This document shows, piece after piece, positions 1 to 42,117 of a stretch of DNA of 42,117 nucleotides. The stretch spans positions 1 through 42,117 of the forward strand of contig JACPRI010000194.1 of the NCBI GenBank assembly GCA_016190065.1, in the 5' to 3' direction. The stretch's first letter is position 1, and every line of letters begins with the position of its first letter. A program made the position numbers and the translations under genes. The DNA is from Verrucomicrobiota bacterium (GTDB taxonomy: Bacteria > Verrucomicrobiota > Verrucomicrobiia > Limisphaerales > SIBE01). The notes under the pieces were generated by a model. The model was not told the DNA's origin. It searched no databases and saw only the letters and a list, made by a program, of their open reading frames with translations.

Positions 1-807
1 ATACCACGGCTCCCAATAATTCACGTTGGGCCGCGTTTCGTCGAAGACGATTCCCGGATCAGACCACACGCCGCACGCAAATCTTTCGTACAGGCACGCG
101 GCGAACATTGCCCACTTCCCGCCATAGGAATGGCCGACGATTCCGATGCGCGTGCGATCCACCTTCGGGTGATTGGCCAGGGCGTTCCAGGCATTGGCCG
201 CGACGTAAGCGAGGAAAGACAAGGGCTGGCAGACCGCTCCGGCGGTTGTGGGTTCGCGCGCCGAACCGCCGGGCGAGCCAAGGTTCAAGCTGACGAAACC
301 ACGCCTGGCCAGTTGGTAACCGAAATCGCGCAGTGGCTCCTTCAGTCCGATGCTCGACTTCGGTTCGTAGTAAGGCACGACCACGGCCGGGAAAGGACCC
401 GCCCCTTCGGGCACGAGCAAGTACGCTTCTTCAATCTGATCCGGCGCGATCTCCAGGCGGATGCGATGCTGAACAAAATTTTCGCGCTTCTCTTCTTCGA
501 GGAATTCGATCCTCGGTTTTTCCAGGACGGTCGGCCACGGGCCCATCAACCCGGTCCATCTGGCTAAAATCTCGCGCCGGCGTTCGGGCCATTGCTCTTT
601 TGTGGTCACAACGCGTCCGTCGTAAAGCTTCAGCGGCGATGGATAATTCCCATAGACATTGGCGAATTCGGCAGGCGGGCGAAAGAACGGCGCGATCCTC
701 CCCCAAATTGTTTCCGTCCCCGACTCGGATTCGGCTGCTCGAATTGTCCATCCGGTGAGCAGGATCGCCAGTGCACCCATGAGGCGCGAGGTTAGACGCT
801 GATTCAT
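1..807 (-). CDS. Secreted alpha/beta hydrolase (acetyl-xylan-esterase-like), 3' end outside window
   Basis: Partial gene: the frame is open from the ATG at 805-807 to the first base of the window, giving 269 codons, so the C-terminus lies outside. The start follows a strong purine-rich ribosome site (GAGGAAGG). Residues 1-24 form a signal peptide ending near RAA, so the enzyme is exported. A nucleophile elbow GHSYGG places the catalytic serine near residue 227; the acid and histidine would lie in the missing part. The layout (about 120 residues before the sheet, then VVVPYYEP and the elbow) resembles the large dienelactone-hydrolase/acetyl-xylan-esterase-like families common in Verrucomicrobiota and Planctomycetota. 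Substrate is not readable; carbohydrate ester cleavage is inferred from the sugar-enzyme neighbours. Confidence 0.8.
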   Translation of the reverse strand, partial: MNQRLTSRLMGALAILLTGWTIRAAESESGTETIWGRIAPFFRPPAEFANVYGNYPSPLKLYDGRVVTTKEQWPERRREILARWTGLMGPWPTVLEKPRIEFLEEEKRENFVQHRIRLEIAPDQIEEAYLLVPEGAGPFPAVVVPYYEPKSSIGLKEPLRDFGYQLARRGFVSLNLGSPGGSAREPTTAGAVCQPLSFLAYVAANAWNALANHPKVDRTRIGIVGHSYGGKWAMFAACLYERFACGVWSDPGIVFDETRPNVNYWEPWY

Positions 808-850
808 TTTGGACCTTCCTCAAACGTAGCGCCGATTGGGAATCTCGTTT

Positions 851-2152
851 TCAAATCTTCCACCCTTCACGGTAGTGGTGCTGAAGGAACGCATCAGCCT
901 CCGGACAGTTCGTAGCCTTGAGATTCTTGGGATCCCACTCCAGCTTTTTGCCGGCGCGGAAAGCAACGTTGCCGAGCAGCGCGGCTTCCGTGAGCGGGCC
1001 GGAGTAATCGAAGTGGCACGTAGTTGTTCCGCCGGTCTTGCACGCTTCGATCCATTCCTGGTGATGGCCGATTGAATTTGGAATGGACGCGGCAGGCCGC
1101 ACGTAGTCCTTAAAATCTTTCTCGGGCAGGAGAACGTGCTTGTTGTAATCCGCCAGGAGCTTCCCCCTTTCGCCCACGAACAGCACGCCGCTTGGCCATT
1201 TCGCAGCCTTCTCCGCACTCAGATCGAGTTGGGGCCGCTTCCCGCCGTGGTGCCAGATGAGACTCACCGGAGGCTGGTTCTCTCGCGCCGGATACTCGTA
1301 GCGCACGATCAACCAGGGAGGCGTCGAGTCCGGATGAACCGGCGGCCCGTCCACAACTTGAATGGAAATCGGATGCCGCAATCCCAGCGCCCAATGCGGC
1401 AAATCCATGTAATGGCACCCGAAGTCCGCCAGCGCGCCACCCCCAAACGCCCACCAGTTCCGCCACTTGTTCGGATGATACAACGGGCTGTAAGGGCGGT
1501 ACTCGACCGGGCCAAGCCACAAATCGTAGTGCAAATGATCCGGCACCGGCGGCGTGTCGGTCGGACGATCCATCCCGCCATTCGACGCTCTCACGAAAAC
1601 ATGCACCTCCGAAATGGAGCCAATCGCGCCGGATTGGATCAGCTCGACCACGCGCCGGTAATTGGTGCCGGCGTGAATTTGAGTTCCCAGTTGAGTGACG
1701 CGCTTCTGCTTCTTGGCCAGCTCGGTCACGATGCGGCACTCGGAAATCGTGCGTGTCAGCGGCTTCTCACAATAGAGGTGACGTCCACTTTGCAGCGCCG
1801 CGACGGCCGCGACGGCATGCGTGTGGTCGGGAGTCGCAATGACCACGGCGTCGAGATCGGGTTGGTCCATCAACCGGCGGAAGTCGTGGTAAGTTTTGGC
1901 GCGAGGGAATTTCTGAGCGGCCGCGGCCAGATATTTGTCGTCCACGTCGCACAACGCGGCGATGTTCTGGCTCTTGACGCCTTCAAGGTTCGCGCCACCG
2001 CGATTGGCCACGCCGATGACGCCGAGGTTCAGTTTCGAGTTGCCTGAGGCCGCGCGAGTCTCCGCGATGCCCCCCAGCCAGACGGCGGCTGCGGCGGTCC
2101 GAGACACGTGCTTCAGAAATGAGCGGCGAGACTGGGGTGCTTCCATAATCAT
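851..2152 (-). CDS. Gfo/Idh/MocA family oxidoreductase, Tat-exported
   Basis: A 433-residue NAD(P)-dependent sugar oxidoreductase. The chosen start (MIMEAPQ) puts a twin-arginine signal (SRRSFLKH, then an alanine-rich hydrophobic stretch) at the N-terminus; the open frame extends 15 codons further into a palindromic repeat, which is unlikely to be coding. The Rossmann start (LNLGVIGVANRGG) is followed by the family EKP motif (YCEKPLT), whose lysine is catalytic in this family. The C-terminal half has the aspartate/histidine-rich WWAFGGGALADFGCHYMDLP segment typical of secreted verrucomicrobial and planctomycetal members. It lies just downstream of a DUF1080 gene on the same strand. Both families are linked to 3-keto-glycoside metabolism, so a role in periplasmic sugar oxidation is plausible but inferred. 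Stop at 851. Confidence 0.9.
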   Translation of the reverse strand: MIMEAPQSRRSFLKHVSRTAAAAVWLGGIAETRAASGNSKLNLGVIGVANRGGANLEGVKSQNIAALCDVDDKYLAAAAQKFPRAKTYHDFRRLMDQPDLDAVVIATPDHTHAVAAVAALQSGRHLYCEKPLTRTISECRIVTELAKKQKRVTQLGTQIHAGTNYRRVVELIQSGAIGSISEVHVFVRASNGGMDRPTDTPPVPDHLHYDLWLGPVEYRPYSPLYHPNKWRNWWAFGGGALADFGCHYMDLPHWALGLRHPISIQVVDGPPVHPDSTPPWLIVRYEYPARENQPPVSLIWHHGGKRPQLDLSAEKAAKWPSGVLFVGERGKLLADYNKHVLLPEKDFKDYVRPAASIPNSIGHHQEWIEACKTGGTTTCHFDYSGPLTEAALLGNVAFRAGKKLEWDPKNLKATNCPEADAFLQHHYREGWKI

Positions 2153-2180
2153 TCGATTTAGAATTTGCCGCTCAGCGTGG

Positions 2181-2261
2181 GTAAGGACGGATTGCACTCC
2201 GTCCCTGATTATGCCTGGCTTCGGGGAGGCATGTCAGAGACGTGGTGGAACGCATCCTTAC
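2181..2261. repeat. Inverted pair of a ~30-nt palindromic repeat (GTAAGGA family)
   Basis: Two diverged copies of one ~30-nt unit face each other: 2181-2210 reads GTAAGGACGGATTGCACTCC on the + strand and 2233-2261 reads the same unit on the - strand with about 75% identity. Each unit has an internal GGACGGA/TCCGTCC-type palindrome, so the region can fold into a large hairpin. It fills the gap between the DUF1080 stop (2267) and the Gfo/Idh/MocA start. A near-identical third copy is at 3720-3751. Confidence 0.75.
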
Positions 2262-2266
2262 CGCCT

Positions 2267-3595
2267 TCACGGACTCGGTTTTCGGCTCCGCGGAATTTCA
2301 CGGACGTAAATGTTTCTGAAATAGAGTTTGTCCCCGTGATTCTGCAATTCGATCGGCCCGGTTGCATACACCGGTTTGTCCCGCTCCCAAAAATTCTCCA
2401 GCGTGACGTTGTTCACGACCAGTTCGCCGTTGAGGAAGACGTGGACCTTCTCGCCGACCATCAAAATGCGGAACGTGTTCCATTCGCCGATCGGCTTGTC
2501 CGCGACCTTGAGCGGCGCGCTGGGATTCTTCTGATTGTTGTAAAGCCCGCCGGAGCCGGCGTGCTGGGGATTGTACTTGGGATTCTTTGGATCCCAAATC
2601 TGCACTTGCGGACAGCCGCGCAAATAAATGCCGCTGTCGCCGTTCTCGTGAATCTTCCAATCGACCAGCAACTCGAAATCGGCGTACTCTTTCGCGGCGC
2701 AAAGGCTGTCACCGCGGCCATCGAATTCCAGAGCGCCATCCGCGATTTTCCAATGCGCCCGCATCCGTTCGTCCGCTTTCGCTTGAGCAGCGGCAAGTTC
2801 GGCCGGCGCCAACAGGGCGCGCTTGGACGGATTATCGTTTGGCGGCGCCAGCAAGCCTTTCCAACCCATCATAGAATTCCCATCGAATAAAGCCACGAAA
2901 CCCGGCGGCGGTGTGTTGCGCTTGACGCGGCTGGACAATTCCTTGATCCGGATGTTCCGAAACTCGACGTGCGTGCCGTGTCCGAGAAACCCGATGTGCC
3001 CCCGATCGCGCAGCACGCCCGGATGCTTCTGCAACGTCGCCGGATCGTGAACGTCGTTCAGATTCGCCTCGACGATGGCCTGGCCGTTGACGATCACTTT
3101 GATGTGGCGGCCGTCCGCGATGATTTCTTCGGTGTTCCATTCGCCGGGCGGTTTCAGCGAACCGCGCGTGGCCGGTATGATGTCATAAACCGAGCCGTGG
3201 TACTGCGCGGGACGAAGCTTGTCTTTGAACTCCGGCCCGTCGTCGTCGAGCACTTGAATCTCCAGGCCCAGCGAAGAAGCCCGCCCGTCCCGAGGCGCGC
3301 GGAGGCCAATTCCGTTGTTCCCGTTCCGCGTCAGCTTGAATTCAAATCGGAAAACGAAGTTCTCATATTCTTTTTCGGTAAACAGATTTCCACCGCCGTC
3401 GGCCGCGCAAACGAGAACGCCGTCCTTGGCCACGTAGCCCGGGCCTTTCTTGTCCACGTGCGTCCAGCCGGTCAACGTCGCGCCGTCGAAGATTCGTTTG
3501 AAGTCCGCTTCCTGTGCGAGCGCGGCGCAGACCGCGAGATGGCTGAAAAGCAAGGGTATCGCGAGACGACGAGCGAATGAGTGAAGGTGTTGCAT
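2267..3595 (-). CDS. Secreted double-domain DUF1080 (3-keto-disaccharide hydrolase) protein
   Basis: A 442-residue exported protein with two copies of the DUF1080 jelly-roll domain. Residues 1-26 are a signal peptide (ending CAALAQ). Domain 1 runs from about residue 30 to 200 and starts with [10 protein letters not shown]; domain 2 runs from about 215 to 435 and starts with [12 protein letters not shown]. Both carry the family signatures around GNNGIGLR / GDSGIYLRG and GEWNT. Family members act on 3-keto-glycosides or resemble laminarinase/lectin folds; which activity each domain has cannot be read here. The start at 3595 was chosen because the signal peptide begins there; the upstream part of the frame translates a palindromic repeat. 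It is probably cotranscribed with the downstream Gfo/Idh/MocA gene. Confidence 0.88.
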
Positions 3596-3719
3596 GGTGC
3601 CGAAATTTATCTGATGGACGAATTCCTCTGCCAGGGTCCAAGGCGTAAACTGGTGAAACCAAATCCTGGTGTCAAGCCGCGCGTCCAGCATTCTCCTTTC
3701 AATCCCCGCGACCAAGTTA

Positions 3720-3751
3720 AAAATCAGGGACGGAGTGGAATCCGTCCTTAC
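3720..3751. repeat. GTAAGGA-family palindromic repeat, single copy
   Basis: The minus strand reads GTGGGTAAGGACGGATTCCA and continues into CTCCGTCCCTGATT, one mismatch in about 34 nt from the 2177-2210 copy. The core GGACGGA/TCCGTCC is an inverted repeat. It lies in the 287-nt gap between the divergent DUF1080 and FG-GAP genes; I see no other feature in that gap apart from the ribosome site of the FG-GAP gene. Confidence 0.75.
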
Positions 3752-3882
3752 CCACAACCTGGCCGCACCGCATTTGAACCTTTGAGACGGCATGGGGTCT
3801 GCTTAAGCCATTCCGGAACGCGTGGACAAGGACACGCCGATTACGGCAAAGCCTCGGATCTAGGGCTTATCGGGAGATTCTT

Positions 3883-5985
3883 ATGAGAACGATTATCGTC
3901 GCACTTGCCGGATTGCTCTTCACCTCCAACGCTTACGGACAAGGCGCGATCTACTTTAACAATCACATCCCGGGCGAGGTCGAAGCCAGGGTCCTCCTGT
4001 CCGATGGCTCCGGCGTCGGCGCAGGCTGGACCGCACAAATCTGGGCGCGCGCCGAGGAATCCGGCCACGCGGACCTGCAACCTTTAACGCCAACGACCAC
4101 ATTCCGCGCCAGCGGCACCCACACTCTCGGATACGTCGAGCCGGTGGACGTCACGCTCCCGGGAATTCTGCCGGGCGCCAAGGCCATCCTCGTCATGCGC
4201 GCCTTCAATGGAGGGGCCTATGTGACTTCACCCATGCGTGGTGAATCTCCCCCAATCATGCTCGTCGTAGGCGGGGAGAAATACCCACCGGTGAACCTAA
4301 CGGGATTGCAAGGATTTACCGTCGCCCGCAATCCGGATCTCTTCACGATCACGGCCTCGGCTGGGGCGAATGGCTCGGTTACGCCGCAGAGCGTCATCAA
4401 GACTAAAGGCGAAAGCCAGACTTTCAACGCGATCCCCAACGCCAACTTTGCCGTGCATCGTTGGTCGTTGGACGGAAGTGTCGTCCAGGAAGGCGGCGCC
4501 ACGTTCACGCTGACGAATATTCAGGCCGCGCATGGTGTCTCGGTGAGCTTCAAGAACTTCGTCGCGGACGGCACGGTCTGGTTCAATAACCACGTGCTGG
4601 GAGAAGTTGAAGCACGAGTGCTCCTGCCCAATGGCATGGGTGTCGGCGCTGGTTGGACGGCGCAGTTGTACGGCGGGCCGGAAGGCGGAAGGCTTGTGCC
4701 CCTGCATCCCGTCACGACTTTCCGAACTGCCAGCGCCGCGACGGCCGGCTACGTCGAGCCGGTGCAGGTTTCTGTGCCCGAGGTGCCGCCCGGGGCCAAA
4801 GCGACCCTCGTGATGACGGCCTACTACGGGGATTCGTTTGAGTCGGCCGGACTGTTCGGGCAATCAAAGCCCATCACCGTGACTTTGGGCGGCGGCATTT
4901 ATCCGCCGGCGAATCTAATCGCGCTGGAGGGATTCACGATCACCAGCCGTGTGCCCATCTTTCTGTCGCAGCCAGGCAACGTCACCGTTGCTCTTGGCAG
5001 CAGCGCCTCGTTCAGTGCGGTCGCCATCGGCGCCGAACCGCTGAGTTACCAATGGAGCTTCCATGGGCAAGCCATCCTGGGCGCCTCGACGCCTTCGTAC
5101 GCTCTGAGCAAGGTTCAACTCAGTGACGCAGGCGCCTACGCCGTCACCGTGCGGAATTCTTACGGCGAAGCCACCAGCGCGGCGGCGACCTTGACGGTTC
5201 TCCCGGGAACTGCGAAAGGCGATTTCAACGGCGACACCTTCGCGGATTTGATCTTTCAAAACGAAGACGGATTCCTGGCGGTCTGGTTCATGGACGGCGC
5301 GCGCATGATGTCGGCAAGCTTGCTGACTCCCAACCGCGTGAGCGATCCCCAGTGGCGCATCGCGGGCACGGGCGACTTCAACCTGGACGGACACGAAGAC
5401 CTCCTGCTCCAACATCGCGAAGGCACCTTGGCGGTATGGTACCTGGACGGCGCCAAGCTGCAGGCAGGCGTATTCCTCGATCCGAATGATCCTAAAGACG
5501 AGGACTGGCGAGTCGCAAGCACGGGCGACTTCAATTCCGACGGCAAAGTGGATCTCCTCTTCCAGCACGACGATGGGACCCTGGCCGCCTGGCTCATGAA
5601 CGGCGTCAAGCTCGAGTCGGCGGCCTTCGTCGCCCCGGATCATCCGGGCGATAAAGATTGGCGAGTGGTCGGGTCGGGCGATATCGATGGCGACGGCAAG
5701 TCGGACCTTCTCTTCCAGCACGAAGACGGCTCGCTGGCTTATTGGTCGCTCGATGGGGTCAAGCTCAGGCAGGCCGGCCTGCTCAATCCGTATCATCCGC
5801 GCGACAAACATTGGCGCGTCGCGAGCGTTGTGGATCTGAACCATGACGGGAAGCAAGACCTCATTTTCCAACACAAAGGAGACGGAACACTGGCGGCCTG
5901 GTTCATGAACGGCATCAATCTGTCCTCGGCGCAACTCTTGAATCCGTCCCAGGCGGGCGGCTCGTGGCAAATCGTCGCGCCGTAG
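3883..5985 (+). CDS. Secreted modular protein: repeat domains, Ig-like domain and five FG-GAP/VCBS repeats
   Basis: A 700-residue exported protein preceded by a good ribosome site (GGGAG, 7 nt spacing). Residues 1-19 are a signal peptide. Two copies of a ~130-residue module follow (each starts FNNH and contains EVEARVLL and GVGAGWTAQ), at about 22-153 and 228-355, separated by an InlB-B-like repeat at about 154-225 (SAGANGSVTPQS). An Ig-like domain spans about 356-440 (SYQWSFHGQAI, LSDAGAYAVTV). The last 255 residues hold five ~51-residue FG-GAP/VCBS repeats, each with a calcium-loop-like DxNxDGxxD (FNLDGHED, FNSDGKVD, IDGDGKSD, LNHDGKQD) and a (V/A)WxMxG strand, suggesting a seven-bladed or partial propeller. 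No sorting signal is seen at the C-terminus. Likely a cell-surface adhesion or binding protein; the ligand is unknown. Confidence 0.85.
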   Translation: MRTIIVALAGLLFTSNAYGQGAIYFNNHIPGEVEARVLLSDGSGVGAGWTAQIWARAEESGHADLQPLTPTTTFRASGTHTLGYVEPVDVTLPGILPGAKAILVMRAFNGGAYVTSPMRGESPPIMLVVGGEKYPPVNLTGLQGFTVARNPDLFTITASAGANGSVTPQSVIKTKGESQTFNAIPNANFAVHRWSLDGSVVQEGGATFTLTNIQAAHGVSVSFKNFVADGTVWFNNHVLGEVEARVLLPNGMGVGAGWTAQLYGGPEGGRLVPLHPVTTFRTASAATAGYVEPVQVSVPEVPPGAKATLVMTAYYGDSFESAGLFGQSKPITVTLGGGIYPPANLIALEGFTITSRVPIFLSQPGNVTVALGSSASFSAVAIGAEPLSYQWSFHGQAILGASTPSYALSKVQLSDAGAYAVTVRNSYGEATSAAATLTVLPGTAKGDFNGDTFADLIFQNEDGFLAVWFMDGARMMSASLLTPNRVSDPQWRIAGTGDFNLDGHEDLLLQHREGTLAVWYLDGAKLQAGVFLDPNDPKDEDWRVASTGDFNSDGKVDLLFQHDDGTLAAWLMNGVKLESAAFVAPDHPGDKDWRVVGSGDIDGDGKSDLLFQHEDGSLAYWSLDGVKLRQAGLLNPYHPRDKHWRVASVVDLNHDGKQDLIFQHKGDGTLAAWFMNGINLSSAQLLNPSQAGGSWQIVAP

Positions 5986-6032
5986 CTTAAATCCATTTTG
6001 GGCTAAGCGATCAGTACCCAAAAAAACAGAGG

Positions 6033-6066
6033 CAGGGCGCTTTCCAACCGAGCGCCCTGTTTCTTT
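6033..6066 (+). terminator. Intrinsic terminator
   Basis: A perfect 9-bp stem (CAGGGCGCT at 6033-6041, AGCGCCCTG at 6051-6059) with a 9-nt loop is followed by TTTCTTT. It ends the FG-GAP gene. An A-rich run at 6020-6027 just before the stem means it could also work on the other strand. Confidence 0.85.
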
Positions 6067-6142
6067 CGCGGTTTCGGTTGATTACGCGCGGTGCAGGAAT
6101 GCCGTTGCCTAAACTCCGCCGGCTCGTTTTCATCTCCGACGC

Positions 6143-7180
6143 ATGAATCCACTCAAAGGCGTGATGATCGGCGCGGGTTACTTTGCCCAATTTCAAGCGG
6201 AAGGCTGGAGCCGCATTCCAGGTGCAAGAATTGTTGCGGTGGCCGATGCGCTTCCCGCACGGGCAAATGAATTCGCCCGTCGCTGGAAAATACCATCCTT
6301 CTACACGGACGCCGCCGCGATGCTCGAGAAAGAGAAGCCGGACTTCGTGGATATCGCCACCCGGCCCGAGGCGCATTTGGAATTAGTCACGGTCGCGGCG
6401 CGACGTGGACTCCATGTGATTTGCCAAAAGCCCATGGCGCCTTCTTGGGAGGAATGCGTCGCGATGGCCAAGGTCTGCAAAGAATCGAATGTCCGGCTGC
6501 TCATGCATGAGAATTGGCGCTGGCAACCTTGGTATCGCGAGATCAAACGCCACCTCGAGGCTGGAACGTTCGGCCAAGCTTTCCACATCGCGTTCCACAT
6601 GCGCACCGGAGACGGTCGCGGCGATCAGCCTTACACGGTGCAGCCGTATTTCCGCGATATGCCACGTTTCATTCTGTACGAGGTCGTCGTGCATTTCATC
6701 GACACCTTCCGGTTTTTGGTGGGCGAGATCGCGACCGTCTCGTGCCAGACGGCGCGCGTGAATCCGCTGATCAAAGGCGAGGATTACGCGCTCGTGCAAC
6801 TCCGGTTTCACGGCGGCGTCCAGGGACTCATCGACGCCAATCGTTTCAGCGGGCGTGTCCCGGTCGATGTGACCCTGGGCGCCTTTCGGTTGGAAGGCGA
6901 TCGGGCCGCAATCCGGCTTTCTCCGGACGGCCAACTCTGGCTGACCGAATATGGCAAGGACGAAGTCCGGCACGAATTTCCGACGCCCGATACGGGCTAC
7001 AAGGGCGACAGCGTCAAAGCCACGCAAGAACATTTGGTGAGTTGCTTGCGGTCCGGCCAGCGGAGCGAGTCCGAAGGCCAAGATTATTTGAAGAACGTTG
7101 CGGCGGTCTTGGCGTGCTACCGTTCCGCTGAGACGGGACGCACGGTTTCGCCGGAGGAATGGTTCGGGAGTAAAGACTAA
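6143..7180 (+). CDS. Gfo/Idh/MocA family oxidoreductase, cytoplasmic
   Basis: A 345-residue NAD(P)-dependent oxidoreductase without a signal peptide. The Rossmann motif GVMIGAGYFAQ is at the very N-terminus, and the catalytic-lysine motif appears as QKP (ICQKPMAPSWEE) in place of EKP. The second domain contains HENWRWQPWYREIK and a VVHFIDTFRFLVG segment that supplies the family histidine/aspartate positions. Such enzymes oxidise or reduce sugars, inositols or their keto forms; the substrate is not recognisable. Unlike the paralogue at 851-2152 it acts in the cytoplasm. The gene is alone on the + strand, with repeats both downstream and around the next small gene. Confidence 0.88.
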   Translation: MNPLKGVMIGAGYFAQFQAEGWSRIPGARIVAVADALPARANEFARRWKIPSFYTDAAAMLEKEKPDFVDIATRPEAHLELVTVAARRGLHVICQKPMAPSWEECVAMAKVCKESNVRLLMHENWRWQPWYREIKRHLEAGTFGQAFHIAFHMRTGDGRGDQPYTVQPYFRDMPRFILYEVVVHFIDTFRFLVGEIATVSCQTARVNPLIKGEDYALVQLRFHGGVQGLIDANRFSGRVPVDVTLGAFRLEGDRAAIRLSPDGQLWLTEYGKDEVRHEFPTPDTGYKGDSVKATQEHLVSCLRSGQRSESEGQDYLKNVAAVLACYRSAETGRTVSPEEWFGSKD

Positions 7181-7350
7181 AACGCCAGCCCGAAGGCGTA
7201 ATCCGATTTAACCATTCAACTCAGGCCGGTCGGTGAGATAAAACCAGGTGACGACAAACGCGCGGCGGGGAAGGACATGTGATGCATTTGAGCGGAGCGG
7301 CGCCCTTCGAGAAGGGGAAAATCACGGCACGGCTGACGCAGCAACCAAGT

Positions 7351-7384
7351 CGTTACAGCGTTAAAACGTTACAAGGTTAAATGC
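7351..7384. repeat. Short-unit GTTAAA/GTTACA repeat
   Basis: Tandem, degenerate 8-9-nt units (CGTTACAG, CGTTAAAA, CGTTACAAG, GTTAAAT). The word CGTTACAAGGTTAAAT recurs at 26065-26081, and the same unit is found inverted at 31472-31530. The rest of 7181-7446 holds only a fragment of the same kind near 7208 (ATTTAACCATTCAA) and no recognisable gene. Confidence 0.65.
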
Positions 7385-7446
7385 GTGATGACACGGATGT
7401 CGCGCGGTCAGATATCTTGGTTTCGCACGAAGGAAAAGGAACTGAA

Positions 7447-7641
7447 ATGAAGAGACTATTGACGGCGGCAGGTTGGCTGGCCGGGTTCATCTACGGTCTG
7501 CGCGCGGTTGTTTTCGCTTATTCGGACGTGCCGCTGAGCCTTCAGGTATTCATTGTCATCGGCGTCACGGCGGCGGGCGCATCTGCCGGCTATTTGCTCG
7601 GGTTTCTGGTGTGTTCCGGAACACCCGAAGAAGAGCGTTGA
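7447..7641 (+). CDS. Small two-helix membrane protein
   Basis: A 64-residue protein starting at the ATG behind AAGGAAAAGGAA; the frame could extend 22 codons upstream but those start inside the GTTAAA repeat. Two hydrophobic segments are seen (about residues 5-24, LTAAGWLAGFIYGLRAVVFA, and 32-56, VFIVIGVTAAGASAGYLLGF), followed by a short polar tail GTPEEER. No family recognised. The 176 nt after it, to 7817, contain no gene I can support. Confidence 0.5.
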   Translation: MKRLLTAAGWLAGFIYGLRAVVFAYSDVPLSLQVFIVIGVTAAGASAGYLLGFLVCSGTPEEER

Positions 7642-7817
7642 TCGAGACATGCCGTTCCCCACCATCGCCTCGTAGATATCGAACAGGCTTTCGCTTCCGT
7701 CTGCGAGCATCGCGCGTCCACGCCTGCGCCAGGCAAGACCGAGTGTGGCGATTGTGGCGTTCAGGCGGTGCTATGTAGAAGAATGGACAGTGCCAATTGA
7801 TGTCTGAACAATAACGA

Positions 7818-9254
7818 TCAGCCCGCGTGCCGGCGCGGGTCGGTCGCTTCGATGATGACGCTCACCGACTTTTGATTGAAGCCCTTGAAGCCGCCTTTGC
7901 GCTGGAGGTTTTCCAAATGGCTGCCGATCGCGCCTTCTTTCGTGAACTGCCGGAATTGGCTCTCGTCGATTAGTCCCGCGCGGCGCAGACGCTCGGCTCG
8001 TTCGCGGCGCACGAGCCAGCGCTCGCCTTCCGTGAACGCCTGTGTGAGGAAGGGAAGATCGGAGAATGGCTTCATCGTGGCGATGCCTTCGGACGCCAGT
8101 TGTTCACGCACCAAGTGGTGATCGAAGCGGCATTCCAGGTGATGCATGCCCGCCTCCAGAAAGCTCTCGCCGTGCAACCCGACCCACAGGCCGATTGTGC
8201 CCAGTCTTTTGGAAGGCGGGAGAAGCTGGCGCGAAAAATCAACCTCCGTTTCGTCGGGTTCAAGATCGACGTCGCAAAAGGCGACGATGGGTTCCACGGG
8301 ATGCTCGAGGATTTGCGCGCCCCAGCCGGCCTGGGCTCCGGCGTAGTAACGCTCGCGCCGTTCAAAGCCGAGCTTCTCCAGGACGCGCATCAGATCCACG
8401 AAATGGGCGCGCGAGCTGCGGAAGGTGTGGTGATCGTGATTGGCCCAGCCGAGGCCCAGCCGGTCTTGCCGGCCTTTCTGGATTTGCGCCGCGCGGTTCC
8501 GGCGTTCCCAATACGCGCGCTCTTCGGCGAAAACGACGTGGCACGCGACATCGCATCCCACCAGCTCGATCACGCGGTCCAGCAGCGCGTGGGTGTGGCG
8601 AAACCCCTCCCCGTCATCCTCAAAAACCCTTCGGCGAGTCTTCCAGAGTTCCTGCGCTTTGAGGAAGGCTTCAGTTTGGCCCGGCCTCGGTTGCTCAGGA
8701 GCACACCCGCGATAGCCGCGCCGCTCGACGACTTCAAAGCGAAAGCCGCTTTCCACCGACGCAGCACTACGCCGAAACCGAGACAGCGGCTCGCCTTCCG
8801 GCTCACCGACGATCCGGTGGGCAGTCATGAAATCGGAAACGCTGTCCACGCGGATAGCCAGCGCCGTGGGATGCGGAACGCCGGATGCGGCTTGATCAAC
8901 AATGACTCGCGGCAGCATCGCTTCCGGATGCCACAAAGCGCGTTGGCCTGCGACACATGTCTGCCTTAACCGATCATCCGTGAAGCCGGTGTTTCGCAGC
9001 CGCGGTTCGAGATCCACCGAAACGACCAGGTTGTCCACCCAGTCAATCATCAACGTGCCCGTCTCCAAGCGCAGGCGTTCCGAGAGACCGACGGCGAAGT
9101 CGTTGCGCGCGAGGAAAGCCTGGATCTGCTCCTGAACAAGATTCTCCGCGTCGTAGCAAAGCGGCCAATCAAAGCGCTTCTCCCTGGCCGTCGCCGAAAC
9201 GCCATTCACGTTGTTCCACTCACGCCCGGCTGTTGGGATCGTCGCTCGAGTCAT
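7818..9254 (-). CDS. Conserved-looking protein of unknown function (478 aa), VOC-like C-terminal region
   Basis: No signal peptide or membrane helix. The C-terminal half is rich in features expected of a metal-dependent beta-barrel enzyme: DHHTFRSSRAHF at about 290, then VLEKLGFERRERYYAG, AGWGAQILEHP, FCDVDLEPDE, and further on GLHGESFLEAGMHHLECRFDHH. The spaced histidines and the HxxF...LGF...G pattern recall vicinal-oxygen-chelate or DUF1338-type folds, but this is only a resemblance. The N-terminal half (residues 1-250) has no recognisable motif. It sits 3' of an intradiol dioxygenase and dienelactone hydrolase on the same strand, with a hairpin repeat element between, so it is probably its own unit. 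I do not assign a function. Confidence 0.7.
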   Translation of the reverse strand: MTRATIPTAGREWNNVNGVSATAREKRFDWPLCYDAENLVQEQIQAFLARNDFAVGLSERLRLETGTLMIDWVDNLVVSVDLEPRLRNTGFTDDRLRQTCVAGQRALWHPEAMLPRVIVDQAASGVPHPTALAIRVDSVSDFMTAHRIVGEPEGEPLSRFRRSAASVESGFRFEVVERRGYRGCAPEQPRPGQTEAFLKAQELWKTRRRVFEDDGEGFRHTHALLDRVIELVGCDVACHVVFAEERAYWERRNRAAQIQKGRQDRLGLGWANHDHHTFRSSRAHFVDLMRVLEKLGFERRERYYAGAQAGWGAQILEHPVEPIVAFCDVDLEPDETEVDFSRQLLPPSKRLGTIGLWVGLHGESFLEAGMHHLECRFDHHLVREQLASEGIATMKPFSDLPFLTQAFTEGERWLVRRERAERLRRAGLIDESQFRQFTKEGAIGSHLENLQRKGGFKGFNQKSVSVIIEATDPRRHAG

Positions 9255-9264
9255 GTCGGTGAGC

Positions 9265-9398
9265 GTAGCGCAAATCTGTAATTTGCGGTAGCGCAGGATT
9301 GCATCCTGCAGTGCTCCCGCAAGCTCGCAGTCGTCCTGACTGGCCCCCGCGCTGCCGATTGCAAATCGGCGATACGGCAGACTTCAAGTCTGCGCTAC
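9265..9398. repeat. 134-bp multi-hairpin repeat element, copy A
   Basis: The element begins GTAGCGCA and ends TGCGCTAC (terminal inverted repeat). Inside are several small palindromes: AAATCTGTAATTT, GCAGGATTGCATCCTGC, GCCGATTGCAAATCGGC and GCAGACTTCAAGTCTGC. A second element with the same length and order is at 40111-40244. It fills the gap between the dioxygenase stop (9427) and the start of the 478-residue gene. Confidence 0.8.
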
Positions 9399-9426
9399 GA
9401 AAAAAGACTCCGGCGCAAAAGGCTGT

Positions 9427-10095
9427 CTAAGCTGCCGGCGTCAGCCCCATCACGATATCGAAGCGCGCGGCGAGTTCGCCGATGCGGGAGTTCTTCATCG
9501 CGACGAACGGGATCGTGATCGATTTGCGGGCCTTCTCATCTTTGATACTCCGGTAGATGCCGTCCTTCTCGTTTCCGGGATGGCCTTCGATGTAGCACTG
9601 CGTGACCAGTTCCTTGCGGCCCTTCATCTTGATCGCGAAATGAATGTGCGGGCAGCGCCCGGGGTACGGCACCGGCTTGATCGTCCGAAACAGATACTCG
9701 CCTGAGGAGCCGGTGAGAAAACGACCAAAGCCCTGGAAATGCGCGTCGCGTTTGTCGCGGTTGCTCGTGCCACTGTGCAGGTAGGCGCCATTGTGGTCGC
9801 ATTGCCAAATCTCGACGAGCGCGTTTCGGATCGGTTCGCCTCGCGCGTCGAGCACGCGACCGCTCAGCCACGTCATCTCGCCGAGGGCGGGCGTGGTCGT
9901 GTCGTTGATGACGAGCAAGTCGTTGTCCGTGTCCAGTGGCAGCTTGTCGGGATAAAACGGGCCTTCGGTCTGCGGGTGCGTTCGGACGAGTTCGTCGGCG
10001 AACAGTCCGGGAACGGTGAATAGGGCGGCCCCAAAACTCAGGCCGCGGAGGAATCGGCGGCGGTTTTGACACCGAGAGGAATGGATCGTGTTCAT
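9427..10095 (-). CDS. Tat-exported intradiol ring-cleavage dioxygenase family protein
   Basis: A 222-residue protein of the protocatechuate 3,4-dioxygenase beta-subunit fold. A twin-arginine-type signal (NRRRFLRG then a hydrophobic stretch ending GLFA) occupies residues 1-34. The family N-terminal mark TEGPFYPDKLP and the core IWQCDHNGAYLHSG follow. Iron ligands are visible: tyrosines in GAYLHSG and near VPYPGRCP, and both histidines in HIHF. The frame extends 24 codons upstream to an ATG 3 nt after the previous stop, but that stretch (KQNQPK) looks non-coding. Family members cleave catechols; the exported versions in this phylum have unproven substrates. It follows a dienelactone hydrolase, the enzyme downstream of intradiol cleavage in the classic pathway. 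Confidence 0.85.
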   Translation of the reverse strand: MNTIHSSRCQNRRRFLRGLSFGAALFTVPGLFADELVRTHPQTEGPFYPDKLPLDTDNDLLVINDTTTPALGEMTWLSGRVLDARGEPIRNALVEIWQCDHNGAYLHSGTSNRDKRDAHFQGFGRFLTGSSGEYLFRTIKPVPYPGRCPHIHFAIKMKGRKELVTQCYIEGHPGNEKDGIYRSIKDEKARKSITIPFVAMKNSRIGELAARFDIVMGLTPAA

Positions 10096-10170
10096 GTTTG
10101 GATGTGGGTTGTATGTCTTCGGTTGGTTTTGTTTTTGGTTGGATGCTGGTTTCAACTCCAAATCCATCGG

Positions 10171-10971
10171 CTAAATCTTTTTCAATAGCTCCTTCCATCG
10201 TTTCCAGGCTTCCTCGCGCGCCTTTTTGTTGGCGGCGTTGCCGCTCGGATCTTCGCCGGCGCGCATGAAGCCGTGGCCCGCGCCCTCATAGGTTACGGGA
10301 TCGTAAGTCTTCCCCGCCTTTTTCATCAACTCGGACGACTTCGGGATGGTGGCGTTGACCCGCGCGTCGTTTCCGCCGTAAAAGCCATAAATGGGGCCGT
10401 GGATGCGTGAAATGTCTTCCTCCTTCTCCGGCCCGGTGCCATAAAACGCGAAACCGGCTTTGATGTTTTTGTTGTTGGTCGCGAACCGGAACGTTTGCCC
10501 GCCGCCCCAGCAAAAACCGCCCACGGCGACCTTGCCGTTGCACGCCGGCAATTTGGCGACGTAATCCACGACCGCGTTCAAGTCGGCGGTGATTTGGTCC
10601 GGCGGCAGCGAGGAAATCGCCTTGCGCACGGCATCGCCGGCGCCAAGCTCCGCGGTACCACCGCCACCGGGCGCCGTCCCGGAAAGCAGATCCGGCGCGA
10701 TGGCGATATAGCCCGCTTCGGCCAATTGATCGGCGACGCCACGCACCCAATCCGTGAGGCCGAAGATTTCGTGGATGACGACGACGGCGGTCGCTTTTTC
10801 CTTCACTTCGGGAAACGCGATGAAGCTATTCACCTCGCGCTTCCCGTGTTTGATTTTCACCCACTCCAGATGGCGTGGGGACTTTTCAAGACGGGCTTTG
10901 GCCCAATCTTGAGCAGTGGCTGTGAGGGTTGCGAGGGCAAGGCCCGCGACGAGTATTGATGTTCGGTTCAT
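10171..10971 (-). CDS. Secreted dienelactone hydrolase family protein
   Basis: A 266-residue exported hydrolase. Residues 1-21 form a signal peptide (ending TATAQ). The dienelactone-hydrolase triad is complete: Cys154 in GGFCWGGGQ, Asp202 in GGNDARV and His233 in GAGHGFMR; the VVVIHEIFGL strand and YIAIAPDLLSG are also typical. The family hydrolyses dienelactone or related esters and lactones. It sits 76 nt upstream of the exported intradiol dioxygenase, so the pair could process an aromatic ring-cleavage product in the periplasm; this is inferred from adjacency. Upstream, 10983-11010 contains a short GGTTACATGGGTTGAATGGTTAAATGAG sort of GTTAAA-repeat sequence. Confidence 0.88.
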   Translation of the reverse strand: MNRTSILVAGLALATLTATAQDWAKARLEKSPRHLEWVKIKHGKREVNSFIAFPEVKEKATAVVVIHEIFGLTDWVRGVADQLAEAGYIAIAPDLLSGTAPGGGGTAELGAGDAVRKAISSLPPDQITADLNAVVDYVAKLPACNGKVAVGGFCWGGGQTFRFATNNKNIKAGFAFYGTGPEKEEDISRIHGPIYGFYGGNDARVNATIPKSSELMKKAGKTYDPVTYEGAGHGFMRAGEDPSGNAANKKAREEAWKRWKELLKKI

Positions 10972-11073
10972 GGTCCGTAGCGGTTACATGGGTTGAATGG
11001 TTAAATGAGTTAGACAAGCAAAAACATTGTGAACTTTCGACGAATTCGGCCGGCGCTTGGCTACTCATCTCGC

Positions 11074-11814
11074 TCATTGACCAGGTTTGGGGCGCCGCGG
11101 ACCCCCGGGTTTGGCCGGGGACGCTGCGGTCGCCGAGCTGGTTTGCGCCGCTTGTTCGATGGATTTGAGATCGGCTCGACCCGACGTTGCCTGGACATTC
11201 AACTTGAGCACGACTTCCTTTCGAATCAGATCGTTGGCCCGGCCGGGATATTTGATTTCAAAATCGAAACGGTTGATCGCGAACTCTGCCGTCACGCTGA
11301 CCGCGGACTCGCTCACCCCAATCTTGGCCGGGAAAGAAATCGACTGGGTGATCCCGTGAAGATTTAGATCGCCCGTCACGGTGGCGCCATCCTTCGCCTG
11401 GCTCACGGAGGTAGTGACAAACGTCGCGGTGGGATGCTGAGCGACATCGAAGAAATCGGCGCTCTTCAGATGTGACGTAAGCCGGTTGTCATCCGCCCAG
11501 AGTGATGTGGTGTCGATGACGACTTTGTTCCCGGTGTCCGCGACTCGGCCATTCACGACTCTGAATTCGCCGGCGAAACTCTTGAAGCCGCCGTTATGGC
11601 TTCCTGTGACTTTCGAACCCACGAACCCGATGGTTGAAGGCTCAGGCTTGAAAGCGAAAAACTGGCCGGCCGTGGCGGCGGCCTTCTCGCCCTCCATCGC
11701 GGCGCCGGAGGGTTTATTGACCGAAGCGGCCGGCACGTGGTCGGCCGGATTGCCGCAGCCCAGCAAGAAAAAGATGGGGACGACGCCAGGGGCTTTGATC
11801 AGGTCGGGGACCAA
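11074..11814 (-). CDS. YceI-family lipoprotein
   Basis: A YceI-domain protein of 246 residues if translated from the TTG at 11812-11814. I prefer this start because GAGGAGAGG lies just upstream and because it places the signal peptide with lipobox LLGC (IFFLLGCGN) at the N-terminus; an ATG at 11982 exists in frame but would put 56 low-complexity residues before the signal. The YceI beta-barrel runs from about residue 60 to 210 (STIGFVGSKVTGSHNGGF, LKSADFFDVAQHPTATF, LNLHGITQSISFP). YceI barrels bind isoprenoid-like lipids. The C-terminus is a proline/alanine-rich tail. It follows a Rieske protein gene with the same orientation. Confidence 0.82.
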   Translation of the reverse strand: MVPDLIKAPGVVPIFFLLGCGNPADHVPAASVNKPSGAAMEGEKAAATAGQFFAFKPEPSTIGFVGSKVTGSHNGGFKSFAGEFRVVNGRVADTGNKVVIDTTSLWADDNRLTSHLKSADFFDVAQHPTATFVTTSVSQAKDGATVTGDLNLHGITQSISFPAKIGVSESAVSVTAEFAINRFDFEIKYPGRANDLIRKEVVLKLNVQATSGRADLKSIEQAAQTSSATAASPAKPGGPRRPKPGQ

Positions 11815-11998
11815 ACTACCTCTCCTCACTCGGATGGAGGAGAAGGAGCTCAATAAGCGAGAAACATGCGTGATCAAAATCGCAAGCCCCCTCTCTCCGG
11901 CTCTGTCCCCACTCGTTCCTCGCGGGGCGAGAGAGACCGGTGAACTTGCTCGAATTCCAAGAGTCGCGGGCATGTTTTTCATCTGTCTTGTTTAGCTT

Positions 11999-12766
11999 TC
12001 AAATTTCATTGACGCGGACTGCAACCATGTAAAAGCCGGCCGGGGATTGGCGCTCCACAAACAGGCTCACGTTGGCCGTGGTGGTCGAACTGAACGCCGT
12101 TTGGTCGGCTGCGCCGTCCGCCGTTGCGGAAAAGGAAGTCGCCGTGGCCTGTTTGTCCAACGACTCGCGATAAAGAACTTCGTATTCGACCTTGCGCAGG
12201 GCACGGAAGTCCAATCGCAGGCGTGGATTCCCGCCTCCGGCCGACTGAACATTCGAGCCGGTGATGGAGTAGCCTAGACTTGGAATCTGCACTTCCAGAA
12301 GGTCGGCGCCATCGAATTTGACCGTGTATTTGCTCAGCGCGCTGGTGGCCAGACCGGAAATCCGTCGGCCGTCAATTCCGAAGATCGACCCGTGGCACGG
12401 ACAGACCATCTGGTTGGTGAAAGCCTCCATGGGAGGGATCGCGCAGCTTTCGTGGGTGCAGCGCGAGTTGAGGGCGAAGAAGGTATTGCTGGGGCCGCGA
12501 TTGATGATCACAGGGTAAAACTGTCCGTCCGGCATCAGATCGGCTCTCAGGGGATTGATCGCCAGCCGGACCGAGCCGGATTCGTCTTGCAGTGCGGGAA
12601 AGTTGCTGAGCTTTAAGCGCAGCGTGCCGGTGGTGGACACAGCGAGTGTCCTGATTTCCGCCGCCAGACTGTCCGTCCAGGTTTTGCCCAGCAAAGCGGA
12701 GTAAGCGGTCGCAAAGGCGAACGTTTTGATGAAGCGACGGCGCTCCAAGGTTAAGTTTTGTTTCAT
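11999..12766 (-). CDS. Tat-exported Rieske [2Fe-2S] protein
   Basis: A 255-residue protein with a twin-arginine signal (RRRFIKTFAFATAYS). The cluster ligands are C103-x-H105 in SRCTHESC and C122-x2-H125 in VCPCHGSIFG. Cysteines 108 and 124 match the disulfide pair of the bc1-type Rieske fold, which suggests a high-potential centre. The C-terminal third (from about 160) is an added domain containing RLDFRALRKVEYEVLYRESLD and then a beta-rich stretch, resembling the RxF..L.Y.V.....L..W modules of secreted verrucomicrobial proteins. The redox partner is unknown. It lies between the FecR gene and the YceI gene on the same strand. Confidence 0.87.
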   Translation of the reverse strand: MKQNLTLERRRFIKTFAFATAYSALLGKTWTDSLAAEIRTLAVSTTGTLRLKLSNFPALQDESGSVRLAINPLRADLMPDGQFYPVIINRGPSNTFFALNSRCTHESCAIPPMEAFTNQMVCPCHGSIFGIDGRRISGLATSALSKYTVKFDGADLLEVQIPSLGYSITGSNVQSAGGGNPRLRLDFRALRKVEYEVLYRESLDKQATATSFSATADGAADQTAFSSTTTANVSLFVERQSPAGFYMVAVRVNEI

Positions 12767-12832
12767 GCTTCTTTCTTTTTCGATTTCAGGGGTTCAGGTC
12801 TTTGCCGCATTCACACACGTGTAGGTCCCCAG

Positions 12833-14227
12833 TTAGCGAGTTGACGCAAGCACACGAACATGGTCAAAGACGGATGTGGCCAGGGAGGCGTTGTCCCACG
12901 AAGTCACGCCCAGGCCGATGTAAATGCGCTTGCTCATCTTGATTCGGACCGCGCCGGCCTTCGTCCACCGTTGGCCGTCGGGCGATATGGAAGCGGTAAT
13001 GGAGTCGCCCTTGCGCGTCAGACGTAGCCAGTGCGGCGCGCCTTCACGGCCCACGCGATCGGATTTGCTCTCGATCGCGGGCCGATGCTCGAACTCAACA
13101 TTACCGTCAGGCCGCAAAAACAGAAACGCGTGCGGGGCCGCGGTCTTGAGGCTTTCGCGGATGACCACGCCCGCTTTTCCTCCCGGATGCGACATCTGCA
13201 GGTCCGCGATGCGCGCCATGACTTCGCCGTCGCCATCCAGGGCTTGATAAACAAAGTGAAATTGGTCCTTGGTCAGGCACGTGTTTCGCCCAGCGCCCTT
13301 GGCCGTGCAACGATCCCCTTCCAGCCGCGCGGCACCGGCCAGTCCGACCTCGCCGACGTCCTGGGAATGCCACGGTTCCTCCAACAGCGAACGCGCGGCC
13401 ATCTCGACTCCTTTCGCGGCCATCGCGAAGAATCCTCCCGTCACCAGCGCTGATTTGCCGTCATCACGATTGACGAATTGGATGGTTCCATCCAACACGT
13501 CCAGCCGGCTGAACTGCGCGTTCACGGTCAGCAGAAATTCAGTGCCCATGACCATGGCTTCGGCGTGGGGCGTCAGGACCAGCATAGGCTGTCCCTTGGG
13601 TTGAGGCGCGACCTTGGCCGTGATGGCTCCCACGGCCAATTCGAGCCGATGGGCAGCGTTGGTTCTCTCCAAACGCAGCCGCGTCCCGGTGTGCAGTTCC
13701 AGCGTCGTGGCCTCCTTGAGGTACGCCACGGTCGCGCCGTTCTGAGCGGAAGTTTGAATTTGATCACCGGACTTCACAGCCATAACGCCGGTCCAGGCGA
13801 CCGGTTTGCCTCCCCGTACCAGAGTCACGCCCTGGGCGCGCCCTTCGATCTGTGCGAGCGTTTCGTTCTCGGCCGGCCGCAGCAGCAGGAAACAAACAAC
13901 GGCCGTAGTTGCCGCCGCCGACAAAGCGAGCTTCCATTTCGCTCCGCGGAACACACGCCGAGTGGCCAGCCAGATTCTGTGCGGGTGGCCCTCAAACACT
14001 TCGCTCTCCCGAACCTCAGCCGTCTCGAAAGCGCGGGCTTGCTGCCCGGCCTCCAAACGAGCTTTCGCGGCCAAAAGCGCTTCCAGCAGGTTGGCGTCAA
14101 AGGCAAACTCTTGCCGCAGCCGTGCGCGTCCTTCCGCCGTGCTCAACCAGGCGTTCAGCTCGGCCAACTCTTCTCGCGTCAGGGTGCGATCGTGCCACTT
14201 GACGAGCAATTCCTCCAGTGGGGTCAT
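12833..14227 (-). CDS. FecR-type anti-sigma/signal protein with C-terminal DUF1349-like domain
   Basis: A 464-residue single-pass membrane protein. Residues 1-45 resemble the FecR cytoplasmic anti-sigma segment (WHDRTLTREELAELNAWLSTAEGR). A membrane helix lies near 98-117 (LALSAAATTAVVCFLLL). The FecR domain spans about 125-265 (GVMAVKSGDQIQTSAQNGATVAYL, LTPHAEAMVMGTEFLLTV, RLDVLDGTIQFVN). The C-terminal 180 residues form a lectin-like jelly roll resembling DUF1349 (WHSQDVGEVGLAG, GVVIRESLKTAAPHAFL, HWLRLTRKGDSITASISPDGQRW). Its ATG overlaps the sigma-factor stop by 4 nt (ATGA), so the two are translationally coupled and form a signalling pair across the membrane. Confidence 0.87.
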   Translation of the reverse strand: MTPLEELLVKWHDRTLTREELAELNAWLSTAEGRARLRQEFAFDANLLEALLAAKARLEAGQQARAFETAEVRESEVFEGHPHRIWLATRRVFRGAKWKLALSAAATTAVVCFLLLRPAENETLAQIEGRAQGVTLVRGGKPVAWTGVMAVKSGDQIQTSAQNGATVAYLKEATTLELHTGTRLRLERTNAAHRLELAVGAITAKVAPQPKGQPMLVLTPHAEAMVMGTEFLLTVNAQFSRLDVLDGTIQFVNRDDGKSALVTGGFFAMAAKGVEMAARSLLEEPWHSQDVGEVGLAGAARLEGDRCTAKGAGRNTCLTKDQFHFVYQALDGDGEVMARIADLQMSHPGGKAGVVIRESLKTAAPHAFLFLRPDGNVEFEHRPAIESKSDRVGREGAPHWLRLTRKGDSITASISPDGQRWTKAGAVRIKMSKRIYIGLGVTSWDNASLATSVFDHVRVLASTR

Positions 14228-14766
14228 AAACCCAGCTCCTGCAGCTTCAACTTCTTTTCCACGCAGAGGGCGAGAGCCTCGCGGAGGCGGACGAGCGCTT
14301 TGATCACGGCGGCGGTGGATTGCCGCAGGTGCGAGGCAATCACGCCGATGGAAAAACCCTCCTCGTATTTGAGCAGGAGCAGCCGTTTGGATTTTTCCGG
14401 GAGGGCGTCAACGCATTGGTTGAGTGCGTATTGGCGATCCGGCCAGCGATCCTTGGACGGATCGGCCTCCGCAAAGGCCAGCTCGACGTAATCGACAAAT
14501 TCCAGAAGCGTGCTGTCCGCCACGACTTTGGCGACTCGCTGTTCCCGCCAATGTTGAAGAATCAGATTCTTGGCGACGGCCCGGCACCAATTGGTCTGAT
14601 TCTCGATCACGGTCCCGTTTTCCAACGCGCCCGCCAGCTTGAGCCAGACGTCCTGGTAAATGTCCTCCGCCGTCTGTGGGTGCCGCACGAGTCCGTAAAT
14701 GAACGCCATGAGCTGTGGCCGGCTGGCCAAAAACTCCGTGGTCACTTGTTTTAGCGCTTCGCTCAT
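14224..14766 (-). CDS. ECF-type RNA polymerase sigma factor
   Basis: A 180-residue sigma-70 family factor of the kind expanded in Planctomycetota and Verrucomicrobiota. Region 2 spans about residues 10-75 (LMAFIYGLVRHPQTAEDIYQDVWLKL, then NLILQHWREQ). Region 4 spans about 120-172 (ALPEKSKRLLLLKYEEGFSIGVIASHL, a helix-turn-helix, then AVIKALVRLREALA). Its stop overlaps the start of the FecR gene. It probably controls its own operon and possibly the Rieske, YceI and hydrolase genes downstream, although no promoter motif was identified. The 90 nt upstream to the next gene hold nothing recognisable. Confidence 0.9.
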   Translation of the reverse strand: MSEALKQVTTEFLASRPQLMAFIYGLVRHPQTAEDIYQDVWLKLAGALENGTVIENQTNWCRAVAKNLILQHWREQRVAKVVADSTLLEFVDYVELAFAEADPSKDRWPDRQYALNQCVDALPEKSKRLLLLKYEEGFSIGVIASHLRQSTAAVIKALVRLREALALCVEKKLKLQELGL

Positions 14767-14856
14767 GTCGAGATCGGCTCTGGCTTCATATAAGACGTAC
14801 GAACCGGCAAAAAGTGGACAAATATTTCTCTCGGAACCGGGGCCACTTCAGCCCGA

Positions 14857-15219
14857 TCAACTCCAATTGCCCAAGAATTCAAGATGGTCCTCCATGTCCA
14901 CAGTAGTTTTGGCTTGGCTCAGTCGCAGTAACCGTCGTAGCTCTTCACCGATGGATGCGGTTTGCTGATCTCCGATGATGATGCCAGCATGGTGACGGCC
15001 TGTTCGAAGGAATTCTGAATGAAGACGGCAGAAATCGGAGGCGTTGTAAGTGTAAATGACGCGCTCCTCCTCGCAGGCCCAAGCGAGTTGCTCCTCGTCT
15101 GAATACTGCAAAAGCCCCCGCTCCCTGCTCGACGTGACATCCCATCCGCGATGACGCAAACCATTCAACAGAGCATGAGCATCGGCATCCTCATCCAGGT
15201 GAAGTTTTAGTACGCTCAA
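14857..15219 (-). CDS. DUF5615 PIN-like toxin
   Basis: A 120-residue protein starting with TTG. The hallmarks of the DUF5615 PIN-like RNase family are visible: N-terminal LHLDED acidic cluster, GWDVTSSRERGL, YSDEEQLAWACEEERVIYTYNASDF with the last acidic position, and a GIII strand. PIN-like nucleases act on RNA with metal held by these acidic residues. The gene lies 44 nt after a DUF433 gene on the same strand; DUF433-DUF5615 pairs are recognised toxin-antitoxin modules. All acidic positions look intact, so the toxin is probably active. Confidence 0.82.
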   Translation of the reverse strand: MSVLKLHLDEDADAHALLNGLRHRGWDVTSSRERGLLQYSDEEQLAWACEEERVIYTYNASDFCRLHSEFLRTGRHHAGIIIGDQQTASIGEELRRLLRLSQAKTTVDMEDHLEFLGNWS

Positions 15220-15263
15220 GCTCTGCTTACCACCTGGTGTTCCAGGCCCGAATCAAACAAATG

Positions 15264-15557
15264 TCATTTGGGGACGACCCCTAAGTTGCTGGAAACAGCA
15301 CGCTCCTCTTCCAAATACCCTTCAATTTCTTCCCGGTGCAAATGATAATAAGCCAATGCGGCATGGATTTCGGCCGGCGTCAACGTGGACAATCGCTCTC
15401 CAATTTCCTCGACGCTCAGCCCCAACTTCCACCAGCCTGCAACTCGATGCACGCCGACCCGATGTCCTTGAATTCGAGGTTTTCCGCCAAGAACGCCCGT
15501 CGTGCGAACGATCATCTCGCCCAGCTCGGTTGTCGGCTTTTCCAGTTCTGCACCCAT
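15264..15557 (-). CDS. DUF433 antitoxin
   Basis: A 97-residue DUF433 protein, partner of the DUF5615 gene that follows. The diagnostic segment is VLGGKPRIQGHRVGVHRVAGWWKLGLSVEEIGERLSTLTPAEIHAALAYYHLHREEIE, a winged-helix-like DNA-binding antitoxin core (GKPxIxGxR, then ...LTxAxIxAALxYY). In such operons the antitoxin comes first and represses the promoter. The start at 15555-15557 is ATG. Confidence 0.85.
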   Translation of the reverse strand: MGAELEKPTTELGEMIVRTTGVLGGKPRIQGHRVGVHRVAGWWKLGLSVEEIGERLSTLTPAEIHAALAYYHLHREEIEGYLEEERAVSSNLGVVPK

Positions 15558-15566
15558 GATAAAATC

Positions 15567-16007
15567 TTAATCCAAAGCCTCCCGGCGGCAAAGCGCTTTT
15601 TGGGGCAAAAGAAACTTTCTAGCGCCCGGCGGCTTCGAGGAGGCTTCAAATAAGAATCCCACCAGCACCCGCGCAATGGCCGCGCGCTGCAGTTCGCCGC
15701 CGGAAAGTTCATGCGGACAGTGGTCCCGGCGGTGCGTTAGACCAACCTTTTCCAGTAATGCCGCGCCGCGCCGCGGATCACGGCGGCGCGCGAAGAATGC
15801 AGGTAAAGCAACGTTTTCGGCAACGGTCAGCGTCGGCACGAGTCCGAAATGTTGAAAGACGAAACCAATTTGCTCGCGGCGAAAACGGGTTCGCTCTCGC
15901 TCGCTGAGTTCGCGCAGCTCATGCCCGTTGAGGCGCAGCGAGCCGGAGGTCGGGCTGTCCATGCAACCAAGGAGGTTGACGTCGAACCGATCCATCGGCG
16001 GGGCCAA
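15567..16007 (-). pseudogene. Remnant of an ABC transporter ATPase (LolD/MacB type)
   Basis: Only the middle of an ABC ATPase remains. From about 15975 to 15655 the minus strand encodes LLGCMDSPTSGSLRLNG, the Q-loop segment IGFVFQHFGLVPTLTVAENV and the signature LSGGELQRAAIARVLV. The Walker A loop, which should precede LLGCMD, is destroyed (the DNA reads GGTTCGACGTCAACCTC where a GKST-coding stretch is expected), and the frame leaves the family straight after the signature, so Walker B and the H-loop are missing. No permease gene is adjacent. A decayed fragment left by rearrangement next to the toxin-antitoxin pair is the simplest reading. Confidence 0.75.
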
Positions 16008-16165
16008 CCGACGCCTTCTCCCGTGCTGCGTGTTACCCTCGATTTGGATTCAGCCGTCCCAGGCGGCTTGCGTTTTCGTCCCCTTCTTTAGAAACTCGAC
16101 GCCATCGAATCGGCGCTGTGCCACTCCTCGAATCATCGACAACTCGACATTGGAAAGACATTGCC

Positions 16166-16759
16166 ATGGCGTTTTTGAAATTAGTGGCCGAGTCTGAAGC
16201 GACGGGCGCGGTGAAGCGTCTTTACGATGCCGCTTTGTCCCGCGCGGGCTACGTGGCGAATATCATCAAAGTGATGAGCCGCGATGTCGCGACCGCCGAC
16301 GCCTCCATTCAGTTCTACATGCGGTTAATGAAATCGGAGAATGCGCTCAGCAAGGCGCGTAAAGAAATGCTCGCCACTGTCGTCAGCAATCTCAACGATT
16401 GCTTCTACTGAACGTTTTCTCACGCGGAGGACTTCCGTGCGGAGTCTGGACAAAATGAAGCGGCCGACCAGTTGATCTACGATTATCGCCGCACGCCCTT
16501 GAGCCGGGAAGACCGCGCGCTTTGCGATTTTGCCGCCAAGCTGACGCTTCACCCCGGCGCGATGGAGAAATCGGACTTCGATCGGCTCATCGAGCATGGT
16601 TTCACCGACGAACAAATCACCCTCGGCGTTCAGGTCATCGGCTACTTCAATTACATCAACCGGGTCGCCGAGGGGCTGGGTGTTGATCCCGAGCCTTGGA
16701 TGAAACTCACGCCGTCCGAGTGGCGGCAAAAGAAATCAAACCAAAGGAACATATCATGA
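16166..16759 (+). CDS. AhpD-like peroxidase-related protein, candidate selenoprotein (TGA = Sec82)
   Basis: Read through one in-frame TGA (16409-16411), this encodes a 197-residue member of the carboxymuconolactone-decarboxylase/AhpD family, peroxidase-related branch. It begins MAFLKLVAESEATGAVKRLY after GGAAAG, the usual family N-terminus. The redox motif is C79-F-Y-[TGA82]-x3-H86; relatives have CxxC-x3-H, so the TGA stands exactly at the second redox cysteine. After it the frame stays open for 115 codons and keeps family features (SHAEDFR, LSREDRALCDFAAKLT, DEQITLGVQVIGYFNYINRVAEGLGVDPEP). Selenocysteine in AhpD-like proteins is known from other bacteria. The alternatives are a TGC-to-TGA nonsense mutation or a sequencing error. 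Its stop overlaps the next start (ATGA). Confidence 0.75.
16417..16444 (+). promoter_or_regulatory. Candidate bacterial SECIS hairpin
   Basis: Starting 6 nt after the TGA, bases 16423-16428 (CGCGGA) pair with 16434-16439 (TCCGTG, one G-T pair), leaving the 5-nt apical loop GGACT. C421-G441, C419-G442 and T418-A443 can extend the stem past a mismatch and a bulged T. The loop begins with G and starts 17 nt after the TGA, both within the range described for bacterial SECIS elements. The structure was folded by eye only. Confidence 0.5.
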
Positions 16760-16965
16760 AATACGGAGCGAGAAACAACGTGACCGCGCGAGTGACCTCG
16801 ATCAAAAGCGACCCGGTCATGTCGTTGGTGAAGTTCAAAGTCGTGGGTCCGGCCAAAATGGCTTCGGTCCTGACCACCGAATCCCTGCAGGAGCTTGACT
16901 TGAAGGTCGGCGACACGGTCCAACTCGTCATCAAAGCGATCAACGTGCTGCCGGTGAGGGAATAG
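16756..16965 (+). CDS. Molbindin (Mop/TOBE-domain molybdate-binding protein)
   Basis: A 69-residue single Mop domain starting MKYGARNNVTARVTSIKSD, with the typical VMSLVKFKV, ASVLTTESLQELDLKVGDTVQLVIKAINV ending. Such proteins bind molybdate or tungstate as oligomers in the cytoplasm and act in storage or as sensors. The ATG overlaps the preceding stop by 4 nt (ATGA), and AAAGGA lies 6 nt upstream, so it is translationally coupled to the AhpD-like gene and should only be well expressed if that frame is translated to its end. Confidence 0.85.
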   Translation: MKYGARNNVTARVTSIKSDPVMSLVKFKVVGPAKMASVLTTESLQELDLKVGDTVQLVIKAINVLPVRE

Positions 16966-16978
16966 ACTTATCGCGGAA

Positions 16979-17027
16979 GGTGAGCAGGGTAATTGTGGGC
17001 CGAGCTGGCCATCGAATTATTTCACCT
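16979..17027. terminator. Hairpin with 31-nt repeat between convergent genes
   Basis: GGTGA (16979) pairs with TCACC (17023-17027), AATT with AATT and GGCC with GGCC around a short loop, in the gap between the molbindin and GDSL genes that face each other. Bases 16987-17016 (GGGTAATTGTGGGCCG and on to CATCGAAT) recur with one difference at 19977-20006. It may act as a two-way terminator; no long T run is seen. Confidence 0.4.
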
Positions 17028-17919
17028 GTGCACGAAGAATACCCGGAAAAGCATTCACGGCCAGGCCCGCAATGACATCGGCGCCTTTGAGGGTAAAGTG
17101 AACATTATCCCAGGTTGAAATGTAGGCACTGCCGTTTGGACCCAACTCGTTGAAAAGGTTCTTGCTCAGCTCATGAAGGTCGATCAGATAGGCCTGGGAG
17201 TCGGCCGCTACATCGCGCACCACCTGAGAGCGGTCCTCAAGGAGAGGTACAATCTTCCCAGCCGCATCAAATTCTCTCGGTCCCGTGGGGGTTACCAAGA
17301 TGGGCGTTCCACCAAATTCGCGAACCATCCGAATGATCGCCTTCAGGTTCGCTTCGTACTCGACCATGGAGGTGTAGTAGGAGGCATCCCACATGACCAA
17401 AGCATCGACGCGGCCAAACGATATGAGCACGAACTCGGGTTTGATCCTCTCTAAATAATCTTTCTGGATCGAGGCGAGGAAGGACTTGGTGCTTTGAAAC
17501 GCTATCGCGAGGTTGATGACGCGCACATTGGGCTTCAAATATCCATAGATGCCCTGCCCCCAACCGGCGGACTGACCGCTGAGTGCGTAATCGGCAACCG
17601 TCGAATCACCGAGCAGCACCAGTTTGAGCGGCGCATCCTTGGTGGACCACGTTCGAAGCCGAAAGAAGCTATTCGTATCGTGGGGCTGATCGATGCGGTA
17701 AGACAGTGGTCCCGATGCCTGATCATTGATGTCCGTCCAGCTTTGAAAGTCCACGCTGGCCTGCAATCGGTAGCCAATTTCAAGGGGTGAATTGGCCTCA
17801 ATCCAGATCTTATTCGCGCTGTTCCGGTAGATCGCGAGCGACTCGGCGGCGGCGGTTTTGGTCAACAAAAGCGCAAGGAACAGCACAACCAACGAAGAGC
17901 GTCTCAACCTGTAAAACAT
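17017..17919 (-). CDS. Secreted SGNH/GDSL hydrolase-like protein, altered oxyanion residues
   Basis: A 300-residue exported protein: signal peptide at 1-25, a short beta module at about 28-90 (YRLQASVDFQSWTDI, SFFRLRTW) common in secreted verrucomicrobial proteins, and an SGNH domain from about 97. Block I is LLGDSTVADY with the nucleophile Ser106, close to rhamnogalacturonan acetylesterases. Block V is D271-NV-H274. Two catalytic-support blocks deviate: block II reads NLAIAFQS without the usual glycine and block III reads SFGRVDA where the oxyanion asparagine (GxND) is expected, a valine here. The fold looks intact but activity may be reduced or changed. The nearest relatives deacetylate pectin or xylan. 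Confidence 0.83.
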   Translation of the reverse strand: MFYRLRRSSLVVLFLALLLTKTAAAESLAIYRNSANKIWIEANSPLEIGYRLQASVDFQSWTDINDQASGPLSYRIDQPHDTNSFFRLRTWSTKDAPLKLVLLGDSTVADYALSGQSAGWGQGIYGYLKPNVRVINLAIAFQSTKSFLASIQKDYLERIKPEFVLISFGRVDALVMWDASYYTSMVEYEANLKAIIRMVREFGGTPILVTPTGPREFDAAGKIVPLLEDRSQVVRDVAADSQAYLIDLHELSKNLFNELGPNGSAYISTWDNVHFTLKGADVIAGLAVNAFPGILRAQVK

Positions 17920-18243
17920 AAATCATGAATGAAGGTTCTCCACAAGGTATCAAGTTTCTTGTCGAATTCGCTATTGCTATCCAAATGCTGCGTGCACCGC
18001 AAGCGGGGTAGGGACCTGAAAACACGCCGGTAGAAGACCCCATCCTTCTCGCGCCAAGGACGTGCGCGTTTTGCTGTTGAAAACGACCGAGAGACACGAA
18101 TAAACACGGCGCGGACAGTCGCAGCCAAAGAGACGAGACACGAATTACGGGTTAACGCGAGAGGAAGGAGTTTCCTCCAATTCGCGACAATTCGTATCCA
18201 GACCAGGGGCGCAATCATGCTTTCGAAAAAGCACTTCGAAGCC

Positions 18244-18437
18244 AGCCACGGAGTGCCGCAAGACAGTAGCCCACGGCGTGAGCCGTGGGAATAGGGGCAA
18301 CAGATCATTAGCCCCGGATGGGGCGAAAGAAATCCAATCGGCCCGAAACGCTTCTTTCGCCGCTCCGCGGCTTTCCATCTTTCCCGCTTCACCCACAGCT
18401 TGCGCTGTGGGCTACGGTCTTCCGCAGCTCCGCAGCT
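18244..18437. repeat. Palindromic CCCACGGC-family element, copy 1
   Basis: About 194 bp with long imperfect terminal inverted repeats: the left end AGCCACGGAGTGCCGCAAGA continues to GTAGCCCACGGCGTGAGCCGTGGG, and the right end is its inverse with CCCACAGCTTGCGCTGTGGG. Internal hairpins include CCCACGGC/GCCGTGGG and AGCCCC/GGGGC. A relative is at 36265-36440. The surrounding non-coding stretch 17920-18551 has, besides this, only a small hairpin GAGGAA-GGAG-TTTCCTC near 18165; no gene is seen. Confidence 0.7.
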
Positions 18438-18551
18438 TGATGGTCTCAAACATTGCACCTCTCTCAGAAAGTGAGATGCGCCCCACGCGCCCGGACCGGC
18501 CTTTCCACCTTGACGGCTTCTGATCAGCCACTAACTTTCCCGATACAATAA

Positions 18552-18866
18552 GCCAAAGCCGTTTATTGGATCGGTGAAAAGCGCAGTCGAGCATCATTCA
18601 CGCTCCGGCCGCGTATCTTAACCAGGAAGCACTCAAAAGAACTCACACTCCTCCTTAAGAAAACCGATCCCGACGTTCGAAGATATGTGTCTGCATTGGA
18701 GGCCGAAAACGAGAAACTCGCAAAACGAAGTGCTGAACTTGAGGCACGGTACGTAACGGCCCAGAATAAGATCGCAGCGTACCGAAGCGGCAAAGATCCA
18801 GAGTCCTTGGAACAGATGACGGACGAGGAGCTCACTCTAATTGCGAAACGAGGCGGCGACACCTAA
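18552..18866 (+). pseudogene. Coiled-coil protein fragment without a clear start
   Basis: An open + frame of 104 codons with no ATG; the only reasonable start is GTG at 18687, giving 59 residues. The translation is strikingly coding-like: KHSKELTLLLKKTDPDV, then a heptad-rich stretch ALEAENEKLAKRSAELEARY and QNKIAAYRSGKDPESLEQMTDEEL. It ends 23 nt before the next gene. It may be a truncated gene whose 5' end was lost to the repeat element upstream, or a small coiled-coil protein with a weak start. No family recognised. Confidence 0.4.
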
Positions 18867-18889
18867 CAAGACGGATTGCTGGCGAGTTC

Positions 18890-19369
18890 ATGACTGCTCT
18901 CGAAATTGCGCGATGGATTTTCGGCGTGCTTCTTGTATTGCTCGCTGGGCAGATGGCTTTTGTTACCGGGCGCTTCATGATGGCGCTCCTTGGCGAGAAT
19001 TCATACTTGGAGTGTTCGGCTGCATTCCTGAATCCGGTCACGAGATGGTTCACGTATTACTTTGCCGTTCCCGTCGTCACAGTCGGCGCTCTCCTTGCGT
19101 TTCCGTCTTGGGTTGCAGGCATCATCGCGGTCCTTTGGATTGCGTGGCGTTGGTTTCGCGGCACGAAGGCGCAGATTGATGGAGGTCTTCCTCATTACGT
19201 CAAGGGGATGCAAACCTCCGCTCCCACGCTTTCCGTTGAGGAGGCGCGACGAAGGATGGCGCAGTCGTTATATCGGAATCTGCGATACCGGATGATGCGC
19301 CCAGTGCTTGAGCCTTTCGCACGTGTTTACTTTTCCGTCACCGGCAGGGTTTTCCATCGTGACGAATGA
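18890..19369 (+). CDS. Unknown two-segment membrane protein
   Basis: A 159-residue protein. Hydrophobic segments lie at about residues 8-32 (WIFGVLLVLLAGQMAFVTG) and 57-87 (YYFAVPVVTVGALLAFPSWV through AVLWIAWRWF). The rest is basic and presumably cytoplasmic, with LSVEEARRRMAQSLYRNLRYR. GC content and codon use look lower and less biased than in the flanking genes, which with the toxin-antitoxin remnants nearby hints at acquired DNA. No family recognised. Confidence 0.6.
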   Translation: MTALEIARWIFGVLLVLLAGQMAFVTGRFMMALLGENSYLECSAAFLNPVTRWFTYYFAVPVVTVGALLAFPSWVAGIIAVLWIAWRWFRGTKAQIDGGLPHYVKGMQTSAPTLSVEEARRRMAQSLYRNLRYRMMRPVLEPFARVYFSVTGRVFHRDE

Positions 19370-19471
19370 ACAAGCCGCCTAACAGCAGAAGGAATGTAGC
19401 TAACTCGGAGTGAAGCCGGGCGGGCGTGTCGAAACCTTTGGAAGGCGTGATTCACTCCGGATTATCTGCAT

Positions 19472-19494
19472 CCCCGGGTTGAACGCACCCGGGG
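19472..19494. terminator. GC-rich hairpin
   Basis: A perfect 8-bp stem CCCCGGGT/ACCCGGGG around the 7-nt loop TGAACGC, lying 103 nt after the membrane-protein stop and 69 nt before the antitoxin start. There is no T tract, so terminator function is only possible. The rest of 19370-19563 shows no gene. Confidence 0.4.
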
Positions 19495-19563
19495 CGGGGA
19501 TTGAAGTTGGTCGTTCCGCGCCAAAGCTCGACATGACGTGCCCGTGTAGAGTATGGTCACGTT

Positions 19564-19797
19564 ATGGCTGGATCGATAGAAACATTGGCGGCGGAAGCGA
19601 TGCAGTTGCCTCCGGATCAGCGCTTGACCCTCGCTCACCGGATTTTGAGCAGCGTGGAGCCAACAGGTTCCTCCGAGATTGATGCAGCATGGAACGCAGA
19701 GATCCGCGAGCGAATCGCTCGATACGATGCCGGTGGTGTCAGGAGTATTCCGGCGGCTGAGGTTTTTGCGGAGGTGGATCGGCGGCTGGGCCGATGA
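19564..19797 (+). CDS. Addiction-module antitoxin (TIGR02574-like)
   Basis: A 77-residue protein matching the putative addiction-module component family: short helical N-terminus LAAEAMQLPPDQRLTLAHRILSSVE, then the diagnostic DAAWNAEIRERIARYDAGGVRSIPAAEVFAEVDRRLGR. Partners are ParE/RelE-type toxins encoded just downstream. Here the toxin gene is a deleted remnant that starts on the antitoxin's last codons, so the antitoxin is an orphan. Confidence 0.8.
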   Translation: MAGSIETLAAEAMQLPPDQRLTLAHRILSSVEPTGSSEIDAAWNAEIRERIARYDAGGVRSIPAAEVFAEVDRRLGR

Positions 19798-19911
19798 CCT
19801 TGGACCTACTGCGTGGCCTACTTCATTCGCGGCGATCTGATTCTGGTTGCTGCCGTGGCTCACGGACATCGACACCCGGACTACTGGAAGGACAGACTCC
19901 GAAAAGCATGA
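19794..19911 (+). pseudogene. ParE/RelE-type toxin, internally deleted
   Basis: The ATGA overlap expected of the toxin start is intact at 19794-19797, but after a few codons the frame no longer encodes toxin. In the +1 frame relative to that ATG, 19807-19911 encodes YCVAYFIRGDLILVAAVAHG and ends HPDYWKDRLRKA-stop, the characteristic C-terminal strand-helix of RelE/ParE toxins. Roughly the first two thirds are missing, which fits an internal deletion with frameshift. Confidence 0.75.
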
Positions 19912-19976
19912 CCCGGTGACTCCACTATTTTGGCCATTCTTGAGTTAGGCGATTACGCGGTGATCGCGGTCATTGT

Positions 19977-20006
19977 GGGTAATTGTGGGCCGGGCTGGCC
20001 ATCGAA
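19977..20006. repeat. Second copy of the 31-nt GGGTAATTGTGGGCC repeat
   Basis: Same orientation and one base different from 16987-17016. A short tandem duplication (ATTGTGGGTA / ATTGTGGGCC) is present at its left end. Both copies lie just beyond the stop of a minus-strand gene. The 130 nt between the toxin remnant and the EpsI-like stop hold nothing else. Confidence 0.65.
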
Positions 20007-20041
20007 TCGAGCAGGCCTCTGACGAGGTGTTGCGCGGCGTG

Positions 20042-20626
20042 TTACAACGCCAGCGAGAGCGCCTCGATCATCTTCGGGACCAGGGTCGGCCAATCGCGAT
20101 CCCGGTCGTCGGATTGCAAAACCACCAGGACTGGTTCCGGTCCGGACCGCCCCAGCGTAATGCGGCGCAAAGTCGTCTGCCACCAATATCGGGGAAACGA
20201 CGTGTGCCGCTGACGCCCATCGGAAAACCAATAGACCGCGTCCATCAACTCGGATTTCCGCCGCACGCTGAAGCACACGGCGTGACCACCGGGGATGGAC
20301 AAGGTCTTTTGGCCAATCGCCTCCCAGCCCGCGCCGCGAAAGCAATAACCCGGATCATGCACGGCGTGGCGATTCTCCGTGCCGTCGATCACCGTCACAA
20401 AAACTGTGCGCCCTTCAAACTCGTAGCGGCGGTGAACGACTTTCGCCTTGGCCAGCACGGCCTGCTCGGTCGGAGTCAACGCCAGATCTTCGCTCGAAAA
20501 GTTCGGACCGCTCGCGCGGAGTTGGGCCAGCCGATCTTCTGCGTTCGGCAAAGGATAAAAATCCCAAAGGACGCCCAGGAGAATGGCCAAGGTCAATCCC
20601 AACCAGATCACACGCCGATGCTGCAT
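20042..20626 (-). CDS. EpsI-type exosortase-associated protein
   Basis: A 194-residue protein with one N-terminal membrane helix (VIWLGLTLAILLGVLWDF) and an exported domain carrying HDPGYCFRGAGWE, the signature of the EpsI family encoded with exosortases, plus VYWFSDG and a C-terminal VPKMIEALS helix. The start ATG overlaps the preceding gene by 19 nt; a GTG five codons later would give a 4-nt overlap and is an equally good start. It is the last gene of the exosortase operon. Its biochemical role is unknown in the family. Confidence 0.85.
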   Translation of the reverse strand: MQHRRVIWLGLTLAILLGVLWDFYPLPNAEDRLAQLRASGPNFSSEDLALTPTEQAVLAKAKVVHRRYEFEGRTVFVTVIDGTENRHAVHDPGYCFRGAGWEAIGQKTLSIPGGHAVCFSVRRKSELMDAVYWFSDGRQRHTSFPRYWWQTTLRRITLGRSGPEPVLVVLQSDDRDRDWPTLVPKMIEALSLAL

Positions 20627-21318
20627 ATCTTGGCCGGTGGTTCGGAACCGTTCAATTCAGCGGCACCGGGGCTTTCTTCTCGACGTCGAACGGTCTTCAG
20701 CGCCCAGGCGGCTACGGCCGCGAGTGCAATCCCCAAGCGCACGGCGTTCAGTGCCGCGGGCCCAAGTCCAGCCTCGCTGCCGAACCAGCCCAACGCGGGC
20801 ATCCACGACGCCGATGAAAGCGCCATCGTGAAAGTGCGGCATGGCGGCGGCGCGAAAGCCAACAGAATGAGCGCGAGGCCGGCGTTGCGACTGACATTGA
20901 ACGATCCAACGTCGCCCAAAAATGTCAGGACCAGACCCGCCAACAGCAGAGGTCGGCTGGCTCGGAAGATTCTCCGGTTCTTCGGGGGAGCGCACGCGCC
21001 TCGCGTGCTGCTTGCGGCGCCTCGCCGCAATCGAGCACCCACGGCGTGCAACACTTCATCGCGCGTGCCGATGCCGAGCCGGTCGGCGGGGCGCCAACGG
21101 GAACACGCGAGGACGCGTGTGCTCCCCTTCGAGAGTGAAAGATGCAGGCCAGGCCATTTGGATCGCGCGTTGCAAACCAGGAACGGCACCAGCCAGACGA
21201 AGCACGCCAGCCATCCCCACCGGTCGAAGGGACTGTGCCGCCAGGCTTCCAGCAGATTCCGGGATTGCCAGAGGCCGTAACCGATCACGGTGAACTGGAG
21301 GAACGGCAAGTCTTTCAT
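20608..21318 (-). CDS. Exosortase-operon membrane protein carrying an in-frame element insertion
   Basis: A 236-residue protein; the ATG at 21316-21318 overlaps the exosortase stop by 4 nt. It begins MKDLPFLQFTVIGYGLWQSRN and has hydrophobic stretches at about 30-48 (WGWLACFVWLVPFLVC), 121-135, 143-160 and 195-215. Between about residues 63 and 112 the sequence changes to an arginine-rich stretch (ACSRWRPADRLGIG, LRRGAASSTRGACAPP) that is encoded by a 143-bp palindromic element. Without it the protein would be 187 residues of ordinary membrane protein. Whether the product still folds is unknown. No named family recognised; position between exosortase and EpsI suggests a part of the sorting system. 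Confidence 0.7.
   Translation of the reverse strand: MKDLPFLQFTVIGYGLWQSRNLLEAWRHSPFDRWGWLACFVWLVPFLVCNARSKWPGLHLSLSKGSTRVLACSRWRPADRLGIGTRDEVLHAVGARLRRGAASSTRGACAPPKNRRIFRASRPLLLAGLVLTFLGDVGSFNVSRNAGLALILLAFAPPPCRTFTMALSSASWMPALGWFGSEAGLGPAALNAVRLGIALAAVAAWALKTVRRREESPGAAELNGSEPPAKICSIGV
20985..21127. mobile_element. 143-bp MITE-like palindromic element inside a gene
   Basis: Terminal inverted repeats of about 25 bp (GGGGAGCGCACGCGCCTCGC on the left; GGGGAGCACACGCGTCCTCG on the other strand at the right) enclose an inner palindrome GCGGCGCCTCGCCGC. TTCG flanks both sides (20981-20984 and 21128-21131) as a 4-bp target duplication. Element plus duplication is 147 bp, exactly 49 codons, and the host frame has no stop through it. 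No coding capacity of its own. Confidence 0.75.
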
Positions 21319-22151
21319 CCATCCTGTTGTCGCGCCAGTTCTGTCCATGGAGTTCTGCCTCTTGCTTCCTGCAGGGCGAAGGCGAGCCAACAGAGGCCAA
21401 AGGCGAGGCAGAGCGAGGCCCATCCCGCCACGCCGTGGAGGAAATCGTTTTGCGCGTCCAATGCCCCTCCCGCCACACCGAACGCGAGGATGACGATTCT
21501 GAAGGTGTTGGCCAGCCAAGCCGCCGCGACGAGGAGCGGGATATTCCACCAGAAGTAAGGGGAAGCCCCCAGTTTCAGGTAGGCCAACGTCGTGCCGGCA
21601 ATCAGAATGGATTGCAGTCCGTTCAAGCCCGAACAGGCCGCCTCGATCGACATCAATTTGCCCTGCACCCACAGAAAAGTCCCCTCGCGAACGACGTCGT
21701 ACTGCAGCGCTGAAAACAAATTCTCAACGACCGCCGCGCCAGACAAACGAAATGCCCAGCCCACGGAATTCAAGTCGGCGGACAGCCATGGAAACGAGAA
21801 GAAAGGCAGGAGGAGAAGTTTCGTCGTGTGGCGCGCGTCTCGCCCGGCGACGGTTCGAGGGATCAACCAGGCTCTCAACCCGAGCGTCCATGCCAGCGCC
21901 AGGAGCATCGTCAGATTCGATAGAAGACCGACAAGATACAGGACACCTGCCACAATCAAAGCTCGAGTGGGAAAAGTTCGCGGCTTGGCCTCGGCGAATG
22001 TCCACGGCCACCCCAGCCAGATGAATAAGGGAATCCCGGCTAGGATGGGCCAGGTATCCGGAGCCCGGGTTTGCCAGCCTGGATCTCGCAGCCAGATATG
22101 AACGCCCAGCAACGCCAGGAAAACCACGAAGGAAAAATCTGAAGCCCTCAT
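21315..22151 (-). CDS. Exosortase
   Basis: A 278-residue polytopic membrane protein of the exosortase/archaeosortase family. The catalytic triad is present: Cys173 in IEAACSGLNGLQS, Arg218 in ANTFRIV and His239 in DFLHGVAGW. About eight hydrophobic segments are seen. Exosortases remove C-terminal tripartite sorting tails from exported proteins. The gene is the first of three overlapping genes, and a gene for a very small protein with a matching C-terminal tail lies 57 nt upstream on the same strand, so this looks like a dedicated enzyme-substrate pair. Confidence 0.92.
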   Translation of the reverse strand: MRASDFSFVVFLALLGVHIWLRDPGWQTRAPDTWPILAGIPLFIWLGWPWTFAEAKPRTFPTRALIVAGVLYLVGLLSNLTMLLALAWTLGLRAWLIPRTVAGRDARHTTKLLLLPFFSFPWLSADLNSVGWAFRLSGAAVVENLFSALQYDVVREGTFLWVQGKLMSIEAACSGLNGLQSILIAGTTLAYLKLGASPYFWWNIPLLVAAAWLANTFRIVILAFGVAGGALDAQNDFLHGVAGWASLCLAFGLCWLAFALQEARGRTPWTELARQQDG

Positions 22152-22208
22152 CGGCGTGGCGACTGCCCTCTCGCGAACGTTCCCGTTGTGATATTCGGGG
22201 TTCGGATT

Positions 22209-22451
22209 CTAAGATGCATTCCTCTTACGACGCAGGGCGGCGTAAGCACAGCATCCCAGGAGCGTCGCAGTGCCGGCCCAGACGGAGATTTCAGGCATCG
22301 GCATCCCACCGCAGCCGGGAGCCCCTTGCGTGTCTTCCGGGTGCTCGTCCTCCGGGTTGGCCATGACCCCAGTTGAGCTGAGCCCGATTACGACGATGGC
22401 GGCGCACAGGGCCCCCAGGCGCAGCATTCTTTGGATTGGACTATTTTGCAT
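22209..22451 (-). CDS. Small exosortase substrate (MPEIS-type C-terminal sorting signal)
   Basis: An 80-residue protein. Residues 1-31 are a signal peptide (ALCAAIVVIGLSSTGVMA). Residues 53-77 form a tripartite tail: PEIS, hydrophobic VWAGTATLLGCCAYAAL, then basic RRKR. This resembles PEP-CTERM and VPEID-type tails recognised by exosortases. After both cleavages only about 24 residues would remain, acidic NPEDEHPEDTQ followed by GAPGCGGMP with one cysteine. A frame extending 54 codons upstream is rejected because the signal peptide begins at 22451. The 350 nt upstream to 22802 hold no supported gene. Confidence 0.8.
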   Translation of the reverse strand: MQNSPIQRMLRLGALCAAIVVIGLSSTGVMANPEDEHPEDTQGAPGCGGMPMPEISVWAGTATLLGCCAYAALRRKRNAS

Positions 22452-22802
22452 ACGATTCTTTGGTTGGTTGTTGATGGTCGCGTCTTGACACAACCTTGCA
22501 TTTAACTCGTATGAAAGATAACGAGTCCCGCCAAGTGCGACAGGTAGGTAGAAACCTCCAAATGCCGTGACGGTCTCGCTCTCGAATCCGTCCGCCTGGG
22601 CATAAACCCGCATCCGGTGTTGTGCAGTGAGGCGAAGGATTCCCTTTTCGATTTTCGTCGCCGAAAATTATCGACCGAGCATGGGGGATTCAAAACGGCC
22701 GCCCGTCGGGCTTACACCCCATATCAACGATGATGTTTACCTACCGTGGATGGAGGTCTTCACTCCGTTCTGAGTCGTTCCTCAAACGCTATTTTAGGGG
22801 CT

Positions 22803-24557
22803 ATGCGAGTTCTGATCGGTGCGCTGGTGCTTTTTGCCGTGCTGCTCTTCTATCCCCCGGAGGCCCGTTGTGCCGACCTTGGCCGCGAAGTAGCCATGGG
22901 GCGCCACTTGCAGAATGGAGAGGAATTCACCTTGGGCCTGACGAACCTGGTGGCCTTTGGGAAAAAGTTGTTTGAAGCCAACTGGACGCGGCAGGAAGGC
23001 GGCGGTCGTCCGCTCACAAAGGGCAACGGAGAGTCGCTGAGCGATCCGAACGCGCCGCTCAGGTTCCCGCGCAATTTCAATTCCGTTTCCGGTCCCGATG
23101 CCAATTCCTGCGCGGGCTGCCACAACGTTCCCATCTCGGGGGGCAGCGGCGATATCGTGGCGAACATCTCCATCCTGAGCCAGCGTTTTGATTTCGCAAC
23201 CTTCGCCAACCGCGATGCCGTTCCCACCAAAGGCGCAATGGACGAGCGGGGCGCGAACGTCACGCTGCAAAGCATCGGCAATTCGCGCGCCACCGTCGGG
23301 TTGTTCGGGTCCGGCTTCATCGAAATGCTCGCCCGCCAGATGACCGATGAACTCCGTGTCATCCGCAATTCCCTGCAACCCGGCGAATCGAAACCGCTGC
23401 TCGCGAAGGGTGTCTCGTTCGGCACGCTGGCGCGCCACGCGGACGGCCGTTGGGACGTCTCGAAGGTGGAAGGCATTTCCGCTCCCAGCCTGGACACCAA
23501 TGGCGCGCCCCTGGGACCGAGATTAACCATCCGCCCTTTCCACCAAGTTGGAAACGTGATTTCCATCCGGCAATTCTCCAACACGGCGCTCAATCATCAT
23601 CACGGGATGCAAACCACCGAGCGGTTCGGCGCGAACACGGATCCGGACGGAGACGGCGTGGTGAATGAATTGACTCGAGCCGATGTCACCGCCCTGGCGA
23701 TTTTTCAAGCCACGCTGGCCGTCCCCGGAAGAGTCATCGCCAATGATCCGGAAATTGAGGCCGCAGTCTTGATCGGGGAGGAACGCTTCGCGGCCCTCGG
23801 CTGCGCTCGGTGCCATGTGCCGAGCTTGCCGCTGGACAACCACGGCTGGGTTTTCACGGAACCGAGTTCATTCAATCCGGTTGGCAATCTGCGCCCGGAG
23901 GACGCGCCGATCTTGAGCGTGGACCTCACCAGTGACGAACTCCCCAGCCCGCGGCTGAAGCCAACGGACGGAGTCGTCCATGTCCCGGCCTTCACCGACT
24001 TGAAATTGCACGACATTTGCGCCGGACCGGACGATCCCAACCGCGAACCGATCGACATGAACGAGCCGCCGGGTTCGCCAGGCTTTTTCGCGGGCAATCG
24101 AAGGTTTCTGACGCGGAAACTGTGGGGGGTGAGCCGGAAGCCGAACTATTTCCATCACGGCCAGTTCACAACGATGCGCGAGGCAATTCTCGCTCACGCA
24201 GGGGAGGCGGAGCCGGAACGGCGGGCATTCGAAGTGCTCAGCGAGCACGAGCGGAATTGTGTCATAGAATTCCTGAAGACGCTTCAAATCCTGCCCGCCG
24301 GCACCTCAAGTCTGGTTGTGGACGAACAAGGAGTTCCCAAAGTTTGGCCGCCGAATCGATTCGTAACTATTTTCCGCAATGGGAACCAAATCACCTTGAA
24401 ATGGCTGGGCACAACTTCGCTTTACCAGGTCCAACGCCGCGCCGCCTTCGGCAGCGGCCGATGGGAGAACGAGGGCGAGCCCACGACGCACACCACTTTC
24501 ACCGCCGTGATTCGGGATGGTCTGGCTTTCTACCGGGTGGTGGTGCTTCGGGAATAG
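22803..24557 (+). CDS. Secreted di-heme cytochrome c peroxidase-like protein (DUF1111-type)
   Basis: A 584-residue exported protein; the start at 22803 follows TAGGGG and begins a signal peptide (MRVLIGALVLFAVLLFYPPEARC). Two c-type heme sites are seen: C103AGCH107 and C334ARCH338. The order GKKLFEANWT, NSCAGCHNVP, then FGANTDPDGDGVVNELTRADVTAL, GCARCHVPSLPL and RRFLTRKLWGVSRKPNYFHHG matches the DUF1111 di-heme oxidoreductase branch related to bacterial cytochrome c peroxidases. The last ~80 residues form a beta module (FRNGNQITLKWLGTTSLYQVQ) often found at the ends of verrucomicrobial secreted proteins. It probably reduces peroxides or takes part in periplasmic electron transfer. Confidence 0.88.
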   Translation: MRVLIGALVLFAVLLFYPPEARCADLGREVAMGRHLQNGEEFTLGLTNLVAFGKKLFEANWTRQEGGGRPLTKGNGESLSDPNAPLRFPRNFNSVSGPDANSCAGCHNVPISGGSGDIVANISILSQRFDFATFANRDAVPTKGAMDERGANVTLQSIGNSRATVGLFGSGFIEMLARQMTDELRVIRNSLQPGESKPLLAKGVSFGTLARHADGRWDVSKVEGISAPSLDTNGAPLGPRLTIRPFHQVGNVISIRQFSNTALNHHHGMQTTERFGANTDPDGDGVVNELTRADVTALAIFQATLAVPGRVIANDPEIEAAVLIGEERFAALGCARCHVPSLPLDNHGWVFTEPSSFNPVGNLRPEDAPILSVDLTSDELPSPRLKPTDGVVHVPAFTDLKLHDICAGPDDPNREPIDMNEPPGSPGFFAGNRRFLTRKLWGVSRKPNYFHHGQFTTMREAILAHAGEAEPERRAFEVLSEHERNCVIEFLKTLQILPAGTSSLVVDEQGVPKVWPPNRFVTIFRNGNQITLKWLGTTSLYQVQRRAAFGSGRWENEGEPTTHTTFTAVIRDGLAFYRVVVLRE

Positions 24558-24664
24558 CCGACTGCAATCCAATTGCGGTTTTGCCGCTCTTACCTTTGGG
24601 TTCAAGTACCGTCCGCAAAAGTTGAACTTCCGTTGCTGGCCCCGATGCGGCAACAATCCCAAGG

Positions 24665-26044
24665 GTGATGAAAGGCTCCGGCTCTTTCGCTTTTGAAAAA
24701 GATTCGTTGGCTCTGCTGCGAGCTGCACTGGAACGGCTCGAAGCCGGGTTTGCTTCTTTGCCCGCGTCCCCCACAAGCTTCTTGGCACCGGACTCGCAAG
24801 CCGTCGAGCGTGTGCTGTGCGAGGTTGCCCAGCGGTTGCACGACAATTTTCCCTACTTCCATCCCCTCTACGCCGGACAGATGCTCAAGCCGCCGCATCC
24901 GGTGGCGCGGCTCGCTTATGCGCTGGCGCAGTGGATCAATCCCAACAACCACGCGCTGGACGGCGGGCGCGCCAGTTCCGCGATGGAAAAGGAGGCCGTT
25001 GCCGAGATCGCCGGCATGTTCGGATGGAAAACCCACCTCGGCCACCTGTGCAGCGGCGGCACGATGGCCAATCTGGAAGCGTTGTGGGTGGCCAGTCGAT
25101 TGCGCCCCGGCGCCAACGTGGTCGCCTCGCAGCAGGCGCACTACACGCACCAGCGCATCGCGGGGGTGCTCGGGCTGAACTTCGAGTCGATCCCTTGCGA
25201 CGGCCGCGGACGCATGGATGTCGCCCGGCTTGGGGCTTGTCTGGCCCAAGGCGGCGTCGGAACCGTCGTGGCCACCATCGGGACCACGGCGACGGGATCC
25301 GTCGATCCATTGCCCGAACTGCTCGATCTGCGCGCAAGGCACGGTTTCCATCTCCACGCCGATGCCGCCTATGGCGGATACTTCTGCCTCGTGGACAACC
25401 TGGCGACGGAAACGCAGCGCGCTTATGAGCGGCTTGGCGAAGTTGACTCCCTTGTGATCGATCCGCACAAACACGGCCTTCAACCCTATGGCTGTGGTTG
25501 CGTGCTTTTTCGTGATCCCGGCGTAGGCCGATTCTACAAGCACGATTCGCCTTACACCTACTTCAGTTCAGCGGAGCTTCACCTGGGCGAGATCAGTCTG
25601 GAATGTTCGCGCCCCGGCGCGGCAGCAGTCGCGTTGTGGGCGACGCAAAGACTCTTGCCCCTCGTCAAAGGCGGCGAGTTTGCGCGCGGGCTCATGGGCG
25701 GACGCGATGCCGCCTTGGACCTGCACGAAAAGCTGCGGACGGACGAACGGTTTCTCACCGGTTTCGCGCCCGAACTGGACATCGTCGTGTGGGTACCGCG
25801 CGCCGAAAGCGTGAGCGCCGCTTCCCCACGCTCACGATGGCTCTTCACCGAAGCGGCCCGCCGTAATCTGCACCTGGCTCTGGCGGAATTGCCCGCCGAT
25901 TTTTTTGATCTGGCCGGCGCCGGAATGAAACGGGACCGCGACACAATCACCTGTTTGCGGTCGGTCTTGATGAAACCGGAACACCGCGATTGGATGGAAC
26001 GCATTTGGGAAATACTGATTGAATCCGCCGAGGCGCAAGGGTGA
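24665..26044 (+). CDS. PLP-dependent decarboxylase (group II amino-acid decarboxylase family)
   Basis: A 459-residue fold-type-I enzyme of the aromatic-L-amino-acid/glutamate decarboxylase family. PLP lysine Lys269 lies in VIDPHKHG; Asp233 in HADAAYGG should pair with the pyridine nitrogen; His160 in QAHYTHQR should stack on the ring; and CSGGTMANLEAL holds the phosphate. The GTV and GTTATGSVDP segments are typical. GTG 24665 or ATG 24668 may be the start; AAGGG lies just before. Substrate cannot be assigned from the sequence. The gene follows the cytochrome gene by 107 nt with nothing notable between. Confidence 0.88.
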   Translation: MMKGSGSFAFEKDSLALLRAALERLEAGFASLPASPTSFLAPDSQAVERVLCEVAQRLHDNFPYFHPLYAGQMLKPPHPVARLAYALAQWINPNNHALDGGRASSAMEKEAVAEIAGMFGWKTHLGHLCSGGTMANLEALWVASRLRPGANVVASQQAHYTHQRIAGVLGLNFESIPCDGRGRMDVARLGACLAQGGVGTVVATIGTTATGSVDPLPELLDLRARHGFHLHADAAYGGYFCLVDNLATETQRAYERLGEVDSLVIDPHKHGLQPYGCGCVLFRDPGVGRFYKHDSPYTYFSSAELHLGEISLECSRPGAAAVALWATQRLLPLVKGGEFARGLMGGRDAALDLHEKLRTDERFLTGFAPELDIVVWVPRAESVSAASPRSRWLFTEAARRNLHLALAELPADFFDLAGAGMKRDRDTITCLRSVLMKPEHRDWMERIWEILIESAEAQG

Positions 26045-26057
26045 CGAGAACCGGACT

Positions 26058-26150
26058 CGTTAAAGCGTTACAAGGTTAAATTGTTAAATCGGTCAACTGG
26101 ACTGGGATTTAACCATTCAACCCTTTTAACTCATTTAACCTCTTAACGCG
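26058..26150. repeat. Short-unit GTTAAA repeat array, both orientations
   Basis: The left half reads GTTAAAGCGTTACAAGGTTA then AATTGTTAAATCGGT; the right half contains the inverse (ATTTAACCATTCAACCC, TTTTAACTCATTTAACCTC). The unit is an 8-9-nt GTTAAATcc/GTTACAAcg word, so the array can fold on itself. It lies between the convergent decarboxylase and protease genes and may serve as a termination structure. Confidence 0.65.
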
Positions 26151-26174
26151 CGCGCGACAGCGCTGGACAAATGG

Positions 26175-27290
26175 CTACCGATATTGAAACACGAGATTCC
26201 CGTTCTGAAGCGTAAGGCCGATGATCCGCAGCTCGGACGCGCTGTTCAACCGGTAGAACCTCACGCCGGACGGCGCCGGCAGCGTCACGATTCCAGACGC
26301 GGTGTCCACGTCCGCGTTGACCTCATCTTCAAAAGGCCCCGTCACAGTTGGCGCCGATTGGAGGAGCGGCCCATCATCCGACGCCGTTTGCGCGAGAATG
26401 GTGTGGATCCAGTTCAGGCGAACGGAAATCCGTGTGGCATAAAATGCGCCGGGGATATTGGCTCTTGAGTTCGGAATGCGCGTCCAATTGCCTTCCCTTC
26501 CTTTGTAAATTCCGGCTTCGTCGAAAATGGCTGCCTGAAATCCAGGCCCGGTGTCGCTCGTGTTGTACAGGCCGTCCACAAGAAAGTTAACGCCGGCCAA
26601 CTTCCAGGTTCCCCCGTCCTGAATGAAGAGTCCGCCGCCTGAATCTCCAGCGGAAAGATGCGCCTCGTTCGGTCCGGCGTCCGCGTCGAAGGGCACCTTC
26701 AACAGATCGCCCGATTCCGCAAAGGATGTGCCGTCGCCCGTGGTCGGTCCTCCACTTCGGGAGACAAGGCCGCCGACGCGGTTTTGTCCCCATCGTTTCC
26801 GGCCGTCCGCGAAGCCCCAGTGCCACCCCTTCGCGGTGCTGCCAAGCAGGCCAGCAATAGTGACTTCACTCCCTCTTTGAGTGCCTCGCCCAAACACCAC
26901 GAGATCCTTTCCGACCTCATCAGTCTGCGGGTAAAGCTCGGTAAACTTCGCGAATCGGCCCCGAACTTTCCAAATTCGCAGATCGCTGTCCGGGTCATCG
27001 AAAAACGCGGTCGTAGTGTATTCCAGGCCATTGATGGAGAATTTGATCCCGGGAGAGCCTCCCAAATGTTTGGCGGTGATGAAGTGTTGCGGGCTGATCG
27101 GCGTGCCCAAAAAAGCGGACCAGGCCCCCTGGAGATGCCAGCCGCTGTCGGCTAACTCGCCCGTGGGCGGCGTGGAATTGTGGAGCGGGTCGGCCGTGGA
27201 ATAGAAGATCACGCCGCGTGCTGAAAGCCCGCAGCAAGCCGTTGCGATCAAGGCCAGCCGTTTGACGGCGACCTTGAGGAAAGTGCGCAT
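26175..27290 (-). CDS. Secreted trypsin-like serine protease
   Basis: A 371-residue exported protein (start chosen at MRTFLKVAVKRLALIATACCG, a signal peptide; the frame extends 27 codons further). The chymotrypsin-fold triad is recognisable though diverged: His75 in FITAKHLGG, Asp103 in DDPDSDLRIWKV, and Ser217 in LSAGDSGGGLF, with AWSAFLGTPISPQ before the histidine strand. Residues after about 275 form a beta module (VRLNWIHTIL, SAPTVTGPF, GVRFYRLNSAS) frequent at the end of verrucomicrobial secreted proteins. A general extracellular protease is likely; no inhibitor or partner is adjacent. Confidence 0.78.
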   Translation of the reverse strand: MRTFLKVAVKRLALIATACCGLSARGVIFYSTADPLHNSTPPTGELADSGWHLQGAWSAFLGTPISPQHFITAKHLGGSPGIKFSINGLEYTTTAFFDDPDSDLRIWKVRGRFAKFTELYPQTDEVGKDLVVFGRGTQRGSEVTIAGLLGSTAKGWHWGFADGRKRWGQNRVGGLVSRSGGPTTGDGTSFAESGDLLKVPFDADAGPNEAHLSAGDSGGGLFIQDGGTWKLAGVNFLVDGLYNTSDTGPGFQAAIFDEAGIYKGREGNWTRIPNSRANIPGAFYATRISVRLNWIHTILAQTASDDGPLLQSAPTVTGPFEDEVNADVDTASGIVTLPAPSGVRFYRLNSASELRIIGLTLQNGNLVFQYR

Positions 27291-27410
27291 ATTTCTCACC
27301 GGAGCCGGGAAATAGCCCCCGGCCCGCATCGAGCAGCCGCATTCAGCACGCTTTACATTCTTCAAATTCAATTATCAGCACACGACATTCCAACCGCCCA
27401 GCACACTTCA

Positions 27411-28487
27411 TTACGCCAGCCTCCCCAGCATTCGATCCAGCGAATCGGAGGTCTGATAAATCAGCGCTTCCGGGTAGTGCGGATACGGATGGAAATACTC
27501 GAACGTCACGTAGCCGCGATACCTAATTTGGTCGAGCGCCTCGATGACCGCCGGCCAATCCGTCGTGCCGTCCAGGAGTGGCCGAAAGGTCTCCAGAGAA
27601 TAATCGGTCCCCTTCTTGGTGAATTCCTTGAAGTGAATGTTCTGAATTCGTTTGCCGAGAATGGGAATCCAATGTTCGGCGTGCTGGAACATCGAAATGT
27701 TCCCCGTGTCGAAATGAACGCGCACGTGACTGCTTTGAAAGCTGTCCACAAACGCGTTCATTTCCATCGGCGTCATGAGGTAGCCGTTGAAGAAGATGTT
27801 TTCGATGTTCAGATAGACCCCGAGCTTCTCGGCCTGGGGAACGAGTTTGCCAATGGCTTCGCGCGCCCGGCGATCGCAGACATCGTTCGGCACCGGCTCG
27901 TGATCCGTGCGCCAGGGAATATGGACCGCGCCGGGAACGACGAGCAGATTCTTCACGCCCAGATCGTGCGCGGCTTGGGCCATCTTGCCGGCGAGTTCCA
28001 AACCGCGCGTCCGCTTTTCGGGATCGTTGCTGGTCAGCGGATAAGGCCAGAACAGAAACGAGCAAAGCCCACTGATGGCGATGCCGATCCGGTCCGCCAT
28101 TTTTCGAATCTCCTGAAATTCCTTCGTGCCCGCTTTGGGGGAAAGATCGTTGTCCAGATCGTAGTTGAGTTCGATGCCGTCAAAGCCCGCGCGCTTGGCC
28201 AGCTTCAGGCATTCCTCGAGATTCATCTTTTGCGGGTACGGGAACGCCCATTGATTGATCGACTTCTTCAGGTCGAAGCGCTTGGGCGATTGGCGGCGCG
28301 CATCCGCAACCGCAACCGCCACCGGTGCGGCGAGCGCGTGGGGTGAAACGAGAGCCGCCGTGCCGGCCACGGCGAGCGTTGATTTGATCGCGGCCCGGCG
28401 CGAAACGAGTTTTGGACCTGAGTCCAGGGAGACACAGCCTTCTTGAGCGCCAGGTTGAATTGAGGTCGATGGGGTCTGAGGATTCAT
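27411..28487 (-). CDS. Tat-exported sugar phosphate isomerase/epimerase-like TIM barrel
   Basis: A 358-residue xylose-isomerase-like TIM-barrel protein. A twin-arginine signal (SRRAAIKSTLAVAGTAALVS) lies at about 29-55. The barrel has metal-site candidates in FDGIELNYD, YLNIENIFFN, HVRVHFDTGN, NIHFKEF and GYVTFEYFHP, so the Glu-Asp-His-Glu set is complete. Families include hydroxypyruvate isomerase, inosose dehydratase and 3-keto-sugar processing enzymes; the exact reaction is not readable. It is the last gene of a cluster encoding a ribose-type ABC importer, 53 nt after the permease stop, so its substrate may be related to the imported sugar, although the Tat signal places it outside the cytoplasm. 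Confidence 0.85.
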   Translation of the reverse strand: MNPQTPSTSIQPGAQEGCVSLDSGPKLVSRRAAIKSTLAVAGTAALVSPHALAAPVAVAVADARRQSPKRFDLKKSINQWAFPYPQKMNLEECLKLAKRAGFDGIELNYDLDNDLSPKAGTKEFQEIRKMADRIGIAISGLCSFLFWPYPLTSNDPEKRTRGLELAGKMAQAAHDLGVKNLLVVPGAVHIPWRTDHEPVPNDVCDRRAREAIGKLVPQAEKLGVYLNIENIFFNGYLMTPMEMNAFVDSFQSSHVRVHFDTGNISMFQHAEHWIPILGKRIQNIHFKEFTKKGTDYSLETFRPLLDGTTDWPAVIEALDQIRYRGYVTFEYFHPYPHYPEALIYQTSDSLDRMLGRLA

Positions 28488-28540
28488 AAGGGGCTATTTA
28501 AGCCAGGGCCGGGCGCGAGGCAAGAACTCGGATGGGTCCC

Positions 28541-29521
28541 TCATCCCTCCGCCCGCCGCTGCCGCAGAAGGTCCAGACCGACGGCCAGGATGATGACGAT
28601 GCCGATGATGATTTCCTGCGTGTAGGTCTGCCAACCCATTTGGTTCGAGCCGTTGCGCAGCACCGCCATGATCAATGCGCCGATCATCGAACCAAGAATG
28701 CTTCCGACGCCGCCGTTCAGACTCGCGCCTCCGATCACCACCGCCGCGATGATGTCGAGTTCCAGGCCGATCGCCACGGTCGGATCGCCTTGGGTCAACC
28801 GAGAGAGCTGCATCAAGCCGGCGAGGCCAAAGAACAACCCGGCCAGCGTGTAAATCAGCACTTTGTAAAGCTGCACGCGGATTCCGCACAACCGCGCCGT
28901 GCTCTCATTCGAGCCGATGGCGAAAACATATCGGCCAAAGACGGTCTGCCGCATCACCACCGCCATCACCACCGCCAGCGCGGCCGCAATCCAGACGCCC
29001 GGCGGCAACGGGAAAAGGCTCAACGGTTCAACCAGGGCCATGAGGTTGTTCACGGATGATTCGGGCGCGTTGACCGTCTGATTGCCCGCGAGCCATTTGG
29101 CCGTTCCCCGCCCCACGCCCATCATGCCCAGCGTGACGATGAATGGCAGCATGCGGAGCGCGGCGACCGACAGTCCATTCAACAAACCGATTCCACCGCC
29201 GACTAAAATCGTCAGCGCGATGGCCGCGCCTGTGGAATAACCCTTCACCAGCAAGGTGGCGCCCACCACGCTCGTCAGCGCGACAACCGAACCGACGCTG
29301 AGGTCAATGCCGCCGCTAACGATGATCATCGTCATGCCGAGCGCGCCGATGGCGACGATGACCGTCTGGACCAGGATGATTTTGAAATTGGCGCCCGTCA
29401 GAAAATAAGGCCGCACTTCCTTGCTCAGGCAGAAAATGCCGATAACGAAGAGCAATCCCAGGAAGGGTCCCAAGGCATTGAGCACTTTCCTGAATTTGAT
29501 CTTAGATTCGCGTTCGCCCAT
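28541..29521 (-). CDS. Sugar ABC transporter permease (RbsC type)
   Basis: A 326-residue polytopic inner-membrane protein of the branched-chain/ribose permease family. The start MGERESKIKF was chosen over a longer in-frame ATG 8 codons upstream. About nine hydrophobic segments are seen; the conserved family stretches are GMTMIIVSGGIDLSVGSVVAL, GNQTVNAPESSV and AAVVIGGASLNGGVGSILGSMIGALIM. It forms the pore with the ATPase encoded upstream. The ~320-nt gap between the two genes holds a repeat array. Confidence 0.92.
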   Translation of the reverse strand: MGERESKIKFRKVLNALGPFLGLLFVIGIFCLSKEVRPYFLTGANFKIILVQTVIVAIGALGMTMIIVSGGIDLSVGSVVALTSVVGATLLVKGYSTGAAIALTILVGGGIGLLNGLSVAALRMLPFIVTLGMMGVGRGTAKWLAGNQTVNAPESSVNNLMALVEPLSLFPLPPGVWIAAALAVVMAVVMRQTVFGRYVFAIGSNESTARLCGIRVQLYKVLIYTLAGLFFGLAGLMQLSRLTQGDPTVAIGLELDIIAAVVIGGASLNGGVGSILGSMIGALIMAVLRNGSNQMGWQTYTQEIIIGIVIILAVGLDLLRQRRAEG

Positions 29522-29589
29522 GTGCCGGGCGCAGTGTAAACGCAATCGGGCAAATCAAAAGTCCAATTCTGGATCAGGCGGCGTTTCCT

Positions 29590-29835
29590 GTTGTCCGTCT
29601 CCGTTGCCTCTGTTGTCTCCTGTTTCCACTTCAAAAGTCACAGCTAAGCTGTAACAATTCAATAGAGAACAGGAGCAAACAGAGAGAACAGAGGTCGAGG
29701 GCAAGGGGATCATTTCATTTTCGGCGATCACTAACCGCTCACCATTCAGTGACCAAAGTGGCCCGAACGAAAAAGCTGTGTTTGGACTCCCAGCCTCTGT
29801 TTCCTCAGTGTTCTCCTGTTTGGGAAATTGAATAG
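29590..29835. repeat. Inverted ACAGAGG / CAGCTAAGCTGTAAC repeat region
   Basis: A ~48-nt unit (AGCTGTAACAATTCAATAGA then ACAGGAGCAAACAGAG) at 29648-29695 is repeated in inverse at about 29788-29835 (CCTCTGTTTCCTCAG to GAATAGTTACGGCT). The left flank has a further inverse part (CTCTGTTGTCTCCTGTTTCC) and the palindrome ACAGCTAAGCTGT. No gene is seen in 29522-29841. Confidence 0.65.
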
Positions 29836-29841
29836 TTACGG

Positions 29842-31341
29842 CTAAGCGGGGCAGGCGGTGCTTCCGATTGCCGCGCTGATGATGCTGTGCTCAGTCCAGC
29901 CTGATGCGGGACGCACCTCGGACAGCACGCCGCGGCACATCACGCCGATGCTGTCGCACACGCCCATCAGCTCGGGCAGATACGAACTCACAAAAATGAT
30001 CGCCTTGCCCTGAGCCGCCAGTTGTCCCATCAACCGGTAAATCTCGCTTTTGCTTCCGACGTCAATGCCGCGGGTCGGTTCATCCAGCAACAGAATTCTG
30101 GCGTCGTGGTGCAGCAACCGGCCCAGGGCCACCTTTTGCTGATTGCCGCCCGACAACTCGCCGATCGGCTGTTCGGGACCGGCGGCGCGCACGTTCAGGC
30201 GCTGCATCCAGTCAAGAGCCGCGCAGCGTTGTCGCCGGGCACTGATCAGGCCGAACCTGGCCAGGGGCGCGTAGCGTGTGATCGTGAGGTTGTCCGCCAA
30301 AGTTCGGTTGAGCATCAGCCCTTCCTCCTTGCGGTTCTCGCTGAGCAACCCGATCCCTTCCGCCAGGCTCCGCCCCGGCGTGCAGCGGCGTTGTTGCCTG
30401 GAATAAATGAACACGTCGCCGCTTTCCACACGGTCCAGACCGAAACAGGCGCGAAGCGTTTCGGTCCGGCCCGCGCCAATGAGCCCCGCCACGCCGAGGA
30501 TTTCACCGGCCCGCAGCGTCAAATTCACGGAGCGCGGTTTGCCGCGCCCGGCCAGCCCTTTCAATTCCAGCAGCGGTTCGCCCAACTGCCGCGGGTGGCG
30601 CGGATAAATCTCCTTGATCTCGCGCCCCACCATCCGGCGGATAATTTCATCCAGCGAAGCAGTGGCCATCTCCCCTGCCCCGACCGTCTCGCCGTCGCGC
30701 AAAACCGTGTAGCGATCGCAAATCCGCTGGCATTCCTCCAGAAAATGGCTGATGTAAACGATGCTCACGCCGCGCTGACGCAATCGACCAATCACGGCGA
30801 AAAGATTTTCCGTGTCCACGTCGGTCAGGCTGCTCGTGGGTTCGTCCATGATCAAAACCTTCGGCTCACTGAGCAGAGCGCGCGCGATCTCGACGATTTG
30901 TTGCTCCGCGATGGGCCGTCCGCTCACCCGCGCGTCCAGAGGAATGTTTTCGTGCCGGAGTTCCGCCAGCGCCGCCCGAGCCATTTCCCGGCGGCGCGCC
31001 CGATTGATCCATCCCAGCCGGCGCGGCTCTTCTCCGAGCAGAATATTCTCCTCGACGCTCAGATGCGGCGCCAGATTCAACTCCTGATAAATCATGGCGA
31101 TGCCGCGGCGGCGCGCGTGCAATGGGTTTTCAGGAACGAAGGGCTGCCCATCCAATTCGATGCGTCCGGCATCCGGCGTGTACGCGCCGCTGAGGATTTT
31201 CATCAGCGTACTTTTGCCGGCGCCGTTCTCTCCAATCAGTGCGTGAACTTCTCCCGGCGCGACCTCCAGCTCGACATTTTTCAGCGCGCGAGTCGCGCCA
31301 AAACTCTTCTGCAAACCGAGCATGTGGAGGCGAGGTGGCAT
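29842..31341 (-). CDS. Sugar ABC transporter ATPase, two domains (RbsA type)
   Basis: A 499-residue double ATPase. Domain 1 has Walker A GENGAGKST (about 38), a shortened signature region (RPIAEQQIVEIARAL) and Walker B VLIMDEPTSSL. Domain 2 has the degenerate Walker A of this class (GLIGAGRTE), a full signature LSGGNQQKVALGRLL and Walker B LLLDEPTRGIDVG. Such tandem ATPases drive ribose, xylose, galactose or similar importers together with one permease and a periplasmic binding protein, both present here. Sugar specificity cannot be told from the ATPase. Confidence 0.92.
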   Translation of the reverse strand: MPPRLHMLGLQKSFGATRALKNVELEVAPGEVHALIGENGAGKSTLMKILSGAYTPDAGRIELDGQPFVPENPLHARRRGIAMIYQELNLAPHLSVEENILLGEEPRRLGWINRARRREMARAALAELRHENIPLDARVSGRPIAEQQIVEIARALLSEPKVLIMDEPTSSLTDVDTENLFAVIGRLRQRGVSIVYISHFLEECQRICDRYTVLRDGETVGAGEMATASLDEIIRRMVGREIKEIYPRHPRQLGEPLLELKGLAGRGKPRSVNLTLRAGEILGVAGLIGAGRTETLRACFGLDRVESGDVFIYSRQQRRCTPGRSLAEGIGLLSENRKEEGLMLNRTLADNLTITRYAPLARFGLISARRQRCAALDWMQRLNVRAAGPEQPIGELSGGNQQKVALGRLLHHDARILLLDEPTRGIDVGSKSEIYRLMGQLAAQGKAIIFVSSYLPELMGVCDSIGVMCRGVLSEVRPASGWTEHSIISAAIGSTACPA

Positions 31342-31363
31342 GGGGAGAACCTCAATGCGGACG

Positions 31364-31454
31364 GACCCACCCCTTCACCCCTCCCGGGAGGGGAAGCGGA
31401 ACAAACCAAGAGTTACATAGCTCCCCTCCTGGGAGGGGCACGGGGGTGGGTTCA
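31364..31454. repeat. GGGTGG/CCTCCC palindromic element between binding protein and ATPase genes
   Basis: Two inverse copies of a ~30-nt unit: GACCCACCCCTTCACCCCTC at 31364 and its inverse ending GGGGGTGGGTTC at 31454, each with an inner CCTCCCGGGAGG or CCTCCTGGGAGG palindrome. A strong RNA hairpin just after the binding-protein gene is typical where the binding protein needs more mRNA than the membrane parts. Confidence 0.7.
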
Positions 31455-31471
31455 CAGATCGTGTCGGAAGA

Positions 31472-31530
31472 CATTTAACCCCTTTAGCCGATTCAACGAT
31501 TTAACGATTTAACGTTGTAACGTTTTAACA
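31472..31530. repeat. Short-unit GTTAAA repeat, inverted orientation
   Basis: On the minus strand: TGTTAAAACGTTACAACGTT then AAATCGTTAAATCGTTGAATC, six or seven units of CGTTAAAT/CGTTACAA. The same unit is found at 7351-7384 and 26058-26150. Confidence 0.65.
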
Positions 31531-31579
31531 AGCTCGAACCTCCCGGAGAAGAGCAGGATGTGTTTGGAGGCGTGCAAAT

Positions 31580-32569
31580 CTACTTCAAATACTTTTCGAG
31601 AGGCGGATAGAGCAGTTCCTTGATTTCCGGCTGTCCCATGTTCTCCCGCGTGACCAGATACACGCCGGTATCAATGCGCCTTTCGACCTTCTGTCCCTGG
31701 AGATGTTTCATCATCGTCATCACGGCGGTGTAACCCATGAGAACAGGATTCTGAACAATCAATCCTTGAACGTCCCCGTTCTTCAAATCTTGCACCGACT
31801 GCGAACCGGCGTCGAAGCCGACCATTTTCACTTTGCCGCCTGCCTTGCCGATGTTGCGGAGCGCCATCGCCATCGCGATCGTCGGCGGTTCGCACGGGCA
31901 AAAAATTCCATCCAGCTCGCGTCCGTAGCGATTGAGCAGATTCTGCGAGACTTGATAGCCCGTCTCCCGCGTGGGACCGGCAAACTGGTCCGAGGAAATG
32001 AGTTTGATGTCGGGAAATTTGCGGATGGCTTCCAGAAACCCTTTCTCGCGGTTCTCCGTGCTCGCGGAACCGACCTGGTAGCGCAGCAGGATCACGTTGC
32101 CCTTGCCCCCGATCAGCTTGGCCAAATGCTCGCCCGCCATGACGCCGCCTTTGTGGTTGTCCGTCGCGACAAAGCTGACGTATTTGTCCGAGTTCAAGTC
32201 GGAGTCCATGACGACGACCGGCACCTTGGCGGAGATAGCGCTGTGGACGGGCCGGACCAGAGCCTGCGAATCCAGCGGCGCCAGGACGATCCCGTTCACG
32301 CGGCGCGACATAAAATTCTCGACCACTTGAATTTGCTGATCGCGGTCGTCTTCCTTCAGCGGGCCCTTCCAGATCACCTCGACCTTCAGTCCTTTTTCAT
32401 TCAATTCCTGCCGTGCTTTGAACGCGCCGGCGTTGATGGATTTCCAGAATTCGTGTGTGGTGCCTTTAGGGATGACCGCGAGCGTGTAGGCTTTCTCGGC
32501 CGCACTGGCGGAGAATCCGAGCGAGGCTAAGAGAGAGGTCGAGAGTAAGAGCAGGCGCACAGGTTTCAT
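31580..32569 (-). CDS. Sugar-binding periplasmic protein of the ABC importer (RbsB type)
   Basis: A 329-residue exported binding protein; the start at 32569 gives a signal peptide (KPVRLLLLSTSLLASLGFSASA). The mature part is a Periplasmic-binding-protein type-4 fold: YTLAVIPKGTTHEFWKSINAGA, VNGIVLAPLDSQALV, PVVVMDSDLN, FVATDNHKGG, GRELDGIFCPCEPPTIAM and KMVGFDAGSQSVQDL. It is the first gene of the importer cluster and likely the most expressed. A short tandem repeat (CTTGCAGCACTTGCAGC) lies in the divergent region upstream, near 32620, and might be a regulator site; this is a guess. Confidence 0.9.
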   Translation of the reverse strand: MKPVRLLLLSTSLLASLGFSASAAEKAYTLAVIPKGTTHEFWKSINAGAFKARQELNEKGLKVEVIWKGPLKEDDRDQQIQVVENFMSRRVNGIVLAPLDSQALVRPVHSAISAKVPVVVMDSDLNSDKYVSFVATDNHKGGVMAGEHLAKLIGGKGNVILLRYQVGSASTENREKGFLEAIRKFPDIKLISSDQFAGPTRETGYQVSQNLLNRYGRELDGIFCPCEPPTIAMAMALRNIGKAGGKVKMVGFDAGSQSVQDLKNGDVQGLIVQNPVLMGYTAVMTMMKHLQGQKVERRIDTGVYLVTRENMGQPEIKELLYPPLEKYLK

Positions 32570-32700
32570 GCGGGCCAAGCTATTGAACTCAACTTGTGTT
32601 TTCAACCCTTTTGATCGGCTTGCAGCACTTGCAGCAAAAAGGCTCGGCTTTCTTCCTTGCTCTTCCGCGCCGCCTTCCTCATTAATCCCGACACGAGATA

Positions 32701-33963
32701 ATGGCCTGGCGCATCCATGACAGCGTGAAACGCGGCGAGATCGACAACCGCGAGCGCGGCGTCGTCCGGGGCAAAATCTGGCTCGAAGGCAAAACCGAAC
32801 CCGTCGTGCTCGAATTGCGAGGCAACGCCGCGACGGACCTGGCCGGTTGCTTGCTGACCTTTTCCAATCCGGGCGAGACGATTCCCCTGCCGAGGGACGC
32901 GGGTTTTAACTCGCTTCAACGCGGAACCGTCGGTGACTTAACCGCGTCGCGCAAAGTGCGCGTACTCGACCTGCCGGTGGAGGAAGCGTACCGGCGCAAG
33001 AAAGAGGGATTGGATGTGCCGGAGCACATGGCGAACTGCGTGTACCTCGAATGGTTCAGCGCGGCCAATGGCCGCGTCGTCATCGAGAGCACCGATTATC
33101 AGCTTGCGATCTCGCCGCCGGCGTGGCGGTTGACTCCGGATGAAGAAAACCAACGCCGTGTCGATGCCGAAGCCGGATTCAACGCTTTTATGCAAAAGCT
33201 CAGCGCCGCCCTCGAAAACGCCAAACACGAGCCACCGGAAGAGAAGGAGTGGGACGAGTTCGACTACGAGAAACTTCTGCGCGAAAGCGACGCCCGCACC
33301 GACAAATACTCCGAGCTGCTCGACAAATACATGGATCATCCCGACCGCGACCGCATCATCGCCAAGGAAATGGGTTGGTCGTGGATCGAGGAGGCGCTGG
33401 ACTCAGAAAAGGGCAGGTCCTCCCCGGAATCGGACAACGAGACCGAGGACGAAGCCAACGACCCGCGCGAGGTCGATCGAGAAGCGGATGAAGAACCGTT
33501 CGCGCTTGAAGTGCCGGACGATCTGCCGCCCCTGGAGCCGGACCCGGCCACGGAAGGCGTCGATTGGGTGCGCGAGGAGGACGGGGGCATCAGCCATCCG
33601 CTTTCGCTGCGCGCGTTCAACAGCAGCATGGATCTCTGGCACAAATGCAAAGAACTGGGTCTCGGCAAATTGGATGATGATGACCTGGGGACGCTGCTGA
33701 CCGAATTTCAGATCACCGGCGCCAAACTGGCCGGGGCTCTGGACAGCCTCGCTTACGGCCGCGGCCTGAAAGACGGCGCCTTCATCGTCGCGTGCCTGAA
33801 GCGCGCGTTGAGCTATCTCCATGCGGCGCAAGCTGCACTGGAAAAGGTCGCGCCCAAAAAGCTTTTGCCCGGCGAAATCGTGTCCACCACCCGAACGGAG
33901 CTCTTCCAGATCCGCGAAGAAATTCTCCGGCTGATGGAGGAATTCCGGAATGAAGCTCACTGA
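32701..33963 (+). CDS. Acidic protein of unknown function (420 aa)
   Basis: No signal peptide and no membrane segment. Residues 1-170 look like a compact beta-rich domain (GVVRGKIWLEGKTEPVVLELRG, VYLEWFSAANGRVVIESTDY). Then a long highly charged middle part (about 165-285) rich in Asp and Glu, with EEKEWDEFDYEKLLRESDARTDKY and a low-complexity acidic run. The C-terminal 120 residues look helical (FNSSMDLWHKCKELG, ALSYLHAAQAALEKVAP). I do not recognise the family. It is transcribed away from the importer cluster. Confidence 0.65.
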   Translation: MAWRIHDSVKRGEIDNRERGVVRGKIWLEGKTEPVVLELRGNAATDLAGCLLTFSNPGETIPLPRDAGFNSLQRGTVGDLTASRKVRVLDLPVEEAYRRKKEGLDVPEHMANCVYLEWFSAANGRVVIESTDYQLAISPPAWRLTPDEENQRRVDAEAGFNAFMQKLSAALENAKHEPPEEKEWDEFDYEKLLRESDARTDKYSELLDKYMDHPDRDRIIAKEMGWSWIEEALDSEKGRSSPESDNETEDEANDPREVDREADEEPFALEVPDDLPPLEPDPATEGVDWVREEDGGISHPLSLRAFNSSMDLWHKCKELGLGKLDDDDLGTLLTEFQITGAKLAGALDSLAYGRGLKDGAFIVACLKRALSYLHAAQAALEKVAPKKLLPGEIVSTTRTELFQIREEILRLMEEFRNEAH

Positions 33964-33983
33964 ACCAAAAGGAAAAGTTGGAA

Positions 33984-34106
33984 CCACGAAACACCCACGA
34001 CACAAAAAGCAAAGCAGTTATAGGAACGAATTGCTCTCGGGCGGGGAGCGGAGTTTCCGGCTCAAGTCTCTTGCCTTTCGTGTTTCGTGGTTTTCGTGGT
34101 TTGAAC
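33984..34106. repeat. CCACGAAA short-unit repeat, inverse pair
   Basis: CCACGAAACACCCACGAC at 33984 and the inverse TTTCGTGTTTCGTGGTTTTCGTGG at about 34075-34100 flank a ~75-nt core. The unit is an 8-9-nt (A)CCACGAAA word. It lies between the convergent acidic-protein and antiporter genes. The rest of 33964-34168 holds no gene. Confidence 0.6.
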
Positions 34107-34168
34107 TGCCGGATTGAGGCTGAACCAGAAAAACGCAGTGGAATTTAACCGCCGAGAAACTTTGCTTT

Positions 34169-36208
34169 TCAGAGTTCGGAACCCAGATCAAGGAGATACT
34201 TTCGCGCATCGTCGAGTTGCTGGCGGTTGCCCAGGAGCAATACTTGATCGCCCGCCTGCAATTCTTCGTCAGGGCCGGGGTTGATCAGCGTGGCGCCGTT
34301 GCGCTCAATGCCCACGATGCTGGCGCCAGTTTGGGTCCGGAGTTCCAGCTCCCGAATGAGCCTTCCGGCACTGCGGCAATCCGGCGTCACCGTGATGGTC
34401 TCCACGACCGCCTCCTTCAGGAGGCCCGCCAGCGGATGAGGCGGCTCTGCGTGTCGCGGCGGCGGAGGCTGCGCGAAAGTTTCTTCCAAAGTGACCTGAG
34501 CGCGGGAATAAAGGCGGATAAAGGTTCGCCAGAGGAGCGCCGTGATGCCCGCGACAATGAGCAGGAGCAGGATTAAGACTCGGCCCGTCGGCAGGATCGT
34601 CGAGCTCAGAAGGAGCATCAACAGGCCCACACCGATCACTCCGGCCGCCAGGACGGTGTTGGCGACGATGGCTTGTATGGCGCTGGCGCGCGGCTCGCTT
34701 CCGAGACGCGTCGCCGCCATTTCACCCAGCAATATTCCCAACGCTTCCATCTTTCGGTAGGTGGCGATGAGCATCGGCAAGGAGAGCAACATCGCGCCGA
34801 GCCAGACCAGCGCGGCGAGGCTTTGCACGCCTCCCGGAAAACCAGGCAGCCAGGCGGGAAGTCTTCGCCCCACAAATCCCAGCGCGATGAAAATCCCCGC
34901 GACCATCGCGACGTTGAGGGACATTTGCCAGGCCCATTTCCGAACGAGCCGTCCGGCCATGCTGCGATGCTGGCTCTGGCTCCACTGGCCGACCCAGCGC
35001 GTGTACAGCGCCAGGTAGTTGACGAATTTCGCGGGCGCGACGCGGTCGAACCAGCTCACCATCCGATCCGAGGATTTGATGAGATACGGCGTTGTGAACG
35101 TGGTGACGGCGGACACGGTCACGACAATGGGATACAGAAAGTCGCTCGTCACGCCGAGCGTCAACCCCAGCGACGCGATGATGAAGGAAAACTCGCCGAT
35201 CTGCGCCAAACCCATCCCGACCTGCAGCGCCGTCCGTGTGTCGTGGCCGGCGACGAACACTCCGAACGAACAGCTCAATGCCTGGCCCACGATCACCGCC
35301 AGAGTAATCAGGCCGATGGGCCAGGCGTATTTGACCAGCAGCGCCGGTTCGATCAGGAGACCGATGGCGACAAAGAAGACCGCGCAAAACATGTCGCGAA
35401 TCGGTTCGGTCAAGACCTCGACACGCCCGATCTCGCGCGCTTCCGCGATGACGGCGCCAATGATGAAAGCGCCCAGCGCCACGCTATAATTCAACTTCAC
35501 CGCCAGGAGGGCCACGCCGAAACAAAGGCCCAGCACCGCGACCAACAGCACTTCGTTGCTCTTGAATCGGGCCACGTAATTGAGCAATCGCGGCACGGCC
35601 AGCAGCCCCAGCACCAAAGCCACGGTGAGAAAAACGCCCAACCGCGTCATCGTGGAGAGCACCTCGCCGACCGCGAGAGAACCGGTCATCGCAATGCTGG
35701 ACAACAGCGCGATCATGACGATGGCCAGCACGTCCTGAACGATCAGGATGCCGAGAATGAGTTCGGCGAACGTCTCTTTGCTGCGCCCAAGTTCGCCCAG
35801 CGTTTTCACGATGATCGTGGTGGACGAGATTGAAATCATCGCCCCAAGAAAGATGCAATCCATCGTCTTCCAACCAAACGCGCGGCCGATGTGGTAGCCC
35901 ACGCCGACCATGAGCACGATTTCCAGCGCCGCGGCAATGAGCGCGGTCCCGCCCACCTTCCTGAGTTTGCGCAAGCTGAACTCCAGACCGAGCGAAAACA
36001 TGAGAAAGACCACGCCCAACTCGGCCAGCGTTTTGATGGCATCCTCATCCTTGATCAGGGGGAACGGCGGCGTGTGGGGGCCGATGATGACTCCGGCAAT
36101 AATGTAGCCGAGCACCACCGGTTGCTTCAAACGATGGAACAGGACCGTGACCAATGCAGCCACGATCATCACGACGGCCAGGTCCTGCAAAAAGGTTACT
36201 CCGTGCAT
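34169..36208 (-). CDS. Cation:proton antiporter (CPA2/KefB-like) with C-terminal RCK_C domain
   Basis: A 679-residue membrane protein. The antiporter domain is residues 1-385 (LKQPVVLGYIIAGVIIGPH, MFSLGLEFSLRKLRKVGG, ISSTTIIVKTLGELG, LGILIVQDVLAIVMIALL, GAFIIGAVIAEA). A second set of four hydrophobic segments lies at about 430-550. A short RCK_C (TrkA-C) domain is at about 605-679 (SAGRLIRELELRTQTGASIVGIERNGATLINPGPDEELQAGDQVLLLG). There is no Rossmann-like RCK_N domain, which KefB/KefC proteins have. It likely exchanges K+ or Na+ for H+; the ion is unknown. Confidence 0.88.
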   Translation of the reverse strand: MHGVTFLQDLAVVMIVAALVTVLFHRLKQPVVLGYIIAGVIIGPHTPPFPLIKDEDAIKTLAELGVVFLMFSLGLEFSLRKLRKVGGTALIAAALEIVLMVGVGYHIGRAFGWKTMDCIFLGAMISISSTTIIVKTLGELGRSKETFAELILGILIVQDVLAIVMIALLSSIAMTGSLAVGEVLSTMTRLGVFLTVALVLGLLAVPRLLNYVARFKSNEVLLVAVLGLCFGVALLAVKLNYSVALGAFIIGAVIAEAREIGRVEVLTEPIRDMFCAVFFVAIGLLIEPALLVKYAWPIGLITLAVIVGQALSCSFGVFVAGHDTRTALQVGMGLAQIGEFSFIIASLGLTLGVTSDFLYPIVVTVSAVTTFTTPYLIKSSDRMVSWFDRVAPAKFVNYLALYTRWVGQWSQSQHRSMAGRLVRKWAWQMSLNVAMVAGIFIALGFVGRRLPAWLPGFPGGVQSLAALVWLGAMLLSLPMLIATYRKMEALGILLGEMAATRLGSEPRASAIQAIVANTVLAAGVIGVGLLMLLLSSTILPTGRVLILLLLIVAGITALLWRTFIRLYSRAQVTLEETFAQPPPPRHAEPPHPLAGLLKEAVVETITVTPDCRSAGRLIRELELRTQTGASIVGIERNGATLINPGPDEELQAGDQVLLLGNRQQLDDARKYLLDLGSEL

Positions 36209-36264
36209 CGGTCAGGATGGATACCATTTCTGCTCAAGGTCACAAAGCCAACAAAGTCTTAGAT

Positions 36265-36440
36265 AGCGGCGACGCAGCGCCAAAGCCCACGGCGCAAGCC
36301 GTGGGGGAAAAATGCTTAAGGTGGAGCGGCGAAAGAAATCCTCCAACGGGTGGTCTCCGTCGCCCCTCCGGGGCTTTGGCTTGCGCGGCTTGCGCCCACG
36401 GCTCGCGCCGTGGGCTATTACCTTCCGCCACTCCGTGGCT
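36265..36440. repeat. Palindromic CCCACGGC-family element, copy 2
   Basis: About 176 bp, built of hairpins CCCACGGCGCAAGCCGTGGG and CCCACGGCTCGCGCCGTGGG plus CCCCTCCGGGG. Its right end is the inverse of the left end of the copy at 18244 (AGCCACGGAGTGGCGGAAGG). It fills the gap between the antiporter start and the ftsZ stop (36452) and may terminate the division cluster transcript. Confidence 0.7.
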
Positions 36441-36451
36441 CCAACAGGTGC

Positions 36452-37777
36452 TTAATTCAGCGACACCCCGCGCCGGATGTAAGTCGGAACGTCCAGATCC
36501 TCTCCGTCGTGCAGCGTCGGTTCGCTTTTGTCGAATCGGCCTTTGGAAATGATTTCCAATGGCAACTGGCCTTGCGACCAGATCGAGACCGCTTTGCGGC
36601 GGCGAGAGGATGATCCGCCTCGCTGCGCCAGGAGCCGCTTGGTTTGTTCCGGCGTCAGTTCCGGCGGCGGCGGAACAAACCGGAACGCCGGGCGCTGGCG
36701 CGCAGGCGCGCCAAAGAATTGATTTTCGATCTCTGGCCCCGCGGCTTCGTCAGAGGAGTCTGATCCGCGCGAGAACCCGGCCGCCGCGCCGGATGCTTCG
36801 TGAGCGCATTGGCCGTGGCGAGAGACGACAATCGTAACGGCCAACTGGCCGTGAAGCTCATCGTCAATCGCGGCGCCAGCCACAAGCTGGGCCTTCTCCG
36901 CCTGCTGATGAATGCGCTGCAGGACGCCGTTGACGTCGGCCATCGTCAAGTCCGCTCCCCCCATCACACTGACCAGGATAGCCTCGGATTCCGGGAGTTG
37001 CTTCCCCTCGTCCAGCAGCGGACTCGAGAGCAGTTTCTCGAAAACGACTTGCGCCCGGTCTTCGCCAATGGCCTGTGCGCACGCAAACGAACTCTCCCAA
37101 CGACGGCCTCGGAGCACGGCAGCGAGATCCGCGAATTCCACGTTCAGCAAGCCGTAACGCGTCAGCATTTGCCAGAGGCCGCGCACGCCCTGCGCGAGCA
37201 GTTCGTGCGTCAGCTTCAACACTTCCAATGCGCGCGCGCCTTCGTCCAGCAGCTTGACCAACTTTTGATTGGGCAAACACAGCACGCCGTCGGCCGACGC
37301 TTTGAGTTGCTGCAATCCCAGCCGGGCCTGTTGCTGCCGTCGATGGCCTTCAAACTCGAAAGGCATCGTGACCATCGGAAGCACCAGCGCGCCGGTTTCC
37401 CGGGCCGCCCGCGCCAAGACCGGAGCCGCGCCGGTCGCCGTGCCTCCGCCCAAGCCGGCGAGGATGAAAACCAACTCTGCCCCGGTGCAAAGCGCCTTCA
37501 ACCTGGGGAAATCCTCTTCCGCCGCCGCCTGGCCAAGATCGGGATCGTCTCCGGCGCCAAGCCCGCGCATCAAACCGGCGCCGACCAACAATTTGTCCGG
37601 CGCGATCGAGTTCTCCAGCGTGCGGGCATCGGTATGAACGGCCGCGAAGGAGAGTTCGCGCAGATCGGTTTGCGCCATGTAACCGGCGGCGTGAATCCCT
37701 GCGCTGCCGATCCCGATGATTTTGCCGACAAGTGCTCGTGGGTTTTGGACCGAAGGAAGTTTGTTTTCAGTTTGCAT
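36452..37777 (-). CDS. ftsZ: Cell division protein FtsZ, divergent
   Basis: A 441-residue tubulin-family GTPase, last gene of the murB-ddl-ftsQ-ftsA-ftsZ cluster. The tubulin signature reads GGGTATG (residues 110-116) where most FtsZ have GGGTGTG. The N-terminal loop reads GIGSAG (22-27) where GVGGGG is usual, and the T7 loop reads NVEFAD (212-217), with Glu in place of the first catalytic Asp. The C-terminal tail is normal: a ~100-residue variable linker, then DLDVPTYIRRG, the peptide that binds FtsA. It should form the Z-ring at midcell, tethered by FtsA. GTPase activity may differ from the model enzyme. Confidence 0.9.
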   Translation of the reverse strand: MQTENKLPSVQNPRALVGKIIGIGSAGIHAAGYMAQTDLRELSFAAVHTDARTLENSIAPDKLLVGAGLMRGLGAGDDPDLGQAAAEEDFPRLKALCTGAELVFILAGLGGGTATGAAPVLARAARETGALVLPMVTMPFEFEGHRRQQQARLGLQQLKASADGVLCLPNQKLVKLLDEGARALEVLKLTHELLAQGVRGLWQMLTRYGLLNVEFADLAAVLRGRRWESSFACAQAIGEDRAQVVFEKLLSSPLLDEGKQLPESEAILVSVMGGADLTMADVNGVLQRIHQQAEKAQLVAGAAIDDELHGQLAVTIVVSRHGQCAHEASGAAAGFSRGSDSSDEAAGPEIENQFFGAPARQRPAFRFVPPPPELTPEQTKRLLAQRGGSSSRRRKAVSIWSQGQLPLEIISKGRFDKSEPTLHDGEDLDVPTYIRRGVSLN

Positions 37778-37819
37778 AAGTCTGCCGTCTCAATCAGAGA
37801 GCGTCTCGCAAGTTCCTGA

Positions 37820-39046
37820 CTACCCCCGGCGAAACAATTGGGTCAGGGTTCCTCGGAGTCCGCGCGGCAATAAGGTGCGCGACTCGCCGCGTTTCTTGCT
37901 CTCGAACGCTCCGAACTTAACCAATCCGATGGCCGTGGCGAATTCGGGCTGATCCAGTGTGGACTTCAGGCCGCTGATGGCCGTGGCCTTGCCCACAGTC
38001 GTCGGGAGGCCGAACACCTGCTCGCCCAGCTTCTGAATCTCCGGGATCCGGGCGCCTCCACCGGATACGACCACCCCACAGCGGAGATAGTCCAGCAGCC
38101 CCGTCGATTCCAGATCATCCGCGATGAGTTGAAAAATCTCTTCGAGACGGACGGACATGATGCGGCGCAGATGTTCGAGGTTCACCGTTTTCTCGGGCAG
38201 GCCCAGGGAGTTGGCCAGTTGCAAATTCTTTCCCCGAACGGCACGATCAACCAGGGCCGAGCCCTGTTCGATCTTGAGTTGCTCGGCGCGGCCCATCGGC
38301 ACCTTTAGTCCATAGGCCAAGTCGTTTGATACATGGTCCCCGCCGACCGCCAGGACGCCCGTATGTTTGATCACCCCATCGGCATAAACGACGTATTCAG
38401 TCGTCCCCCCACCGAGATCGATCACGAGCGCGCCCAGTTCCTTTTGTTGATTGTCCAGGGAAGTCAGGGCTGAGGCCAAGCCGTTAAAGACGATGCACTC
38501 CACTTCGATCTGTAAGCCCTTGACGATGCGGATTGGATTCTGCAAGCGGTTGAAATTCCCGTGCACGACGTGGACATCGACCTCGACGCGGGAACCGAAC
38601 ATGCCCACCGGATTGACAATGCCGTCCTGGCCATCCACCAGGAAGTGCTGACGGATCACGTGAACGACGTGGTTCTCCGCCGGCAGATTGATGGCCTTCG
38701 CGTTCTTCACGGCATCCTGAACGTCGTCCTCCATGATTTCCCGGTCGTGGGAAACGATCGGATGAAAACCACGATTGTTGAATCCGCGAAGATGCGCGCC
38801 GGTCACGCCCAGGAAAACGCTGCGAATCTCGACGTCGGCCATCTGTTCGGCTTCCACGATGGCATTGCGAATGTCTTCGCCGCACACCGCGGCATCGACG
38901 ATTTCCCCCTTTCGAACGCCTCGCGATTTGGCCTGGCCGACACCGATGACATTGATGGCGCCAGCCTCGTTGGGTTCGGCGACGACGGCGCAGACTTTAG
39001 ACGTGCCGATATCCAGTCCGACAATGATAGGCTGAGACTTAAACAT
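37820..39046 (-). CDS. ftsA: Cell division protein FtsA
   Basis: A 408-residue actin-like ATPase; start MFKSQPIIVGLDIGTSKV, overlapping the ftsQ stop by 8 nt. Actin-type motifs are clear: GLDIGTSKVCAVV (phosphate 1), VIDLGGGTTEYVVYADG (phosphate 2), and VVVSGGGARIPEI (adenosine). The SHS2 domain (1C) holds VFLGVTGAHLRGFNNRG. The last residues (RTLLPRGLRGTLTQLFRRG) form the amphipathic helix that binds the membrane. It anchors FtsZ polymers. The frame can be extended 59 codons upstream, into ftsQ, but this is a shadow. Confidence 0.93.
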   Translation of the reverse strand: MFKSQPIIVGLDIGTSKVCAVVAEPNEAGAINVIGVGQAKSRGVRKGEIVDAAVCGEDIRNAIVEAEQMADVEIRSVFLGVTGAHLRGFNNRGFHPIVSHDREIMEDDVQDAVKNAKAINLPAENHVVHVIRQHFLVDGQDGIVNPVGMFGSRVEVDVHVVHGNFNRLQNPIRIVKGLQIEVECIVFNGLASALTSLDNQQKELGALVIDLGGGTTEYVVYADGVIKHTGVLAVGGDHVSNDLAYGLKVPMGRAEQLKIEQGSALVDRAVRGKNLQLANSLGLPEKTVNLEHLRRIMSVRLEEIFQLIADDLESTGLLDYLRCGVVVSGGGARIPEIQKLGEQVFGLPTTVGKATAISGLKSTLDQPEFATAIGLVKFGAFESKKRGESRTLLPRGLRGTLTQLFRRG

Positions 39047-40001
39047 GTTTTTTCTTGGAACGTTGGGTTTTGGCCGGTTTGGCCGGCAGCGGCGCAGGCA
39101 CGCCCGCTTCATGCCAGCGGACCGGGACATTGTTGGAAATTGAAAGATCCAGCGTCGCGATCTGTTTGGTCTCCTGGACAGCGAAGTCGTGCACGACGCG
39201 CCACCGCCGCAGTTGCCGTTCAAAATCCTCCGCCGCGAGAACGACTTCGTTCCCCTGGCGTGTCGTCACCTGCAAAACCGGCGGGCCCGAGAGATTGATC
39301 GTCTTGAGATCCACGACTCCCACCATGGGCGAGCGTTCAAACGACGTGATGAGCCGGAGCGCGGCCTGGATTTCCTGGGATTCGGCTCGTTTCCCGGGGC
39401 GCAATTCCGTTCCCAGAACTCCGGTCAACACTGGCAACGCGTCCGCGCTCGAAGCCGTCGCACTTGATCTCGGATGTGTCTCCAGCGGCAGCATGACATA
39501 GCCCGCCGGATCGACATAAAACGTGGTCGGTTTCAGCGGATGGCCGGCGGACGGCGCCTGAAAACCTGTGACCTGCGCAATGGCCTCGCGTTCCATGACA
39601 CGGATTTTCAACGTGTCCGGCAAAACTCGCACGACTGAGGCCTCTTGAACCACGGGCTGGAGCTGGAGATCGCGTTCGATCCGAAGCAGATCGATGGCGA
39701 GCAAGCTGTCGCCGGGCTTTACTGCGGCCCAGGCGAGAATCTGCTCCCTGGAAATGTCGCCGTCGGTCTGGACGTCGAGATGTTTGATGCTGAACGCGGG
39801 GTTTTTGTAGAGCCACTCCTTCAGCGCCCAATCGCTGCCGTACCAAAACAGCCCGAGCGTTAACGCCGTGCCGAAAACGATCGCGGCCAGTTTTGTGATC
39901 ACGCGGAGGCGCGTGGCGCGGATTTGGCGAGCGCGCATCTTCACGTCCAAGACATGATCCCGTTCGAATCGTCGATTTGCCGTTCTGGATTTGAACCACA
40001 T
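39039..40001 (-). CDS. ftsQ: Cell division protein FtsQ
   Basis: A 320-residue single-pass protein (start MWFKSRTANRRFER chosen; longer in-frame starts translate the repeat upstream). A basic cytoplasmic tail is followed by a membrane helix at about 34-56 (ITKLAAIVFGTALTLGLFW). The POTRA domain is at about 68-140 (AFSIKHLDVQTDGDISREQILAWAAVKPGDSLLAI, VRVLPDTLKIRVMEREAIAQV), then the FtsQ beta domain. The C-terminal tail is proline/lysine rich. It links divisome assembly across the membrane. No obvious ribosome site precedes it. Confidence 0.88.
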   Translation of the reverse strand: MWFKSRTANRRFERDHVLDVKMRARQIRATRLRVITKLAAIVFGTALTLGLFWYGSDWALKEWLYKNPAFSIKHLDVQTDGDISREQILAWAAVKPGDSLLAIDLLRIERDLQLQPVVQEASVVRVLPDTLKIRVMEREAIAQVTGFQAPSAGHPLKPTTFYVDPAGYVMLPLETHPRSSATASSADALPVLTGVLGTELRPGKRAESQEIQAALRLITSFERSPMVGVVDLKTINLSGPPVLQVTTRQGNEVVLAAEDFERQLRRWRVVHDFAVQETKQIATLDLSISNNVPVRWHEAGVPAPLPAKPAKTQRSKKKHV

Positions 40002-40110
40002 AACGTGTTTGCAAAATTTCGTTTTGATCGCTGTCACCAACCGCTTCCAACTATTGCTGCTTTTCAGAGCCTTCGTGACCTGGCCGCAATTGCCCGGCCG
40101 GCAGGCTGTG

Positions 40111-40244
40111 GTAGCGCAGATTTGAAATCTGCCGGAGCGCGGAATTGCATTCCGCAGGCTCCAAACCAAATTGATCGCTCTGGAACTTGCCGGAGCGCTG
40201 CCGATTTCAAATCGGCGATACGGCAGACTGCAACTCTGCGCTAC
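40111..40244. repeat. 134-bp multi-hairpin repeat element, copy B
   Basis: GTAGCGCA...TGCGCTAC ends and four palindromes (GCAGATTTGAAATCTGC, GGAATTGCATTCC, GCCGATTTCAAATCGGC, GCAGACTGCAACTCTGC), same length and order as 9265-9398. It separates ddl from ftsQ. The ddl stop codon (TAG, 40241-40243 on the minus strand) is formed by the element's terminal GTAGCGC. Confidence 0.8.
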
Positions 40245-41161
40245 CGCCTACGGTTCACACGCCGGCGCCGCAGAGCCAGATCGATCATGCGCTGGCACAA
40301 CTCCGCGTAACTGATCCCCGCCGCCGCCGCGGCCTTGGGCAACAAGCTCGTTTCCGTCATGCCGGGCAATGTGTTCACTTCCAAAACCACCGGTTCCCCG
40401 TCCGGACGCACCATAATATCCACGCGCCCGTAATCCCGGCCTTCGACCGCTTCAAACGCGCGCAGTCCGGCCGACTGAATCCGTTCGGTCGTTGCGGCGT
40501 CAAATGGCGCCGGACAAAAATACTCCGTTGCTCCGGACGTGTATTTATTCCCATAATCGTAAGCGCCCTTCTTGGGTCGAACTTCCACGACCGGCAGCGC
40601 CTGGCCGTCCAGGATGCCCACGGTGGTCTCACGCCCGTCAATTCTCTCTTCCATCAAAACTTCGGAGTCGAAGCGCAGCGACTCGGCCAGCGCGGTCCGC
40701 CATTGATTCGGGTGCTCGACGAACTGAAGGCCCACGCTTGAGCCCTGGCGCACCGGCTTCAACACCACAGGCGGTTTCCATCCCGCAGGCCAGGCGGCCG
40801 ATGGCGAATCGATCGCTTCAAAGCGCGCCGTGGGCACGCCGACCTGAACCAGCCGCCGTTTTGTCAGAACCTTGTCAAACGCCACGCGGCTGGCGTCCGG
40901 ACCGCAGCCGGTATAGGGGACGCCCAATTCCTCGAGTCGCTGCTGCACCGCGCCGTCTTCGCCGTAAGTCCCGTGCAAGGCCAGAAACACCGCGTCGGTC
41001 TTTTCGGGAAGTTGCCAATTCAGATCCATCGGATCCAACTCGGAGATCGAATGGCCGAGCGAACGAAGCGCCGACGCCACAGCCTGGCCGCTGCGAAGCG
41101 ACACCTCGCGTTCGGCCGAGGGGCCCCCGAACATCACGGTGATGTGCAGCCGCGGGTTCAT
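40241..41161 (-). CDS. ddl: D-alanine-D-alanine ligase
   Basis: A 306-residue ATP-grasp ligase. The start at 41161 overlaps the murB stop by 4 nt (ATGA). Family motifs: FGGPSAEREVSLRSG near the N-terminus, LHGTYGEDGAVQ, ATP-binding KPVRQGSSVG and VEVRPKKGAYDYGNKYTSG, and the C-terminal EVNTLPGMTETSLLPKAAAAAG. It joins two D-alanines for the peptidoglycan pentapeptide in the cytoplasm. The last residues (RRRRVNRRR) are basic, and the stop comes from the inserted repeat, so the original C-terminus may have been slightly different. Confidence 0.94.
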   Translation of the reverse strand: MNPRLHITVMFGGPSAEREVSLRSGQAVASALRSLGHSISELDPMDLNWQLPEKTDAVFLALHGTYGEDGAVQQRLEELGVPYTGCGPDASRVAFDKVLTKRRLVQVGVPTARFEAIDSPSAAWPAGWKPPVVLKPVRQGSSVGLQFVEHPNQWRTALAESLRFDSEVLMEERIDGRETTVGILDGQALPVVEVRPKKGAYDYGNKYTSGATEYFCPAPFDAATTERIQSAGLRAFEAVEGRDYGRVDIMVRPDGEPVVLEVNTLPGMTETSLLPKAAAAAGISYAELCQRMIDLALRRRRVNRRR

Positions 41162-42117
41162 GTCTTCGCGTGAACCGCGCCGTCCAACTCGGCCGTCCCG
41201 GGCGTCGCAAGACCTGCTTTGCACGGCGGGATTTCACCGATGATTTCCACTTCGGTCTCCAACTCGATGCCCCGCGCGGAACGAGCTGTCTGCTTTACAA
41301 GATCGATCAACTCCAGCACGTCCTCGGCCGTGGCGCCGCCCTCGTTGACGATGAAATTTCCGTGCACGTCCGAAATCACGGCGCCGCCGACACGCGTGCC
41401 TTTCAAACCCAACTCCTCAATCAAACGCCCCGCCGGGATGGCCGGAGGATTCTTGAACATGCACCCGGCGCTGGGAGCAGCCGGTTGAGATTTCCAACGT
41501 TTCTGGCTGCAGGCATTCATCTTGGCCGCGATCGCTTCCGGAGCTTCGAGCCGCCCCTTCAGCACCGCACTCAACGCGATGTGATGGCGGAAGTGCGGGC
41601 AACTGCGGTATTCGACTTCGATTTGCTCGACGCTGCGTTCGTGAACACGACCCACGAAATCCATGAAGCGCACCGATTCCACCGTCTCGAACATCGCCCC
41701 GCCCATCGCGCCGGCGTTCATCCGGAGCGCGCCGCCGACGCTGCCGGGAATGCCTTCCAGAAATTCCAGGCCGCTTAATCCATGCCGCTTGGCCTCGACC
41801 GCCACGGTCTTCAGCTTGGCGCCCGCGCCGCACCGCAATTCGCTTCCGTGAACTTCGATGCGGCAGAAGTGCGGATGTGCCAGAGAAATGACGACGCCTC
41901 GAATGCCGCGACCTTGAATCAACAGATTCGAGCCGCGTCCCAGCATCAAAAAAGGAAGCTCGTGTTCGGCGCAGAAATGCAGCGCCGCGGCCAGGTCCGC
42001 CTCGGAAGCCGGCTCCACGTAGAGGTCGGCCCGGCCTCCGACCCGCAAAGTGGTCCGTTTGGCCAGAGGTTCGTCGTGGCGCACGACGGAGGCCGACGAC
42101 AATCGACGGGTCAACTC
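41158..42117 (-). CDS. murB: UDP-N-acetylenolpyruvoylglucosamine reductase, 5' end outside window
   Basis: The frame runs off the right edge (the codon before TTG 42114 reads GAG and is open), so the first residues lie outside. 319 codons are seen. FAD-binding: LRVGGRADLYVEP, LGRGSNLLI, EFLEGIPGSVGGALRMNAGAMG. The substrate/catalytic region is SAGCMFKNPP with Cys/Ser near the proton donor, and the C-terminal catalytic glutamate lies in LETEVEIIGE. The SAGCxFKNP form is the type with one shortened domain. It reduces enolpyruvyl-UDP-GlcNAc to UDP-MurNAc using NADPH. Translationally coupled to ddl. Confidence 0.93.
   Translation of the reverse strand, partial: ELTRRLSSASVVRHDEPLAKRTTLRVGGRADLYVEPASEADLAAALHFCAEHELPFLMLGRGSNLLIQGRGIRGVVISLAHPHFCRIEVHGSELRCGAGAKLKTVAVEAKRHGLSGLEFLEGIPGSVGGALRMNAGAMGGAMFETVESVRFMDFVGRVHERSVEQIEVEYRSCPHFRHHIALSAVLKGRLEAPEAIAAKMNACSQKRWKSQPAAPSAGCMFKNPPAIPAGRLIEELGLKGTRVGGAVISDVHGNFIVNEGGATAEDVLELIDLVKQTARSARGIELETEVEIIGEIPPCKAGLATPGTAELDGAVHAKT

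Follow-up and report, generated by a model that had tools for sequence, protein, structure and literature searches.

The stretch of DNA analyzed here (the window) comprises 42,117 nt of contig JACPRI010000194.1 from a Verrucomicrobiota bacterium and carries on its forward strand, at positions 16166-16759, a gene predicted to encode an AhpD-like, peroxidase-related selenoprotein of 197 residues. A preliminary description, made from the letters alone, had pointed out a frame interrupted by a single TGA (16409-16411) within a C-F-Y-TGA-x3-H motif. Indeed, this TGA is the sole break in the frame, which runs on for 115 codons to a terminal TGA stop (16757-16759). In the read-through protein, whose N-terminus reads MAFLKLVAESEATG, the TGA is codon 82 and takes the place of the second cysteine of CxxC in the motif C79-F-Y-TGA-T-F-S-H86. 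Profile analysis bore out the further claim that the codons after the TGA keep the family pattern: TIGR01926 (peroxidase-related enzyme; curated cut-off, 81.8 bits) matches residues 3-177 across the TGA at 155 bits, and scores 131-157 bits against the relatives L021, L042 and L089. The read-through protein also matches CMD (PF02627). Like the model NF041238 (AhpD_rel_CFYUT), it has the C-F-Y-U-T motif, and it aligns to the C-terminal half of that model, but the model has 357 positions and the score of 65.2 bits lies below its cut-off of 175 bits, for which reason membership was rejected. As anticipated for standard gene callers, mechanical ORF calling cuts the gene in two (16118-16411 and 16472-16759), and the 20 codons left between 16412 and 16471 are conserved at the protein level in comparison with relatives.

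Directly downstream on the same strand, a small TOBE-domain protein of the molybdate/oxyanion-binding type is encoded at 16756-16965 (PF03459, 2.2e-9), its ATG overlapping the selenoprotein stop (ATGA, 16756-16759). By eye, neither L021 nor L042 showed this neighbor immediately downstream. On the reverse strand, an ABC-transporter ATPase gene (15567-16007) that lacks the start and end of its domain, and is probably a remnant, adjoins the selenoprotein gene, and a FecR-like protein and a sigma-70-type factor are encoded as a pair at 12833-14766; such a pair also adjoins the AhpD-like gene of G052 (L020). A scan by eye for other in-frame TGA candidates across the window found none that was convincing.

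The Glu...CxxC...His active site that characterizes the TIGR01926 family is present, with Sec as the predicted second Cys. On the forward strand, the codons of Glu67 (16364-16366), 12 residues before Cys79, and His86 (16421-16423), 4 residues after position 82, specify putative proton-relay residues, and that of Cys79 (16400-16402), the first residue of CxxU, a putative resolving cysteine. Glu67, Cys79, Tyr81, U82 and His86 are invariant in the seven Sec orthologues described below. The best solved homologue, the AhpD chain 6k40 (6.7e-31), is colinear with the window protein, similar in length and has the same Glu/Cys/His positions, but carries Cys at position 82, with an identity of about a third to two fifths as estimated by eye. 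We take 6k40 to be the Deinococcus radiodurans AhpD-like protein of a study on H2O2 resistance (PMC8945050). The spacing of the five residues is identical to that of the relay in Mycobacterium tuberculosis AhpD (Glu118, Cys130, His132, Cys133 and His137), and Pseudomonas aeruginosa PA0269 has Tyr at the position of His132 (PMC3141380). Both proteins share the Glu-x11-Cys-x2-Cys-x3-His spacing with the window protein but have Cys for Sec and are otherwise remote in sequence (PMC3141380).

Codon 82 is TGA in seven distinct genomes from two families of the order, namely that of the window, three others of its family (G052, locus L020; G090, L021; G532, L042) and three of the other family (G602, G592 and G588). 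L042 lies on JACQWK010000200.1, apparently the same contig as that of G532, the two being equal in length and alike in sequence by eye. Homologues with Cys and homologues with Sec at this site both exist: among 65 non-redundant homologues from the order and the phylum, 55 carry C, 7 carry U, 2 carry G and one is gapped, so that Cys occupies the site in 55 of the 57 non-Sec relatives having a residue there. In a phylogenetic tree, the seven Sec forms make up a single clade (branch support, 97/88) beside two PDB proteins, and deeper placements are unsure because of long branches elsewhere in the tree. A second TGA in G588 and G592 was considered as a second Sec codon and rejected, as it is the terminal stop. 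In pairwise comparisons of the genes from the window, G052, G090 and G532, synonymous divergence was large (pS, 0.43-0.83), and pN/pS ranged over 0.14-0.28 in the part preceding the TGA and 0.13-0.36 in the part following it, which indicates purifying selection of about equal strength on both sides. Post-TGA differences fall mostly at third codon positions (for the window and L042, for example, 13/10/43 by position). The preliminary description had argued that a random nonsense mutation would strike exactly this codon only by chance; its recurrence in seven genomes, with large synonymous divergence among the four compared, goes far beyond chance. The Sec-carrying relatives are free of scattered stops and frameshifts. 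A different picture is seen in G075, where locus L115 (G075:C18) is a decayed remnant of the C-terminal 66 residues with in-frame TAG/TAA stops and a deletion, which suggests gene loss in one lineage. Outside the phylum, the search extended to plasmids and viral contigs, together with a single scan of genome contigs; no relatives were found in the viral contigs, and among the matches listed for plasmids there were only relatives at ~33% identity or less.

The four components of the selenocysteine pathway named in the preliminary description were all found in the genome. selA (C141:11503-12849; 479.6 bits), selB (C141:7912-9864; 321.8 bits) and selD (L009:270-1193 of G000:C408, reverse strand; 369 bits) score above their curated cut-offs, and a tRNA-Sec with a UCA anticodon lies on C149 (65.6 bits). 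Because the genome is only 68% complete, recovery of the full set is informative. selD itself is interrupted by an in-frame TGA within SSCAGUASK, at the known active-site Sec position of SelD, and is predicted to be a second selenoprotein gene of the genome. selB was also above cut-off in the three same-family Sec carriers checked (G532, G052 and G090) and, counting the window genome, in 33 of the 97 genomes searched.

Two overlapping hairpins follow the TGA. The preliminary description had proposed as SECIS a hairpin at 16414-16451 whose loop, GGACU, lies 17 nt from the TGA. This hairpin is present in the window (-12.7 kcal/mol), but its stability is not above that of shuffled sequence (z = -0.36), it breaks in relatives and only 65% of its cells are paired across seven sequences, against 98% for a hairpin at 16429-16447 on the same strand; it was rejected as the SECIS on these grounds. 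Judging from the conserved pairing in these seven sequences, the SECIS is most likely the latter, with the predicted core GGAC-U-UCC-GUGC-GGA-GUCU. Its apical loop GUGC (16437-16440) lies 25 nt past the TGA, and in a bulge-free register, nearly equal in predicted energy to the one with the bulged U, the loop is CGUGC at 24 nt. Two pairs show compensated changes, from C-G to U-A at two synonymous third positions in G090 and from G-C to C-G in G588, and the observed covariation score was matched by 4 of 500 3'-shuffle controls. Since just two of seven pairs vary, the covariation support is modest, and we give the conservation of this hairpin among seven related sequences moderate weight; it may be due in part to the protein motif DFRAES. 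In the loop, the first G is followed by T in one of the two families and by G in the second, at a position where A and C would also be synonymous (CGN, Arg), and the published bacterial SECIS rule favors G then G or U in the loop (PMC13188914). The rule further sets an energy threshold of -7.5 kcal/mol or below (PMC13188914). The 19-nt core has an energy of -5.4 to -8.2 kcal/mol depending on member and register (-6.1 to -6.5 kcal/mol in the window and about -5.6 kcal/mol in G090), and the cores of some members thus lie above the threshold unless flanking pairs are counted. The loop of the 16429-16447 hairpin falls within the range of 16-37 nt after the UGA and has a G among its first two positions, as expected of a bacterial SECIS. 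A fit to SECIS rules, as originally claimed for the 16414-16451 hairpin, is weak evidence when taken alone: of 120 codon positions picked at random from the ORFs of the window, 44 (37%) also passed the rule in our implementation, and we rejected a match by itself as evidence for a SECIS. The rule being non-specific, the evidential weight rests on conservation. In the SECIS core of Escherichia coli fdhF, the loop is GGUC, about 18 nt from the UGA. The window hairpin resembles it in that a single U bulges from its 5' strand, below three pairs and a tetraloop with G then U/G, whereas the loop in the window clade is GUGC or GGGC, 25 nt from the UGA, with two near-equal registers.

We weighed these observations against three other accounts of the TGA. 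It might be a nonsense mutation, or an error of the assembly, in what was once a CxxC AhpD gene, a suspicion to which the origin of the sequence from a MAG assembly, the local gene decay indicated by the truncated ATPase gene upstream and the decayed relative in G075 all lend something. However, the TGA recurs at the same codon in seven independent assemblies from two families, the frame has no other stop or frameshift, with the G075 remnant as a contrasting picture of decay, and constraint is about equal before and after the TGA; the last point puts a pseudogene out of the question for practical purposes, and its probability is negligible. The same can be said of a functional 81-residue truncated product followed by a separate gene, starting for example from TTG 16472. 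Mechanical ORF calls do split there, but the break would cut through the catalytic CxxC-x3-H helix, both halves are covered by the family domain, and the 20 codons between the two calls are kept as protein, which leaves this account with virtually no credibility.

A somewhat less remote, though still very improbable, account is that a suppressor or non-canonical tRNA reads the TGA as some other residue, for instance Cys or Trp. Cys would also suit the site, and the identity of the amino acid is deduced only indirectly. Against this account, the genome encodes the whole Sec pathway, including a canonical tRNA-Sec with a UCA anticodon (ARAGORN scan covering four loci), the ordinary stop of the selenoprotein gene is itself TGA, a conserved hairpin lies at SECIS distance, and SelD has TGA at its Sec site. 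The selenoprotein reading put forward in the preliminary description is supported by the Cys and Sec homologues, the Sec machinery and the intact relatives, and we hold it to be very probable as a whole, that is, with Sec82, SECIS-directed UGA decoding and Cys79-Sec82 chemistry.

As for how this selenoprotein would be made and would work, Sec insertion itself, the peroxide chemistry, the substrate and the electron donor are what we infer. SelB, directed by the short hairpin that follows UGA codon 82 at a distance of 24-25 nt, would bring Sec-tRNA(Sec) to the ribosome, and decoding of this codon as selenocysteine would yield the 197-residue AhpD-like peroxidase-related protein. The resulting active site would be Glu67...Cys79-Phe-Tyr-Sec82...His86, with Sec82 replacing the second relay Cys. 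By analogy with AhpD, the Glu/His relay would deprotonate Sec82, which would then attack a peroxide or else an oxidized partner, for example a peroxiredoxin of the AhpC type. The selenenic acid would be resolved by Cys79, and the selenenylsulfide so formed would be re-reduced by a dithiol donor. We assume that Sec confers a gain in activity over Cys. We consider its most likely role to be that of a selenol/thiol pair reducing either peroxides or a partner of the AhpC type. Peroxidase activity is reported to be only weak in AhpD-like proteins such as PA0269 (PMC3141380), and the physiological role may therefore be electron transfer to another peroxidase. In D. radiodurans, a mutant without the AhpD-like protein is sensitive to H2O2, and the protein contributes to resistance by way of its CxxC motif (PMC8945050).

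The gene adds one more member to a kind of selenoprotein that has been described before, the CxxU type of TIGR01926, and does not represent a new kind. Such proteins appear in a catalogue of selenoprotein families, whose reference 59 is presumably an earlier survey of the Sargasso Sea. The catalogue lists a predicted family "AhpD-like protein, TIGR01926, CxxU" with MCB9421940.1 as its example (PMC13188914 Table 1), and the survey, of 2005, reported 27 sequences of AhpD-like CXXU proteins (PMC1088965). Compared by description, the window clade and the catalogued family share the NCBIfam model, the CxxU position, a single Sec, a bacterial origin and a downstream SECIS, while the window clade comes from two families of one order, in Verrucomicrobia-related MAGs.

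Several other selenoprotein-like loci were encountered. Within the same class, L081 (G386:C10:155000-156100) is a different AhpD/CMD-like gene with TGA at the second motif Cys (CDYU); its Sec site appears to be independent and to belong to a family more distantly related. Deiodinase-like (PF00837) genes with an in-frame TGA (FGSYTUPPF / FGSHTUGPF) are present in genomes of the order at L073 (G030), L074 (G024) and L076 (G052:C41), and the deiodinase-like gene of G026 (L075) reads FGSCTCPPF, with Cys at the site. In G052, the AhpD-like frame (L020/L079; G052:C127:127-963) joins a deiodinase-like C-terminal domain at about residue 168. The fused domain is without an active site of its own and the contig end is near; this fusion is likely an assembly join or a deletion and was left out as evidence.

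With regard to the TOBE gene, the ATGA overlap of stop and start means that elongating ribosomes would reach its start only once the UGA has been read as Sec. Coupling of its translation to selenium supply would constitute a selenium-responsive translational switch, and we regard such coupling as unlikely. As gene callers would split the AhpD-like gene, the enzyme may be absent from the proteomes of these Verrucomicrobia-related genomes or be represented there by two fragments. The seven orthologues form a clean TIGR01926 Sec clade with a SECIS and would be a useful training set for selenoprotein finders. The overall picture of selenoprotein biology is unchanged, and the selB counts together with the Sec clade add evidence for selenocysteine use in this order.
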